A DNA stretch of 64,000 nt, taken from the NCBI RefSeq assembly GCF_002794355.1, contig NZ_PGOI01000008.1, positions 186,001-250,000 of the forward strand, read 5' to 3'. Below the pieces are notes generated by a model. That model had not been told where the DNA came from, did no database searches, and saw only the letters and a list, made by a program, of their open reading frames with translations. Positions within the stretch are counted from its first letter, which is position 1. Every line of letters begins with the position of its first letter. Positions 1 to 64,000 of the stretch are shown in pieces. The position numbers and the translations under genes are program-made. The DNA is from Pseudorhodobacter sp. MZDSW-24AT (lineage in GTDB: Bacteria; Pseudomonadota; Alphaproteobacteria; Rhodobacterales; Rhodobacteraceae).

Positions 1-1074
1 GCGCTGGAAGAAGAAGGCACCCGCAAACGCTCGAAAGAGGTGCTGCTCAAGGCGCCGGTCGGCATCATCAACTACCTGATCAACCAAAAGCGCGAACATA
101 TCGCGCTGATCGAAGCCCGCTATGGCATGTCCGTGCGGCTTGAAGCCGATCCCACGATGATCAGCCCGGATTACACCATCGAGAAGTTCAAAACCGCGCT
201 GCGCGTGGTGCCGGAACCGGGTGCGGTGATCTCGGGCAATTCCAGCCTCATGGGCGCGCCAGTGGCCGAAGAGGATGACGAGGATCTGCCAATCGAGGAG
301 GATGTCGAAGACGAGGCCGAGCCTGAGTCGGAGTCCGAGGCCGAAGCCAAGGCAGAGCCCGCCGCCGATGCGCGTCAGGGCGACGGCAATGGCAAGAAAA
401 AGCGCCGTCGCCGCCGCCGCCGCAAGGGTCCGGGCGCGAATGGCGCGGAGGCCGAAGGCAATGGCGCGACCGATGAGGGCGACGCCGAAGGCGATGACGG
501 CGACGAGGCCGAGGCCAGCGAAGCCGCCGCCCCTGTTGCCGCACCCGAGGCCGACGTGGCCCCGGCAGAGGCAACGGTCGACGCCCCCGCCCCCGAGGCC
601 GAAGCGCCGAAAAAGCGCAGCCGCAGCCGCAAACCCAAGGCCGCTCCGGCCGAGGCTGCCGCAGCGGATGCGACAGCCCTCGCCGCCGAGCCTGTCGCTG
701 AACCCACTGCTGAGGCGGAACCCGCCCCGGAAGCGCCCAAAAAGCGCAGCCGCAGCCGCAAGCCTAAAGTGACCGAAGCCGCAGCGGCCCCGGTCGAGGC
801 CGCGGCAGACGCCGTGTCAGCGCCCGCACCGGCACCGGAGCCGACCGCCGAGGCGCCTCAGGTGGAAGCCCCCGCCCCGCAGGTGGCCGCACCCGCACCG
901 CAGGTGGACGCCCCGGCACCGGTGGAAACGGCCGATGCCAGCGCAGCCACCCCAGAGGCCGCTCCAGAGGCCCCCACCGCGGAACCGGAGGCCGCGGCGC
1001 CTGCAACGGAACCCGCCGCCGAAGACACCGCCGCCAAGCCCAAGCGCAAAGGCTGGTGGTCGCTCAATCGCTAA
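1..1074 (+). CDS. rne: Ribonuclease E/G, C-terminal part (5' end outside window)
   Basis: The reading frame is open from base 1 and begins inside the gene. The first ~65 residues match the end of the RNase E catalytic region (KAPVGIINYLINQKR). The rest is a long disordered tail: an acidic block, an arginine run (KKRRRRRRRKG) likely to bind RNA, two copies of PKKRSRSRKPK near 610 and 740, and APQV repeats near 860-920. The protein ends KGWWSLNR. In Caulobacter a C-terminal GWW of RNase E docks polynucleotide phosphorylase, so this tail probably nucleates an RNA degradosome. The domain assignment is firm; the partner is inferred. Confidence 0.93.
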   Translation, partial: ALEEEGTRKRSKEVLLKAPVGIINYLINQKREHIALIEARYGMSVRLEADPTMISPDYTIEKFKTALRVVPEPGAVISGNSSLMGAPVAEEDDEDLPIEEDVEDEAEPESESEAEAKAEPAADARQGDGNGKKKRRRRRRRKGPGANGAEAEGNGATDEGDAEGDDGDEAEASEAAAPVAAPEADVAPAEATVDAPAPEAEAPKKRSRSRKPKAAPAEAAAADATALAAEPVAEPTAEAEPAPEAPKKRSRSRKPKVTEAAAAPVEAAADAVSAPAPAPEPTAEAPQVEAPAPQVAAPAPQVDAPAPVETADASAATPEAAPEAPTAEPEAAAPATEPAAEDTAAKPKRKGWWSLNR

Positions 1075-1091
1075 GGCGCCATGACCAGATC

Positions 1092-1122
1092 GGGGCGGCA
1101 GATCACTCTGCCGCCCCTTTTT
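1092..1122 (+). terminator. Intrinsic terminator of rne
   Basis: A perfect 11-bp stem (1092-1102 with 1107-1117), a 4-base loop and five T's follow 17 bases after the rne stop. Confidence 0.92.
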
Positions 1123-1232
1123 CTATCCGCTGCGCATGCGATGTTTCACCAAGGCCACGCCGATGTGACACCCCGCCCCCGTGACGCGCGCAGCACAGCA
1201 AGCTATCACAGGGCGAAAGGGGACCATGATCC

Positions 1233-1991
1233 ATGTTCGGAATCGACCTGATCGACGCAGGCCTGCTGCCCGCCATGCTGATTGCACTGGCCGCAGGTGT
1301 GCTGTCCTTCCTCTCCCCTTGCGTGCTGCCCATTGTGCCGCCTTATCTCGCCTATATGGGCGGCATCTCGATGGGCGACATGCGCGACAATGCCAGCGCC
1401 CGCCGCCGCGTGATCCTGCCCGCCTTGTTCTTCGTGCTGGGTCTCTCGACCGTCTTTCTTCTGCTGGGCTTCACCGCCTCGGTGTTCGGGGCGTTCTTCC
1501 TGCAAAATCAGGTGCTGTTCTCGCGCATTTCCGGTGTGGTGGTCATCGTCTTCGGCCTGCACTTCCTTGGCGTCTTCCGCATCCCCTTGCTCGACCGCGA
1601 AGCCCGGCTCGATGCAGGCGACCGAGGCGGCACCGCGCTTGGCGCCTATGTTCTGGGTCTCGCCTTCGCCTTCGGCTGGACACCCTGCATCGGCCCGCAG
1701 CTGGGCGCCATCCTGTCGCTGGCCGCACAGGAAGGCTCGGTCCAGCGCGGCACGGCCCTGTTGGCCCTTTATGCGCTCGGCCTCGGCCTGCCGTTCCTGC
1801 TGGCCGCGGTGTTCGTGGAACGCTCGCTTGGCCTGATGCAGCGGCTCAAGCCCCATATGAAGACGATTGAACGGGTGATGGGCAGCCTTCTGCTGATCGT
1901 CGGTCTTGCGCTGGTCACCGGGGCCTTCACCGATTTCAGCTGGTGGCTCTTGGAAACCTTCGACCGTCTGGGAATCCCGCTTCTGGGCTGA
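1233..1991 (+). CDS. ccdA: Cytochrome c biogenesis protein CcdA (DsbD membrane domain family)
   Basis: This is a 252-residue polytopic inner-membrane protein of CcdA size. It carries the two family cysteines in transmembrane segments, Cys30 (SFLSPCVLP) and Cys152 (GWTPCIGP). The pair passes reducing equivalents from cytoplasmic thioredoxin across the membrane to periplasmic partners used in c-type cytochrome maturation. A purine-rich AAGGGG lies about 10 bases upstream of the ATG. The gene starts a plus-strand run with the hydrolase and P450 genes that follow; whether they are functionally linked is unknown. Confidence 0.92.
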   Translation: MFGIDLIDAGLLPAMLIALAAGVLSFLSPCVLPIVPPYLAYMGGISMGDMRDNASARRRVILPALFFVLGLSTVFLLLGFTASVFGAFFLQNQVLFSRISGVVVIVFGLHFLGVFRIPLLDREARLDAGDRGGTALGAYVLGLAFAFGWTPCIGPQLGAILSLAAQEGSVQRGTALLALYALGLGLPFLLAAVFVERSLGLMQRLKPHMKTIERVMGSLLLIVGLALVTGAFTDFSWWLLETFDRLGIPLLG

Positions 1992-2056
1992 CCGCTTTTC
2001 CCTTAATTCTGCCCGAAATGCCGCCTAAACTGCGCTGGCAACGGGAGACACAGGCA

Positions 2057-3283
2057 GTGCAGGAACCGATCACGCCCGACACAGCGGTGCAAGGGCCAAG
2101 GCCCTTTCGCCGCCGCGTCTTCTATATCCCGGGCTATGATCCCATCCACCCGCGCCGCTACCGCGAACTCTACCGCCGCGAAGGTGCCGATCAGGCCGCC
2201 GTCTCCGGCTACAGGCTTTGCGTGCAGCCGCATCATGGCGAAGGCCTCTATGGCTGGCAGGTGCAAAGCCAGATCGGCGGCCGCCGGGCCGAAGCCGAGA
2301 TCTCGGTGCTGGTCTGGTCCGATATCGTGCGCGACAGCATGTCGAACAGCATCCCTGCCACCTATGCGCAGCTTTTGCGCACCGCTTGGGCCTATATCGG
2401 CTCAGGCGCGCTGTTCCGGCTCATGCGTCTGCGCAAGGGGCCGGTGATCGCGGCGCTTTACCCGATCGTCCTTCTGCTCGCACAGCTGGCCTTGGCCTGC
2501 GCGATCGGCTGGGCGCTTGGCCACGTGCTGGCGGCCACGCTCCACCCCGCCCTGATCCTCGCCGGACTGATCCCGGTGCCGCTGGTCCTGCGCTGGTTCA
2601 AGGCGCATGACAACAAGATCTTCGCCTATTACCTGATGCACGACTTCGCCTTCTCGGCGCGCTGGAACGGCGCCCATCCCCCCTTGCTCGAGGCGCGGAT
2701 GGCTGCATTCGCCGCCACCATCCGGGCGGCACTGGCGCAAGATCACGATGAGGTGCTGGTGGTCGGCCATTCCTCGGGCGCCCATCTGGCCATTTCCATC
2801 CTGTCCGATCTGCTGCGCGCGGGCCTGTCGCAAGGCCACCCGCCGCTGGCCTTCCTCTCCTTGGGCCAAGTGGTGCCCATGGTCAGCTTCCTGCCCGGCG
2901 CCACCCGCCTGCGCGCCGATCTGGCCTTTCTCGCGGCCCGCGACGACATCACTTGGGTCGATGTCACCGCGCCCGGAGATGGCTGCGCCTTCGCCCTGTG
3001 CGATCCGGTGGCGGTCAGCGGCGTGGCGCCGCCCCGCCCCCGCGGGCCACTGGTGCTTTCGGCGGCCTTTTCGCAAACCCTGTCGCCCGCCCGCTGGAAA
3101 GCCCTGCGCTGGCGCTTCTTTCGCCTGCACTTCCAATACCTCTGCGCCTTCGACCGCCCGCGCGATTACGACTATTTCCAGATCACCGCCGGGCCTGTGC
3201 CGCTGGCCCAGCGCTATGCCACCCGCGCCCCGTCCAAAAGCCGCATCACGCGCGCGGTCAACCGCTATACACACACGGCATGA
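2057..3283 (+). CDS. Membrane-anchored alpha/beta hydrolase-like protein, unknown substrate
   Basis: The protein has about 408 residues and no family I recognise. A nucleophile elbow GHSSG at residues 237-241 puts Ser239 as the probable catalytic serine. The N-terminal FYIPGYDP resembles the first strand and oxyanion loop of alpha/beta hydrolases. Two hydrophobic helices (about residues 128-181) precede the elbow, so the enzyme is probably membrane-associated. I chose the GTG at 2057 because GGGAGA lies about 9 bases upstream; an ATG at 2018 is the alternative. The stop overlaps the P450 start (ATGA), which implies translational coupling. Confidence 0.7.
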   Translation: MQEPITPDTAVQGPRPFRRRVFYIPGYDPIHPRRYRELYRREGADQAAVSGYRLCVQPHHGEGLYGWQVQSQIGGRRAEAEISVLVWSDIVRDSMSNSIPATYAQLLRTAWAYIGSGALFRLMRLRKGPVIAALYPIVLLLAQLALACAIGWALGHVLAATLHPALILAGLIPVPLVLRWFKAHDNKIFAYYLMHDFAFSARWNGAHPPLLEARMAAFAATIRAALAQDHDEVLVVGHSSGAHLAISILSDLLRAGLSQGHPPLAFLSLGQVVPMVSFLPGATRLRADLAFLAARDDITWVDVTAPGDGCAFALCDPVAVSGVAPPRPRGPLVLSAAFSQTLSPARWKALRWRFFRLHFQYLCAFDRPRDYDYFQITAGPVPLAQRYATRAPSKSRITRAVNRYTHTA

Positions 3284-4647
3284 TCCCGCCCAAGCCCCCT
3301 TCCCGTCCCGACCGTGTCTCGCTTTGGCGTCACCTGCGGCTGTTCCGGCAAGACATCCTCTCGGCCCAGCCTGCCCGACTCTACCGCGCCTGGATGGCGG
3401 AATTTCGCACGCCCTTTTTCCGAAGCTATCTGTGCAACGATCCAGCCCTGATCGATCTGGTGCTGAAGGCCCGGCCCGATGATTTCCCCAAATCCAACCG
3501 CATCCGCGAAGGCCTGAACCCGCTCCTCGGCAATTCGGTCTTTGTCACCAACGGTGCCGAGTGGAAACGTCAGCGCCGCATCATCGACCCCGCCTTCGAA
3601 GGCGGACGCCTGCGCGACACCTTCCCCGCTATCTGGGCCGCGGCCACCGCCGCCACCGCCCGCCTCTCCCCCGGCACGGTCGAGGTGGAAGAGGCGATGA
3701 GCCATGCCGCCGCCGATGTGATCTTCCGCACCCTGTTCTCGATCCCGATCGAGCATCAGACCGCGCAGGCTGTTTTCCACGAGTTTCGTGCCTATCAGCG
3801 CAGCCAGCCGATCCTCAATCTTGCGGCCTTCCTGCCCTTGCCGCGCTGGATGCCCCGCCTGCACCGCAGACAAACCCTGCGCGCCGCGGCCCGCATCCGC
3901 GCCCTGATCACCGCGATGACCGACTCCCGCGCCGCCGAGATCGCCGCCGGGACCGCCCCCGACGATCTGGCCACCAAAATCATGCAAACGCCCGACCCGG
4001 AAACCGGGCATCGGTTCGACACCGGCGAAATGGTCGATCAGGTCGCCATCTTCTTCCTTGCGGGCCATGAAACCAGCGCCTCGGCCCTCGCGTGGGCGCT
4101 CTATCTTCTGGCCACCCACCCCGAGGCACAGGCCCGCGTCGCGGCCGAGGCGGCCACCTTACCCGATCAACCCGATTTCGCCGCATTGTCCCGGCTGAAA
4201 TTTACCCGTGACGTCTTTCGGGAAACCCTGAGGCTCTATCCCCCGGTGCCGATGATGGTGCGCGAAACCACCTGCCCCGAAACCTTCCGCAGCCGCCCCG
4301 TGCCCCGTGGCGCGCAGATTGTCCTGTCGCCTTGGCACCTGCACCGGCACGAAAGGCTCTGGTCAGATCCCGACCACTTCGACCCCGACCGCTGGACGCG
4401 CAAGGACACAAAGCTCTGCGCCCGCGCCGCCTATATGCCCTTTTCCGCAGGCCCGCGCGTCTGCACCGGCGCAAGCTTTGCGATGGTCGAAGGCACGCTG
4501 CTGCTTGCGCATCTGCTCCGCGCCTATCAGGTCGCGCCGATTGCGGGCGATGTCCCGGTGCCGGTTGCCCATCTGACCGTCCGCGCGGCCCATGGCATTC
4601 GGCTGACGTTCACCCGACGGGCGCAGGCATCTGCATGTTCTGTTTAA
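3280..4647 (+). CDS. Cytochrome P450
   Basis: The protein has 455 residues. It shows the P450 landmarks in order: I-helix AGHETSASA, K-helix ExxR (FRETLRLYPP) and heme-binding loop FSAGPRVCTG with axial Cys395. The type is soluble bacterial class, and the layout resembles CYP102-like or CYP4-like hydroxylases. Substrate and redox partner are not evident, and no ferredoxin or reductase gene lies nearby. The start is fixed by the ATGA overlap with the upstream hydrolase. In-frame upstream codons exist but lie inside that gene. Confidence 0.93.
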   Translation: MIPPKPPSRPDRVSLWRHLRLFRQDILSAQPARLYRAWMAEFRTPFFRSYLCNDPALIDLVLKARPDDFPKSNRIREGLNPLLGNSVFVTNGAEWKRQRRIIDPAFEGGRLRDTFPAIWAAATAATARLSPGTVEVEEAMSHAAADVIFRTLFSIPIEHQTAQAVFHEFRAYQRSQPILNLAAFLPLPRWMPRLHRRQTLRAAARIRALITAMTDSRAAEIAAGTAPDDLATKIMQTPDPETGHRFDTGEMVDQVAIFFLAGHETSASALAWALYLLATHPEAQARVAAEAATLPDQPDFAALSRLKFTRDVFRETLRLYPPVPMMVRETTCPETFRSRPVPRGAQIVLSPWHLHRHERLWSDPDHFDPDRWTRKDTKLCARAAYMPFSAGPRVCTGASFAMVEGTLLLAHLLRAYQVAPIAGDVPVPVAHLTVRAAHGIRLTFTRRAQASACSV

Positions 4648-4767
4648 AAATATCCTCGGGAGGGCGGAGGGCAAACAGCCCCCCGTCACCGCCAGCCGCT
4701 CATCGCGTCCTTACGACGCTCTGCGCGAGACGCGCCTAAAGGCCGCGCCGGGCGCGCGGATGCGCGT

Positions 4768-5007
4768 TCAGAGAATTTCGACGCGATAGGATTCGATCAC
4801 CGTATTGGCCAAGAGCTTCTCGCACATGGCCTTCACGTCCGCCTCGGCCTGAGCGGCATCCGAAGCCGCCAGATCCAGCTCGATCACCTTGCCTTGACGC
4901 ACACCGTTCACGCCCGCAAATCCCAATGTCCCCAGCGCATGGCGCACGGCCTCACCCTGCACATCCAGAACGCCGGCCTTCAACATCACGGTGACACGGG
5001 CTTTCAT
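4768..5007 (-). CDS. purS: Phosphoribosylformylglycinamidine synthase subunit PurS
   Basis: At 79 residues it is the usual PurS size, with the family pattern of a short ferredoxin-like subunit (GVLDVQGEAVRHAL, FAGVNGVRQGKVIELD). It bridges PurQ and PurL in the FGAM synthase complex, the fourth step of purine synthesis. It lies 120 bases downstream of purC on the same strand. purQ, which often follows in related genomes, is absent: the next gene is the convergent P450. The ATG at 5007 removes five non-conserved residues. Confidence 0.93.
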   Translation of the reverse strand: MKARVTVMLKAGVLDVQGEAVRHALGTLGFAGVNGVRQGKVIELDLAASDAAQAEADVKAMCEKLLANTVIESYRVEIL

Positions 5008-5127
5008 GGCAATTCCCCACATGGCTGTCCAAATTTCGCCCCACCCTTAGCGCCCCCTCCCCTTCGGAGCAAGAGGGCGCGCGGGGCTCACAAGGCGCAA
5101 TGCGCCCCGCCCCGGCCGCGAGTCCAG

Positions 5128-5898
5128 CTAATTGATCAGCGTGGGCTTCGGGCTGTGGGTCACATTGGTGGGCAACACGCCCAGCCGCCGCGCAAGTTCA
5201 GTGTAAACATCGGCCATCGGACCGGGCTCGGCCACCGGCTGACCATCGCCCCGGTCGATCACCGGACGCATGTCCCAAAGGCGGCAATTGTCGGGGCTGA
5301 TCTCATCGGCGACGATCAGGCGCATGTAATCGCCCTCCCAGACCCGGCCGAATTCGATGCGGAAATCGGCCAGACGCACGCCCACCCCCATCATCACCCC
5401 CGACAGAAAATCATTCACCCGCAGCGCAAGCAGCACCACATCATCCAGATCCTGCTGGCTGGCCCAGCCAAAGGCCACGATATGCTCTTCCGCCACCATC
5501 GGAGAGCTGAGCCGGTCGTCCTTGTAGTAATACTCCACAATCGGGCGCGGCAGGGCGGTCCCCTCGGGAATCCCCAGCTTGGTCGACAGCTCACCCGCCG
5601 CGAAATTGCGCACCACCACTTCCAGCGGCAGGATCTCGGCCATCCGCACCAGCTGCTCGCGCATGTTCAGCCGCTTGATGAAATGCGTGGGCACCCCCAC
5701 ACTGTTCAACCCGGTCATGAAGAATTCCGAAAGGCGGTTGTTCAGCACGCCCTTGCCCTCGGTCCCCTTGGCCTCGCTGGTGACCGGAGCCTCGGACGAG
5801 ATGCCCTCATCCTTGAAATACTGAATCAGGGTGCCGGGTTCCGGACCGTCATAGAGGATCTTCGTCTTGCCCTCATAGACCTTCTTGCGCCGTGCCAT
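5128..5898 (-). CDS. purC: SAICAR synthase
   Basis: The 256-residue protein is full length. It opens ARRKKVYEGKTKILYDG, the ATP-binding start of phosphoribosylaminoimidazole-succinocarboxamide synthase, and contains NRLSEFFM and VVVRNFAAG. It joins aspartate to CAIR in purine biosynthesis in the cytoplasm. GGAGA lies five bases before the ATG. A stable hairpin sits in the untranslated leader between a plausible promoter and this ribosome binding site. It is cotranscribed with purS by position. Confidence 0.96.
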   Translation of the reverse strand: MARRKKVYEGKTKILYDGPEPGTLIQYFKDEGISSEAPVTSEAKGTEGKGVLNNRLSEFFMTGLNSVGVPTHFIKRLNMREQLVRMAEILPLEVVVRNFAAGELSTKLGIPEGTALPRPIVEYYYKDDRLSSPMVAEEHIVAFGWASQQDLDDVVLLALRVNDFLSGVMMGVGVRLADFRIEFGRVWEGDYMRLIVADEISPDNCRLWDMRPVIDRGDGQPVAEPGPMADVYTELARRLGVLPTNVTHSPKPTLIN

Positions 5899-5923
5899 GA
5901 ACTCTCCGAAACAAATGCAGCAA

Positions 5924-5944
5924 GGGGCGGTGAAGCACCGCCCC
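5924..5944 (-). promoter_or_regulatory. Hairpin in purC leader
   Basis: A perfect 9-bp GC-rich stem (5924-5932 with 5936-5944) has a 3-base loop. No T run follows on the minus strand, so it is not a simple terminator. It lies 16 bases upstream of the purC Shine-Dalgarno and may affect translation or mRNA stability. Confidence 0.5.
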
Positions 5945-5961
5945 GGCTGACTTTGTCTGGC

Positions 5962-5989
5962 CTATAAGCGAAGCCAGCCGGCACTGCAA
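5962..5989 (-). promoter_or_regulatory. Possible sigma70 promoter of purC
   Basis: On the minus strand, TTGCAG (5989-5984) and TTATAG (5967-5962) are separated by 16 bases, followed by the purC leader hairpin. The match to consensus is partial and nothing experimental supports it. The rest of the stretch 5990-6134 is a C/T-rich low-complexity spacer with no gene I can support. Confidence 0.35.
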
Positions 5990-6134
5990 GCCGCCGCACC
6001 GCGCAGGCAACACAGCGTCTCGCCTCCCCGTCTCCGCTTCCGTCGCTGCCCCCGTCGCAGCCCTCGTCTGCGCGCCTGTCGCAAACGTCATCGCCGCGCC
6101 ACCGGGTGCTCTGCGCAAAGCCGCCCGCCGCCCC

Positions 6135-6163
6135 TTGCGGCACGGCGACCGGAAGGGCATATC
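6135..6163 (+). promoter_or_regulatory. Possible promoter of the ATPase zeta subunit gene
   Basis: TTGCGG (6135-6140) and CATATC (6158-6163) have a 17-base spacer, 35 bases before the ATG at 6198. Each box matches about half of consensus. Confidence 0.3.
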
Positions 6164-6197
6164 TGACTCCAAGACTGTCCAACCAAGGGGCTCCCCA

Positions 6198-6512
6198 ATG
6201 ACCAGCTTCGACGATCGCGAAAATGCCTTCGAAACCAAATTCGCCCATGACGCCGAAATGCAGTTCCGCGCCGAAGCGCGTCGCAACAAGCTGGTGGGTC
6301 TCTGGGCCGCAGGGCTGATGGGGAAGTCCGGCGATGACGCCGCGGCCTATGCCATGTCGGTGGTGGAAGCCGATTTCGAAGAAGCCGGGATCGAAGATGT
6401 GGTGCGCAAGGTTGCCGCCGATCTGAACGGCAAGGCCAGCGCGGACGAGATCCGCGCCAAGATGTCGGAACTGCTCGTGACCGCCAAAGCCCAGCTGATG
6501 ACCGAAATCTAA
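6198..6512 (+). CDS. F1-ATPase inhibitor subunit zeta (DUF1476)
   Basis: The 104-residue protein matches the alphaproteobacterial DUF1476 family: MTSFDDRENAFETKFAHD at the start, then RNKLVGLWAA and a helical C-terminus. In Paracoccus denitrificans this protein is the zeta subunit, whose N-terminal segment enters F1 and blocks ATP hydrolysis. The ATG at 6198 gives the conserved N-terminus. The gene stands apart from the ATP synthase operon, as is usual. A GC-rich nested hairpin follows the stop. Confidence 0.9.
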   Translation: MTSFDDRENAFETKFAHDAEMQFRAEARRNKLVGLWAAGLMGKSGDDAAAYAMSVVEADFEEAGIEDVVRKVAADLNGKASADEIRAKMSELLVTAKAQLMTEI

Positions 6513-6522
6513 GCCCGCGTGC

Positions 6523-6554
6523 CGCGGCCCGGTCCTGCGCAGGCCCGGGCCGCG
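6523..6554. other. Nested GC hairpin between zeta subunit gene and bmt
   Basis: A 10-bp stem (6523-6532 with 6545-6554) encloses a second self-complementary 10-mer (6534-6543). No T run follows on the plus strand, so termination would have to be Rho-assisted, or the hairpin may only protect the upstream mRNA. Confidence 0.45.
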
Positions 6555-6621
6555 CGCGCCGTCTCTCGCGCCAAGGGCCTTGCCCTGCGGCGCCCGTCCC
6601 TTTCCATGCTCCGAGGCCCCG

Positions 6622-7638
6622 ATGTCCCAAGACGCCCTGTCCAAGCTGCTTTCCACCCGCGACTGGCTGATGGCCGACGGCGCCACCGGGACCAACCTGT
6701 TCAACATGGGCCTCTCCTCGGGCGAACCGCCCGAGCTGTGGAACGTCGATCAGCCCGACAACATCCGCGCGCTCTATCGCGGCGCGGTGGAGGCAGGCTC
6801 CGACATCTTCCTCACCAACACCTTTGGCGGCAATGCCAGCCGGCTGAAGCTGCATCAGGCACAAGGCCGGGTGCACGAACTCAACCGCCTCGGGGCGGCC
6901 TTGGGGCGCGAGATTGCAGATGCGTCCGGCCGGACGGTCGTGGTCGCGGGCTCTGTCGGCCCCACGGGTGAGATCTTTGAACCCATGGGCACCCTGACCC
7001 ATGCGCTCGCGGTCGAGATGTTCCACGAACAGGCGGAAGGGCTCAAGGCCGGGGGCGCCGATGTGCTCTGGATCGAAACCATCAGCGCGCCCGAAGAATA
7101 CCGCGCCGCCGCCGAAGCCGCCGCCCTTGCCGGGATGCCATGGTGTGGCACCATGAGCTTTGACACCGCCGGGCGCACCATGATGGGCACCACCTCGGCG
7201 GCCATGGCCGAACTGGTGGAAAAACTCGCCAACCCGCCCTTGGCTTTCGGCGCCAATTGCGGGGTCGGCGCCTCTGACCTGATGCGCACCGTGCTGGGCT
7301 TTGTCTCCACCGGCACCGAACGCCCGCTCATCGCCAAAGGCAATGCCGGCATCCCGAAATATCACGATGGCCACATCCACTATGATGGCACGCCCGAGCT
7401 GATGGCCGAATATGCCGTGCTTGCGCGGGACGCCGGGGTGCGCATCATTGGCGGCTGCTGCGGCACCATGCCCGAGCATCTGAAAGCGATGCGGGCCGCG
7501 CTGGAGGCAAGGCCGCAAGGCCCGCGCCCCACGCTGGAAGACATCTCCGCGAAACTGGGCGGCTTCTCCTCGGCCTCGGATGGCACCGGCGACACGTCGA
7601 ACGAGCCTCGCCGCGAACGGCGCAACCGCCGCGGCTGA
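6622..7638 (+). CDS. bmt: Homocysteine S-methyltransferase (betaine-homocysteine methyltransferase family)
   Basis: The 338-residue TIM-barrel protein has the zinc-thiolate residues of the Hcy-binding family: Cys213 (FGANCGVG) and Cys279-Cys280 (IIGGCCGT). It also has the N-terminal DGATGTN loop. It transfers a methyl group to homocysteine to make methionine. Annotation pipelines name it betaine-homocysteine methyltransferase. The free-standing corrinoid protein gene 1.4 kb downstream suggests that here it acts as the homocysteine module of a split cobalamin-dependent methionine synthase. The ATG at 6622 gives the conserved start; the ribosome site is weak. Confidence 0.88.
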   Translation: MSQDALSKLLSTRDWLMADGATGTNLFNMGLSSGEPPELWNVDQPDNIRALYRGAVEAGSDIFLTNTFGGNASRLKLHQAQGRVHELNRLGAALGREIADASGRTVVVAGSVGPTGEIFEPMGTLTHALAVEMFHEQAEGLKAGGADVLWIETISAPEEYRAAAEAAALAGMPWCGTMSFDTAGRTMMGTTSAAMAELVEKLANPPLAFGANCGVGASDLMRTVLGFVSTGTERPLIAKGNAGIPKYHDGHIHYDGTPELMAEYAVLARDAGVRIIGGCCGTMPEHLKAMRAALEARPQGPRPTLEDISAKLGGFSSASDGTGDTSNEPRRERRNRRG

Positions 7639-7642
7639 CCAC

Positions 7643-7740
7643 GATTTTTCTGCGAAAAATCAACCGCGCCCCCTTCGACAAAAGGGCAGCGAAAGGTTTT
7701 TTCGCAGAAAAAACCCCTTCGAATTTTCGCAGAAAATTCG
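7643..7740. repeat. Array of three related hairpins between convergent genes
   Basis: Three AT-rich palindromes occur at 7643-7661, 7695-7715 and 7720-7740. All share the core TTTTC-NNN-GAAAA with loops TGC, GCA and GCA, but have different closing pairs (GA/TC, GG/CC, CGAA/TTCG). Position between the convergent bmt and radical SAM genes suggests bidirectional termination. Confidence 0.75.
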
Positions 7741-7746
7741 TCCGCC

Positions 7747-8850
7747 TCAGAACAGGCTCAACTGATCTCCCGCACGCGGTGGCGGCGCAAACAGATCGCA
7801 GCGCAACGGTGGCATCGCTTTGGCCAGCCCCAGCCGCGCCACCGCCTTGTCAAAGCGCTGTGCAATCAGCCCGGCCCAGACGCCCGTGCCGCGCATCCGC
7901 CGCCCCCAATCCGCATCATAATCCCGCCCCCCATGCATCTCGCGCACCCGCGCCATCACCTTGGCCGCCCGCTCGGGCACATGCCGGGCCAGCCAGTCCT
8001 GAAACAAGGGGGACACCTCTCGCGGCAGGCGCAACGCAATCCAGCTTGCCCCTTGCGCCCCTGCCTCCCGGCAGGCCGCCAGAATCTGGTCCAGCTCCGG
8101 ATCGGTGAGTCCCGGAATCACCGGTGCCACCATCACCCGCACCGGCACCCCCGCCTCGGTCAAGCGCCGGATCATCTGCAACCGCCGTGCCGGGCTGGGC
8201 GCGCGGGGCTCTAGTCGCCGCGACAGGCCCGCATCCAGCGTGGTGACCGAAATCCCCACCCGCAGCAGGCCCTGCGCCGCCATCGGCGCCAGAATGTCCA
8301 GATCGCGCTCGATCAGCGCGCCCTTGGTGGTGATCGCGGTCGGATGGCGGAACGCCGCCAGCACCTCCAGCACCTGCCGCATCAGCCGATGCTCCGCCTC
8401 ACACGGCTGATACGGGTCGGTGTTGGTGCCCAAGGCCACCGTCGCCACGCGATAGGCCCGCGCGCGCAGCTCCTCCGCCAGAACCGCCGCGATCCCCGGT
8501 CGTGCGATCAGCTTGGTCTCGAAATCCAGCCCCGGTGACAGGTTCAGATAGGCATGGCTCGGCCGCGCGAAGCAATAGATGCAGCCATGTTCGCAGCCAC
8601 GATAGGGGTTCACCGAACGGTCAAACGGCAGATCGGGCGAGCGGTTGTAGGACAGCGCAGAACGGGGCCGCTCCAGCCGCACATCGGTGGCCAGAAGCCG
8701 CTCCTCCTCGGGCAGGTCCCAGCCATCCTCCAGCCGCGCGCGGGCTTGCGTCTCGAACCGCCCCGCCGCGTTGGAGGCAGCCCCCCGCGCCCGCAGGCGC
8801 TGGCCAGGCATCAGGCTGGCATCTGGCAACAAAGAGTCAGGCTTGCGCAT
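7747..8850 (-). CDS. PA0069-family radical SAM protein (spore-photolyase-like)
   Basis: The 367-residue protein has the radical SAM cluster motif CEHGCIYC (Cys86, Cys90, Cys93) and the family lead-in NPYRGCEHG, followed by FARPSHAYL. The family is widespread and resembles DNA photoproduct lyases (SplB/Rv2578c type), but I know of no settled substrate. The ATG at 8850 is used; another in-frame ATG lies at 8862. It is divergent from the corrinoid gene and convergent with bmt, so it sits inside the methionine locus without sharing its strand. Confidence 0.82.
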   Translation of the reverse strand: MRKPDSLLPDASLMPGQRLRARGAASNAAGRFETQARARLEDGWDLPEEERLLATDVRLERPRSALSYNRSPDLPFDRSVNPYRGCEHGCIYCFARPSHAYLNLSPGLDFETKLIARPGIAAVLAEELRARAYRVATVALGTNTDPYQPCEAEHRLMRQVLEVLAAFRHPTAITTKGALIERDLDILAPMAAQGLLRVGISVTTLDAGLSRRLEPRAPSPARRLQMIRRLTEAGVPVRVMVAPVIPGLTDPELDQILAACREAGAQGASWIALRLPREVSPLFQDWLARHVPERAAKVMARVREMHGGRDYDADWGRRMRGTGVWAGLIAQRFDKAVARLGLAKAMPPLRCDLFAPPPRAGDQLSLF

Positions 8851-9007
8851 AAAACAAACCATGAACAAAAGGATGGCAAAGTTCAACCCCTCACGGCAGC
8901 CCCCCTTGCTGTCGGCTTTCAGTCGGGGCATGTCGCAATTCGCAAAGTCGCAAATGCGATTTGGCCCCATGCAGAGTCCAAGACCCCCCGCCGCAGGAGC
9001 GCGCCCC

Positions 9008-9703
9008 ATGGCTGACGATGACATCATCCTTTCCGAACTGTCGGATGACGAACTTGTGCTGCAAATGCACGACGACCTTTACGACGGTCTGAAGGAAGAG
9101 ATCGAGGAAGGCGTCAATATCCTAATCGAACGCGGCTGGACACCCTATGACGTGCTCACCAAGGCGCTCGTCGCGGGAATGACCATCGTCGGCAATGATT
9201 TCCGTGACGGCATCCTCTTCGTGCCCGAAGTGCTGCTGTCGGCCAATGCGATGAAGGCCGGCATGTTCATCCTGAAGCCCCTTCTGGTGGAAACCGGCGC
9301 GCCGCGCATGGGGAAAATGGTGATCGGCACCGTCAAGGGGGACATCCACGACATCGGCAAGAACCTTGTCGCGATGATGATGGAAGGCGCAGGCTTCGAG
9401 GTGCTGGATTTGGGCATCAACAATTCGGTCGAAAAGTATCTCGAGGCCTTGGAAGCCGAAAAGCCCGATATCCTCGGCATGTCGGCGCTCTTGACCACCA
9501 CCATGCCCTATATGAAGGTCGTGATCGACACGATGAAGGAAAAGGGTCTGCGCGACGATTACATCGTGCTGGTGGGCGGCGCGCCGCTGAATGAGGAATT
9601 CGGCCGCGCCATCGGGGCCGATGCCTATTGCCGCGATGCCGCCGTGGCCGTGGAAACCGCCAAGGCTTGGGTCGCGCGCAAGCACAACCAACTCAGCGCC
9701 TGA
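9008..9703 (+). CDS. Stand-alone corrinoid (B12)-binding methyltransferase protein
   Basis: The 231-residue protein comprises an N-terminal helical cap of the MetH/MtaC type (residues ~10-95) and a Rossmann-like cobalamin-binding domain. The DxHxxG motif is Asp112-Ile-His114-Asp-Ile-Gly117 (KGDIHDIGKN), with His114 the expected cobalt ligand; SALLTT and VGGAPLNEEF follow. Such proteins shuttle methyl groups between partner methyltransferases. With bmt nearby it probably carries methyl groups to homocysteine. A terminator follows at once. Confidence 0.9.
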   Translation: MADDDIILSELSDDELVLQMHDDLYDGLKEEIEEGVNILIERGWTPYDVLTKALVAGMTIVGNDFRDGILFVPEVLLSANAMKAGMFILKPLLVETGAPRMGKMVIGTVKGDIHDIGKNLVAMMMEGAGFEVLDLGINNSVEKYLEALEAEKPDILGMSALLTTTMPYMKVVIDTMKEKGLRDDYIVLVGGAPLNEEFGRAIGADAYCRDAAVAVETAKAWVARKHNQLSA

Positions 9704-9725
9704 CCGCGCCCGCAAAGAACGAACC

Positions 9726-9757
9726 GCCCCGGCGTCAGCGACGACCGGGGCTTTTTT
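9726..9757 (+). terminator. Intrinsic terminator of corrinoid protein gene
   Basis: Stem 9726-9732 with 9745-9751 carries a second nested stem (9733-9736 with 9740-9743), followed by six T's. Confidence 0.93.
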
Positions 9758-9823
9758 ATGCATTTCGGGCTTCACATTCCTGACACAAGCGACCACATTC
9801 CCCTTAAGGAAAAGGAGTATCGG

Positions 9824-9979
9824 ATGCCCCTCCCCCTGTTTCTGGCGATGCTGGCCTTTGTGATCACCGCAGCCGGCGCCACCTTGGCCCTTGCGCTTTG
9901 GGCGCAGGTGCCGCTTCTGGCGCTTGCCCTCGCGGCCCTTGCGGGCAGCTTCATGCTCGGCCTGCGGCAGTGGCGCTAA
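9824..9979 (+). CDS. Micro membrane protein, unknown function
   Basis: The predicted 51-residue protein starts at an ATG with a good AAAGGAG seven bases upstream. It is almost entirely two hydrophobic segments (LFLAMLAFVITAAGATLAL and VPLLALALAALAGSFML) and ends RQWR. I do not recognise it. Its stop overlaps the likely GTG start of the DUF1638 gene by 10 bases, which suggests coupling to it. Confidence 0.6.
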   Translation: MPLPLFLAMLAFVITAAGATLALALWAQVPLLALALAALAGSFMLGLRQWR

Positions 9980-10647
9980 CGCCCCTTGATGATGACACGC
10001 TGACCACGCGCGGGCTTGCCCTCTCGCCACCGGCAACGGCGGCCGCGCAGCGGGTTCTGCTCATCGCCTGCGGCGCGCTTGCGCATGAAATCCTCGCGCT
10101 CAAGGCAGCCAATGCTTGGGCGCATCTCGATGTGCAATGCCTGCCCGCCAATCTCCACCTCTGGCCTGACCGCATCCCCGCCGCAGTCGAACAAGCCGTC
10201 CTGTCCCACCGTGCCGCCTATGCCCAGATCTTTGTGGTCTATGCCGATTGCGGCACGGGCGGGCTCTTGCAGGCCAAATGCGCCGCATTGGGTGTGCAAA
10301 TGGTGGAAGGCCCGCATTGCTACAGCTTTTTCGAAGGCAATGCCGCCTTTGCCGCCAAGGCCGAAGACGAATTCACGGCCTTCTACCTCACCGATTTTCT
10401 GGTGCGCCAGTTCGATGCCTTTGTCTGGCGCCCCATGGGGCTCGACCGCCACCCCGAATTGCGTGACATCTACTTTGCCCATTACACCAAGCTGATCTAT
10501 CAGGCCCAAACCAACGACCCCGCGCTCGATGCCAAGGCCGCCGCCTGCGCTGCCCGGCTGAACCTTGCCTATGAACGGCGGTTTACCGGCTATGGCGACC
10601 TTGCCATCACCTTGGCAAAGGTTGCAGCCCCCGGCGCCGCCCCCTAA
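9970..10647 (+). CDS. DUF1638 protein, possible partner of the corrinoid methyltransferase
   Basis: The ~225-residue cytoplasmic protein matches DUF1638: LIACGALAHEI near the start, then YADCGTGG and VEGPHCYSFFEGN, with conserved cysteines (IACG, ADCG, PHCY). The only in-frame start near the family N-terminus is the GTG at 9970, overlapping the micro membrane gene. DUF1638 genes recur beside corrinoid proteins. From memory, mutant-fitness data in Phaeobacter linked a DUF1638 gene to split methionine synthase; I could not verify this here. A role in cobalamin handling is inferred. Confidence 0.72.
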   Translation: MALTPLDDDTLTTRGLALSPPATAAAQRVLLIACGALAHEILALKAANAWAHLDVQCLPANLHLWPDRIPAAVEQAVLSHRAAYAQIFVVYADCGTGGLLQAKCAALGVQMVEGPHCYSFFEGNAAFAAKAEDEFTAFYLTDFLVRQFDAFVWRPMGLDRHPELRDIYFAHYTKLIYQAQTNDPALDAKAAACAARLNLAYERRFTGYGDLAITLAKVAAPGAAP

Positions 10648-10701
10648 TCTGCACGCTCAGACCCGCGCGCAGCCTGCGCCGGAGGCTTCGCCCGAGGTGC
10701 C

Positions 10702-12084
10702 ATGCGTTCCAGCCCCGTTCCGCTCCCTGCCGCGCTCTCGGAGCTTGCCTTCCTTGGCGATCGGCTCAGCACCCATCGCGCCGTGCGCGACCATCACAGC
10801 CAGTCCGAAAGCCATATCCGCAGCCGCAGCCCCGATGCGGTGGCCTTCCCCGAAACCACCGCCGAAGTGGCGCAGATCGCGCGCATCTGCAGCCGCCATG
10901 CCCTGCCGATGATCGGCTGGGGGGCAGGCACCTCGCTCGAAGGCCATGCCCTCGCCGTGCAAGGCGGGCTCACCCTCAATTTCAGCCGCATGAACAAGCT
11001 GCTGGCCGTCCATCCCGAAGATCGCATCGCCATCGTGCAACCCGGCATCACGCGTGAGGCGCTCAATACCGAACTGCGCGCCACCGGGCTGTTCTTTCCG
11101 GTCGATCCCGGCGCCAATGCCAGCTTGGGCGGCATGGCCATGACTCGCGCCTCGGGCACCACCGCCGTGCGCTATGGCACGATGCGCCACAATGTGCTGG
11201 GGTTCGAGGTTGTGCTGGCAGACGGTCAGATCCTGCGCACCGGCTCCACCGCGCCCAAATCCGCCTCCGGCTATGATCTCACCGCCCTTCTGGTCGGCTC
11301 CGAAGGCACGCTGGGGCTGGTGACCGAGCTCACCTTGCGCCTACAAGGCCAGCCCGAAGCGGTCTCTGCCGCCCTCTGCGCCTTCCCCACCATCGCCGCG
11401 GCGGTGGATTGCGTCACCCTGACCATCCAGATGGGTCTGCCCATGGCGCGGATCGAGTTTCTGGACACCGAGGCCGTTGCCGCCTGCGCCGCCTGGTCGG
11501 GGCAAGCCCTCACGCCGGCGCCACACCTGCTCGTCGAATTCCACGGCAGTCCCGAAAGCGTCGCCGAACAGGCCACCCGCTTTGGCGAGATGGCGCGCGA
11601 CCATGGCTGCGCGGGCTTTCACTGGGCCAAGGCACAGGAAGACCGCACCCGGTTGTGGAAGATGCGCCATCAGGCCTATCCCGCCATCCTCGCACGGCGC
11701 CCCGGCGCCACCGCGCTCGTCACCGATGTCTGTGTCCCGATCTCCGCGCTTGCGCAAGCGGTCGAGGAAACCCGCGCCGACATTGCTGCCAGCGGCATCC
11801 CCGGGCCCATCCTCGGCCATGTCGGTGATGGCAATTTCCACGCGATCCTGCTGGTCCAGCCCGAGGATGCCGCCGAACAGGCGATTGCCAAGCAGCTTTC
11901 TGACCGCATGGCGGCGCGCGCCTTGCGTCTGGGCGGCACCATCACCGGCGAACATGGGATCGGCCTTGGCAAGCTTGGCCATATGGCCGCCGAACATGGC
12001 GCCGCTTGGGCGGTGATGGGTGCCATCAAACGCGCCCTCGATCCGCAAGGCCTGCTCAACCCCGGCAAACTGGTGCCCCAATGA
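10702..12084 (+). CDS. FAD-binding D-lactate/2-hydroxyacid dehydrogenase (GlcD/Dld family)
   Basis: The 460-residue protein follows the VAO-type flavoprotein plan. An FAD-binding domain has IGWGAGTSLEGHA (pyrophosphate loop), VDPGANASLGGMAMTRASGT and ASGYDLTALLVGSEGTLG. A C-terminal cap follows with HVGDGNFHA and TGEHGIGLGK. It oxidises a 2-hydroxyacid, probably D-lactate, and passes electrons to cytochrome c or quinone. No GlcE/GlcF partners adjoin it, which favours a single-subunit D-lactate dehydrogenase. Its stop overlaps the next gene (ATGA). Confidence 0.88.
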   Translation: MRSSPVPLPAALSELAFLGDRLSTHRAVRDHHSQSESHIRSRSPDAVAFPETTAEVAQIARICSRHALPMIGWGAGTSLEGHALAVQGGLTLNFSRMNKLLAVHPEDRIAIVQPGITREALNTELRATGLFFPVDPGANASLGGMAMTRASGTTAVRYGTMRHNVLGFEVVLADGQILRTGSTAPKSASGYDLTALLVGSEGTLGLVTELTLRLQGQPEAVSAALCAFPTIAAAVDCVTLTIQMGLPMARIEFLDTEAVAACAAWSGQALTPAPHLLVEFHGSPESVAEQATRFGEMARDHGCAGFHWAKAQEDRTRLWKMRHQAYPAILARRPGATALVTDVCVPISALAQAVEETRADIAASGIPGPILGHVGDGNFHAILLVQPEDAAEQAIAKQLSDRMAARALRLGGTITGEHGIGLGKLGHMAAEHGAAWAVMGAIKRALDPQGLLNPGKLVPQ

Positions 12085-12467
12085 CTCAACCCACCGATTT
12101 TCCCCGCGCTTTTGCCGCCGCCTTCGGCAGCCAGAACGCCGAGGCTCTGGCCGCGCTGTTTGGCGAGGACGGCAGCTTCCACAGCCTGACAGGCCATTGG
12201 GCCGAAGGCCGCCGCGACATCACCCGCGGGCTTCAGCAGGAATTCGCGGGCCTGTCACGCATGGCGCGGCTCGTCACCGGCAAAGTCACCCTGCGCCCCA
12301 TCGGCCCGGGGGCCACCATCCTGCACCAGCGCTTTGTCGTCACGGGCCTGCGCGATGCCAGCGGCGCCGAATTACCGCGCATCGGCGCCTTGCTCACCGC
12401 TGTCCTCGTCGCCAAAGGCACCGGCTGGCTTGCGCTCACCGCCACTTTCGCGGTGGTGGAAGGCTGA
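12081..12467 (+). CDS. NTF2-like (DUF4440/SgcJ-type) protein
   Basis: The 128-residue protein has the cone-shaped NTF2-like pattern: an N-terminal helix, then ALFGEDGSFHSLTGHWAEGR and three or more beta strands ending TATFAVVEG. The fold serves small enzymes and ligand binders, and no specific function can be read. The ATG overlaps the stop of the upstream FAD dehydrogenase, so the two are translated together. It is the last gene before the recN-tail tandem repeats. Confidence 0.7.
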   Translation: MTQPTDFPRAFAAAFGSQNAEALAALFGEDGSFHSLTGHWAEGRRDITRGLQQEFAGLSRMARLVTGKVTLRPIGPGATILHQRFVVTGLRDASGAELPRIGALLTAVLVAKGTGWLALTATFAVVEG

Positions 12468-12487
12468 CCCGGCGCCCCCGCGCTGCA

Positions 12488-12830
12488 TTGCACCTTTCAC
12501 AAATACTCCCGCGCGGAGCGCCCTTCTTTCCCATACGCTCGATACGCGCGGCGCCCTCACCCCACCGGCGCCCGCGCCGCCTCGCGCAAGGCTGAGCCGT
12601 CCCACCGGCTTGCACCTTTCTCAAATACTCCCGCGCGGAGCGCCCTTCTCGCCCGCAGGGTCGATCCGCGCGCCGCCGTTACCCCAGAAGCGCCCGCGCC
12701 GCCTCACGCAAGGCTGAGCCGCCCCACCGGCTTGCACCTTTCTCAAATACTCCCGCGCGGAGCGCCCTTCTCTCCCGCAGGGTCGATCCGCACGCCGTCG
12801 TTACCCCAGAAGCGCCCGCGCCGCCTCGCG
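12488..12830. repeat. 122-bp tandem repeat overlapping the recN 3' end (about 2.8 copies)
   Basis: The stretch TTGCACCTTTC-CAAATACTCCCGC recurs at 12488, 12610 and 12732, exactly 122 bases apart. Each copy is followed by GC-rich sequence containing a version of the last ~27 bases of recN: 12557 (degenerate), 12679 (intact stop) and 12801 (the real one). The block between the NTF2-like gene and recN therefore looks like a tandem duplication of the recN tail plus its downstream element. No gene is supported in it. Confidence 0.85.
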
Positions 12831-14441
12831 TGCGGCGTCGCTCACCGTGTCGCCCGACAGCATCCGCGCGATCTCTTCCACCCGCTCGCCCGGAGACAGC
12901 GGCACCACGGTCGACAGGGTCTGCCCGGCCTCCACCCGCTTTTCCACGCGCCAATGATGCGCCCCCAGCGCCGCCACCTGCGGGCTGTGGGTCACCACCA
13001 ACACCTGCGCCGTGTCCGACAACAGCTTCAACCGCCGCCCCACCGCATCGGCGGTCGCCCCGCCGACGCCGCGGTCGATCTCGTCAAAGATCATGGTCAG
13101 CCCTTCGGCCTGCCCGGTCAGACACACTTTCAGCGCCAAGAGGAAACGGCTCAACTCCCCGCCTGACGCGATCTTGTTCAGCGCCCCCGAAGGCGCGCCG
13201 GGGTTGGTGGCGACGGTAAAGGTCACCTCATCCGCGCCCTCCGGCCCATCCTCGCCGCGCGTGACCGCCGTCACGAACACCGCCCGTTCCATCTTCAAGG
13301 GTGCAAGCTCGGCCGCCATCGCCCGGTCCAGACGCGCCGCAGCCTCTTGCCGCGCCGCCGTCAGCCGCGCGGCCTCGGCCTTCCACGCGGCCTCGGCCTC
13401 GGCCACCGTCCGTTGCAAGGCCCCGATCCCCGCCGCGCCATTGTCCAAGGCCAGCAAGCGCGCGCGCAGATCCCCGGCAAAGCCGCCCAAGTCATCGGGC
13501 AACACCCCATGCTTGCGGGCCAGCGCGCGAATCGCGAACAAGCGCTCTTCCACCGCCTCCAGGTCGCCCGGATTCACATCCAGACCGGCCAGACAGGCCT
13601 CTACCCCGGCCTGCGCCTCGGACAGCTCGATCAGCGCCCGCCCGATCGCCGCCAAGGGCGCCTCAAGCGCCCCCTCGGCCCGGTCCGCCGCCCCTTCGAG
13701 CCAGCGCGTCGCATCGCGCAACGCCGCTTCGGCGCCATCCTCCGACAGCATCTGCAAGGCCCGCGCCACATCCGCCCGGATGCGCTCGGCCCCTTGCATC
13801 GCGCGGCGGCGCAGGTCCAGCACCGCCTCCTCCCCCGGCTCGGGGTTCAGCTTGTCCAACTCCGCCACCGCATGGCGCAGGAACTCTTCCTCCGCCCGCG
13901 CCGCCGCCAGCGCGACCTCCGCCTCGGCCAAGGCCGCCCGCGCCACCCGCGCCGCCGCCCAGGCCCGGCGCGAGGCGCCCAGATCCAGCCCGGCGAATGT
14001 GTCCAACAGCGCCCGATGCCCGCGCGGGTTCAGCAAGCCCCGGTCATCATGCTGCCCATGCAGTTCCACCAAGCCTTCCGACAGCGCGCGCAGCACCTCT
14101 CCCGACACCCGGCGGTCGTTCACATAGGCGGTCTTGCGGCCATCGGCCGTGTTCACCCGGCGCAGGATCAGCTCATCCTCGGCCTCGATCCCGGCATCGG
14201 CCAGCACCGCATGCGCCGCATGGCCGGGCGCCAGATCAAACACCGCCGTCACCTCGCCTTGCGCCGCGCCTGCGCGCACCAGCTCGGCCCGCCCGCGCCA
14301 GCCCAGCACAAAGCCCAAGGCATCCAGCAGAATGGATTTCCCCGCCCCGGTCTCCCCGGTCAGCACATTCAGGCCTGCCCCCAATTCAAGGGACAGCCGA
14401 TCAATGATCAACACATCGCGGATATCAAGCGAACGGAGCAT
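12801..14441 (-). CDS. recN: DNA repair protein RecN
   Basis: The 546-residue SMC-like ATPase has Walker A GETGAGKS (residues 29-36), a coiled-coil middle with glutamate- and alanine-rich heptads, LSRFLLALK near the signature motif, and Walker B LTMIFDEIDRGVGG. RecN helps keep sister chromatids together during double-strand break repair. It is the last gene of the minus-strand division and envelope cluster, downstream of bamD by 36 bases. Its last codons are duplicated twice beyond its stop. Confidence 0.96.
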   Translation of the reverse strand: MLRSLDIRDVLIIDRLSLELGAGLNVLTGETGAGKSILLDALGFVLGWRGRAELVRAGAAQGEVTAVFDLAPGHAAHAVLADAGIEAEDELILRRVNTADGRKTAYVNDRRVSGEVLRALSEGLVELHGQHDDRGLLNPRGHRALLDTFAGLDLGASRRAWAAARVARAALAEAEVALAAARAEEEFLRHAVAELDKLNPEPGEEAVLDLRRRAMQGAERIRADVARALQMLSEDGAEAALRDATRWLEGAADRAEGALEAPLAAIGRALIELSEAQAGVEACLAGLDVNPGDLEAVEERLFAIRALARKHGVLPDDLGGFAGDLRARLLALDNGAAGIGALQRTVAEAEAAWKAEAARLTAARQEAAARLDRAMAAELAPLKMERAVFVTAVTRGEDGPEGADEVTFTVATNPGAPSGALNKIASGGELSRFLLALKVCLTGQAEGLTMIFDEIDRGVGGATADAVGRRLKLLSDTAQVLVVTHSPQVAALGAHHWRVEKRVEAGQTLSTVVPLSPGERVEEIARMLSGDTVSDAAREAARALLG

Positions 14442-14477
14442 AGGTTTTCCCGTAGGGCGGGGCTTACCCCGCCATCC

Positions 14478-15332
14478 TCACAGCCATTCGCCGCGCACCA
14501 TCTGCCGATAGACCTGCGACAGCCAGCTGTCACCCCGCGCTTCTGGCGCCAGCCCCCGGCCTTTCAGCAAGCGGAAACTGTCGTCGTAGAAAGGCGAAGA
14601 CTGATAGTTAAAGCCCAGAATCGCCGCCGACGTCTGCGCCTCGGCCGTAAGCCCCAGCCCCAGATAGGCCTCTGTCAGCCGGTGCAAGGCTTCGGCAGTG
14701 TGAGTCGTGGTCTGGAAATCCTGCACCACGGTGCGGAACCGGTTGATCGCCGCCGTATATTGCCGCCGCTTCAGGTAATAGCGGCCGATCTCCATTTCCT
14801 TGCCCGCCAGATGGTCAAAGGCCAGCTCGAATTTCAACATCGCCGACCGCGCGTAATCGCTGTCCGGATATTGCTCAATCACCGTCCGCATGCCTTGCAG
14901 CGCCTGAAAGGTCAGGCCCTGATCGCGGCCCACTTCATCGATCTGGTCATAATAGGACAGCGCCATCAGATAGGCGGCATAGGGCGCATCCTCATCGCCG
15001 GGATAAGTGTCAAGGAAACGCTGCGCGGTGGACCGCGCCTCTTCATATTCCTTGGCCTTGTGCTGGCTGAAAGCCTGCATGATCAGCGACCGCTTGGCCC
15101 ATTCCGAATAGGGATAAAGCCGTTCCACTTCCTGAAAATAGCGGATCGCATCCTTGGGGCGTGACCCGGTTTCCAGCTCCAGCTCGCCCTGCTTGTAAAT
15201 CTCTTCCGCCGTATAGCTGTCCAGCGCGCGTTCCTGCGTGCCACCGCCACAAGCCGAAAGAAACGACAGAACGAGCGCGATGCTCAGCCATTTCGCGCCC
15301 GATTTTCCGACTGCCATCGTCTGCCTATCCAT
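14478..15332 (-). CDS. bamD: Outer membrane assembly lipoprotein BamD
   Basis: The ~284-residue protein has a signal sequence and lipobox LSAC (Cys28), then TPR-like repeats (YKQGELELETG, AIRYFQEVERLYP, YLKRRQYTAAINRF). BamD is the essential lipoprotein partner of BamA that inserts outer-membrane beta-barrels. The ATG at 15332 is used; the ATG at 15317 (MAVGKSG) with GGATAGG upstream is an equally good start. It sits between lpxC and recN, as in related alphaproteobacteria. Confidence 0.95.
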   Translation of the reverse strand: MDRQTMAVGKSGAKWLSIALVLSFLSACGGGTQERALDSYTAEEIYKQGELELETGSRPKDAIRYFQEVERLYPYSEWAKRSLIMQAFSQHKAKEYEEARSTAQRFLDTYPGDEDAPYAAYLMALSYYDQIDEVGRDQGLTFQALQGMRTVIEQYPDSDYARSAMLKFELAFDHLAGKEMEIGRYYLKRRQYTAAINRFRTVVQDFQTTTHTAEALHRLTEAYLGLGLTAEAQTSAAILGFNYQSSPFYDDSFRLLKGRGLAPEARGDSWLSQVYRQMVRGEWL

Positions 15333-15445
15333 CAAACCACCCGGACCCTGCGCTCAGAATGGCGCCCTGTCCGCCCTGTTGCAGTCGTCCTAGCACAGAA
15401 AAATCGGCGGCGCAAAACGCCTTTGCACTGCCGATCACAAGCCTG

Positions 15446-16366
15446 TCAGGCCGTTGCGGGAAGATCGCTGCGATGCACGCCCATCCCGGGCAACTTGCCA
15501 ACGGTCATTGCGCCGCATTCCACCATGCGCCACGCGGTCGGATCGGCGAACAAGGCCACCAGCAACCGGTTCGTCATCGCATGACCGGCGCGGATTCCGG
15601 TGTAGCGGCCCAGAATCGGCCCGCCCGCCAGATACAGGTCGCCCATCGCGTCCAGCATCTTGTGGCGCACGGGCTCGTCGCGGTGGCGCAAGCCGCCCGG
15701 CGACAGCACACGGTCGCCCTCGAACACCACCGCATTGTCCAGCGTGCCCCCCAGCGCAAGCCCGCGCGCGCGCATCGCATCCACATCCGACTGGCGGCAG
15801 AACGTGCGGCTGTCCGCCAGTTCGCGCACGAAAGCGCCGTTCGACAGGTTCAGATGCTTGGCCTGCGAGCCAATCGCCGCTTCCTCGAAATGAATCGAGA
15901 AATCGATCTCCAGCATATCTGCCGGGTCCAGCCGCGCCACTGCCGCGCCGTCGCGCACTTCCACCGGCTTCAACACCCGGATCGCCCGCACCGGTGCCGA
16001 TTGCTCGATCAGCCCCTTCGCCAGAAACGCATCCACAAAGGCCAGCGCCGAGCCGTCCAGAATCGGCACTTCCGGCCCGTCAATCTCGATCACCGCATTG
16101 TGGATCGCACAGCCCGCCAGCGCCGCCATGATGTGCTCGATGGTGGACACCTCCACCCCCGCCGCATTGCGGATCAGCGTGCACAGTTGCGACGGCACCA
16201 CCTGATCCCAACGCGCCGCGATCATCGTATCGCCGCTGGCAATATCCGTGCGCTTGAACCAGATGCCGTAATCTGCCGAAGCAGGCCGCACCACCATGCG
16301 CACGGGCGCGCCAGAGTGCAAACCCCGGCCTTCAAACACCACAGCGGATTTCAGCGTATTCTGCAC
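15446..16366 (-). CDS. lpxC: UDP-3-O-acyl-N-acetylglucosamine deacetylase LpxC
   Basis: The 306-residue zinc enzyme has STIEHIMAAL with a zinc histidine, and RHKMLDAMGD with the second histidine and the aspartate ligand. It makes the committed step of lipid A synthesis and is normally degraded by FtsH, whose gene lies at 45-47 kb. The start codon is GTG with AGGGG upstream. It follows ftsZ after a terminator and so probably has its own promoter in 16367-16530. Confidence 0.96.
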   Translation of the reverse strand: MQNTLKSAVVFEGRGLHSGAPVRMVVRPASADYGIWFKRTDIASGDTMIAARWDQVVPSQLCTLIRNAAGVEVSTIEHIMAALAGCAIHNAVIEIDGPEVPILDGSALAFVDAFLAKGLIEQSAPVRAIRVLKPVEVRDGAAVARLDPADMLEIDFSIHFEEAAIGSQAKHLNLSNGAFVRELADSRTFCRQSDVDAMRARGLALGGTLDNAVVFEGDRVLSPGGLRHRDEPVRHKMLDAMGDLYLAGGPILGRYTGIRAGHAMTNRLLVALFADPTAWRMVECGAMTVGKLPGMGVHRSDLPATA

Positions 16367-16533
16367 AGTCAGACCCCTGGCCTATCGAAACATATCACGG
16401 AAAGACAACAGCCCCATTGGCCGCGCCGTTCCCTGATAGTGAATTAAGGATTCATGAAGCCAAAGCCAACTCACGCTTTATGTCGAAGGATGACACCAGA
16501 AAACTCAGGTAAGGCGATGATATAAAACAAAAA

Positions 16534-16554
16534 AGCCCGCACAAGCTGCGGGCT
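16534..16554 (-). terminator. Intrinsic terminator of ftsZ
   Basis: An 8-bp stem (16534-16541 with 16547-16554) is followed on the minus strand by a T run (A-rich 16524-16533 on plus), 26 bases after the ftsZ stop. The rest of the ftsZ-lpxC spacer (16367-16533) shows no gene. Confidence 0.9.
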
Positions 16555-16579
16555 TTCCTGCAAATGTTACAGATCTGTC

Positions 16580-18208
16580 TCAGTTCGCCTGACGGCGAAG
16601 AAACGCTGGAATCTCAATGCGCTCCTGATCGGCGCTCAATTCCGGCTCGTCATCATAGGACGTGACCGGAGGCTGCTGGCGCGACGGCGCCGGGCGCTCG
16701 GCCGCCTGCGGCTCATGGCCGCCACCCGCCATACGGTTGATCAGCGACCCGATGCCAAAGCGGGGACGCGCCTGCTCGGCCGCCGGTTGTGCCGGTGCAG
16801 CCTGACGCGGCGCTGCGGGCTGACGCGGAGCGGGCGCGGCCTGTGCCGGACCGCGAGACACGGCAGCCTGCAACCGCGCCAGCGCCTCGGGCGACGGGGT
16901 GCCAGCGGCGCGCGGACGCGGTGCCACGAAGGCGGCGGCATCGTCATGCATCGGCACACCACGGGCGGCGGCAGGCTGCGGGCGATAGGCCGGTTCGGGC
17001 AAATCGTCATGCGCCTCGGCCGCCGGGGCCTGATACGGCGCGCGGGCAGGCACGGCATCAAACAGTTGCGGCTGCTGCGGTTGCTGCGGCGCAGGCTGAT
17101 GCTGCATCGGCTGCGGAGCCGGTGCCATGTGCTGCACAGGGGCCGGTTGCGGCGCAGGCGCCTCGACCGGGGCGGTCAGGTGCGACGGCAGCGGCGCCGC
17201 CATCGACCGGCGCGCCACCGGGGTTTCCGCCTTGGCCACGGCCACATCGATCCCGGTCGCCACCACCGAAACGCGCAGCATGCCTTCCATGCTGGTGTCC
17301 AGAGTCGAGCCCACGATGATATTCGCGTCCGGGTCGACCTTCTCACGGATGATATTCGCGGCCTCGTCCAGTTCGAACAAAGTCAGATCATATCCACCGG
17401 TGATGTTGATCAGCACGCCCTTGGCGCCGTTCAGGCTGATTTCGTCCAGCAGCGGGTTGGCAATCGCCTTCTCGGCGGCCTGCACGGCGCGATCCTCGCC
17501 CGAGGCTTCCCCGGTGCCCATCATCGCCTTGCCCATTTCGTCCATCACGGCGCGCACGTCCGCGAAGTCAAGGTTGATCAGACCCGGACGAACCATGAGA
17601 TCCGTCACACCCTTGACGCCCTGATACAGCACGTCATCCGCCATGGCGAAGGCTTCGGTAAAGGTGGTGCGCTCATTCGCCAACCGGAACAGGTTCTGGT
17701 TCGGAATGATGATCAGCGTATCCACCACCTTTTGCAGCGCCTCGATCCCGTCCTCGGCCTGCTTCATGCGCTTGTTGCCTTCAAACTGGAACGGCTTGGT
17801 GACAACGCCCACCGTCAGCACGCCCAGTTCGCGCGCGGCCTGCGCAATGATCGGGGCCGCCCCTGTGCCGGTGCCACCGCCCATGCCAGCGGTGATAAAG
17901 CACATATGCGCCCCCGCCAGATGATCGACGATCTCCTCGATGGTCTCCTCGGCAGCGGCAGCCCCCACCGTCGGGCGCGCGCCTGCCCCAAGCCCTTCCG
18001 TCGCCTTGATCCCCATCTGGATCTTCGACGTGGCTTTCGACTGTTGCAACGCCTGCGCATCGGTATTGGCCACGACGAACTCAACCCCTTCCAGGTTCTG
18101 CTCGATCATGTTGTTGACTGCGTTGCCCCCTGCACCACCGACACCAAACACGGTGATCCGGGGCTTCAGCTCTTCGCGCTGCGCGTTCACGATGAAGTTG
18201 AGTGCCAT
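16580..18208 (-). CDS. ftsZ: Cell division protein FtsZ
   Basis: The 542-residue tubulin homologue has the GTP-binding signature GGGTGTG (residues 110-116) and the T7-loop region. After about residue 320 comes a ~200-residue linker rich in proline, alanine and glutamine. The conserved tail [12 protein letters not shown] binds FtsA and other partners. The length exceeds E. coli FtsZ because of this linker, as is common in alphaproteobacteria. It forms the Z-ring. It is 228 bases downstream of ftsA, separated by a terminator-like hairpin and a CtrA-like site, so it likely has its own promoter. Confidence 0.97.
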
Positions 18209-18302
18209 TGCCTATCCGCCTGTCTTTTGTTGTGCCGCCAGAGGTCTTCTTGCCGCCGCGTTTGATATCCTGATCGGGGTCCGCACGCCTGTCCCGGGCG
18301 TT

Positions 18303-18317
18303 TTAACCTCGAATTAG
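18303..18317. promoter_or_regulatory. ftsZ: CtrA-like site upstream of ftsZ
   Basis: TTAA-N7-TTAG lies about 95 bases upstream of the ftsZ ATG, one base from the CtrA consensus TTAA-N7-TTAA. CtrA represses ftsZ in Caulobacter; the inference here rests on motif and position only. Confidence 0.35.
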
Positions 18318-18353
18318 CGCCTAGAATATCCACAAGGCCGCCAGTCGTCACTT

Positions 18354-18394
18354 AAAAAAGCGCTAGAACCCCACAAAATATGGGGCTCATCGCT
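18354..18394 (-). terminator. Terminator or attenuator-like hairpin between ftsA and ftsZ
   Basis: On the minus strand AGCG (18394-18391) and CCCCA (18385-18381) pair with TGGGG (18373-18369) and CGCT (18363-18360) around a 7-base loop, then six T's (18359-18354). The stem is interrupted, so read-through is likely. Confidence 0.5.
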
Positions 18395-18436
18395 CATTTT
18401 TCAGCGGGATTTCGCCAGTCACGCAAGGTTTTGCGG

Positions 18437-19768
18437 TTACCAGTTGTCCTTGAACCATTTCACCACCCGCTTGAGCGACCGCGCCGGGTAACGCTCGGCG
18501 GGGATTTCAAAGTCCCACCATTCGTCCTGCGGATGCGCCGCAAAGAGGCACAGCCCAACGGTCGAGGCAAAGGCAGCGCCCGTCGCCGCCTGTGGCAGGC
18601 CTTGCACCCGCAAAGGACGCCCCAACCGCACCCGCTGGCCCAGAATGCGGCTCGCCAGCCCGTCCAGACCCGGAATCTGGCTGGCGCCTCCGGTCAGCAC
18701 GATCTGCTGGCTGGGCAGGCTGTCAAACCCGGCCGCATCCAGACGCGCCCGCACCTCTTCCAGAATTTCTTCCACCCGAGGCCGCATGATGCCGATCAGC
18801 TCGGCCCGGCTCACCTGACGGCGGTCCTTTTCCCAATCGCCGCTGTCGCCGCCCACCTCGATCATCTCGCGGTCGTCCATGCCGGTGGCCTGCACGCCGC
18901 CATGCTTGGTCTTGATCCGCTCGGCCACCGCCATCGGCACCATCAGACCTTTCGAGATATCGCTCGACACATGATCCCCGCCCATGCGCACCGCATCGGC
19001 GTAAATCATGTGCTTCTTGATGAACACCGAAATCCCGGTCGACCCACCGCCCATATCGATACAGGCCGCGCCCAGCTCTTGCTCATCCTCGACCAAGGCC
19101 GAAATGCCCGAGACATAGGCCGAAGACGCCATCCCCGCCAATTCCAGATCGCAGCGCTGGATGCAGTGCAGAATGTTCTGCACCACCGTGCCATCAATCG
19201 ACAACAGGTGCATGTCGGTGGCCAGACGGTTGCCGATCTGCCCGCGCGGATCGCCAAGACCCGACCGGTGATCCAGCGCAAAGTTCACCGGCTGCGCATG
19301 CAGCACCTCGCGGTTGTGCCCGATGTCGGGCAGCTCGCATGACGCCAGCACCCGCGCCACGTCCTGCTCGGTCACCACGCTGTCTTCCAGATCAATCTCG
19401 CCCGCCAGACCATAGCTGCGCGGCTCCGCGCCCGAGAAACAGGCGATCACATGATCCACCCGCACATTGGCCATCTTCTGCGCCGCTTGCACCGCCGTGC
19501 GCACCGCGCGCTCGGTCTCGGCCATCACCGCAATCTCGCCAAACCGCACCCCGCGTGACCGGGTGGTGGCCGCGCCGATCACCCGAAAGGACGATTGCCC
19601 TGCCATCGGCCCGACCGTGTCATCCCCGAAACTGTCGGTGCCGTCAAAGCGCAGGATCAGACAGGCGATCTTCGAGGTGCCAATGTCCAGAATGGCGATG
19701 ACGCCGCGTTGCATGGCCGCACGGCGCATGTTCCGCATGGCGCGCTGCGCCTGATAAAGATCGGTCAT
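18437..19768 (-). CDS. ftsA: Cell division protein FtsA
   Basis: The 443-residue actin-family ATPase has AILDIGTSKIACLI (phosphate-1), DMGGGSTGISVF (phosphate-2) and LTGGASQIPG (adenosine motif). FtsA anchors FtsZ to the membrane. The C-terminus RSLKRVVKWFKDNW is an amphipathic helix suited to membrane binding. The ATG overlaps the ftsQ stop by four bases. Confidence 0.96.
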   Translation of the reverse strand: MTDLYQAQRAMRNMRRAAMQRGVIAILDIGTSKIACLILRFDGTDSFGDDTVGPMAGQSSFRVIGAATTRSRGVRFGEIAVMAETERAVRTAVQAAQKMANVRVDHVIACFSGAEPRSYGLAGEIDLEDSVVTEQDVARVLASCELPDIGHNREVLHAQPVNFALDHRSGLGDPRGQIGNRLATDMHLLSIDGTVVQNILHCIQRCDLELAGMASSAYVSGISALVEDEQELGAACIDMGGGSTGISVFIKKHMIYADAVRMGGDHVSSDISKGLMVPMAVAERIKTKHGGVQATGMDDREMIEVGGDSGDWEKDRRQVSRAELIGIMRPRVEEILEEVRARLDAAGFDSLPSQQIVLTGGASQIPGLDGLASRILGQRVRLGRPLRVQGLPQAATGAAFASTVGLCLFAAHPQDEWWDFEIPAERYPARSLKRVVKWFKDNW

Positions 19769-20676
19769 AGCTGGCTCCCGCTGATGTCAATGCCCTGTGA
19801 CTGGCGCAGCTGGCTCAGCGCATAAGGCGCCAGACGCAGCACGGGGCGGTGTTCGGTTCTCAGGTCCACGGTCAGAATATCGCGTCCCAAAAGATCGCCC
19901 GCCTGATGCAGGGCGATCAGCCGCTCGATGGCGGCAATCGGTTTCTCTTCGGGCAGCAGGATGCGCTGGTTGCGGTCCAGCACCACGTCCCAGCGCCGCT
20001 CGCCCACCCGCACCAGCCCGCGCACGCGGTCGGCAATCGGCGCCGCCGCCGCCAGCAAGGCCAAAGCCTCAGGCGTCGCGCTGTCGGCTGCCTCCCCCGC
20101 GATCAGCGGCAGATCCGGGCGGTCGCTGCGCGCGGCAAGGCTCGCCACCCGGTGCCCGCTGGCATCCAGCATCTCGATCCCGTCTTCGGTGCGCCACAGC
20201 AACGCCGGTTCCCGCTCGGTGATCGCCACCTCCAGCACGCCGCCCGACCGCACGATCAGATCGGCGCGGGCAATCGCGTCCAGCTCCTGAATCCGCGCCC
20301 GCGCCGCCACCAGATCAATGTCGAAAGACGATTGCGGCAGCTTCAGGTCCAGCCGCGCCCGCACCACATCGGCCAGCTCGGGCGAGGCCCCCACCACCGA
20401 CACCAGCCCCACCATGAACTCAGGTCGGTTCTGGAACTGCGTGCGGATCTCGGTGATCCCGCCCGCAATCGCGGTGCGCCGGTCTTCATCGGCCAGCACC
20501 AGCCCCACCACCAGCGCCAGCACAAAGGTCGGCACGCCCACCCGGAACATCACCCGGAACAACGGCGTCAGCCACAGCCGCTGCATCCGATAGGCCCAAC
20601 GCGACGGCGCCGGATCGCGGCGCAGCGGGTGCACGGTCAGCGTCGGCGTGCGGCGCGGCGCGCTCAGCGGTTGCAT
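19765..20676 (-). CDS. ftsQ: Cell division protein FtsQ
   Basis: The 303-residue protein has a basic cytoplasmic N-terminus, one transmembrane helix ([17 protein letters not shown]), then a periplasmic POTRA/FtsQ region. FtsQ links early and late divisome proteins and pairs with FtsL/FtsB. The ATG at 20676 is chosen because GGAGG stands a few bases upstream; the start lies 13 bases inside the end of ddl, indicating coupling. Confidence 0.93.
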
Positions 20677-21581
20677 GACGCATCCTCCACGATCCATGCG
20701 CACAGCGCGGGAAAAGAAATTCCCATATGCGCCGCCTGCTCTGGCGACAACGACGTCGGCGTCATCCCCGGCTGGGTGTTCGTCTCAAGCAGGATCAATC
20801 CGTCCACACCCTTCGCCTCATCCCAGCGAATGTCGGTCCGGCTCAGACCCCGGCACCCCAACGCCCGATGCGCGCGCAAGGCATAGTCCAGACAGGCCGC
20901 CTCGACCTCGGCCGGAATCCGGGCAGGCACCTCGTGGCGGCTGCCCCCGGGCTTGTATTTGGCATCGTAATCATACCAGCCATCGGTCAGAATATCGGTC
21001 ACGCACAGCGCCCGATCTCCCATCACGCTGATCGAAAGCTCGCGCCCCGGCGCATAGGCCTCCACCATCACCTTAGCAGGCATCTCGGCGCTCAGCCGCG
21101 GCGCATTGCTGCCCGGGCGCACGATATAGACCCCCACGGACGAGCCTTCGTTGTTGGGCTTCACCACATAGGGCGGCGGCAGCACATGCCCGGCCTCCAC
21201 CACCTCACGCGCCACGATCACCGATTCCGCCACCGGCAAGCCCGCCGCGCGGTAGACATCCTTGGTGCGCTGCTTGTCCATCGCCAGCGACGACGCCAGC
21301 ACCCCGGAATGCGTGTAAGGAATGCGCAACCATTCCAGCAGACCCTGCACGCAGCCATCCTCGCCCCAGCGGCCATGCAAGGCGTTGAACACCACATCTG
21401 GCTTGATCTCGGTCAGGCGCGCGGGCAGGTCCGGGCCCGCATCGACCTCGACCACCTCATATCCCGCCTCGCGCAGCGCTTTTGCACAGGCATTGCCTGT
21501 CGACAAGGAAACTTCCCGCTCCGCAGAGGGGCCGCCCTTGATCACCGCCACGCGGGACACCCTGCCAGATGCACCCGCCAT
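20664..21581 (-). CDS. ddl: D-alanine--D-alanine ligase
   Basis: The 305-residue ATP-grasp enzyme has [11 protein letters not shown] at the start, [14 protein letters not shown] in the ATP-binding region and [15 protein letters not shown] at the metal-binding end. It joins two D-alanines for the peptidoglycan precursor. It lies between murB and ftsQ in the classical order. A 60-base gap separates it from murB. Confidence 0.96.
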
Positions 21582-21641
21582 TTACTGCCTCTCGGGCCTG
21601 TTTTTGGCCCATATTCTTGTTATTTTGCGCGCGCTTGGCCG

Positions 21642-22565
21642 TTACGCTTCGCCGACACGCATGATTTCCCATTCTAACGTGATCCCGCTGGTTTGGAAAA
21701 CCTTTTTTCGCACCGCCTCGCCCAGATTTTCCAGATCGGCGGCGGTCGCCCCTCCGGCGTTGATCAGGAAATTGGAATGCATCTGGCTCATTTGCGCCCC
21801 GCCCAGCGTGGCGCCGCGCATTCCGGCGTCATCGATCACTTTCCACGCCTTCAACTCATGCGTGTCGTCCGCCCGCCCCGTCGAGGAATGGCCGACCGGA
21901 TTACGAAAAGTTGATCCGGCGCTCCGTTCCTTGGTGGGCTGGCTGGCATCGCGCTTGGCCAACTGCTCCTCCATCCGCTGCGCCAAAACAGTTGGGTCGC
22001 CTTCCGGGGCGCGGAAGGTGGCGCTCACCACCACCGCGCCTTCGGGCAGGTCCGATTGCCGATAGCGCAGGTTCAATGCCGCCACGGGCAGATCCACGAT
22101 CGATCCGTCCCGCAGCACCACGCGCACGCTTTCCAACACATCCGCCACATAAGATCCGTAGCAGCCCGCATTCATCCGCACTGCGCCGCCGATGCTGCCC
22201 GGAATCGTGCGCAGAAAGGTCAGGTCCAGCCCCGCCTCCGCTGCCCGCCGCGCCACATGCGCATCCAGTGCCGCCGCCCCCGCCGTGATCCGGCGGTCTT
22301 CCTCGATCCCGATGGCGTTGAACCCGCGCCCCAGCCGGATCACCACCGCGCGCAATCCGCCATCGCGCACGATCAGGTTCGACCCCACGCCCATCGGAAA
22401 CACCGCCACATCCCCGGGCAAAGCCGCCAGAAACGTCGCCAGATCCTCCACATCCGCAGGCTGGAACAGCCAATCCGCAGGTCCGCCCACGCGCAGCCAT
22501 GTTAGATCGGCCAAAGGCCGGTTGGGGGTCAGGGTGCCGCGGGGGGTGGGAAGGCTCTGTGTCAT
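21642..22565 (-). CDS. murB: UDP-N-acetylenolpyruvoylglucosamine reductase MurB
   Basis: The 307-residue flavoprotein has [15 protein letters not shown] and [17 protein letters not shown] for FAD binding and GSTFRNPVG with the catalytic serine. It reduces enolpyruvyl-UDP-GlcNAc to UDP-MurNAc. It is separated from murC by DUF2484, a small plus-strand gene and a PRC-barrel gene, so the local cluster is interrupted here. Confidence 0.96.
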
Positions 22566-22662
22566 GCGCCCTTGCTACCCGCGCCCCGCCGCCAAAGACA
22601 AGACCCCGAAATGCCAAACGGGCGCAGCCTTGCTGCGCCCGTCGGTTTCTCATCGCCTTGGC

Positions 22663-23046
22663 TTACAGCCAATACGGCGCCACACCGTAATATTCATGGC
22701 TGCGCTTTTGCCACTCGCGGTTGTCGCGCCATGTCTCGTCTTGTTTCGGCGCCTGCTCCAGCTGTTCCTTGGTCAGATCGGTGACATAGCCTTCGCGGGC
22801 GGTGTCATACTTCAGCTTGCCAAAAGGAATGGCGTGGTGATCGCTGCCGATCCCCAGAAAGCCACCGAATTCCAGCACGCCATAGACGATCTTCCCCGAC
22901 GACGTATCGACCATCACATCATCGATATGCCCCAGCTCATCGCCCGCCGGGCTATAGACGCGGGTGCCCTGCACCGTCTTGCCGGAAATCAGGCTGCTGC
23001 CGGTCGGCATGGTGGATGTCGCATTCGCAAAAGATTGGGTCTGCAT
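22663..23046 (-). CDS. PRC-barrel domain protein
   Basis: The 127-residue protein has a PRC-barrel core (GTRVYSPAGDELGHIDDVMV, then GKIVYGVLEFGGFLGIGSDH and IPFGKLKYD). Such barrels occur in photosynthetic reaction centre H subunits, RimM and many small alphaproteobacterial stress proteins; the target is unknown. GGAGG precedes the ATG at 23046. It lies in the middle of the mur genes, 97 bases upstream of murB on the same strand, and is divergent from the small membrane gene. Confidence 0.85.
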   Translation of the reverse strand: MQTQSFANATSTMPTGSSLISGKTVQGTRVYSPAGDELGHIDDVMVDTSSGKIVYGVLEFGGFLGIGSDHHAIPFGKLKYDTAREGYVTDLTKEQLEQAPKQDETWRDNREWQKRSHEYYGVAPYWL

Positions 23047-23229
23047 CTCAAGTCCTCCGTTAAGGGCAAAGGCGACCAAGAAACGGCCACGCTGCTTGCC
23101 ATACCCAGACTCAACCGGCAGGCGCCGCGAAGGTTCCCCCGTTTCCGTCAGGGAAGCCAAGGCGGAACCCTGCTGCGCCGCCGCGCGTTGGCAAATCACA
23201 CCGCCACACGCAAAAAGCAGGAGAACGCC

Positions 23230-23529
23230 ATGGCCTTCCCATATCTGCGATCCACCATCGTGCCGATTGCTGTCGGTTGCTTTGCCGGCGCCGCGATCAT
23301 CGCGGGCCTGACAGCCGGTCTTTACGGCTGGCAACTCTTCGCGGCCGCCGCCATCATCGGCCTTGCCGCAGGCATCCCCGCCGGGCTGTGGAGCGCGCGC
23401 CGGATGCGCGAGACCGATCCCCTCCCCCGTCCAGAAAGCCCCACCATGGACCCAAGCGCCGCCGCGCGGGAGGTCGATCCCCGCCGCGCCGAACCCTATC
23501 CTCCGGCGCCCGATCAGGGCAAAGCCTGA
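23230..23529 (+). CDS. Small two-helix membrane protein, unknown function
   Basis: The 99-residue protein has two transmembrane helices near residues 8-55 with glycine- and alanine-rich faces (AVGCFAGAAIIAGLTAGLYG, LFAAAAIIGLAAGIPAGLW), then a proline-rich polar tail. CAGGAG lies seven bases before the ATG. It is the only plus-strand gene in the ftsW-recN block and its 3' end abuts the convergent DUF2484 stop by three bases. I do not recognise a family. Confidence 0.6.
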   Translation: MAFPYLRSTIVPIAVGCFAGAAIIAGLTAGLYGWQLFAAAAIIGLAAGIPAGLWSARRMRETDPLPRPESPTMDPSAAAREVDPRRAEPYPPAPDQGKA

Positions 23530-23532
23530 CCC

Positions 23533-23790
23533 TTACTCGGCGGGCGTTCCGGCGCGCGCCTTGATCCAGCGCCAGAAATGGATCAGCGGCCAGCGCAGCA
23601 CACTCGCCCCCGCCGCCATGATGACCATTCCCCACAGCGGCCCGCTCTCCGCCGTGACCCAGCCCACCAGCGGGATGCCCACGGCGATCAGCGCATAGGC
23701 GGCGCGCCAGTGGTGGTCACGGCTGGGGAGCATGGCGATCACATTGGCCACCACAAGCCAGATCAGCGCTGCGGTCAGCGCGGGGCTCAT
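23533..23790 (-). CDS. DUF2484 membrane protein
   Basis: The 85-residue protein has three hydrophobic stretches ([51 protein letters not shown]). DUF2484 is a small Rhodobacterales family found beside murC and murB; its role is unknown, presumably at the membrane in envelope synthesis. The ATG overlaps the murC stop (ATGA) with GGAG upstream. Confidence 0.85.
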
Positions 23791-25199
23791 GCGGCTTTCT
23801 CCACCAGCTTCGCGGGCAGCGCATTGGCCCAAGCGCTGATCGTGCCAGCCCCCAGACAGACAAAGATATCCCCCGGCCGCGCTTGCTCACGGAACAGCCG
23901 CGCCAGATCCGGCTCATCCATCACCGCCCGCGCATGGCGGTGGCCATGGGCGATCAGCCCCGCCACCAGATCGTCGCGACCAAAGCCCGGCATCGGGTCT
24001 TCGCCCGCCGCGTAAACCTCGGAAATCGCAACCACATCCGCTTCGTTGAAACAGGTGCAGAAATCCTCGAACAGGCTCGACAACCGGCTGTAGCGGTGCG
24101 GCTGATGCACCGCGATCACCCGGCCCTTGGTCGATTGCCGCGCCGCGCGCAGCACCGCCGCGATCTCCACCGGATGGTGGCCGTAATCGTCGATGATGGT
24201 CACCCCATTCACCTCGGCCACCTTGGTGAACCGCCGGTTCACCCCGGCAAACCCGGCCAAGGCTTCGCGGATCTCGCTTTTCTTCATGCCCAGATGGCGC
24301 GCCACCGCAATCGCCGACAGCGCGTTCGAAACGTTGTGATCGCCCGGCATCGGGAGCACACAGCCTTCAATTTTAGAACCTTCATCCTCGTTGTTCAGCA
24401 GCACATCGAACAAAGCGCTGCCATTTTCGAACCTCAGGTTCACCGCCCGCACATCTGCCTGCGCGTTGAAGCCAAAGGTGACGATCCGCCGATCCGCCAC
24501 GCGCCCCACCAGCGCCTGCACCTCGGCATGGTCGGTGCAGCACACCGCCAGACCGTAGAAGGGAATGTTGGACACAAAGTCGAGAAACCCTTTGCGCAAC
24601 GCGTCAAAGCTGCCCCAATGCTCCATATGCTCGGGGTCGATGTTCGTCACAATCGCAATCGTGGCGGGCAAGCGGTTGAAGCTCCCGTCGCTTTCATCCG
24701 CCTCCACCACCATCCATTCGCCCGCGCCCGCGCGCGCGTTCGACCCATAGGAATGGATCACGCCCCCGTTGATCACCGTCGGATCAAACCCGCCCTTGTC
24801 CAAAAGCGTCGCCACCATCGTCGTCGTGGTCGTCTTGCCATGCGTGCCCGCCACCGCAATATTCGACCGCATCCGCATCAGCTCGGCCAGCATCTCGGCC
24901 CGGCGCACCACCGGCAGCTTGCGCCGCCGCGCCTCTTCCAGCTCGGGATTGCCCTTCTTGATGGCCGAGGAAATCACGATCACCGCCGCATTGCCAATGT
25001 TCTCGGCCGCCTGCCCTTCAAAGAACGTGGCCCCCAAGGCCACCAGCCGATCGGTGATCTTGCTGGCCTTCGCGTCCGACCCCTGCACCGTATAGCCCAG
25101 CGTCATCAGCACTTCGGCAATGCCCGACATGCCGATTCCGCCGATCCCCACAAAGTGGATCGGGCCAAGTTCCAGCGGCAATTTGGTTGCTGCATTCAT
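23787..25199 (-). CDS. murC: UDP-N-acetylmuramate--L-alanine ligase MurC
   Basis: The 470-residue Mur ligase has the ATP loop [11 protein letters not shown] (from Gly118), a substrate loop [12 protein letters not shown] at the start and [10 protein letters not shown] in the central domain. It adds L-alanine to UDP-MurNAc. The ATG overlaps the murG stop by four bases and its own stop overlaps DUF2484. Confidence 0.97.
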
Positions 25200-26296
25200 T
25201 GCGGGGCTCCTTCTGCGAGGGCTTCAACAAGCGCCACCAAGCGTTCGGTGGCATCGGGGCGGCCTTGCGACAAGGCATTGCGCGCCATCCGGCTGGCCGC
25301 ATCGGGTTGCGACAGCACCGCCGCCATGTGGCCGCTGAGCGTGGGCGCGTCAAGCACCTTTTCCGGGATCACGATGGCCGCCTCGGCCGCCGCAAGCCCG
25401 CGCGCATTGGCAGTTTGATGGTCGCCCGTCGCCGCCGCAAAGGGAATAAAGATCGCCGGACGCCCGATTACCGAGATATCGGCAATCGACGATGCTCCCG
25501 ACCGCGAGATCACCAGTTGCGCCTCGCTCAGCCGCGCCGGAATATCGGTGAAAAAGGTCTGCACCTCGGCCCGCACGCCCGCCTGCGCATAGGCCTCGAC
25601 CACCCGCTCCAGATCTTCGGCCCGCGCCTGATGCGCGACCCGCAGATTGCGCCGGATCGCATCGGGCAGCCTCGCCACCGCCTCGGGCACCACATCCGAA
25701 AGGATGCGCGCGCCTTGACTGCCCCCCATCACCACCAAGGACATCGGGTAATCTCCCGGCGCGATATATCCCGCCGCCGCCCGGTCCAGCACCGCCAGCC
25801 GCACCGGGTTGCCGGTGTGCACAGCCTCCACGCCATCGGGCAGGTCGGTCGGCCATGTCCCACAGGCCACCCGGTCCACCCGCGTGGCGAACATCTGGTT
25901 CACCCGCCCCAGCACACCGTTCTGCTCGTGAATCATCCGAGGCCGTCGCAGCACCCAAGCGGCGACCAGCGCGGGGATCGTCGGATAGCCGCCGAACCCC
26001 ACCACCACCGCTGGCCGGTCGCGCATCTGCGCCAGCACCGCGCCCAACACGCCCCCCGCAATGCGAAACGGCACCATCGCCCGCGCCAGCACACCCCCGC
26101 GCGCAAACGTGGCCGAGGCCACCTGCTCCACCTTCACCACATGCGGAAAGCCACCCGTATAGCGCGCGCCGCGCGCATCGGTCGACAGCTTCACCCGCCA
26201 GCCTTTGCGCACCATCGCCTCGGCCAGCGCCTGCGCGGGGAACATATGCCCCCCGGTGCCGCCCGCCGCGATCAAAAGCAGCTTTTCCTTGGCCAT
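25196..26296 (-). CDS. murG: Lipid II synthase (GlcNAc transferase) MurG
   Basis: The 366-residue GT-B glycosyltransferase has the first glycine loop [30 protein letters not shown], and the UDP-GlcNAc site [12 protein letters not shown]. It converts lipid I to lipid II on the inner face of the membrane. One base of its start is shared with the ftsW stop. Confidence 0.96.
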
Positions 26297-27459
26297 CAGC
26301 GCCCCCTGCGGAGGATATCGCCAATCTCACCCTGCGGGCGGCTGCGCGTCAAGGCCAGCAGCATCCCCACCGTGATCCCGGCGGCAATCACCGAAGACCC
26401 GCCATAGCTGACAAAGGGCAGCGTCATCCCCTTGGCGGGCAACAGCCGCACCGCCACCCCCATGTTGATCATCGCCTGCACCCCAAAGATACAGGCAAGC
26501 CCGGTGCCCGCCAGCCGGATGAACGGGTCGCGCTCGCGCATCAGCCGGAACAGGCTGCGCACCACGATGGTGCCATACAGCGCCAGAATGATCAGCACGA
26601 GGATCAGCCCATATTCTTCCGCCGCCACCGCGATGATGAAGTCGGTATGCGCGTCGGGCAGCGTCCATTTCACCTGGCCTTCGCCCACGCCCACGCCAAA
26701 GAAGCCGCCTTCCTGAATGGCGTTGGTGGCATAGCCGATCTGGCTGCGCGGGTCGATCTCGGGGTTCAGGAACCCGTCGATCCGGCGGGCAAAGTGCTCG
26801 GAACTTTCATAGGCAATCGTCGCGCCAAAGCCGACAATGCCCAGAATGATCCCGATCAGGGTGATCGGCGCTCCGGCCACGAAATAGATCACCCCCCAGC
26901 CAAACAGGATCAGCGCCGCCTGCCCGAAATCGGGCTGGATCGCCAGCAGCATCACCACCACAAAGGTCAGCCCGAACGACACCGATTTTCCCGGCGGCCC
27001 GTTCAGATCTTGGCTCGCCGCCATCAGCCAAGCCACGATCACCATGAAGCCGGGCTTCAGAAACTCCGAAGGCTGCACCGAGGCAAAGCCAAAGCTGAAC
27101 CAGCGCACCGCGCCCTTGCCGAAATCGGTGCCAAAGAACGGCAGCAGCATCAGCGCCAGAAAGGCCCCGGCAAAGCCGATGACGCCCAGACGGCGGATCA
27201 TCGCGGGCGGCATCATCGACACCCCCGCCATCACCACCAGCGCCACCACGCCAAAGACGGCTTGGCGCTGCACATAATAGAAATCGTTCAACCCGTTGCG
27301 GCTCGCCAAAGGCACACTCGCCGCCAACCCCAGCAAAAGGCCGATGCCGAACAGCACCATGATCGCGGTCAAGGACCATTTGTCGATGGTGCGCCACCAA
27401 CGGGGAATGACAGGCTCTGTCACCCGAACGGGATTAGAGCCATAGACCATTTCAGTCAT
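26296..27459 (-). CDS. ftsW: Lipid II polymerase / divisome protein FtsW
   Basis: The ~387-residue SEDS protein has about ten transmembrane segments, with [17 protein letters not shown] and the conserved tail [15 protein letters not shown]. It polymerises septal glycan with a class B PBP. The ATG at 27459 gives the conserved N-terminus. In related genomes mraY-murD precede ftsW; here a DMT transporter does, so the cluster is broken upstream. Confidence 0.95.
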
Positions 27460-27609
27460 GGGAAAACCGCCTGTATTCTCTGCACTGCCGATTGCCCGTT
27501 TGCCGGGTCTGATGCGAAGTCTAGCCAACAACCGCGCACATGGCCAGAGGAAAGGCAGGCCTGCGCGCATCGCCTTGCCGAGGGTTTGGCGCCCCCCCGC
27601 GGCGTCGGA

Positions 27610-28503
27610 CTACGGCCCCTCGGCCACAAGCGCGCGCCGCCGCTCGCGCGCCTCGGCCCAGGTGATATAGCTCACCGATCCCACGATCACCGCGCCGCCG
27701 ATCAGCACGAACAGATCCACCCGCTCGCCAAAGATGAACCAGCCCAAAAGCGCCGCCCAGATCAGCTGCAAGAACACCACCGGCTGCGACACCGCGATCG
27801 GCGCCGCCGCAAAGGCCCGGCTCATGCAGTAATGCCCCGAGGTCGCGCAGGCCGCGACCACGGCAAGCCACGCCAACTGCTCCAGACTCATCGGCACCCA
27901 AACCCAAGCCGCCAGCGGTGCCAGCGCCAGCGTCACGATCAAGGACAGCATCGCCACGATCTGCCCTGCCGTGGCCACCGCCGAAAGCCGCTTGGCAAAC
28001 AGGTAAGATCCGGCGAAAAACACCGCCGCGCCAATCTGCGCGATATGGCCATCCGTCACCTCGCGCAGGCCGGGGCGCAGCACGATCAGCGCGCCCCCCA
28101 TCGCCACCGCAATCGCCATCACCCGCCGCAGCGACAGGCGCTCACCAAAGAACACCACCGTCCCCAGCGTCAGCAGCACCGGGTTCAGATACCCAATCGC
28201 CGTCACCTCGGCCACCGGGATGCGCGCCATCGCATAGAACCAGCAGATCACCGCCGCCACATGCACCGCCCCCCGCCCCAGATGCAGCCGCAGATGCAAC
28301 CCGGCAAAGCCTTGCCGCCACAGCCCCATCAACGCAGGCGCCAGAAACAGCGCCCCCCAGGCAAAGCGCACAAAGGCCGATTGCGCCGCCGGAAGATCGG
28401 TGCCCAGATAGCGCACGATCCCCGTCACCCCCACAAAGCTCAGACCAGAGGCCAGCATCCAAAGGATCGCATGCACGGGGTTGGTATCGGTCTTGACCAT
28501 CAT
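27610..28503 (-). CDS. DMT-superfamily (EamA) transporter
   Basis: The 297-residue protein has ten predicted membrane helices in two EamA repeats (first ends near VLRPGLREV; second has LLGWFIFGERVDLFVLIGGA). EamA carriers usually export small metabolites or amino acids; no substrate can be read. It follows the argP-like regulator on the same strand with a 40-base gap, so it may be cotranscribed with it. Confidence 0.85.
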   Translation of the reverse strand: MMVKTDTNPVHAILWMLASGLSFVGVTGIVRYLGTDLPAAQSAFVRFAWGALFLAPALMGLWRQGFAGLHLRLHLGRGAVHVAAVICWFYAMARIPVAEVTAIGYLNPVLLTLGTVVFFGERLSLRRVMAIAVAMGGALIVLRPGLREVTDGHIAQIGAAVFFAGSYLFAKRLSAVATAGQIVAMLSLIVTLALAPLAAWVWVPMSLEQLAWLAVVAACATSGHYCMSRAFAAAPIAVSQPVVFLQLIWAALLGWFIFGERVDLFVLIGGAVIVGSVSYITWAEARERRRALVAEGP

Positions 28504-28543
28504 GCGCGTTTTCTGGTCCTCGGCGCCGACAGAGACAAGCGCC

Positions 28544-29431
28544 TTATTGTATCCGTAACATCTGCGCCGCCGCCGCGCGCAGCGCCCGCGTCAAGGGCGC
28601 AATCGCCTCGGCCGTCAGCCGCGCAAACTGCCAGTGCAGCGCCACATCCAGCGGCGTGCCCGGCACCAGCTCCACCAAACGCCCCGCCGCCAGATGCCCT
28701 GCCACCAGCGGCAGCGGGTTCAACCCCCAGCCAAGGCCCAAAAGGCAGGCATCCACAAAGCCGTGGGTCGAGGCGATGCGGTGGCTGGGAAACTCCGCCC
28801 GCGCGCCCAGCCCCCGCGCCGCCACCCATTGCGCCTGCAATCGATCCTTGTCGGAATAGGTGAGCGCCGGAGCCCGCGCCACCGCCGCCGCCGTCACCCC
28901 GCCCGGAAACCAGCGCGCCATATAGGCCGGGCTCGCGGTCGCCACATAGCGCAGCGCACCCAAAGGCTGGGTGTCACAGCCTTGCAACGGCCCCGCATGG
29001 GACGTCACCGCCGCCAGCACCTCGCCCCGCCGCAGCCAGTCCTGACTGAAGTCTTGGTCATCGATCACCAGATCGAAGAGCACCCCCGGCACCTGCGCCA
29101 GCGCCGGCATCACCCATGTCGCCAGAGAATCCGCGTTCACCGCGATGCGCAGGCTCACCGCCCCGCCCTGCACGCCGGGCAATTCTTCGGCGACCTGCCG
29201 TTCCAGCAGAACCACCGCATCATGATGCCGGATCAGACGCAGCCCCGCTTCGGTCGCCGCACTCGGACTGCCGCGCCGGATCAGCAAGGTGCCCGCCCGC
29301 TCTTCCAGCGCCCGCACCCGCTGCGACACCGCCGATTGCGTGATGTTCAGGTCAGCCGCCGCAAGGTCAAACGACCCGCGCCGATGCACAGCGGCAAGGG
29401 CGGCCAGTTGCAAAGGGTCAAAGATCAGCAC
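28544..29431 (-). CDS. argP: LysR-type regulator, ArgP/LysG family
   Basis: The 295-residue protein has an N-terminal winged helix (AVHRRGSFDLAAADLNITQS, then AVSQRVRALEERAG) and a LysR effector domain. ArgP/LysG proteins sense lysine or arginine and switch on the exporter gene. The divergent neighbour is exactly such an exporter. Translation starts at GTG 29431. An inverted repeat of the LysR T-N11-A kind lies 10 bases before the start, so autoregulation is likely. Confidence 0.9.
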   Translation of the reverse strand: MLIFDPLQLAALAAVHRRGSFDLAAADLNITQSAVSQRVRALEERAGTLLIRRGSPSAATEAGLRLIRHHDAVVLLERQVAEELPGVQGGAVSLRIAVNADSLATWVMPALAQVPGVLFDLVIDDQDFSQDWLRRGEVLAAVTSHAGPLQGCDTQPLGALRYVATASPAYMARWFPGGVTAAAVARAPALTYSDKDRLQAQWVAARGLGARAEFPSHRIASTHGFVDACLLGLGWGLNPLPLVAGHLAAGRLVELVPGTPLDVALHWQFARLTAEAIAPLTRALRAAAAQMLRIQ

Positions 29432-29440
29432 AGCTTATCC

Positions 29441-29457
29441 ATCATCAGAAAGATGAT
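29441..29457. promoter_or_regulatory. Probable ArgP operator
   Basis: The inverted repeat ATCATC-N5-GATGAT has the size of a LysR-type T-N11-A site, in the 93-base divergent spacer between argP and the exporter gene. Confidence 0.5.
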
Positions 29458-29524
29458 CTGGATTGATGCCGCAGCCTCGGCCTAAGTCAAGCCAGCCCAA
29501 AGAAAAGCCCCACGGAAAATCCCT

Positions 29525-30127
29525 ATGACCGCCCTTCTCGCCGGATTCTTCACCGCCTTGTCGCTCATCGCCGCCATTGGTGCTCAAAACGCCTTTGTCC
29601 TGCGCCAAGGCCTGCGGCGCGAGCATGTGGGGCCCGTGGTGCTCACCTGCGCGCTGTCCGATGCCGTGCTGATCGCCGCCGGAGTGGCAGGCTTTGGCAC
29701 TCTCGCTGCCCTCGCGCCATGGATCACCAGCGCGATGCTCTACGCCGGGGCCGCCTTCCTCATCGCTTACGGCGCCTTGCGCTTCAAAGCCGCCTTCAAG
29801 GGCGGTGAGGCGCTGCGTCCGGCCTCCGGCGCCTCGGCCAGCCTTGGCCGCACCTTGGGCACTGTTCTGGTGCTCACTTGGGCCAATCCGCATGTCTATC
29901 TCGATACGGTGGTGCTCTTGGGGGCGCTCTCGGCGCAATACACGCCACAGCACTGGATCTTTGGCCTTGGCGCCATGGCAGGCAGCTTTGCCTTCTTCAC
30001 CGCGCTTGGCTTTGGCGCCCGTCTGCTGGCCCCGCTTTTTGCCAATCCGCGCGCTTGGGTCTGGCTCGAAGCCATCATCGGCGTCACCATGTGGCTGATC
30101 GCCGCCGCGCTGATCGCCGGGGCCTAA
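29525..30127 (+). CDS. LysE/ArgO-family basic amino acid exporter
   Basis: The 200-residue protein has six predicted membrane helices with the family start LIAAIGAQNAFVLRQGLRRE and the central TWANPHVYLDTVVLLGA. It exports lysine or arginine when internal pools rise. It is divergent from its presumed activator argP. A hairpin shared with the convergent cold-shock gene ends it. Confidence 0.92.
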   Translation: MTALLAGFFTALSLIAAIGAQNAFVLRQGLRREHVGPVVLTCALSDAVLIAAGVAGFGTLAALAPWITSAMLYAGAAFLIAYGALRFKAAFKGGEALRPASGASASLGRTLGTVLVLTWANPHVYLDTVVLLGALSAQYTPQHWIFGLGAMAGSFAFFTALGFGARLLAPLFANPRAWVWLEAIIGVTMWLIAAALIAGA

Positions 30128-30156
30128 GGCGCAATGCAAACCGGGGGCGCAACGCA

Positions 30157-30186
30157 AAACGGGGGCGGCTTGCGCCACCCCCGTTT
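30157..30186. terminator. Bidirectional terminator between exporter and cold-shock gene
   Basis: AAACGGGGG (30157-30165) pairs with CCCCCGTTT (30178-30186), with two more inner pairs. The A/T ends give short T runs in both directions between the convergent genes. Confidence 0.75.
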
Positions 30187-30219
30187 CAAATGCCTAACCC
30201 AAGGGTCAGACGTGAATGA

Positions 30220-30426
30220 TCACGCCAGAGCCAGGTTGGTCGCCGATTCGCGACCGTTGCGGTCACGCTCCAGATCAAAGGTCACAGCCTGACCGTCGTT
30301 CAGCGCACGGATACCAGCGCGCTCCAGCGCGGTGATGTGCACGAACACGTCCTTGGTGCCGCCTTCCGGAGCGATGAAACCGAAGCCTTTGGTGGCGTTG
30401 AACCATTTCACGGTGCCGTTGGCCAT
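30220..30426 (-). CDS. Cold-shock domain protein
   Basis: The 68-residue single cold-shock domain has RNP1 KGFGFIAPE and RNP2 DVFVHI. Such proteins melt RNA secondary structure. AGGAG lies upstream of the ATG at 30426. It may be constitutive, cold-induced or stationary-phase induced; the sequence does not tell. The 280-base spacer upstream (30427-30706) holds its leader; I see no other gene there. Confidence 0.95.
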   Translation of the reverse strand: MANGTVKWFNATKGFGFIAPEGGTKDVFVHITALERAGIRALNDGQAVTFDLERDRNGRESATNLALA

Positions 30427-30706
30427 CGTGAGATCTCCTGTAATGTGTGCCACCCACAACATGCGATGGCCCGGCCGAGAGTCGTCTAGATCGCGAAACT
30501 GTGGGCCGAAGCAGACAGAAGACCGAAAGAGAAGAAGCTTTGCCCCCCCTATATGGGCGACTTCCCCCTCAAACACAAGGGGCTTGCCAAGAAACCCCTC
30601 TCCCCGCGCCGCACCCCGCTGCAAACCCCTTGAACGGCTGCCGAAAAGCGGCGATCACAACGCAGAGCGGCGCCCCGGAAAGCGGCCGCGCGCAGGCGGA
30701 GCGGCC

Positions 30707-31351
30707 ATGCTGATCAGCAAAAGACACAAGTTTCTCTTTGTCGCCAATACCAAGGCCGCCTCCACCTCCATCGAAGCCATCCTCGCCCCGCATGCCGAAA
30801 TTCAAGGCCCCCCCGGCCCCAAGGGCAAGCATCTGCCGCTGGCGCGCATCCGCCAGCAGTTCGCCCCGGTCTTCGATGCACCCGGCCAGTCGTTCGACAG
30901 CTTTTTCCGCTTTGGCGTCATGCGCGATCCGATGGATTGGATCTTGTCTTGGTTCCGCTACCGCAAGGGCAATCTGGTCGAAGCGCCTTTGCCCCCCGAC
31001 ATGAGCTTTGAGGCCTTCTGGCACGCCGCCGACTGGAACATCCGCGATGACAAAGGCGCGCCCTATTCACAGGGCCGCATCTTTCTGGACGAAAGCGGCT
31101 CCCCGCTGGCCGATGTGATCCTGCCCTATCACCTGCTCGACAGCCTGCTGCCGCCCGTGCTGGCGGCCCTTGGCCTGCCCACGACAGTGCCGCGTCTGAA
31201 CACAAGCGCCATCCCGCGCGAGGCCGCGCGCATCCCCAGGCATCTGCGCGCCGCCGTCTGCACGCATTTCGCCGCCGATTACGCGCTTTACGATCAGCTG
31301 ACCGCGCTCAACGCGGCGGGCATGGCCCGCCTGCGTCAGCGTCAGGCCTGA
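30707..31351 (+). CDS. Sulfotransferase-family protein
   Basis: The 214-residue protein has FLFVANTKAASTSIE, matching the PAPS 5'-phosphate loop of the Sulfotransfer_2 family, and FGVMRDPMDWILSW, matching the 3'-phosphate motif (RDP). It may transfer sulfate to a glycan or lipid. No PAPS synthesis genes adjoin. GGAG lies eight bases before the ATG. Confidence 0.72.
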   Translation: MLISKRHKFLFVANTKAASTSIEAILAPHAEIQGPPGPKGKHLPLARIRQQFAPVFDAPGQSFDSFFRFGVMRDPMDWILSWFRYRKGNLVEAPLPPDMSFEAFWHAADWNIRDDKGAPYSQGRIFLDESGSPLADVILPYHLLDSLLPPVLAALGLPTTVPRLNTSAIPREAARIPRHLRAAVCTHFAADYALYDQLTALNAAGMARLRQRQA

Positions 31352-31362
31352 CAGGCGCCGCC

Positions 31363-32103
31363 TTACAGCTGCGCCGCCACATCCTCGGGGATGTCAAAGT
31401 TATGAGTGACGGTCTGCACGTCGTCATCTTCTTCCAGCAGGTCGATCAACCGCATCAGCTTTTGCGCCGTGTCCAGATCCACCTCGGTGCGCGATTGCGG
31501 CTTCCAGATCAGCTTCGATTCCGTCGACTCGCCCAAGGATTTCTCCAGCGCGTCCGACACCTCGTTCAGCGTCTCGACCGAGCAATAGATCCAGTGGCCT
31601 TCCTCATCGGACTCCACGTCATCCGCCCCGGCCTCCAGCGCGGCCATCATCACCGTATCGGCATCGCCCACCGAGGCCGGATAGGAAATCTCGCCCACCC
31701 GGTCAAAGCTGTGCGCCACCGATCCGGTGGTGCCCAGATTGCCGCCCGCCTTGCTGAAATAGCTGCGCACATTGCTCGCGGTGCGGTTCAGGTTGTCGGT
31801 CATCGCCTCGACGATGATCGCAATCCCGTTCACGCCATAGCCTTCATAGCGGATTTCGGTGTAATCCTCGCCATCGCCCATCTGGCTTTTCTTGATGGCG
31901 CGGTCGATCACATCCTTGGGCATCGACACCGCCTTGGCGGCCTTCACCGCAAGACGCAGACGCGGGTTCATGTCCGGGTCGGGCATCCCCATCTTGGCGG
32001 CGACGGTGATCTCCTTCGCCAGCTTCGAAAACATCTTCGAGCGCAGCTTGTCCTGCTTGCCCTTGCGATGCTGGATGTTTGCCCATTTTGAATGGCCAGC
32101 CAT
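31363..32103 (-). CDS. yebC: YebC/PmpR-family DNA- or translation-associated regulator
   Basis: The 246-residue protein has the invariant start [17 protein letters not shown] and [12 protein letters not shown]. Members were described as transcription regulators, and TACO1-like members also help translation of difficult sequences. In many bacteria yebC sits beside ruvC; here it ends a six-gene minus-strand run, 69 bases after the phosphohexomutase gene. Confidence 0.95.
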
Positions 32104-32172
32104 GACCCGTACTCCTACCCGTCTTTTGCGTGCTGGCTTCCCTTACACCAGCGGCAAGCCCGCCTGCAAGGC

Positions 32173-33531
32173 TCAGGCCAGCTTGGCCCGCACCTGCGCA
32201 AAGGCCTGCACCATCAGTGCCTGCGCCGCCTCACGGCTGTCAGCCTCGGCGTAAACCCGGAACTCCGGCGCATTGCCCGACGGGCGCAAATGCACGATCC
32301 GCCCATCCGCCAGCGTGAGCCGCAGCCCATCGGTGCGCTCCACCGACGCCACCGTGCCAAAGGGCGCCACAAAGGCCTCCAGCCCCCCGGCCTCCAGCGC
32401 GGCCAAAAGCGCCTGCGACGCCGTCACCGGCACCTGCTCCAGCCGGTCGGTCACGGTAAAGCGCGCAGGCTCTTGCCCCACCCGCGCCGCCAGCGATCCG
32501 GCCCGCTTGGCCTCGATCAGCGCCGCCACGATCGGCAACAGGCTGTCGCGCGTCATCAGCCGCGGCAAGACGCCCTCCGGCCCTTGCGCGTCAAAGCCCA
32601 GCAGGAACCCGCCATTGGGCTCATATCCCACCACGCGCCCGCCTGCCGCTTCCATCGCCGCAATCACAAAGGGCGAGCCGATGCGCGTGCGCAGCACCCG
32701 GCCAAAGCGGCCCGACAGATCCACCCCCGAATTGGCCGAAACCGTGGTCACCACCTCCTCGGCCCCCACCAAGGCTGCCGTGATCTGGCCCAGCACATCC
32801 CCCGGCACGATCTGCCCGGTCGCATCCGCCACCAAAGGCCGGTCGCCATCGCCATCGGTCGAGACGATGGCATCCAGCCCCTCGGCCCACGTCTTGAACT
32901 GCGCGCGCACCTCGGCGGGCACCGCCTCGGTGTCCACCGGCACAAAGCTGTCCGAACGCCCCAGCACCGCCACCCGCGCGCCCATCGCCTCCAGACAGGC
33001 CACCAGCCCGTCGCGGCTCACGGCGGAATGCGCCCAGACGCCCACCTTCAGGCCGTCCAGCGCGCGGCCAAAGGCCCCGCGATAGCGCGCCGCCCAATCC
33101 CCCGTCGCCTGAAACGTGCCGCGCCGCGACGCCTCCAGCCCGGCCGCCGCCCGGCCCAAGCCGCCCAGAATCGCCTCTTCATCGCGCTTGGTGATCTCGC
33201 CTTCGGGCACATAGAACTTCAGCCCGTTGCGATCCGCCGGAATATGGCTGCCCGTCACCATGATCGCCGCGGCCCCCGCCGCCATTGCGGCCATCGCCAG
33301 CGCGGGCGTCGGCACAGCCCCGCAGTCGGTGACCGCAACCCCTTCGCCACGCGCCGCCGCGATCACCACCTCGGCCAGATCGGGCGAGCTGTCGCGCAGA
33401 TCCCGCCCCACCCACAGCCCCGTCCCCACCGGACAAACCGCCAGAAAGCTCCGCGTGTAATCCGCGACCAGCGCAGGCGTCAGCTCGCTGACCAGACCGC
33501 GCAGTCCGCTCGTTCCAAATTTCGGCGCCAT
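32173..33531 (-). CDS. Phosphomannomutase/phosphoglucomutase-family enzyme
   Basis: The 452-residue alpha-D-phosphohexomutase has start KFGTSGLRG, phosphoserine loop VTGSHIPADRNGLK (Ser95), metal loop DGDGDR (227-232) and phosphate loop LRPSGNAPEFR. The loop reads TGSHIP rather than the usual TASHNP but keeps the serine. The substrate (mannose-, glucose- or glucosamine-phosphate) cannot be fixed by reading; GlmM is possible but less likely from these loops. Confidence 0.88.
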   Translation of the reverse strand: MAPKFGTSGLRGLVSELTPALVADYTRSFLAVCPVGTGLWVGRDLRDSSPDLAEVVIAAARGEGVAVTDCGAVPTPALAMAAMAAGAAAIMVTGSHIPADRNGLKFYVPEGEITKRDEEAILGGLGRAAAGLEASRRGTFQATGDWAARYRGAFGRALDGLKVGVWAHSAVSRDGLVACLEAMGARVAVLGRSDSFVPVDTEAVPAEVRAQFKTWAEGLDAIVSTDGDGDRPLVADATGQIVPGDVLGQITAALVGAEEVVTTVSANSGVDLSGRFGRVLRTRIGSPFVIAAMEAAGGRVVGYEPNGGFLLGFDAQGPEGVLPRLMTRDSLLPIVAALIEAKRAGSLAARVGQEPARFTVTDRLEQVPVTASQALLAALEAGGLEAFVAPFGTVASVERTDGLRLTLADGRIVHLRPSGNAPEFRVYAEADSREAAQALMVQAFAQVRAKLA

Positions 33532-33535
33532 GTCC

Positions 33536-33907
33536 TCAATCCTCGAAAATATCTTCCACCGCGGGGGGCGAAACGAAAACCCGCGCTTGGCCGATGGCAT
33601 CGGTGATCACCACCTCTGCCATCGGCGGCACCGCCCCTTCGGCGCCCAGCGCCGCTGTCAGCCCGGCAAAGGCCTGCCGCAGCAGATTGGGCCGCTCCAC
33701 CACCTGCACCGCATAGCGATGCCCCGGCAGACAGGCGTCAAACGCGCCTTCGGGCACCGCGCGCCAATTCGTCACCCGGCACACCCGGCCATCCGACACC
33801 ACCACTGTCAGCACCTGGTCCGAAAGGCGCGCCTCCTGCGCCACCGGCGCCCCGCCCAAAGGCCCCGAACAGCCCGCCAGCACCAGACAGATCAACAGCT
33901 TACGCAT
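33536..33907 (-). CDS. Small predicted lipoprotein, unknown function
   Basis: The 123-residue protein starts RKLLICLVLAGCSG, a short signal peptide with lipobox (LAGC), so it is likely lipidated and exported. The mature part has two cysteines (GRVCRV, DACLPG) that could form a disulfide. It lies between the SLC13 permease (11 bases upstream) and the phosphohexomutase (4 bases downstream) and is clearly cotranscribed. I do not recognise a family. Confidence 0.7.
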   Translation of the reverse strand: MRKLLICLVLAGCSGPLGGAPVAQEARLSDQVLTVVVSDGRVCRVTNWRAVPEGAFDACLPGHRYAVQVVERPNLLRQAFAGLTAALGAEGAVPPMAEVVITDAIGQARVFVSPPAVEDIFED

Positions 33908-33918
33908 CCTAATTCCCT

Positions 33919-35700
33919 TCAAAACGGAAAGAACAACGGGATCAACGCCGAGATCGCCGCCATCATCACAAGGTTCAGCGGCACGCCGATCCGCAGAAAA
34001 TCACTGAATCGATACCCCCCCGGACCATAGACCAGCGTATTGGTCTGATAGCCGATCGGTGTCGCAAACGAGGCCGAGGCCCCAAACATCACTGCCACCA
34101 CAAAGGGCCGCGGATCAACCCCGATCTGCACGGCAAGCCCGATGACGATGGGCGTCAGGATCACCGCCACCGCATTGTTCGACACGATTTCCGTCAGCAC
34201 CGAGGTCAGCGCATAGATCACGAAGATCAGCGCAAAAGGCGGCAGGCCTTGCATGAACGGCGCCACCCAGCCCACGATCATCTCCACCGCGCCCGAATGT
34301 TCCAACCCCGCGCCCACCGCCAGCATGGCAAAGATCAGCGCCATCAGGCGCCCATCCACAAAGCCAAAGGCCTCATCCGCATCAATGCAGCGCGTGATCA
34401 GCACCACACCCACACCAATCATCGCCAGCACCAGAATCGGCGCCACATTCAGCGCCGACAGGCCCACCACCGCCGCCAGCACCAGCACCACAATCGGTGC
34501 CTTTGTCCGCCGATAGGCCCGGTCCGACGGTTCCGAGATGTTGACCACATCCATATCCGCCGCCAGCCGCTGAATATCGGCCGGTGCGCCTTCCAAAAGC
34601 AGCGTGTCGCCCACCTGCACCACCAGATCATCCAGCTGCCGCCCGATGTTCTGATTCTTGCGATGCACGGCCAGCGGATACACCCCATAGCGCCGCCGCA
34701 AGCGCATGCTGCCCAGACTGCGCCCCACCATCGCGCAGCCCGGCGTGATCAACACTTCCACCGTCGTCGTCTGCACCGAAGACAGCTTGTCCACCATCCG
34801 CAGGTCCCGGCTTTCCTGCAAGGCCAGCACCTCCGACATCGGGGTGCGCAGCACCACCCGGTCGCCGGTTTCCAGCACCACCTCCGACAATTGCCGCCGC
34901 AAACTGGCGTCGCCGCGCAGCACATCGACCACCCGCATGTTGTCGCGCTTGAACAGCGCCACCTCTGTCACCTTCTGGCCCGCAATCGGGCTGTCCTCGG
35001 GCACCGCCACTTCAGTGAAAAACTTCATGCGGCTGCGGTCGGTCAGCATCATCGCCATGCTGTCCCGGTCCGGCAACAGCCGCTTGGTGAACAGCGCCAG
35101 ATAGGTCATCCCCACCAGACAGACGGCAATGCCCAAGGGCGTGATCTCGAATATCCCGAACGGCTCCAGCCCCCGCTCGCGCGCCACCCCGTCCACCACG
35201 ATATTGGTCGAGGTGCCGATCAACGTCACCGTCCCGCCAAAGATCGCCAGATAAGACAGCGGGATCATCAGCTTGGATGGCGAAAGCGAAAGCTGCCGCG
35301 CGATCTGCATGAAGACCGGGATCATCACCACCACGATCGGCGTGTTGTTCATAAAGGCCGACATCGCCGCCACCGACGCCGAGATCACCCCCAATGACGC
35401 CATAGGATGCGTTTTCACATAGCGCAGCGCCGCTTGCGTGGCCGAATCCAGCGCGCCCGTCCGCACCAACCCGCCCGCGATGATGAACATGGCGGCAATC
35501 GTCCAAGGGGCCGCGTTGGACAGCGCCTTCACGGCATCCGCCTGTGGCAGGATGCCCAGCAGCAGCATCAGACAGGCCCCGCCAATCGCCGTCACCTCCA
35601 CCGGATAGGTCTCGCGCACGAACAGCACTAGCATGCCCGCCAGAATGGCCAGCGCCAGATAGGCCTGCACCGTCTGATCCAAATCCAAGCCGAACATCAT
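33919..35700 (-). CDS. SLC13/DASS-type permease with two TrkA-C domains
   Basis: The ~593-residue protein has about five membrane helices, then a cytoplasmic segment with two TrkA-C (RCK-C) domains (around SEVVLETGDRVVLRT and LDDLVVQVGDTLLLEG), then five or more helices. The layout matches the SLC13 family of putative sulfate, dicarboxylate or citrate carriers. Motifs NNTPIVVVMIPVF and VSNNAVAVILTPI are the paired helix hairpins of the fold. The ATG overlaps the EamA stop. Confidence 0.88.
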   Translation of the reverse strand: MMFGLDLDQTVQAYLALAILAGMLVLFVRETYPVEVTAIGGACLMLLLGILPQADAVKALSNAAPWTIAAMFIIAGGLVRTGALDSATQAALRYVKTHPMASLGVISASVAAMSAFMNNTPIVVVMIPVFMQIARQLSLSPSKLMIPLSYLAIFGGTVTLIGTSTNIVVDGVARERGLEPFGIFEITPLGIAVCLVGMTYLALFTKRLLPDRDSMAMMLTDRSRMKFFTEVAVPEDSPIAGQKVTEVALFKRDNMRVVDVLRGDASLRRQLSEVVLETGDRVVLRTPMSEVLALQESRDLRMVDKLSSVQTTTVEVLITPGCAMVGRSLGSMRLRRRYGVYPLAVHRKNQNIGRQLDDLVVQVGDTLLLEGAPADIQRLAADMDVVNISEPSDRAYRRTKAPIVVLVLAAVVGLSALNVAPILVLAMIGVGVVLITRCIDADEAFGFVDGRLMALIFAMLAVGAGLEHSGAVEMIVGWVAPFMQGLPPFALIFVIYALTSVLTEIVSNNAVAVILTPIVIGLAVQIGVDPRPFVVAVMFGASASFATPIGYQTNTLVYGPGGYRFSDFLRIGVPLNLVMMAAISALIPLFFPF

Positions 35701-36596
35701 TCCCCCTGCAGGCCTTGCGCTGCTTGTCTTGGCTGCACCAATGCCACGCCCGCCAGCATCACCACAAGCGCGGCCCACACCAAAGGCTGCAAGCGCTCGC
35801 CCAAAAGCAGCATCGCCCAGACCACACCCGCGCCCGTGACCAGATAAGAGCATTGTGCCGCAAAAACCGCCCCCGCGCGGGCGGCAAGCCAGACATAGCC
35901 CGCATAGCACAGCGCATGCACCACGCTCGATGCGATCAGCGCCGCCTCTGGCAGGCCCCAAGGCGCGCGCGGATCAATCCACTGCCCGCTGGCCACGGCC
36001 ACCGGAAGGCACAGGATCATCCCCACCAGACTGGCCATGAACATCGCCTGCACGGCATCCATGCCGCCGGTGCCGTGGCGCGCCACGTAATTGGCCTCCA
36101 TCGCATAGAACAATGGCCCCACCAGCGCCAGCGGCAGAAAGGCCAGCAGATGCCCCGGCAACCCCGCGCCCGGGGCCGCGATAAGCGCCACCCCCATCAG
36201 CCCAAGGCCCAAGCCAAGGATGCGGCGCTTTGAAAACCGGTCCATCCCCAAAGCCAGCGCCATCGGAAACGACAGCAGCGGCACCGCCGAAATCAGGATC
36301 GACATGATCCCCGAAGGCAGATGCTGAATGCTGGTGTAAAAGGTGGCATTGGGCACCAGCGTGCCCAGCACCGCCACCACCAGCGCAAAGCCCAGCGCGC
36401 GCCGGGTGAACACCAGCCCCTTGCCGCGCAGCAGTGACAGCGCCCCCAGCACGCCGGTGCAGATCACCAATTGCCAGAAGATCAGACCAAAGGGCTGGTG
36501 CCCCGTGCTGGTCGCCAGCTTACCCAAAGGCTGTGTCATGCCCCAGCCAAGGCCCAACGCCATCAGCACAAGGGCAAACAGCCGGTGTTCGCTCAA
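35697..36596 (-). CDS. DMT-superfamily (EamA) transporter
   Basis: The 299-residue protein has ten hydrophobic helices in two repeats (MTQPLGKLATSTGHQPFGL near the start; LVTGAGVVWAMLLLGERLQP in the second). The start appears to be TTG at 36596, overlapping the upstream stop as TTGA, with GAGG seven bases before it; an ATG at 36563 is the alternative. The substrate is unknown. Confidence 0.83.
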   Translation of the reverse strand: MSEHRLFALVLMALGLGWGMTQPLGKLATSTGHQPFGLIFWQLVICTGVLGALSLLRGKGLVFTRRALGFALVVAVLGTLVPNATFYTSIQHLPSGIMSILISAVPLLSFPMALALGMDRFSKRRILGLGLGLMGVALIAAPGAGLPGHLLAFLPLALVGPLFYAMEANYVARHGTGGMDAVQAMFMASLVGMILCLPVAVASGQWIDPRAPWGLPEAALIASSVVHALCYAGYVWLAARAGAVFAAQCSYLVTGAGVVWAMLLLGERLQPLVWAALVVMLAGVALVQPRQAAQGLQGE

Positions 36597-37405
36597 GGGC
36601 GCGCCTCTTCCAGCCGCCCGCCCACCCGGATCATCCGCACGCGCAGCGCCTTGCCAGTGCGGTCATCGGTCTCCACGAACACCCCCGACAGCGTCGCCGG
36701 CCCGGCGGCAGGCTCGAACCGCGCCTTCGGCATCCCGGTGATGAACCGCCGCAAAGGCTCCATCCGCTCCATCCCGATCACCGAATTATAGTCACCGCAC
36801 ATGCCCGCATCCGTCAGATAGGCGGTGCCTCCGCTCAGGATCTGCGCGTCGCCGGTGGGCACATGGGTATGGGTGCCCACCACAAGGCTCGCCTGCCCGT
36901 CGCACCAATGCCCCATCGCCATCTTCTCTGATGTCGCCTCGGCATGCACATCCACAATCGCCGCCTGCACCGCGCCGCCCAAGGCATGCGTCTTAAGCAC
37001 CTGCTCGATCGCGGAAAACGGATCGTCAAAGGGGCGCTTCATGAACACCTGCCCCAGCACCTGCGCCACCAGCACCTTGCGCCCTTGCGTGGCGCTGAAC
37101 ACCCGCCACCCCTTGCCCGGCGCCACCTTGCTGAAATTGATCGGCCGGAGGATGCGCGGCTCCTGCTCGATGAAACTCAGCATGTCCTTCTGGTCAAAGG
37201 CATGATCCCCCAGCGTCAGGCAATCCGCCCCCGCCCCCAGCAGGATCTTGGCATGATCCGGCGTCAGCCCCGCCCCGGAAGAGGCGTTTTCGCCATTCAC
37301 CACCACGAAATCGAGGTTCCATTCCGTGCGCAACCCCGGCAGCCGCTCGGCAATCGCCGCGCGCCCGGTCCGCCCCATCACATCGCCAAGGAAAAGCATT
37401 CGCAT
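36593..37405 (-). CDS. TIGR00282/YmdB-family metallophosphoesterase
   Basis: The 270-residue protein has the dimetal phosphoesterase motifs in order: LFLGDVMGRTGR, VVNGENAS, TLGDHAFD, VDVHAEATSEK and VGTHTHVPTGD. Relatives hydrolyse 2',3'-cyclic nucleotides, and YmdB affects RNA decay and development in Bacillus. It heads the minus-strand run that reaches yebC, and is divergent from the helicase gene by 98 bases. Confidence 0.9.
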   Translation of the reverse strand: MRMLFLGDVMGRTGRAAIAERLPGLRTEWNLDFVVVNGENASSGAGLTPDHAKILLGAGADCLTLGDHAFDQKDMLSFIEQEPRILRPINFSKVAPGKGWRVFSATQGRKVLVAQVLGQVFMKRPFDDPFSAIEQVLKTHALGGAVQAAIVDVHAEATSEKMAMGHWCDGQASLVVGTHTHVPTGDAQILSGGTAYLTDAGMCGDYNSVIGMERMEPLRRFITGMPKARFEPAAGPATLSGVFVETDDRTGKALRVRMIRVGGRLEEARP

Positions 37406-37503
37406 GGCCCCCGGGTTAAGCCGCGCCGCGCGCCCCTTCAAGCAAAATCGCAGCCGCCTCCGCGCCCGGTTGACGCGGCACCGCACACGGCTACCTTGCG
37501 GGG

Positions 37504-39897
37504 ATGGAACGCCTTCCCCCCGCGCTGTCTGACTGGTTCGCCGCCAAAGGCTGGACCCTGCACCCACATCAGACCGAGATGCTGGCCCGCGCCGCCGATC
37601 CCGCCACCTTGCTCATCGCGCCCACGGGGGGCGGCAAGACGCTTGCAGGCTTCCTGCCCACGCTGGCCGAACTGGCCAAGGCGCCGCCAAAGGGCCTGCA
37701 CACCCTTTACATCTCGCCGCTCAAGGCGCTGGCCGCCGACATCCGCCGCAACCTGCGCACCCCGATCGAAGGCGCCAACCTGCCGATCCGGGTCGAGGAC
37801 CGCACCGGTGACACCACCTATACCCAGCGCCGCCGCCAACGCGCCGACCCGCCGCATGTCCTGCTCACCACGCCCGAGTCACTGGCGCTGCTGCTGTCTT
37901 ATGAGGACGCGCCCCGCATCTTCGCCGGGCTGCAACGGGTGGTCTTGGATGAAATCCACGCGCTGGCGGAATCAAAACGCGGCGATCAGATGACCCTGCT
38001 CCTCGCGCGTCTGCAAAGCCTCTCGCCCGGCCTGCGCCGCGTCGGCCTTTCGGCCACGGTCGAAGATCCGCCCGCGCTGGCCCGCTTCCTTGCGCCCAAC
38101 ACCGGCATCCTGCTGGCCGACCCCGGCCCCGCCCCGGACATTCAGATGCTGGAAACCGAAGCTCCCCCGCCTTGGGCGGGCGGCGGCGGGCGCTATGCGA
38201 TTCCCGCCATCCTCGAACAGGTGAAACAGCACCGCACCACGCTGATCTTCCACAACACCCGCGCGCAGGCCGAGCTGTTCTTTCACGACCTCTGGCTGAA
38301 CAATACCGAAGACCTGCCCATCGGCATCCACCACGGCAGCCTCTCGCGCGAACAGCGCGAACGGGTCGAGGCCGCGATGGTCGCAGGCCAGTTGCGCGCC
38401 ATCGTCTGCACCGGCAGCCTCGACCTTGGCATCGACTGGGGCGATGTGGATCTGGTGATTCAGGTCGGCGCGCCCAAGAACGTCAAACGCCTCGTCCAGC
38501 GCATCGGCCGCGCCAACCACCGCTACAACGCGCCATCGAAAGCGCTGCTCCTGCCCGCCAACCGCTTTGAAGTGGTGGAATGCAAGGCCGCGCTCGATGC
38601 CGTGCGCGAGGGCACGCTCGATGGCGAACCGCGCGGCCCCGGGCCGCGCGATGTGCTGTGCCAGCACATCCTGCTCACCGCCTGCGCCGGTCCCTTCACC
38701 GCCGACGCGCTTTATGCCGAAGTCATCACCGCCGGCCCCTATGCCGCCCTCACCCGCGCGCAATTCGACGCCACCCTCGATTTCGTCGCCACCGGGGGCT
38801 ACGCCTTGCGCGCCTATGACCGCTGGCAACGCCTGAAACAAACGGGCGAGACATGGCACCTGCGCGATCCGCGCGCCGCCGCCGTGATCCGCCAGAACCT
38901 TGGCACCATCATCGATGTCGAAACGCTCAAGGTCCGCCTCAAGAACCGCTTCGGCGGCACCCCCTTGGGCGAGGTCGAGGAAAGCTTTGCCGCCACCCTC
39001 ACCCCGGGCGATACCTTCCTGATGGGTGGTCAGGTCGTGCGCTACGAAGGTTTGCGCGAAATGACCGTCGAAGTCACCAATCAACCCGGCCGCGACCCCA
39101 AGGTCGCTGTGTTTAATGGAACAAAATTCGCCACATCCACTGTGCTGACCCAGCGGATTCTTGACATATTCCAACAACCCCGCTGGCCAGACCTGCCCGC
39201 CCACACCGCCCAGTGGCTCGCCCTCCAGCGCGAGGTGTCGCGCCTGCCCGATGCCGAGACGCTGCTCTGCGAAAGCTTTCCGCATGACGGGCGCGCGCAT
39301 CTGGTGGTCTATGGCTTTGCCGGACGCAACGCCCAGCAAACCCTTGGCCTTTTGCTCACCAAGGCGATGGAAGAGGCGGGCCTTGCCCCCTTGGGCTTTG
39401 TCGCCACCGATTATGCCACGCTGATCTGGGGCATCGACGCGGTCGAGGATGCCGCCCCCCTGTTCGATCTGCACGCCTTGCAAGACGGGCTGGAAACCTG
39501 GCTTGCGGGCAATGCGGTGATGAAACGCACCTTCCGCGCCAGCGCCATCATCGCGGGCCTGATCGAGCGCAGCCACCAAGGCCGCCGCAAATCCGGGCGG
39601 CAGGCGACGTTTTCGTCGGACATTCTTTACGACACCTTGCGCAAATATGACCCCGACCATCTGCTCTTGCAGATCACCCGCGAAGAGGCGATGCGCGGCC
39701 TGATCGACTTTTCCCGCATCGAAGACATGCTCGCCCGCGTCGCAGGCCGGATCGAGACGCGCCGCCTGCCCCGGCTCTCGCCGCTCTCGGCCCCGCTGTT
39801 TCTGGAACCCGGCCGCATCCCGGTGCAGGGCATGGGCCGCGAACGGCTGGCCGAAGACGCGGCGCGCAAGCTGATGGAAGCGGCGGGTCTGGCCTGA
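37504..39897 (+). CDS. Ligase-associated DEXH helicase (Lhr family)
   Basis: The 797-residue superfamily 2 helicase has Walker A TGGGKT (41-46), DEIH (149-152), SATVEDP motif III, HHGSLSREQRE and QRIGRANHRYN motif VI, then an Lhr-type C-terminal region. The shorter Lhr form belongs to a four-gene DNA damage module with an ATP-dependent ligase, an exonuclease and PdeM. PdeM follows after 142 bases; the ligase and exonuclease are not in this window. Confidence 0.9.
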   Translation: MERLPPALSDWFAAKGWTLHPHQTEMLARAADPATLLIAPTGGGKTLAGFLPTLAELAKAPPKGLHTLYISPLKALAADIRRNLRTPIEGANLPIRVEDRTGDTTYTQRRRQRADPPHVLLTTPESLALLLSYEDAPRIFAGLQRVVLDEIHALAESKRGDQMTLLLARLQSLSPGLRRVGLSATVEDPPALARFLAPNTGILLADPGPAPDIQMLETEAPPPWAGGGGRYAIPAILEQVKQHRTTLIFHNTRAQAELFFHDLWLNNTEDLPIGIHHGSLSREQRERVEAAMVAGQLRAIVCTGSLDLGIDWGDVDLVIQVGAPKNVKRLVQRIGRANHRYNAPSKALLLPANRFEVVECKAALDAVREGTLDGEPRGPGPRDVLCQHILLTACAGPFTADALYAEVITAGPYAALTRAQFDATLDFVATGGYALRAYDRWQRLKQTGETWHLRDPRAAAVIRQNLGTIIDVETLKVRLKNRFGGTPLGEVEESFAATLTPGDTFLMGGQVVRYEGLREMTVEVTNQPGRDPKVAVFNGTKFATSTVLTQRILDIFQQPRWPDLPAHTAQWLALQREVSRLPDAETLLCESFPHDGRAHLVVYGFAGRNAQQTLGLLLTKAMEEAGLAPLGFVATDYATLIWGIDAVEDAAPLFDLHALQDGLETWLAGNAVMKRTFRASAIIAGLIERSHQGRRKSGRQATFSSDILYDTLRKYDPDHLLLQITREEAMRGLIDFSRIEDMLARVAGRIETRRLPRLSPLSAPLFLEPGRIPVQGMGRERLAEDAARKLMEAAGLA

Positions 39898-39917
39898 AGC
39901 GCGCGGCTGACAAGGAT

Positions 39918-39992
39918 TTGCACCTTTCTGAAATACTCCCGCCGGAGGCGACCGTCGGATGCCTCCGGCGGGAGTATTTCAGAAAGGTGCAA
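39918..39992. repeat. 32-bp perfect inverted repeat (two head-to-head intergenic elements)
   Basis: The arm 39918-39949 is exactly complementary to 39961-39992 around an 11-base centre. Each arm is a copy of the element beginning TTGCACCTTTC and continuing AAATACTCCCGCCGGAGG, also seen at 56088-56119 and, modified, at 12488, 12610 and 12732. It lies between the helicase and pdeM genes, which run the same way. Confidence 0.92.
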
Positions 39993-40039
39993 GCGGCAGG
40001 GGATTGCATTTCGGGGACGGTCCGGCCAGATCAGGCGGC

Positions 40040-40690
40040 ATGAGCCTGACCTTCCGCCTTGCCGACACCACCCTGATCGCCCGCCCTTCCGGGGCGCTGT
40101 TCTGGCCAGAGGCGGGGCTGCTCTGTGTGTCGGACCTGCACCTTGGCAAATCCGAGCGCATGGCGCGCCGCGCGGGCACGCTCTTGCCGCCCTATGAAAC
40201 CCGCGAGACACTGGCGCGGCTGGAGGCCGAGGTGGAGGCGACGGCAGCGCGGCGGGTGATCTGTCTGGGCGACAGTTTCGACGATGCCGCGAGCCTTGAC
40301 GGGCTGGAAGAGGACGACAGGCTGTGGCTCACCCGGCTCATCGCGGGGCGCGACTGGATCTGGATTGCGGGCAACCATGATGCCGGGCCGCTCGACATTG
40401 CGGGCACCCACCGGGCCGAGGTGCCTTTGGGGCCGCTCACCTTTCGCCACATCGCCGAAGCCGGGGCGCAAGGGGAGGTGTCGGGTCATTACCACCCCAA
40501 GGCCCGGCTGGCGGGCAAGGCCTGGCGTTGCTTTCTCGCCGACCGCAACCGGGTGATCCTGCCGGCCTTTGGCACCTATACCGGCGGGCTCTGGTGCCAA
40601 GACGCCGCTTTTGCCGGGCTGATGCAGCCCGGCGCTCTGGCCATCTTGGCCGGGGGCACGGTGGCCCGCGCGATCCCAATGCCGCGCTAG
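40040..40690 (+). CDS. pdeM: Ligase-associated DNA damage response endonuclease PdeM
   Basis: The 216-residue calcineurin-type phosphoesterase has CVSDLHLGKSERMARR, LGDSFDD, IAGNHDAG and SGHYHPKA, the standard metal-binding set. PdeM is the nuclease of the ligase-associated repair module. The ATG at 40040 gives the family N-terminus MSLTFRLADTTLIA. The stem-loop described above stands in its leader. Confidence 0.9.
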   Translation: MSLTFRLADTTLIARPSGALFWPEAGLLCVSDLHLGKSERMARRAGTLLPPYETRETLARLEAEVEATAARRVICLGDSFDDAASLDGLEEDDRLWLTRLIAGRDWIWIAGNHDAGPLDIAGTHRAEVPLGPLTFRHIAEAGAQGEVSGHYHPKARLAGKAWRCFLADRNRVILPAFGTYTGGLWCQDAAFAGLMQPGALAILAGGTVARAIPMPR

Positions 40691-40709
40691 CCGCGCATGT
40701 GGCTGCCGC

Positions 40710-41600
40710 TCAGGCGGTCAGCCCCTCAGGCTCGGGCAGGCCATGGGCACGGCAGCAGGCGGTCAGCGTATTGGCCAGAAGACAGGCAATCGTCATCGGC
40801 CCCACGCCGCCCGGCACCGGGGTGATGGCCCCCGCCACCGCGGCAGCACTTGCGAAATCGACATCACCCACCAGCCGGGTCTTGCCGTCCCGCTCGACCC
40901 GGTTGATGCCCACGTCGATGACGGTTGCCCCCGGCTTGACCATGTCACCGGTGATCATCTCGGGCCGCCCCACCGCCGCCACCAGAATATCAGCGCTGCG
41001 GCACAGCGCGGCCAGATCCTTGGTGCGGCTGTGCGCGATCGTCACCGTGCAGCTGTCGCCCAACAGCAGCTGCGCCATCGGCTTGCCCACGATGTTGCTG
41101 CGCCCCACCACCACCGCGTTCAGCCCCGAAAGCGAGCCGTGATACGCGCGCAGCATCATCAGACAGCCCAAGGGCGTGCAGGGCACCATCGCCTTTTGCC
41201 CGGTGCCCAGAAGGCCCACGTTCGAGATGTGAAAACCGTCGACATCCTTGGCCGGGTCAATCGCATTGATCACCAGATCGGCGTTCATATGCGCGGGCAA
41301 GGGCAGCTGCACCAGAATGCCATGCACCTGCGCATCGGCGTTCAGCCGCGCGATCAGCGCCAGCAGATCGGCCTCGGGCGTGTCGGCGGGCAGCTTGTGT
41401 TCAAAGCTCCGCATCCCCGCCTCAAGCGTCTGCACGCCCTTGTTGCGCACATAGACCTGACTGGCCGGGTCCTCCCCCACCAGCACCACCGCAAGGCCGG
41501 GGACCAGCCCTTGCTCCTCGGCCAGCCGCGCCACATGGGCTGCCACCCGGGCGCGCACATCCGCCGCAAACGCCTTGCCGTCGATCACTTGGCCCGCCAT
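40710..41600 (-). CDS. folD: Bifunctional methylene-THF dehydrogenase/cyclohydrolase FolD
   Basis: The 296-residue enzyme has the substrate loop [14 protein letters not shown], the GILVQLPLP motif, [10 protein letters not shown] and the NADP site [11 protein letters not shown]. It interconverts methylene-, methenyl- and formyl-tetrahydrofolate. It begins one base after the chorismate mutase gene and follows fhs in the same run, so the run supplies one-carbon units. Confidence 0.97.
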
Positions 41601-41601
41601 C

Positions 41602-41916
41602 TCAGCCGTCCTTTCGCATGGAATCCGGGCCCAGGCGGTTTTCCTCCCGCGCGATGGACCAATCGATCAGCCGCCGCCACAGCTTTTCGACCAGATCGGG
41701 CGGCAGACCATGGGTCTGGGCATGGCGGCGCACATTGGCCACCACCTCCTCCACCCGCGAGCCGATGCGCGCGGGCAGGTCCACCTCGGCCTTGATCTCG
41801 GCGGCGCGGTCGATATAGCCCGCCCGTTCCGCAAACAGCCGCACCAGATCTTCGTCCAGCCGGTCGATTTCAGCCCGGATATGGACCATGGTTTCACATT
41901 CCGCAGGTTTGCGCAT
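41602..41916 (-). CDS. Chorismate mutase (AroQ type)
   Basis: The 104-residue all-helical protein has [20 protein letters not shown] and RAAEIKAEV, the AroQ active-site pattern (arginine, aspartate, lysine), followed by a C-terminal helix. It converts chorismate to prephenate for phenylalanine and tyrosine. AAGGG precedes the ATG at 41916. It is set between fhs and folD, an unusual place for an aromatic-pathway gene; a pericyclase relative acting on another substrate cannot be excluded. Confidence 0.85.
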
Positions 41917-41994
41917 CGGACCCTTCCCGTTCAGACCCCCCCGACATAATCGCCTGCCCGGCAAAGGGCAACGCGGGGATTTGCCTCACAGCGT

Positions 41995-43671
41995 TCAGAA
42001 CAGCCCTTCGACATGGCCTTCCGCGTTCAGCCGGATCACCTCGGCCGAAGGCACCCGCGGCAGGCCCGGCATCGTCATGATCTCGCCGCAGATCGCCACC
42101 ACGAACCCCGCCCCTGCCGAAAGCCGCACCTCGCGCACCGGGATCACATGGCCCGTGGGCGCACCGCGCAGCGTGGGGTCGGTGGTAAAGCTGTATTGCG
42201 TCTTGGCGATGCACACCGGCAAGTTGCCATGCCCCGCCGCTTCCCACGCGCGCAACTGATCCACCACCGCCTTGTCGGCCACCACCGCCTCGGCGCGGTA
42301 GATCTCCTTGGCTATTGCCTCGATCTTGGCGAGCAAAGGCAGCGCATCGGGGTAGAGCGGCGCGAAATCCGCCGCCCCGCTTTCGGCCAGCGCCACCACC
42401 TTCTGCGCCAATTCTTCGATGCCGGCCGAGCCTTGCGCCCAATGCTTGCACAAGATCGCCTCGGCGCCTTGCTCGGCCACATAGGCCTGCACGGCGGCAA
42501 TCTCGGCGGGCGTGTCGCTCACGAAATGGTTGATCGCCACCACCACCGGCACGCCGAACTTGCGCACATTCTCGATATGGCGGCCCAGATTGGGGCAGCC
42601 CGTCCGCACGGCCTCCACATTCTCGGCCCCCAGATCGGCCTTGGCCACGCCGCCGTTCATCTTCATCGCGCGCACCGTGGCCACGATCACCGCCGCCGCC
42701 GGGCGCAGGCCCGCCTTGCGGCACTTGATGTCAAAGAACTTCTCCGCCCCAAGGTCCGCCCCGAACCCGGCCTCCGTCACCACATACTCGCCCAGCTTCA
42801 GGGCCGTCGTGGTGGCAATCACCGAATTGCAGCCATGCGCGATATTGGCGAACGGCCCGCCGTGCACGAAGGCCGGGTTGTTCTCCAGCGTCTGCACCAG
42901 ATTGGGCTGCATCGCATCTTTCAACAGCACCGTCATCGCGCCATCGGCCTTGATGTCGCGCGCCGTGACCGGAGCCTTCCCGCGCGTATAGGCCACCACG
43001 ATATTGCCCAGCCGCTCCTGCAAATCCTCCAGATCGCGCGCAAGGCACAAAATGGCCATCACTTCCGAGGCCACCGTGATGTCGAACCCGGTCTGGCGCG
43101 GAAAGCCGTTGGCCACCCCGCCAAGGTTCACCACCACGTCGCGCAAGGCGCGGTCGTTCATGTCCATCACGCGCCGCCACACCACCCGGCGCGCATCAAT
43201 GTCCAGCGTGTTGCCCCAGTAGATGTGATTGTCGATCATCGCCGCCAAAAGGTTGTGGGCCGATGTGATCGCGTGGAAATCGCCGGTGAAATGCAGGTTC
43301 ATCTCCTCCATCGGCACCACCTGCGCCATGCCCCCGCCTGCCGCCCCGCCCTTCATCCCGAAGTTGGGGCCAAGGCTCGCCTCGCGGATGCACACCACCG
43401 CCCGTTTGCCGATCCGGTTCAACCCGTCGCCCAAGCCCACCGTCGTGGTCGTCTTGCCCTCGCCCGCCGGGGTCGGGTTGATCGCCGTCACCAAGATCAG
43501 CTTGCCATCGGGGCGATCCTTCAGCCCGGCGATGAAGTCCTGCCCCAGCTTGGCCTTGTCATGGCCATAGGGCAGCAGATCCGCCTCGGGAATCCCCAGC
43601 TTGGCGCCAATCGCCTGAATGCGCTGCTTCTTTGCCGCGCGGGCAATCTCGATGTCGGATGCAAAGGCCAT
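41995..43671 (-). CDS. fhs: Formate--tetrahydrofolate ligase
   Basis: The 558-residue enzyme has an ATP loop TPAGEGKTT (67-75) and [20 protein letters not shown], with the family's length. It activates formate as 10-formyl-THF. FolD then reduces the one-carbon unit, so the fhs-folD run can feed serine, purine and methionine synthesis (the other genes are near 5 and 7-10 kb). Confidence 0.97.
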
Positions 43672-43812
43672 GTCTCTCTCCCAAGGTCAGTCCTGCGCCT
43701 TGTTGCGGCGCTTGCCCTCAGTGTTAGCGACGGAGTCGCCCGAAACACAGGCATTTCCGACCTCTGACCGACGAATTCCGCCGCAAACGCGCGCGCCTGC
43801 CGCGCCCAAAGC

Positions 43813-44412
43813 TCAGGCGCGGCGCACCTCTTTCAGATGGGTCCAAGCCCGCTGGTCGGGAATGTGCAGCGTGATCGCCTCGCCCAGATGGAACGTGCCC
43901 TCGCGCTCGACCCAAGCCGTGATGCCCCGCCGCCCTTTGGCCGCCGTCTTGAACAGGCGGCCATAGCCGGGATGCGCGGCCTCGATCGGTTTGCCGGGCA
44001 GCACGCAAGGGCGGTTTTCCATATCCACCACCAGCGTCGCCCCGCCTGCGGCCTGAAGGCGCGAGGACGGCGGCAACCGCGTGAAATCCGGCAGCCCTTC
44101 AATCACCATCGTCGCACCCAGCAAGGCCGGGTCCAGCGCAGGCAAGCCCATGCGTTCGGCAATCTCAGCCATTTCCTCGGCGCCCATGATGGAAAACTGC
44201 CGCGTGTTGCGAATCTCGGTGCCGCGCGGATACTGCGCCTTCACCCGGCTACAGGCGGGCCGCGTCAGCCCGCCATGCGCCTCGCCTTCCGGCCCGGCAA
44301 AGCTCGCGCGCAACGCGGTCACCGGATCGGCCTGCAATTGGCGATCCCGGTCAGGCACCACCCCCAACCATGTGATGCGCCCCACAAATCCGCTCGGTTT
44401 CAACGCTGCCAT
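43813..44412 (-). CDS. MOSC-domain protein
   Basis: The 199-residue protein has a MOSC pattern (PGEGEAHGG-like region read as GPEGEAHGGLTRPACSR, then RNTRQFSIMGAEE and the terminal PDQRAWTHLKEV). MOSC domains bind a sulfur or molybdenum-cofactor group; small single-domain members such as YiiM reduce N-hydroxylated compounds. Cys62 lies in the region of the conserved family cysteine. Its substrate is unknown. The upstream 640-base spacer is non-coding. Confidence 0.8.
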   Translation of the reverse strand: MAALKPSGFVGRITWLGVVPDRDRQLQADPVTALRASFAGPEGEAHGGLTRPACSRVKAQYPRGTEIRNTRQFSIMGAEEMAEIAERMGLPALDPALLGATMVIEGLPDFTRLPPSSRLQAAGGATLVVDMENRPCVLPGKPIEAAHPGYGRLFKTAAKGRRGITAWVEREGTFHLGEAITLHIPDQRAWTHLKEVRRA

Positions 44413-45055
44413 ACTGGCCTCCTGTCATTTCTGTCGCCGCAGGGCCGTGCCCCGTCGCCCCGCGCCGGCAAAGCGCCGCCGTAAAGGGGCGCCCGCCTCC
44501 GCCTCTGGCCGAACTCTGGCCCGGTCTGGGCCCGCGCGCAAGCAAGCCCTCTTAAACCCCATCTCTCAGCCGCACGCGAAAGCGCGTCTCGCGCCCGCAC
44601 CGCATCGGCCAGCCGCGCGCGCAAAACCGCGCAAGCCAAGTCCCGCCCGGCGCTCACGGGCACAGCCCGACGCCCGCGCAGGAACCCCCGGCTCCACCAA
44701 AGCCCGCCAAGCCCGACAGGCGAAAACCTAGCCCCGCACACTCCGTACCGCGCCCCGCAAGCCCTCGGCGCTACGCAACTGTGGGGAAACTCACAAAGAC
44801 ACCCCCGCCCCGCGCGCCCCTCAACGAAACTGCGCAGTCACCCAAGCCACGCCCGCCAAAGATCACGCCACCCCGCACCACGCACCGCAAACGTCATCCG
44901 ACCCAAGCCACGCACAACAAAGATCGCGCCCCGGCGCCGCCCCAATCACAGCGGCTTGGCCTGCCAAGGTGGCCAGCACGCTTGCCGCACTTGCCGAAAA
45001 AGAAAAGCCCCGGAACCTGCTTTGGTTCCGGGGCCATGCTCTTTTGGCATCAAGA
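44413..45055. other. Non-coding spacer with strong strand skew and a short direct repeat
   Basis: I find no credible gene. The plus strand is rich in C and A and poor in G and T over about 44560-44940. A degenerate ~29-base direct repeat (core CCCAAGCCACGC, then CAAAGATC) occurs at 44840 and 44901. The right end holds the ftsH-side terminator. Confidence 0.6.
45001..45034 (-). terminator. Intrinsic terminator of the tol-pal-ftsH run
   Basis: A perfect 11-bp stem (45007-45017 with 45024-45034) has a 6-base loop, then TTTTCTTTTT on the minus strand, 22 bases after the ftsH stop. Confidence 0.95.
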
Positions 45056-46963
45056 TCACGCCAGCGGTTCGGGCTCCATGCCGCCCGTCGCCTTGGGCTT
45101 CAGCTTCGGGATCGACGGGATCGAGGCGATCCCCCCGCCCGAGGCAGGTTTGTCGGCATCATCGCCGCCGCCCAGCTTTTCACCCGCGACCACCTTCTTG
45201 ATCTCATCACCGGTCAGCGTTTCGTATTCCAGCAGGCCTTGCGCCAGCCGCTCGAACTCTTCGCTGCGCTCCAGCAGGATGCGGCGGGCGGTTTCATAGC
45301 CTTCATCGATCAGACGCTTCACTTCCTGCTCGATCAGGCGCTTGGTTTCCGCCGAAACCGAGAAGCCGCCCGTGTTGCCCTGATAGCCTTCGGCCGCTTC
45401 GGCATAATCGACGTTGCCGACCACATCCGACATGCCCCAGCGCAGCACCATCGCCCGCGCCAAGGCCGAGGCTTGCTGAATGTCGCCCGAAGGACCGTTC
45501 GACACCGCATCCGGGCCCCATTTGATGATCTCGGCCGCCTTGCCCGCCATGGTCATGGCGATGCGCTGTTCGCACTGGTCGCGGTGCCAGTTCAGCCGGT
45601 CCATCTCGGGCAGGCTCATCACCATGCCCAGCGCGCCACCGCGCGGGATGATCGTCGCCTTGTAGACCGGGTCACATTTCGGCAGCGCCATGCCGACGAT
45701 GGCGTGGCCCGCTTCGTGATAGGCGGTCATTTCCTTCTGGTCCTGCGTCAGCACCATGCTGCGCCGCTCGGCCCCCATCATGACCTTGTCTTTCGCGTTC
45801 TCGAAATCGTCCATCGCCACAAAGCGACGGCCCACGCGGGCGGCCATCAGCGCCGCCTCGTTCACAAGGTTCATCAGATCGGCGCCCGAGAATCCGGGCG
45901 TGCCGCGCGCGATGGTGCGCAGATCGACATCGGGGCCCAAAGGCACCTTGCGGGCATGCACGCCCAAGATCTTCTCGCGGCCCTTGATATCAGGGTTGGG
46001 CACATGAACCTGACGGTCAAAGCGGCCGGGGCGCAGCAGTGCCGGGTCCAGCACATCCTTGCGGTTGGTCGCGGCGACGATGATCACGCCCTCATTCGCC
46101 TCGAACCCGTCCATTTCGACCAGCAACTGGTTCAGCGTCTGCTCGCGTTCGTCATTGCCGCCGCCGATGCCCACGCCGCGGGCACGGCCCACCGCGTCGA
46201 TCTCATCGATGAACACGATGCACGGCGCGTTCTTCTTGGCCTGCTCGAACATGTCCCGCACCCGGCTGGCACCGACACCCACGAACATCTCCACGAAGTC
46301 CGACCCTGAGATGGTGAAGAAGGGCACGCCCGCCTCCCCCGCGATGGCGCGCGCCAGAAGCGTCTTACCAGTGCCCGGAGGGCCGACCAGCAAGGCGCCT
46401 TTGGGGATCTTGCCGCCCAGACGGCTGAACTTCTGCGGGTTGCGCAGGAATTCCACGATCTCTTCCAGCTCTTCCTTGGCCTCATCAATCCCGGCCACGT
46501 CGTCAAACGTCACCCGCCCGTGCTTTTCCGTCAGCAACTTCGCGCGCGATTTGCCAAAGCCCATCGCACCGCCTTTGCCTCCACCCTGCATGCGGTTCAT
46601 GAAGAAGATCCACACACCGATCAGCAACAGGAACGGCAGGAAGGTCATCAGGATCGAGACAAAGCCCGATTGCTGCTGCGCCTCGGCCCGCACCTCCACG
46701 CCCGCCGCCACCAGACGGTCGGTCACATCGGTGCCCTGCGGCACGATGGCGCCATAGGTGTTGCCATCCCGGCCCCGCACCTGCAGCCGTTCGCCATCGA
46801 TGACCACGCTGGTCACCTCACCCGAATCCACCCGCTGCACGAAATCCGAATAGGAAATCTGACGCGAGGACGTGGTGGCCTGATTCCCGCTGAACAGATT
46901 GAACAAGGCCAGGATCAGAAAGAACAGAACGACCCAGAAAGCGATATTTCGTGCATTTCCCAC
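45056..46963 (-). CDS. ftsH: ATP-dependent zinc metalloprotease FtsH
   Basis: The ~635-residue AAA+ protease has two N-terminal membrane helices around a periplasmic segment, Walker A GPPGTGKT (~194-201), a second region of homology, and the zinc site HEAGH (~416-420). FtsH degrades misassembled membrane proteins and typically LpxC. I chose the GTG at 46963 because AGGAG lies eight bases upstream and [10 protein letters not shown] is the family start; a GTG at 46978 is the alternative. A GC hairpin lies in its leader. Confidence 0.96.
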
Positions 46964-46982
46964 GAAGCGTCTCCTCACATGT

Positions 46983-47006
46983 CCGCCGCCCGGAACGGGG
47001 CGGCGG
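46983..47006 (-). promoter_or_regulatory. Hairpin in ftsH leader
   Basis: A perfect 9-bp stem (46983-46991 with 46998-47006) with a 6-base loop lies about ten bases upstream of the ftsH Shine-Dalgarno on the minus strand. No T run follows, so it may affect translation or mRNA life rather than terminate. Confidence 0.5.
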
Positions 47007-47041
47007 TCTTGACCCCTAAGATAGACAGAACGGCGCGGGGT

Positions 47042-48286
47042 TCAATGCGATAACAGGAATAAGCCGAAACCTGCCGTCAATGTCGCAGCAAATCCTTTCG
47101 CCTCCGTCACCAGCGGTGCCGCGCGCAGCGTCTCGCCCTCCCAAACCGCCGGAGTCGCCTCGGCCACCGCCCGCAAAAGCCCTGCGCTGCGCCAATCGGG
47201 CAGCTGCGCCAAACCCGCAGGCCCCAGCGCGCGCACAACGCCCGCGCCCGCGCCTGTCACCCGCCAGCGCCCGTCCCAGACCGCGCCCAAGGGCACCTCA
47301 GGCCCCAAGGCCCGCGCCTCGCGCACCAGCACCATACCGCCGCCGCGCGGCACCATGCGACAGCCCGCCAGCGTGGCCGCCTGCCCCCTGCGCAAGGCCG
47401 CACCCATCCGCGCCAAGGCAGGCGCCCGCGGCGCGTGCGCCGCCCCCGACAGCCACATCAGCCCCGCCTGCAACAACCGCCGCGCCACCTCCCCCGGCAG
47501 GGCGGCAAACCCTGCGCGGTCAATCTCCAAAGCTCCGGCCCGCTCCACCACCAGCCGCGCCGCCGCTTCCGCCACCAGACCGCGCACATCGCTCTGCACC
47601 GCCGCCAGATGGCCCGCCACCGCCGCCAGCCCCGGCGCGGTGATCCCCACCCCGGCCAAGCCCTGCAAGGCGCGGCGCATCTTCACCCGGTCATAGGCCG
47701 GATCGTCATTGCTCGGGTCATCCACAAACCACAGCCCGCGCTGCGTCAGATATCCGCGCAAGGCGGCACGCGTCACGGCCAACAGCGGGCGCCGGAACAC
47801 CACGCCCCCCTGTTCCCACAGCGGCCGCATTCCGGCCAAACCATCCAGACCCGCCGCGCGGGCCAGCCCCAGCAGCACCGTCTCGGCCTGATCATCCGCC
47901 GTATGCGCCACCAGCACCGTTGCAACGCCTTGCGCGCGCGCCCAATCGGTCAGCAGCCCATAGCGCGCCCGGCGCGCGGCCTGCATCAGATTGCCCGCCA
48001 CCGCTCCATGCTCCCAGCGCAGCACCGCATGCGGCAGCCCCAGCCCGGCGCAGATCTGCGCCACCTTGGCCGCCTCCGCCGCCGACTCGGGGCGCAGACC
48101 ATGGTCCACCGTGGCCACCGCCAAAGGCCGCCCCAGCGCCGCCGCCAGATGCAGCATCGCCATGGAATCGCCCCCGCCCGACACGGCCAAGCCCAGAACC
48201 CCGTCCCCCGGAACGGAAGAAAGCGCCCGCCGGGCGCTTTCGATCACTCTTTCCTCGGGCAAGCCCGCATGGGTATCGGCGCTCAC
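47042..48286 (-). CDS. tilS: tRNA(Ile)-lysidine synthase TilS
   Basis: The ~414-residue PP-loop enzyme has AVSGGGDSMAM (PP motif SGGGDS) and VLVAHTADDQAET. It changes cytidine 34 of tRNA-Ile(CAU) to lysidine so that AUA is read. The start is probably GTG 48286 overlapping the cpoB stop (GTGA); a GTG at 48292 is also in frame. It is cotranscribed with cpoB and upstream of ftsH, a conserved tilS-ftsH order. Confidence 0.93.
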   Translation of the reverse strand: MSADTHAGLPEERVIESARRALSSVPGDGVLGLAVSGGGDSMAMLHLAAALGRPLAVATVDHGLRPESAAEAAKVAQICAGLGLPHAVLRWEHGAVAGNLMQAARRARYGLLTDWARAQGVATVLVAHTADDQAETVLLGLARAAGLDGLAGMRPLWEQGGVVFRRPLLAVTRAALRGYLTQRGLWFVDDPSNDDPAYDRVKMRRALQGLAGVGITAPGLAAVAGHLAAVQSDVRGLVAEAAARLVVERAGALEIDRAGFAALPGEVARRLLQAGLMWLSGAAHAPRAPALARMGAALRRGQAATLAGCRMVPRGGGMVLVREARALGPEVPLGAVWDGRWRVTGAGAGVVRALGPAGLAQLPDWRSAGLLRAVAEATPAVWEGETLRAAPLVTEAKGFAATLTAGFGLFLLSH

Positions 48287-49170
48287 TGGCACTGATACCC
48301 CTGCATCGCCACCTGCGCCTGCGTGGCCGCGATGCTGCCCGGATAGCGGGTGCCGACCTCGGCCAAGGTCACGCAGGCCTCGGGCGTCTGCCCCAGCACC
48401 CCCAGCGCCTCGCCCAGCTTCAACAGCGACTCGGCGGCAAAGGGCCCGTCCGGGTTCACCGAAAACGCTTCCAGATAGGCCCGGGCCGCGTTCGAGGTTT
48501 CCCCCAACTGCACCAGCGCCTCACCCTTGCTGTATTCGGCCTCCTGACTCAGCGGCGAGCCAGGATAGGATTGGGTAAAGGTCGTAAAGAGGTCCGCGGC
48601 GGTGCGAAAGTCACCCTGACCGAGCACCGCCCGGGCCCGGTCGAAATCCGCTTGCTCACCAATCGCCAATTCTGCACCGCCCGAGGCCGCGCCGCCCGTG
48701 GCTGCGCCACCCCCGACAGGGGCCGAAGGTTCCTCAATCACCACCGCATTCGGCGGCTGCGACGGCACCACCGCCGCCGTGCCGCCGCCCGCGGCATCGC
48801 CGCCCAGCAAGGGCGTGGTGCCCACCGTGGCGATGTCACAGCCCGGCGTCACTTCGCACAGGCGGAATTCCAGATCTCCGATCCGGTTGGTGCCATCGCT
48901 GACCACCCGGTTCAGCCGCAGCTCGATCTCTTCGGCCCGCGCCGTCAACCGCGACAGTTCCGCCTCCAGCGTGTCCATGCGCTCAAGCGCCGATCCGCCC
49001 GCCAGCGCCCCGCCCGAGGCTCCAGTCTGCACCAGTTCCGCCTTCAGCCGGGTAAACTCCGCCGAAAGCGACCCCAGCTCGGCCCGGATATCGGCCAGCG
49101 TCTGCGGGTTGGCCTGCGCGAACGCAGGCCCTCCCATCAGAACGAAAGCCGTCACGATTGCGCGCAGCAT
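48283..49170 (-). CDS. cpoB: Tol-Pal coordinating protein CpoB (YbgF)
   Basis: The 295-residue periplasmic protein has a signal peptide (AIVTAFVLMGGPAFAQA), a coiled coil (LADIRAELGSLSAEFTRLKA), a glycine/alanine/proline linker and TPR repeats (FDRARAVLGQGDFRTA, EAEYSKGEALVQLGE). CpoB coordinates Tol with peptidoglycan synthesis at the septum. It lies four bases after pal. Confidence 0.93.
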   Translation of the reverse strand: MLRAIVTAFVLMGGPAFAQANPQTLADIRAELGSLSAEFTRLKAELVQTGASGGALAGGSALERMDTLEAELSRLTARAEEIELRLNRVVSDGTNRIGDLEFRLCEVTPGCDIATVGTTPLLGGDAAGGGTAAVVPSQPPNAVVIEEPSAPVGGGAATGGAASGGAELAIGEQADFDRARAVLGQGDFRTAADLFTTFTQSYPGSPLSQEAEYSKGEALVQLGETSNAARAYLEAFSVNPDGPFAAESLLKLGEALGVLGQTPEACVTLAEVGTRYPGSIAATQAQVAMQGYQCQ

Positions 49171-49174
49171 CCGC

Positions 49175-49711
49175 TTACATCCCCGCGCCCATCGACAGAA
49201 CCGTCACAGCGCGGCGGTTCTGGGCATAGCAGGCTTCGGACGAGCAGACTTCGATCGGACGCTCTTTGCCATAGCTCACGGTCCGCATGCGGTTGGCCGG
49301 AACGCCCTGCGAAATCAGGTAGTTCTGCACCGAAGCCGCACGGCGCGCGCCCAGCGACAAGTTGTATTCGCGGGTGCCCTGCTCATCGGCATGGCCTTCG
49401 ATGATGACGGCATAGCTGCTGTTGGTCATCAGCCACTGCGCCTGCCCCGACAGGGTCTGACGGCCTTCCTCGGTCAGCGTGTGCTGGTCCACCGGAAAAA
49501 GAACGCGGTCGCCGACTCGCTGGTTGAAATACGCGATCGAGCGCGGGTCATTCGGATCGCCCAAGCCGGTGGTGTCGACGAAACCGCCGCCCATGCCACC
49601 GCCCGCGCCACCCGCGCCACCGGCACCGCCCGCGCCAAAGCGGTCGGGGTTGTTACAGGCTGCCAGTCCGAAGGCAGCGACGACCAGAAGGGCCTTGGGA
49701 AGAAGCGACAT
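49175..49711 (-). CDS. pal: Peptidoglycan-associated lipoprotein Pal
   Basis: The 178-residue lipoprotein has a lipobox LAAC (Cys19), a glycine-rich spacer, then an OmpA-like peptidoglycan-binding domain (VIIEGHADEQGTREYNLSLG, RRAASVQNYL, VSYGKERP). Pal anchors the outer membrane to the wall and works with TolB. A stable hairpin lies upstream, between tolB and pal. Confidence 0.96.
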   Translation of the reverse strand: MSLLPKALLVVAAFGLAACNNPDRFGAGGAGGAGGAGGGMGGGFVDTTGLGDPNDPRSIAYFNQRVGDRVLFPVDQHTLTEEGRQTLSGQAQWLMTNSSYAVIIEGHADEQGTREYNLSLGARRAASVQNYLISQGVPANRMRTVSYGKERPIEVCSSEACYAQNRRAVTVLSMGAGM

Positions 49712-49771
49712 GGTAAGTTTCCTTTTCTTGGCTCGATGGCCATAGCGTATCAGGTTTGGCGCGCCCTGTGA

Positions 49772-49800
49772 ATCGGCCCCCGCAGAATTGGGGGGCCGAT
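49772..49800 (-). other. Hairpin between tolB and pal
   Basis: A perfect 10-bp stem (49772-49781 with 49791-49800), 9-base loop and no T run follow the tolB stop by about 20 bases. It may protect mRNA ends or reduce transcription into pal. Confidence 0.5.
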
Positions 49801-49818
49801 CGGGGCGTGCAAGTCAGG

Positions 49819-51156
49819 TCAGGGCAGCAAAGGCGACCACGCCGGGTCCGAAGCCGCGCCTTCGGTCGGGATCTGGCGCAGGTTGCGCCCCGAAATATCC
49901 ACCGAATACAGCGCCGCCTGTCCGCCGGCCCCGCTGGTTTCACGGGTGAACATGATGACCCGGCCATTCGGCGCCCAAGTCGGGCCTTCATCCAGGAAAG
50001 ACGCCGTGAGCAGACGCTCTTCGCTGCCATCGGTGCGCATCACACCAATATGGAACCGGCCCTGATGCTGCTTGGTAAAGGCGATCATATCGCCGCGCGG
50101 GCTCCAGACCGGGGTGCTATAGCGCCCTTGCCCGGCCGAGATCCGCCGCGCCTCACCGCCATTGGCACCCATCACATAGAGCTGCTGCGTGCCCGACCGG
50201 TCGCTTTCAAACACGATCTGGCTGCCATCGGGGCTAAAGCTCGGCGCGGTCTCGATCGACGGCGCATTGGTCAGCTGCACCAGATTGCCCGACCCCAGCG
50301 TCAGCATATAGAGGTCCGAGTTGCCGCCCCGCTCCAGACTGAACACCACACGCCCGCCATCGGGCGAAAAGCGCGGCGCAAAGGTCATGGTGCCTTGCTG
50401 CTCGGCCAGCGTCTGCGTGCGCAACGACCCCACATCCATCAAGGTGATGCGCGGGAAACCGGTCTGATAGCTGGTGTAAAGAATGCGGTCGCCACTGGGC
50501 GAAAAGCGCGGTGCCAGCACGATCGAACTGCTGTCCGTCAGATATTGCACATTCGCGCCGTCGTAATCCATCACCGCCAGCCGCTTCAGCCGGTTGTTCT
50601 TCGGCCCCGACTCGCTCACGAACACCACGCGCGAGTCGAAATAGCCGCCCTCGCCGGTGATCCGGCTATAGGCCGCATCCGCCACCTTATGCGCCATCCG
50701 CCGCCAAGTCTCGGGCGTCCCGGCAAATTGCAGCCCTTCGCCCAGTTGCTGGCCGCTGAACACGTCGAACAGGCGGAACTTCACCACGATCCGCCCGCCA
50801 GACACCGTCACCGCCCCGGTGATCACCGCCTGCGCATTGATCGCCTTCCAGTCCTCATAGGCGATCGAGCTGTCAAAGCTGCTCACCCGGCTGATATGCG
50901 CCTCACGCGGGATCTCGCGGAACAGCCCCGTCCCCGACAGGTCCGCCGCGATCACACGGGCGATGTTGCGCGCATACTCGCCCGCGCCGCCTTCATCCAC
51001 AAAATCGGGCACCGCAAAGGGCAAGGGCTCGATCACCCCTTCGGTGATCTCGATGCGCAAAGGCCCCGATTGCGCCTGCGCCGGGGCCTGCGCCCCGAAC
51101 AGGCCCATCAGGGCAACGGCAAGTACGGAAAGAGACAAGTGTTTGACTGTCATCAT
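49819..51156 (-). CDS. tolB: Tol-Pal system protein TolB
   Basis: The 445-residue periplasmic protein has a signal peptide ([20 protein letters not shown]), an N-terminal domain and a six-bladed beta-propeller with repeats such as [24 protein letters not shown] and [13 protein letters not shown]. It binds Pal and receives energy from TolA/TolQR. An ATG at 51156 (GAGG just upstream) or 51153 starts it. It is 112 bases after tolA. Confidence 0.96.
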
Positions 51157-51268
51157 GGCCTCGGGTTGTCCTCGGTCTGTCGCAGGCAGCATAACGCAGC
51201 CTTTGCCGGGGTTAGGAAGAAAACGAAAGCACAACGCCCCGTTTCAGCAAGTTCTGGCGCAATCGTGA

Positions 51269-52462
51269 TCATCGCATCCGCATCCCGTCGGGATTGAACA
51301 CCAGTTCCATCTCACGCCATTGGTCGTATTTCTCGGGCGGCAGCGGGAAGCCGCGCGCCCCACAACGGATGATCGCCCGCCGCGCCGCCTCAAAGGCGCC
51401 GCGCGCCCCGGCCTCGGATCCGCCGGAGGAACTCACCATCCGGATCGAGCCCGCATCCGGCACGCCATCCTGCCCCACCGAGACAAACACCACCACCGTG
51501 GTGTTCAGCGCATCCGACGACAGGCTGCCCACGTTCCAGCATTGCTGCACCGCCACCCGCATCGCATCGCGCTCGCCGCTGGTCATCGGCGGGCCGACGG
51601 GGGCATTGCTCGCGCCCCCGCTCGGGGCAGGTTCTTCTGCCGCCAACGCCTCGGCCAAGGCCGCCGCCACCGCATCGGCATTGCTCTCGGGCGCAGGCTC
51701 CGGCGTCGGGGTCGGGGTCGCGGCCGGGGCCGCCGTTTCCACCGGCGGGGCTTCGCTGCGCACCGGGCGACCGCGCGGGCGCGGGCTGCTGGGCGGCGCG
51801 CCCGAGGCCACAACCTCCTCGTCGCGGTTCGCTTCTGTTTCCAGCACGGTGCCCGCCTCTTCGGGCTGCGCCTCCGGCTGCTCGGGCTCCACGATCTCGG
51901 GCGCCTCGACCGGATCGGGCGTCACCGCCTCGACCGGGGCCTCGGCCACCTCCACCGCAGGCTCGGGCGCATCCACCGGCACCGGAGCCACGCGCGGGGC
52001 GGGCTTGGGGCGCGGACTGCTGCTGGGCGGCAAGGGCACTTCCGGGATCGGGTCCGGGTTCACCGGCAAGGGCAAGGCATCGGCCACGCCGTTGTTTTCC
52101 GGCAAAGGCACCGGCTCCGGCTCGGGCACCGGCTCGGGCGCCGGCGCCTCGGTGGGCGCGGGCAGATCCGGCACCACAGGCGGCGGCGGCTCCACCACGG
52201 CTTCGGGCGCTGGCGCAGGTTCGGGCGCTGGCGCCGGCGGCTCGGGCGCGGGCTCCGCCACGGGGGCAGGCTCAGGCGTGGACGGGGCCGAGGCCACCAT
52301 CGCATCGAATTCCGCCGAAGAGATCAGCGAAACCTCCGCCACCTCCACCGCCGCCGGGGCATTGGATGCAAACAGCCAATCCCCCAGAATCACCCAGAGG
52401 ATCAGGGCCGCATGGCCTGCACCCGAAACAAGGGTGCCCGTCTGAAACCGCCCGTCTTGCAC
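51269..52462 (-). CDS. tolA: TolA-like energy-transducing protein
   Basis: The 397-residue protein has one N-terminal membrane helix (AGHAALILWVILGDWLFA), a ~240-residue spacer rich in proline, alanine and glutamate, and a C-terminal TonB/TolA domain (VQQCWNVGSLSSDALNTT). TolA spans the periplasm and couples the proton-driven TolQR motor to TolB/Pal. The spacer is Pro/Glu-rich rather than the lysine-rich helix of E. coli TolA. Confidence 0.92.
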   Translation of the reverse strand: MQDGRFQTGTLVSGAGHAALILWVILGDWLFASNAPAAVEVAEVSLISSAEFDAMVASAPSTPEPAPVAEPAPEPPAPAPEPAPAPEAVVEPPPPVVPDLPAPTEAPAPEPVPEPEPVPLPENNGVADALPLPVNPDPIPEVPLPPSSSPRPKPAPRVAPVPVDAPEPAVEVAEAPVEAVTPDPVEAPEIVEPEQPEAQPEEAGTVLETEANRDEEVVASGAPPSSPRPRGRPVRSEAPPVETAAPAATPTPTPEPAPESNADAVAAALAEALAAEEPAPSGGASNAPVGPPMTSGERDAMRVAVQQCWNVGSLSSDALNTTVVVFVSVGQDGVPDAGSIRMVSSSGGSEAGARGAFEAARRAIIRCGARGFPLPPEKYDQWREMELVFNPDGMRMR

Positions 52463-52470
52463 CGCTGGCC

Positions 52471-52941
52471 TCAGTTGCCGCTGCCGTTCATGGCAGGCCC
52501 ATCCGTATCGGTCACCAGACCGATGCTGTTAAACCCGCCCGCGTTCAGCGCGCCCATGACTTCCGCCACCCGCTGATAAGGAATGGCGCCATCGGCGCGC
52601 AAAAACACCTTGTTGCTGGTCCGCTCGGCGGCAATCGCCGTCAGCCGCAGGATCAGCTCGTTCATCGGAACATCCGTGGTCTGAATCAGCGTGCGGCCAT
52701 CCGCCGTCAGCGTGATGGTCAGCGGCTCTTCCTGTTCGGTCGGCAAGGCGCTGGCGGCGGTGCGCGGCAATTCCACCGGCACCCCCACCGTGAGCATGGG
52801 CGCCGCCACCATGAAGATGATCAACAGCACCAGCATCACGTCCACGAAAGGCGTGATGTTGATCTCGGCCATCGCGGTCGATTTGCCGCGCCGCCGCCGC
52901 CCCGATCCGCCGCCCGATTTTTGCTGAACGCCGCCCCCCAT
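52471..52941 (-). CDS. tolR: Tol-Pal motor subunit TolR
   Basis: The 156-residue ExbD/TolR protein has basic cytoplasmic residues, one membrane helix with the proton-binding aspartate (INITPFVDVMLVLLIIFM), and a periplasmic domain. It forms the motor with TolQ. It begins three bases after tolQ. Confidence 0.96.
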   Translation of the reverse strand: MGGGVQQKSGGGSGRRRRGKSTAMAEINITPFVDVMLVLLIIFMVAAPMLTVGVPVELPRTAASALPTEQEEPLTITLTADGRTLIQTTDVPMNELILRLTAIAAERTSNKVFLRADGAIPYQRVAEVMGALNAGGFNSIGLVTDTDGPAMNGSGN

Positions 52942-52944
52942 GGC

Positions 52945-53640
52945 TCAGGCGTCCAGCTGGCGCGACAGGATGGTGGCGAATTCGTCGGCAAAGCTCTCAT
53001 AGCCGCCCAGGATGCGCTCGCTGTCGGAATTGAGCTTGTTGTAGAACACCACCGCCGGAATAGCCGCGATCAGGCCGATGCCGGTGGCCAAAAGCGCCTC
53101 GGCGATGCCGGGGGCCACGACGGCAAGGTTGGTGTTCTGGCTGATGGCGATCTGCTCAAAGCTGTGCTTGATGCCCCAGACGGTGCCGAACAGCCCGATG
53201 AAAGGCGCGGTGGCCCCGGTCGTGGCCAGAAACGAAAGGCCGCTGTTCAGCTTCTCGCTCTCCCGCGCGATGGCCACATTCATCGCCCGGTCGATGCGCG
53301 CCTGCGCGCCTGCGATCAGCGCGCCATCCTGCCGGTGGCTGCGCCGCCACTCCAGCATGCCGGCGGCAAAGATCTTTTCGCTGGCGCCTTCAGGCTGCGG
53401 GCCGATCTTCTCGAACAATTCATCCAAAGGCTCGCCCGACCAGAAGGCGCGGTCGAAAACCTCGGCCTCGCGCTTGGCGGCGCGGTAGACAATATGGCGC
53501 TGCACGATGGTCGCCCAAGACCAGAAGGACATGATCATCAGCATCAGCATGACGATCTTCACCGTCAGCGTTGCGCGTGCAAAAAGGGCGATCAAAGAGA
53601 AATCAATCTCCTGCGCCATCGCAAGGGTTTCGGTATCCAT
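52945..53640 (-). CDS. tolQ: Tol-Pal motor subunit TolQ
   Basis: The 231-residue MotA/ExbB family membrane protein has three helices and the conserved FIGLFGTVWGIKHSF. It conducts protons with TolR to power TolA. In most genomes ybgC lies just before tolQ in the same operon; here a RAYT gene on the other strand separates them, so tolQ must have its own promoter in 53641-53846. A perfect CtrA-type site lies there. Confidence 0.95.
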   Translation of the reverse strand: MDTETLAMAQEIDFSLIALFARATLTVKIVMLMLMIMSFWSWATIVQRHIVYRAAKREAEVFDRAFWSGEPLDELFEKIGPQPEGASEKIFAAGMLEWRRSHRQDGALIAGAQARIDRAMNVAIARESEKLNSGLSFLATTGATAPFIGLFGTVWGIKHSFEQIAISQNTNLAVVAPGIAEALLATGIGLIAAIPAVVFYNKLNSDSERILGGYESFADEFATILSRQLDA

Positions 53641-53759
53641 TACGCCTGCTCTTGTTGTCCGGGGCCTTGTTGGCCGCCTGTTAGCAGCGATTCTATCTGG
53701 ATTTAAAGCGGATTGCCAACACAACTGCGTCACAAGGCGGCAGATCGCTGAAACATTGC

Positions 53760-53787
53760 GTAAGGTGCGTGCAAGCACGCACCCTAC
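53760..53787. repeat. REP palindrome, left of RAYT
   Basis: The stem GGTGCGTGC (53764-53772) pairs with GCACGCACC (53775-53783), extended by outer pairs. CTAC at the right edge is GTAG on the minus strand, the foot tetranucleotide of REP elements recognised by RAYTs. Confidence 0.8.
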
Positions 53788-53808
53788 ACGGGTCGCCCCT
53801 TGCACCCG

Positions 53809-53823
53809 TTAAGCGGTATTTAA
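53809..53823. promoter_or_regulatory. Perfect CtrA-type site between tolQ and RAYT
   Basis: TTAA-N7-TTAA, followed by CC, matches the full consensus of the cell-cycle regulator CtrA. It lies 169 bases upstream of tolQ (minus strand) and 23 bases upstream of the RAYT ATG. Confidence 0.5.
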
Positions 53824-53846
53824 CCTTGCAGGGGCAAGGCTCCCTC

Positions 53847-54341
53847 ATGCCTCAATATCGCCGCCCCCAGATCACAGATGTGCCGATCTATTTCACCGTG
53901 GCGCTGGCCCAGCGCCCCAGCGATGCGCTGCTCCGCCATGTCGATCTGCTGCGCGCGGCGGTGCGGCAAACGCGGGCAGAGCGCCCGTTCGACATTCTGG
54001 CCTGGGTGGTCTTGCCCGATCACATGCATTGCATCTGGTCGCTGCCCGAAGGTGACCGCGATTATCCCACCCGGTGGCGGCTGATCAAATCCCGCGTGTC
54101 GCGCGCCTTGCCCATGGGGCCGCGCCGCGCCTCGGATCTGCGCCGGAACGAACGCGGCTTCTGGCAGCGGCGCTATTGGGAACATCACCTGCGCGACCCG
54201 CAGGATCTGGCGGCGCACCTACAGCAGTGCTGGCGCGATCCGGTGCGCCACGGCCTCGTCGCGCGGCCCGAGGATTGGCCCTGGTCTTCGGTGCATCAGG
54301 CGATGGCCCAAGGCTCCTATCGCCCGGCGCCCGCCGCGTAG
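53847..54341 (+). CDS. REP-associated tyrosine transposase (RAYT, IS200-like fold)
   Basis: The 164-residue Y1 HUH protein has HMHCIW (HxH at 59-61) and a catalytic tyrosine probably at Tyr110 (FWQRRYWEHH); the family's C-terminal RDPQDLAAHLQQ follows. RAYTs cut and join REP hairpins. The gene is flanked by two REP palindromes with both GTAG feet on the gene side, and its stop codon TAG is part of the right-hand GTAG. No terminal inverted repeats or passenger genes are seen. It lies on the opposite strand inside the tol-pal cluster. Confidence 0.93.
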   Translation: MPQYRRPQITDVPIYFTVALAQRPSDALLRHVDLLRAAVRQTRAERPFDILAWVVLPDHMHCIWSLPEGDRDYPTRWRLIKSRVSRALPMGPRRASDLRRNERGFWQRRYWEHHLRDPQDLAAHLQQCWRDPVRHGLVARPEDWPWSSVHQAMAQGSYRPAPAA

Positions 54342-54363
54342 GGTGCGTGCGCGCACGCACCCT
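54338..54363. repeat. REP palindrome, right of RAYT
   Basis: Bases 54340-54363 form a perfect 24-bp palindrome with core GGGTGCGTGC/GCACGCACCC, nearly identical to the left REP. The foot GTAG is at 54338-54341 and includes the RAYT stop. Confidence 0.85.
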
Positions 54364-54460
54364 CCCCGCACCAGAAAGGCGTGGACAAAAGTTAAAAATC
54401 CCTGAATCTCACAGGGCCAAACTGTTGATTTAAAAGGCAAAGAAAAACTGTCCGCGCGTG

Positions 54461-54859
54461 TTACACCGCCCCCGCCAGCGCGGCCCGCACCTCGGCCGGC
54501 AGCCGCGCCGCCCGCCCTTCACCCCCCACACAGACCAGCACCACCCGGGCCGCGAAGAGCCGCTCCTCCCCCCGCCAGACCGCCTGATCCAGCACGATCC
54601 GCGCCCCTCCCAGCTCCACCAGCTCCGTGGTCACCTCCAGCAGGTCATCAAAGACCGCCGGTCGCAGATAGTCCGCCTCCAGCCGCCGCACCGCAAAGAC
54701 CAGCCCCGCCTCGGCCCGCAACCGCCGCTGATCCACCCCCACCGCCCGCACCCACTCACTGCGGGCCCGCTCGATAAAACGCAGATAGTTGGCGTAGTAG
54801 ACGATCCCCGCCAGATCGGTATCCTCATAATAGACCCGAAGCTCAAACCGATGCGCCAC
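54461..54859 (-). CDS. ybgC: Acyl-CoA thioesterase YbgC
   Basis: The 132-residue hot-dog fold protein has FELRVYYEDTDLAGIVYYAN, the 4-hydroxybenzoyl-CoA thioesterase site with the catalytic aspartate. YbgC is linked to phospholipid metabolism and belongs to the Tol-Pal operon. The start is GTG 54859, chosen because AAGGAGA lies seven bases upstream; no suitable ATG exists. It is now 820 bases upstream of tolQ. Confidence 0.93.
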   Translation of the reverse strand: MAHRFELRVYYEDTDLAGIVYYANYLRFIERARSEWVRAVGVDQRRLRAEAGLVFAVRRLEADYLRPAVFDDLLEVTTELVELGGARIVLDQAVWRGEERLFAARVVLVCVGGEGRAARLPAEVRAALAGAV

Positions 54860-54935
54860 AGCCGTCTCCTTTTTCCAATCGCGCGGAACCGCGCCGCCCG
54901 CCCCACGTTTCCCCAGTCCCTGACCGGAGTTCCCC

Positions 54936-55385
54936 ATGACGCGCGCCGCCCCCCTCCTCGCCCTCGCCCTGCTCACCACCCCGCTCCACGCCGAAGAAAT
55001 CGGCCGCGTCGGCGTCGACTGGGTGGGCAATGACATCATCATCGAAAGCATCGCCGACCCCAAGGTGCAAGGCGTCACCTGCCACGTCGCCTATTTCGAC
55101 CGCTCCCTCATCGACCGGCTCTCAAACGGCAACTGGTTCGAGGACCCGTCCTATTCCGCCGTCGACTGCGTGCAGACAGGCCCCATCACCTTGGGCGACA
55201 TCGACCGCGACGGCAGCGGTGAGACGGTGTTTTCCGAACGCCAGTCCCTCATCCTCAAATCCCTGCGCGTGACCCGGATCTATGATGAACCCAACAACGC
55301 CCTCGTCTACCTCGCCCATGCCAGCGAACTGACGCAAGGCTCGGGCAAGATGTCGATCTCGGTGATCCCCCTCGCCCGCCCCTGA
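54936..55385 (+). CDS. creA: CreA-family periplasmic protein
   Basis: The 149-residue protein has a signal peptide (APLLALALLTTPLHA) and the CreA core EIGRVGVDWVGNDIIIESI, KVQGVTCHVAYFDR and GNWFEDPS. CreA is conserved and periplasmic, with no established activity. It contains a cysteine pair suited to a disulfide. It is divergent from ybgC over 76 bases. Confidence 0.9.
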   Translation: MTRAAPLLALALLTTPLHAEEIGRVGVDWVGNDIIIESIADPKVQGVTCHVAYFDRSLIDRLSNGNWFEDPSYSAVDCVQTGPITLGDIDRDGSGETVFSERQSLILKSLRVTRIYDEPNNALVYLAHASELTQGSGKMSISVIPLARP

Positions 55386-55402
55386 GCGCGAGGTCACGCG
55401 AC

Positions 55403-56026
55403 TCAGCGCACCGCAGGCATCCGCGCCGCGAGCCGCAAGGCGTGGCTCGCATCGGTGGCCACCAACGGCATCATCGGATCATAGACCGCGCGGATCACCT
55501 CGGCGATCTCAGGCTTCAACACCGCCACCCCATCCAGCATCCCCAGCGGCGGGCGGCTCACAAAGGCCTGATCGCTCCAGACCAATATCGCCTGAACCGC
55601 CTGCGACAACGCAAGCGTGCCTGCAGGCACCTCCGCCAAAGCGGCATCCATCCGCAGGAACACGAAACAGGCCCGGATCGCACCCGAGGCGTCATAACGA
55701 AACAGCCGGTACTGGTTGGCCCCCGCCGCCTCGAGCCGGTCGAGCACACCGCCAAACCCTTCGATCAGGCGGTCAAGCTTGGGCACCACGCGCAACTCGG
55801 CCCAATCCCGGCAAAAAAACAGCATCAGATTGGCCCCAAGCTCTGGGTCGGTCTCGGCCATCTTGTGCCCGGCCAAGCCCACCACGGCCTCAATCCCGCC
55901 CTTGATCACGCCCAGCGTGGCATCTTCCACGCCAAACACCACCGGCACGATCGGCCGCCCCCACCGCGCGCAAAGATAGCTGCCGTCGCCGCGTGTGAAC
56001 AGTTTCGCAATCTGATCCGCGTCCAT
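55403..56026 (-). CDS. Hypothetical cytoplasmic protein, unknown function
   Basis: The 207-residue protein starts MDADQIAKLFTRGDGSYLCA with GGAGGG before the ATG at 56026. It has no signal peptide or membrane segment. Motifs such as ARWGRPIVPVVFGVED and LMLFFCRDWAEL suggest an alpha/beta fold, but I do not recognise a family. It is convergent with creA and divergent from dnaG. A copy of the short intergenic element lies between it and dnaG. Confidence 0.75.
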   Translation of the reverse strand: MDADQIAKLFTRGDGSYLCARWGRPIVPVVFGVEDATLGVIKGGIEAVVGLAGHKMAETDPELGANLMLFFCRDWAELRVVPKLDRLIEGFGGVLDRLEAAGANQYRLFRYDASGAIRACFVFLRMDAALAEVPAGTLALSQAVQAILVWSDQAFVSRPPLGMLDGVAVLKPEIAEVIRAVYDPMMPLVATDASHALRLAARMPAVR

Positions 56027-56087
56027 TTCACCCTCCGTTCTTGCCCTGCCCATAGCTGTCCCGGCCGACACAGACAACGCCTGCCCC

Positions 56088-56119
56088 TTGCACCTTTCCC
56101 AAATACTCCCGCCGGAGGC
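56088..56119. repeat. Short intergenic element upstream of dnaG
   Basis: This copy begins TTGCACCTTTC and continues AAATACTCCCGCCGGAGG. It matches the arms of the 39918-39992 inverted repeat except for one central base, and lies 56 bases before dnaG. Confidence 0.85.
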
Positions 56120-56174
56120 GGCGACAGTGGCAGCCGCGCTGGACTCACAGGCCAAGAGACCCGATATAGGCCTC

Positions 56175-58154
56175 ATGTCCTTGCCACCCGGATTCCTTGA
56201 CGAATTGCGCAGCCGGATCTCGCTCTCCCAAGTCGTGGGGCGCAAGGTCACTTGGGACATGCGCAAATCCAACATGGCCAAGGGAGATTGGTGGGCGCCC
56301 TGCCCCTTCCATCAGGAAAAATCCGCAAGCTTTCACGTCGATGATCGCAAAGGCTTTTATTACTGCTTCGGCTGCCATGCCAAAGGCGATGTGCTGACCT
56401 TCATCAAGGAGTCGGAAAACACCGGCTTCATGGAGTCGGTGGAAATCCTCGCACGCGAGGCCGGGATGCAGATGCCCGCCCGCGACCCAAAGGCCGCCGA
56501 AAAGCAGGATCACCGCGCCCAGTTGGCGCAAGTCATGGAAGAGGCGGTGAAGTGGTTCCGCCTGCAACTCAAGACCGGCGCTGCGGCCGAGGCCCGCGCC
56601 TATATCGCCAAGCGCGGCCTGTCCGATGCGGCGGTCGAGCGGTGGGACATCGGCTTTGCACCCGATGCGCGGCAAGCCCTGTTCAACGCGCTGATCCAGA
56701 AAGGATTTACCGCCGATCTGATCGTCGGCTCCGGCGCTTGCGCCAAGGCCGATGACGGGTCGATCTATGATCGGTTCCGGGGTCGCATCATCTTTCCCAT
56801 CCGCGATGCGCGAGGCCGGGCCATCAGCCTTGGGGGCCGCGCGATGGACCCCAATGCCCGCGCCAAATACCTCAACGGCCCGGAAACCGATCTCTTCGAC
56901 AAGGGCCGCAACCTGTTCAACCATGCCCCCGCGCGGGAGGCGGCAGGCAAAGGCAAGCCGCTGATCGTCGCCGAAGGCTATATGGACGTGATCGCCCTGT
57001 CCGAGGCTGGCTTTCATGCGGCGGTTGCCCCCCTTGGCACCGCCATCACCGAAGACCAACTGCGCCTGATGTGGCGCATCGCGGATGAGCCGGTGATCGC
57101 GCTGGATGGCGATACGGCGGGCATCCGGGCGGCGCTGCGGATGATCGACCTTGCCTTGCCGCTGCTCGAGGCCGGCAAGGGCCTGCGCTTTGCCGTCCTG
57201 CCCCCCGGGCTCGACCCCGATGATCTGATCAAGCAGCAAGGCGCGCCCGCGATGCAAAAGGTGATCGAGGGCGCCCAGCCCATGGTCAGCCTGCTGTGGC
57301 GGCGCGAGACGGAAGGCAAGAACTTCGACAGCCCCGAGCGCAAGGCCGCCTTGGAAAAGTCCCTGCGCGCGGCCTTGGAGCGGATCACCGATCCGGGAAT
57401 CCGCGGGCATTATGGCGAAGAGATCAAGCGGCTGCTCGGTGATCTTTTTGGCACCAATGCCCGGCCCTTCACCCCCTTTGCCGCCCGCCCGCCCCGCGCG
57501 CCTTGGCAGCCGGGGCAAAAGGGCAAGCCGTTTCAGCCCATAGCGCCGATGGCCACCACCAAGCTTTCGCTGCTGGCCTCGCCTGCCGACACGGTCGCGG
57601 ACAGCCTGCGCGAGGCGGTGGTGCTCGCGGCCTGCATCCATCACCCCGGCCTGATCCCGCGCTTTGAATCGGCGCTGGAGCGGCTGGATTTTCTGGGCCA
57701 TGGCCATGACATGCTGCGCAGCCTCATCCTCTATCATCAGGCAGCCCCGGACCTGCGCGCGCTCCTCATGACCGAGGCTCCCGTGCCCACCGAGGCGGTC
57801 CTTTTGCACCCGCATGTGCGCATCACATTGGCAATCGGACCAGAGGCGTCCGACGAGGCCGCCGAGAACTGTCTCGCGGAGGCTTTGGCGCGCTTGCAGG
57901 CGGATCGCGCCCATAGGCTTGAAATTGCCGATGCCGAAGACGATGTAACAGGTGTGGCAGATGAAGGCCTGACATGGCGCCTGTCCAAAGCGGCTGAGGC
58001 CCGCCACTCTGCCGCGCGCGGCCCACAAGATACCAAGGGTGAATCCGTGATCGCGCCCAATGGAATCGAATTGGATCGTGACGAGTTGAACCGGGCCCGA
58101 TCGTTGCATGACTCGATTGATTTCACGCGCGGCGGCCGAGGTGGTAAACAATGA
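56175..58154 (+). CDS. dnaG: DNA primase DnaG
   Basis: The 659-residue primase has an N-terminal CHC2 zinc domain (Cys43, His46, Cys64, Cys67), the catalytic TOPRIM core (IVAEGYMDVIALSEAG) and a C-terminal helicase-binding region. It makes RNA primers for replication. The ATG at 56175 gives the conserved start MSLPPGFLDELRSRI. rpoD follows at 124 bases, the macromolecular synthesis arrangement without rpsU. Confidence 0.96.
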   Translation: MSLPPGFLDELRSRISLSQVVGRKVTWDMRKSNMAKGDWWAPCPFHQEKSASFHVDDRKGFYYCFGCHAKGDVLTFIKESENTGFMESVEILAREAGMQMPARDPKAAEKQDHRAQLAQVMEEAVKWFRLQLKTGAAAEARAYIAKRGLSDAAVERWDIGFAPDARQALFNALIQKGFTADLIVGSGACAKADDGSIYDRFRGRIIFPIRDARGRAISLGGRAMDPNARAKYLNGPETDLFDKGRNLFNHAPAREAAGKGKPLIVAEGYMDVIALSEAGFHAAVAPLGTAITEDQLRLMWRIADEPVIALDGDTAGIRAALRMIDLALPLLEAGKGLRFAVLPPGLDPDDLIKQQGAPAMQKVIEGAQPMVSLLWRRETEGKNFDSPERKAALEKSLRAALERITDPGIRGHYGEEIKRLLGDLFGTNARPFTPFAARPPRAPWQPGQKGKPFQPIAPMATTKLSLLASPADTVADSLREAVVLAACIHHPGLIPRFESALERLDFLGHGHDMLRSLILYHQAAPDLRALLMTEAPVPTEAVLLHPHVRITLAIGPEASDEAAENCLAEALARLQADRAHRLEIADAEDDVTGVADEGLTWRLSKAAEARHSAARGPQDTKGESVIAPNGIELDRDELNRARSLHDSIDFTRGGRGGKQ

Positions 58155-58278
58155 GTAACCCTTTTCCCGACCAATCGGGCAAGAAAATGCAGCATCCGGC
58201 CTTTAACCCGGCGTGATTCGCGGTATTGATTCGGAAAAGTCCGCAACGATTCGCCCCGCGCGCCCTCAAGGAGCACCC

Positions 58279-60288
<2,010 letters not shown>

Positions 60289-60298
60289 TCCAAGATAC

Positions 60299-60326
60299 AG
60301 GGCGGGGGGAACCCCGCCCTTTCTTC
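60299..60326 (+). terminator. Intrinsic terminator of dnaG-rpoD
   Basis: Stem 60299-60307 with 60312-60320 (9 bp), loop GGAA, then TTCTTCT. Confidence 0.9.
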
Positions 60327-60426
60327 TGGCCAAAGGCGGCGGACCTTCCGCCCTCCCCCACGCGGCAAAAGGCCCTCCGCACGCGTCCTCCCTGTGCCTT
60401 TGCCTTACCCCGACAGGAGCCTGCAC

Positions 60427-60705
60427 ATGCCCTCTTTCCTTTCCCGCCTTTTCGGAAAATCCGCGGACCCGGCCCCTGCGGCAGAGCCGATCCTGCACAA
60501 TGACTTTCGCATTTTCCCCGATCCGATCAAGGAAGGCGGCGTGTTCCGCATCGCGGCCCGGGTCGAGAAAACCTTTGGCGACACCGTGAAAACGCATCAG
60601 CTCATCCGCGCCGATACCCGCAGCACACAGGATGAAGCAACCGAGGCCAGCATCGCCAAGGCCAAACAGGCGATCGATCAGCTGGGTGACACGCTCTTTA
60701 CCTAA
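60427..60705 (+). CDS. HlyU-family small protein
   Basis: The 92-residue protein has SFLSRLFGK, FRIFPDPIKEGGVFRIAARV and THQLIRADT, the HlyU family core. HlyU in Vibrio is a virulence regulator of another fold; this alphaproteobacterial family carries the name, but its DNA-binding role is unproven. AGGAG lies seven bases upstream of the ATG. Confidence 0.88.
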   Translation: MPSFLSRLFGKSADPAPAAEPILHNDFRIFPDPIKEGGVFRIAARVEKTFGDTVKTHQLIRADTRSTQDEATEASIAKAKQAIDQLGDTLFT

Positions 60706-60790
60706 AGCGCCTGAGTCTCCCACGCCACACCTCTCCCCCCTAGATCATGTGGTCGCAACTTCGGCCTAGCCCAGATCACAGGCTTCCCCC

Positions 60791-60806
60791 TATAGTCTGT
60801 GGATAA
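60791..60806. promoter_or_regulatory. -10-like TATAGT and a perfect DnaA box upstream of nrdR
   Basis: TATAGT (60791-60796) is followed one base later by TGTGGATAA (60798-60806), the complement of the consensus DnaA box TTATCCACA. The pair lies about 60 bases before the nrdR start. No clear -35 is seen. Confidence 0.55.
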
Positions 60807-60866
60807 ATGCCCGGAACACACCGGGTTCAGAGGCAGGCACATCAACGAACAAGCGAGGAGGGGGCC

Positions 60867-61334
60867 ATGCGCTGCCCATTCTGCGGCAATATCGACACCC
60901 AGGTGAAGGACTCGCGCCCCGCCGAAGACCATGTCGCCATTCGGCGCAGGCGCTTTTGCCCGGCCTGCGGCGGCCGCTTCACAACCTATGAACGCGTGCA
61001 ACTGCGCGATCTTGTGGTGATCAAATCCAGCGGCAAGCGGGAAGATTTCGACCGCGACAAGCTGGAACGCGCGATCCGCATCTCCATGCAGAAGCGCCCC
61101 ATTGATCCGGATCGCATTGACCAGATGATCAGCGGCATCGTGCGCCGGCTGGAATCCATCGGCGACACCGACATCCCGTCCCGCACGATCGGCGACATCG
61201 TGATGGAAAGCCTCGCGCGGATCGATACCGTGGCCTATGTGCGCTTTGCCAGCGTCTACAAGAACTTCCAAGCAGCCGATGACTTTGACAAGTTTGTCAG
61301 CGAGCTGCGCCCCGGCGAAAAACCCGAAGAGTGA
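60867..61334 (+). CDS. nrdR: Ribonucleotide reductase repressor NrdR
   Basis: The 155-residue protein has a zinc ribbon (Cys3, Cys6, Cys31, Cys34: MRCPFCG and [15 protein letters not shown]) and an ATP-cone domain ([20 protein letters not shown]). It represses ribonucleotide reductase genes according to ATP/dATP. GAGGAGG precedes the ATG. The stop overlaps the ribD start (GTGA). Confidence 0.97.
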
Positions 61335-62422
61335 GCGCGGAAGACCACGGACATATGGCCCATGCCCTCGCACTGGCTGCGCGCGGGCTGGGCCGAACTT
61401 GGCCCAACCCGGCGGTTGGCTGCGTGCTGGTGCGCGATGGCCGCATCCTTGGCCGCGGCTGGACACAGCCGGGCGGCCGCCCCCATGCCGAACGCCGCGC
61501 GCTGGATCAGGCGGGTGAAGCGCGCGGCGCCACGGCCTATGTCACGCTGGAGCCTTGTGCCCATCACGGCAAGACTCCCCCTTGCGCCGAAGCCCTGATT
61601 GCGGCGGGCGTCACCCGCGTTGTCACCGCGCTGACAGACCCAGACCCGCGCGTCGCCGGTAAAGGCCATGCCATGCTGCGCGCCGCCGGAATCGCGGTGA
61701 CGGAACATGTGCTGGCCGCAGAAGCGCAGCGCCTGAACGCGGGCTTTCTCAAGCGCGTGACGCAGGGCTTGCCCTTTGTCACCCTCAAACTTGCCACCAC
61801 CCTCGATGGCCGCATCGCCACAGCCTCGGGCGAGTCGCGCTGGATCACCGGGCCCGAAGCCCGCCGCTATGTGCATGGCCTGCGCCTTGCCCATGATGCG
61901 GTGATGGCGGGCTCGGGCACCGCGCATGCCGATGATCCGGATCTGACCGCACGCGACATCGGCGCCACGCATCAACCCGTGCGCATCCTCTTGGACCGCA
62001 AGCTGCGCCACAGTCCCGCCAGCCGTCTTGGTCAGACGGCGCGCGCGCATCCGGTCTGGGTGCTTCACGGCCCCGACGCCCCGCAGGAGGCGCAACAGGC
62101 GTGGACGGCCACCGGGGCCCGACTGATGCTCTGCCCGGTTGCCGAGGGCCATCTGGACCTTGGCGCGGCGCTGTCACAGCTGGCCGCGCAGGGTCTGACC
62201 CGCATCCTGAGCGAAGGCGGCGGCACCATCGCGGCGGCCTTGATACAGGCCGGGCTGGTGGACGATCTGATCCACCTGACCGCAGGCAAGATCATCGGCG
62301 CAGAGGGGACACCCGCCTTGGGGGCCTTGGCGCTGCTGCGCCTTGCCGATGCGCCCCGTTTCCGGCGGCTGGCGCAACGCAGCCTAGGCCAAGACATGCT
62401 TTGCCACTGGACCCGCGCCTGA
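61331..62422 (+). CDS. ribD: Riboflavin biosynthesis deaminase/reductase RibD
   Basis: The 363-residue bifunctional protein has an N-terminal cytidine-deaminase-like domain with zinc ligands His52 (HAE), Cys76 and Cys85 ([14 protein letters not shown]), and a C-terminal reductase ([29 protein letters not shown]). It carries out the second and third steps of riboflavin synthesis. GTG at 61331 overlaps nrdR by four bases. ribE/ribB do not follow; the next gene is convergent. Confidence 0.96.
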
Positions 62423-62434
62423 ACCCTCCACGGG

Positions 62435-63244
62435 CTATTGGCGCTGCAAGACCCGCGCAATGGCGGGCGGGGGCATCCCGTCGAACGTGCCCCAAACCCG
62501 GGCCACCTCCCCTTGCTGCCACAAGGCAATACCCACACGCCCATCGGGATGGAGCGCCACCGCGCCTTGGGTCACATCGCATTGGTGCGGCTGGCAGCCA
62601 CTGGCGGTGATCCAGCCGGCCTCCTCTGTGAAAAAGGTGGCAACCGAAATGATCCGCTGCGCTTCCTGCAGCGCATTTGGCCCCAACAGCGCCGTCAGCC
62701 GGGCCGTTTGTTCGGGCGCCGCCAGAAACTCGGCCGGATGGCGGCCAATCCAGACGCGCGCCGGGGCGTCCACGCCAACGCCGCTGGGGGCCGATGCCAA
62801 GGCCTGCTCACGCACGGCAGCACTTTTGCCATCCCAGTGAAAAGCCACCTGCCCTTCTCCGGGCCGCATCGAAGGCATGGTCACGATCAGAGACTCGGCA
62901 TCCCATGTCACCTCGGCCAGATCCGAGCAGGTTCCAAAACGATCCGACAGCCGCACAAGGCCCGGCCGCGTGTCCAGCCAAACGAATTCCGCCGGGCACA
63001 TGCTGCCCCCCGATGACACCGACAGCAGCACCACATCCCCCAGCCGCGTGCCAAAGGCCGCATAGGGCATCCCGTCGAACACAAAGCGCTGGCCGCCAAT
63101 GGTCAGGACGGAATGAATGTCGTCACGGCTGAGGATCGCCGGACCCGAGGGCGTGTCGATGCGCTGCGCTGCATCCTGCGCCAGCAGCGGTGCCGATCCT
63201 CCAAAAGCCAATGCCAAAGCAATCGCGCCTGCCAGCCGTTTCAT
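62435..63244 (-). CDS. Hypothetical secreted protein, unknown function
   Basis: The 269-residue protein has a clear signal peptide (RLAGAIALALAFGGSAPLLA, cleaved near AQDA). The mature part is beta-rich, with four cysteines (SMCPAE, GTCSDL, SGCQPHQCD) that could form two disulfides. It follows ruvB by six bases on the same strand and is convergent with ribD. I recognise no family. Confidence 0.8.
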   Translation of the reverse strand: MKRLAGAIALALAFGGSAPLLAQDAAQRIDTPSGPAILSRDDIHSVLTIGGQRFVFDGMPYAAFGTRLGDVVLLSVSSGGSMCPAEFVWLDTRPGLVRLSDRFGTCSDLAEVTWDAESLIVTMPSMRPGEGQVAFHWDGKSAAVREQALASAPSGVGVDAPARVWIGRHPAEFLAAPEQTARLTALLGPNALQEAQRIISVATFFTEEAGWITASGCQPHQCDVTQGAVALHPDGRVGIALWQQGEVARVWGTFDGMPPPAIARVLQRQ

Positions 63245-63250
63245 CTGCGC

Positions 63251-64000
63251 CTATCCTTCCGCGAAAAGATCACCCTGCCCCGGCACCTTTGGTGCCTCCA
63301 GTCCCAGATGCCGCCACGCCTTCGCCCCAAGCATCCGCCCGCGCGGCGTGCGCAGGATCAGCCCTTGTTGCAGCAGATAGGGCTCGATCACCTCTTCGAT
63401 GGCATCGCGCGGCTCGCTCAGGGCCGCAGCGATGGTTTCCACCCCCACCGGCCCGCCGCCATAATTCTCGGCCAGCAGCACAAGATAGCGCCGATCCGCG
63501 CCATCCAGCCCCAGCTTGTCCACCCCCAACCGCGTCAGCGCGCGGTCAGCCAAGGCGCGGCTGATGCGTCCCCCCTCCTCCACCAAAGCGAAATCCACCA
63601 CCCGGCGCAGCAGCCGCCCGGCAATGCGCGGCGTGCCGCGCGCGCGCCGCGCGATCTCCAGACAGCCCTCCGGCTCCGCCTGCACACCCAAAAGCCGCGC
63701 ACCGCGGCTGACGATCTCGTGCAACTCGCCTTCGGTGTAGAATTCCAACCGGGTGGGAATGCCAAAGCGGTCGCGCAGCGGCGTTGTAAGCAAGCCCAAC
63801 CGCGTGGTCGCCCCCACCAATGTAAACGGCTGCAGATCGATCCGCACCGTGCGCGCCGCCGGACCCTCGCCGATCACCAGATCCAGCGCGAAATCCTCCA
63901 GCGCCGGATACAGCACCTCTTCAACCACCGGGGAAAGCCGGTGGATTTCATCGATGAACAGCACATCGCGCGGTTCCAGATTGGTCAAGATCGCCGCCAA
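63251..64000 (-). CDS. ruvB: Holliday junction helicase RuvB (5' part outside window)
   Basis: The last 249 residues of RuvB are present: [20 protein letters not shown] (Walker B), [19 protein letters not shown] (sensor I) and the C-terminal winged helix ([31 protein letters not shown]). RuvB drives branch migration with RuvA. The Walker A part lies beyond position 64000. In many alphaproteobacteria ruvB is followed by ybgC-tolQ; here a 9-kb segment lies between them. Confidence 0.95.

Follow-up and report, generated by a model that had tools for sequence, protein, structure and literature searches.

Organization of the locus

The window, a 64,000-nucleotide stretch of Pseudorhodobacter sp. 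MZDSW-24AT (contig NZ_PGOI01000008.1, positions 186,001 to 250,000), harbors a homocysteine methyltransferase gene, a radical SAM gene, a corrinoid protein gene followed by a hairpin, a micro-protein frame and a DUF1638 gene (Table 1). Profile matches agree with the positions that a first-pass annotation, made from the sequence alone, had given for the methyltransferase (bmt, here mtgE), corrinoid, 51-codon and DUF1638 genes. Its reading of the locus as a split, cobalamin-dependent methionine synthase like the one published for Phaeobacter is borne out by a matching gene order. Two further elements, the radical SAM gene in the mtgE-mtgC interval and the hairpin between mtgC and the micro-protein frame, were absent from that annotation.

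Table 1. Coordinates (positions in the window) and profile support of the features at the locus
Feature	Position	Strand	Description
mtgE (bmt)	6622..7638	+	homocysteine S-methyltransferase module; PF02574 211 bits, NF005718 613 bits
radical SAM gene, PA0069 family	7747..8850	-	NF033668 479 bits, cut-off 360
mtgC	9008..9703	+	corrinoid protein; PF02607 60 bits, PF02310 93 bits
terminator-like hairpin + T6	9726..9757 (about)	+	3' of mtgC; 7-bp stem, 12-nt loop
micro-protein ORF	9824..9979	+	51 aa, hydrophobic; conserved Rhodobacterales family
DUF1638 gene	9970..10647	+	225 aa; PF07796 104 bits; GTG start inferred

MtgE is a stand-alone homocysteine methyltransferase that, in the profile search, exceeds the cut-off of 338 bits of the betaine--homocysteine S-methyltransferase model NF005718. 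It contains the motifs GANC and GGCCG, the cysteines of which (C213, C279 and C280) are the presumed zinc ligands, as in this family. MtgC is a free corrinoid protein composed of a helical cap (PF02607) and a B12-binding domain (PF02310) with the motif DIHDIG, and shares 86% identity with MtgC of Ruegeria pomeroyi SZCCDBG043. It falls short of both thresholds that NCBIfam sets for MtgC (203 versus 370 and 169 versus 310 bits); the two models are of the "exception" type.

The hairpin downstream of mtgC recurs: among 40 related loci whose mtgC-DUF1638 gap measures 190-420 nt, 16 have a strict match, against 0.0 expected from mononucleotide shuffles. A generic hairpin scan with a loop limit of 8 did not list it. 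The longest frame of the radical SAM gene extends to 9027, and its start is probably at Met60. In the fitness study of Phaeobacter (Price 2018, PMC5764234), the counterpart of this gene had no fitness effect. We regard it as a conserved neighbour and claim no membership in the enzyme for it. The likely start codon of DUF1638, GTG at 9970, lies such that the gene overlaps the stop of the micro-protein frame by 10 nt.

The complement of the genome

The folate-domain protein that the first-pass annotation had predicted at an unlinked site was found on contig C12. This MtgD, a stand-alone pterin-binding protein of 326 residues (PF00809), matches NF005719 with 405 bits against a cut-off of 259. The single RACo activase of the genome is encoded near mtgD on the same contig, and a PF13769 protein is encoded at the head of metF2-mtgD. 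Three proteins of the MTTB superfamily (PF06253) are candidate MtgB-like proteins by their sequences.

The genome search also revealed a complete MetH, which is split over two overlapping genes on contig C26 and includes the activation domain (PF02965), whereas no match to PF01717 (MetE) was found in the genome. The absence of a full-length MetH, noted for the window, thus does not extend to the genome, and the finding is the one that the annotation had named as refuting its reading. Its proposal that Bmt, the corrinoid protein and a folate protein form the methionine synthase here holds for the presence of the parts, but not for their being the sole synthase; given a complete MetH, the Mtg set need not serve as methionine synthase in this strain. 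As MetH with an activation domain also occurs in 8 of 25 sampled DUF1638-containing relatives, the methionine role of the set need not be essential. It may even be redundant beside the two-gene MetH, such that betaine demethylation or methyl recycling may weigh more.

DUF1638 accompanies the corrinoid protein and an activase

DUF1638 is present in 181 of 196 genomes. MtgC, RACo and DUF1638 occur in an all-or-none manner: of 41 sampled genomes, 26 have all three and 15 have none. RACo was found in all 25 sampled DUF1638-containing genomes and in the own genome, and MtgC in the same 26 at 82-100% identity (one stop is reported inside the match of genome G030), compared to 0 of 15 for either in the genomes lacking DUF1638. 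In six plasmid loci of alpha- and betaproteobacteria, DUF1638 is always the next same-strand gene after mtgC, with RACo in the same stretch. Of 80 Rhodobacterales loci, 70 likewise have DUF1638 downstream of mtgC, at distances ranging from an overlap to 3.9 kb.

The all-or-none distribution indicates that DUF1638 belongs to the corrinoid module, as the annotation had surmised and as every genome tested confirmed, and that it comes together with an activase and does not take the place of one. The accompanying idea, that DUF1638 acts instead of the MetH activation domain, is not supported, as RACo stands alongside it in 26 of 26 genomes. The stand-in for that domain is likely the RACo/RamA-type activase; a RamA-like activase was proposed for this role by Price 2018 (PMC5764234).

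Alignment of 16 DUF1638 proteins showed that C57, C94, C117, H63 and H116 are invariant, whereas C34 is found in 15, the exception being a protein whose annotated start lies beyond this residue. These conserved cysteines and histidines suggest a putative metal- or corrinoid-handling site. In the predicted model, strands that follow one another carry C34, C57, C94 and C117 at their ends or close to them. An Asp/Glu racemase-like fold is one conceivable assignment for the domain. We tentatively speculate, with considerable doubt, that DUF1638 might be a Rossmann-like corrinoid helper of a new kind, in which the four cysteines would hold an Fe-S cluster, another metal centre or the corrinoid itself, and which would bridge MtgC and RACo. 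Together with the small PF13769 protein, it would complete an activation system of three parts, not named before, that serves aerobic corrinoid methyltransferases.

Alternatively, DUF1638 could be a loading or assembly factor that converts apo-MtgC to holo-MtgC, with no part in reductive reactivation. The invariant residues, the position directly after mtgC in the plasmid clusters and downstream of it in most Rhodobacterales loci fit such a role. So does a stretch of Terrarubrum, which contains mtgC, DUF1638 and a fusion of PF13769 to RACo with no match to mtgD, so that DUF1638 seems to serve MtgC itself. However, the all-or-none occurrence with RACo in the sampled genomes fits reactivation at least equally well, and no loader is known for the cobalamin that MetH, and MtgC elsewhere, bind. 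A pure loading role is possible but somewhat unlikely. The literature search found no assay of DUF1638; the named conserved residues and the confident predicted model make its function testable.

MtgE with and without MtgC

MtgE might work mainly on its own, methylating homocysteine with betaine (or DMSP) as the donor, with its closeness to mtgC being historical. In vitro, Phaeobacter Bmt alone can indeed use betaine or DMSP to methylate homocysteine (PMC12366255). Moreover, mtgE is kept in 5 of 13 fetched loci from MtgC-less genomes, and three of these five proteins retain the zinc cysteines, but the other two have lost all three. Against solitary function also stand the fitness profiles of bmt, mtgC and mtgD in Phaeobacter, which are alike (all r > 0.7), with the mutants rescued by methionine (PMC5764234). 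In addition, Mausz 2025 (PMC12478193) ascribes retained betaine-binding residues to the SAR11-type Bhmt only. Altogether, a mainly solitary MtgE appears rather unlikely. The genomes with MtgE but no MtgC bear on a published disagreement as to whether Bmt can function by itself or depends on MtgC.

The micro-protein as a probable bystander

The micro-protein is almost entirely hydrophobic by hydropathy, with charges at residues 48 and 51 only, and would form one or two membrane helices. It belongs to no Pfam or NCBIfam family, and a profile of its own family matches 48 of 80 related loci. Over 41 pairs, the frame evolves as a coding sequence, with a median pN/pS of 0.24 and 364, 143 and 824 differences at codon positions 1, 2 and 3, respectively; purifying selection acts on it, and it is a real gene.

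Both this selection and the position of the frame could favor the earlier suggestion that the peptide works with DUF1638 and tethers reactivation to the membrane: in 41 of the 48 loci with the gene, its end overlaps the projected DUF1638 start or comes within about 40 nt of it. The distribution argues otherwise: of the 15 genomes that lack MtgC, RACo and DUF1638, 13 have the gene, compared to 15 of the 26 that possess all three (Fisher p 0.08, in the direction opposite to a partnership). It was not found in the fetched stretches of the six plasmid Mtg clusters with DUF1638, nor within 7 kb on either side of the Ruegeria pomeroyi SZCCDBG043 locus, and a YbjQ-like gene (Pfam check on one) intervenes before DUF1638 in 5 of 80 loci. 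Such a partnership is thus highly improbable. Of the four families whose co-occurrence had been put forward as a check, MtgC and DUF1638 go together (26/26 versus 0/15), the micro-protein does not, and mtgE persists in some MtgC-less loci as described above.

Retention in module-less genomes and absence from the plasmid clusters mark the micro-protein as a syntenic bystander on present evidence. From these comparisons, it looks like a conserved gene of its own that happens to sit between mtgC and DUF1638, a neighbour and not a working part; the PF13769 protein is a better candidate for a small partner. Six genera within the sampled family show losses that distinguish the genuine module (MtgC, RACo, DUF1638 and possibly PF13769) from this bystander.

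Proposed working of the set

We propose, with a probability of roughly 0.75, that the locus encodes the MtgE and MtgC subunits of MtgBCDE, an aerobic corrinoid methyltransferase described before, together with DUF1638 as an accessory protein that assists MtgC in reactivation or cofactor loading. Gene content, genome complement, co-occurrence and synteny provide the observed basis of this model, whereas its catalytic and reactivation steps follow published genetics. By orthology, the MtgB proteins would demethylate glycine betaine or a similar donor and load the methyl group onto MtgC-bound cob(I)alamin, MtgD would exchange methyl groups between MtgC and tetrahydrofolate in either direction, and MtgE would pass them to homocysteine at its zinc site. 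RACo would reduce any cobalamin that becomes oxidised accidentally, and DUF1638 would help MtgC, either in this reactivation or in cofactor loading, its molecular act being speculative.

Several observations run against the model, namely the MetH with activation domain in this genome and in 8 of 25 sampled relatives, the stop reported inside the MtgC match of G030, the terminator-like hairpin between mtgC and DUF1638 in the window, the sub-threshold NCBIfam scores of MtgC, the in vitro activity of Bmt alone (PMC12366255) and the MtgE proteins with zinc cysteines in three MtgC-less genomes.

Comparison with known systems

The locus is a further copy of an already described B12 methyl-transfer gene set for methionine synthesis and glycine betaine use, and therefore adds one member to it. 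According to Price 2018 (PMC5764234), the phenotypes of Phaeobacter inhibens mutants in MtgC, MtgD, MtgE, the RamA-like protein and DUF1638 are rescued by methionine. Judged by locus numbers, the genes of the three-part methionine synthase described there follow one another in the same way (PGA1_c13370 for the methyltransferase, c13360 for the radical SAM protein, c13350 for the corrinoid protein and c13340 for DUF1638), and it likewise has an unlinked pterin protein and a RamA-like activase. By contrast, the present genome also has a MetH that includes an activation domain. Between mtgC and DUF1638, the window has a micro-protein frame, Phaeobacter being compared by locus-number gene order alone.

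In Ruegeria, where the set was later found to serve also as a glycine-betaine methyltransferase, MtgC and MtgD mutants lose both methionine synthesis and growth on betaine (Mausz 2025, PMC12478193). The components of the Ruegeria pomeroyi MtgBCDE system, including MtgB-like proteins, MtgC, MtgD, MtgE, a MetF-like protein beside mtgD, RACo and DUF1638, are all matched here, with the difference that mtgD and RACo are close together on C12. MetH is present here but absent from 108 of 156 MtgBCD genomes in the same source.

Compared to classical MetH, the Mtg set shares the chemistry and domain families, but consists of separate proteins and has no activation domain; the classical form exists separately in this genome as the two overlapping genes on C26. 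DUF1638 matches none of the Pfam domains of the RACo/RamA reductive activases, which co-occur with it and likely carry out the reactivation.

Gene organization of the window locus

The first-pass annotation correctly identified a split corrinoid methyltransferase system in the window. At this locus, the inferred DUF1638 start and the stop of the micro-protein ORF overlap by 10 nt, and between mtgC and the micro-protein ORF lies a hairpin followed by six T. Of 40 related loci tested, all having 190-420 nt between mtgC and DUF1638, 16 have strict terminator-like hairpins within 120 nt 3' of mtgC, compared to 0.0 expected from mononucleotide shuffles. Given these hairpins, the micro-protein ORF and DUF1638 may form a unit separate from mtgC.

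Features of the window locus and of two loci on other contigs of the same genome
Feature	Location	Strand	Remark
mtgE/bmt	window, 6622-7638	+	first of five genes in the locus
PA0069-family radical SAM gene	window, 7747 to about 8850	-	between mtgE/bmt and mtgC
mtgC	window, 9008-9703	+	
Micro-protein ORF	window, 9824-9979	+	51 codons, hydrophobic
DUF1638	window, 9970-10647	+	GTG start inferred
Two-gene MetH	contig C26, L014:3704-7446		343 + 904 aa, ATGA overlap
Small PF13769 protein gene	contig C12, L015:5818-6117		heads metF2-mtgD

The genome also encodes a complete two-gene MetH

The own assembly (3.86 Mb, 26 contigs, listed completeness 100) contains three PF02574 homocysteine-methyltransferase matches, three pterin-binding matches, three MTTB-superfamily proteins, one Met_synt_B12 activation domain and one RACo activase. 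The 904-aa protein on contig C26 carries pterin, B12 cap, B12 and activation domains (1585 bits against NF007024, cut-off 1497), and the ATG of its gene overlaps the stop of the homocysteine-domain gene; together, the two genes constitute a complete MetH. The first-pass annotation had itself named a complete metH elsewhere in the genome as a finding that would refute its reading. A search of the genome yielded no MetE match, and the stand-alone pterin-binding protein that had been anticipated is MtgD (326 aa) on contig C12, where the gene order is a PF13769 protein (108 bits), a MetF-like protein with a weak MTHFR match and no other, MtgD and RACo. As the open frame with the activation domain is shorter than 1000 codons in 13 of the 23 relatives having that domain, MetH splitting looks common in the family.

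DUF1638 accompanies MtgC and RACo

Of the 196 genomes sampled from the order, each being the strain itself or a member of its genus or family, 181 have DUF1638. All 15 genomes without DUF1638 were compared with 25 picked among those having it. RACo occurs in 25/25 versus 0/15, and MtgC matches of 82-100% identity in 26/26 (own genome added) versus 0/15. Other MtgC-query matches in the 15 genomes show 34-38% identity inside MetH-sized frames of 910-1297 codons; a single further match, inside a frame of 687 codons, shows 27%. DUF1638 thus goes together with MtgC and RACo, a result that reproduces the published DUF1638/RamA profile and carries it further. As the 15 genomes span six genera, three of which also have members bearing all three genes, these genes were likely lost together more than once. 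The MetH activation domain is found in all 15 genomes lacking DUF1638 versus 8 of the 25 having it (9/26 counting our genome). That DUF1638 stands in for this domain, as the first-pass annotation proposed, is not shown by the co-occurrence, in which DUF1638 accompanies RACo; both RACo and MetH lie on contigs other than that of the window and were out of that annotation's sight.

Six plasmid-borne clusters, from two Paracoccus species, Sinorhizobium, Shinella (an unannotated record read by tblastn), Terrarubrum and Azoarcus, have DUF1638 as the next same-strand gene after mtgC, with RACo in the same stretch in 6/6 and mtgD in 5/6. PF13769 is fused to the N-terminus of the Terrarubrum RACo (L178:10589-12868; residues 8-92 of 760). 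Sinorhizobium, Azoarcus and Shinella carry it as a separate gene, and neither Paracoccus stretch gave a match. By tblastn, a PF13769 relative heads metF2-mtgD in all nine loci with mtgD near RACo, own genome included. Pfam names this family "Virulence factor", and these data hold no sign of virulence. PF13769, a term that our literature search did not find, is a lead new in this analysis and, with the biochemical role of DUF1638, the best one.

The micro-protein is a real gene but probably not a partner of DUF1638

Profile matches in 48 of 80 related loci, a mean pN of 0.133 against a pS of 0.496 between pairs, and an MP N-terminus in 36 of 38 aligned sequences establish the micro-protein ORF as a real gene. 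With the same profile, it is found in 13 of the 15 genomes without MtgC, RACo and DUF1638 versus 15 of the 26 with them; it was not found in the fetched stretches of the six plasmid clusters, and in 5/80 loci (L109, L114, L125, L129 and L131) a YbjQ-like gene (PF01906, verified for L109) separates it from DUF1638. The overlap of the two genes is therefore best read as position rather than partnership, and their proposed coupling was an over-reading. Those five loci encode a longer micro-protein form with EDDHYD or EDDRYD near the end.

Among the 13 MtgC-less stretches fetched around the micro-protein gene, seven have a radical SAM gene within about 520 nt of it. An HNH endonuclease-type gene (assigned by Pfam for one member) adjoins it in ten (L161, L163-L171), and in nine of the 13 an Abhydrolase_2 carboxylesterase-like gene lies beyond.

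MtgE in loci without MtgC

mtgE is still present in five of these 13 loci. The zinc cysteines are kept in G092, G185 and G188 (the last covered from residue 88 onward), and all three are lost in G115 and G024, two genomes of one genus. Their loci (L165 and L170) keep the order purC - zeta - mtgE - radical SAM - micro-protein, and neither stretch has a match to mtgC or to DUF1638. The G115 protein still matches PF02574 (117 bits). Judging from a frame open over 318 codons and a pN/pS of 0.15 between the two, this MtgE lacking the zinc cysteines appears to be a relative kept by selection where no MtgC match occurs.

Conserved residues of DUF1638

In an alignment of 16 DUF1638 proteins (identity down to 48%), residues C57, C94, C117, H63 and H116 are invariant, and C34 is found in 15, the annotated start of the exception lying past it. 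Confidence is high for the AlphaFold2 model (pLDDT 91.6, pTM 0.81), for which 56 rather similar sequences were used. The model places C34 directly after strand 29-33, C57 at the end of strand 53-57 and C94 shortly after strand 86-90. The cysteines may gather in one site. Structural comparison of the model found no clear fold relative.

Comparison with known systems

The accessible text of the literature found naming DUF1638 gives no molecular function for it, nor did locus-tag and related searches. The Mtg system itself is already known, and the window locus is a further member. In Phaeobacter, the operon is described as ending with DUF1638 (Price et al. 2018, PMC5764234). In Ruegeria, MtgC and MtgD were shown to act in methionine synthesis as well as in the demethylation of glycine betaine (Mausz et al. 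2025, PMC12478193), and purified Bmt is reported to take betaine or DMSP directly (Narvaez-Barragan et al. 2025, PMC12366255).
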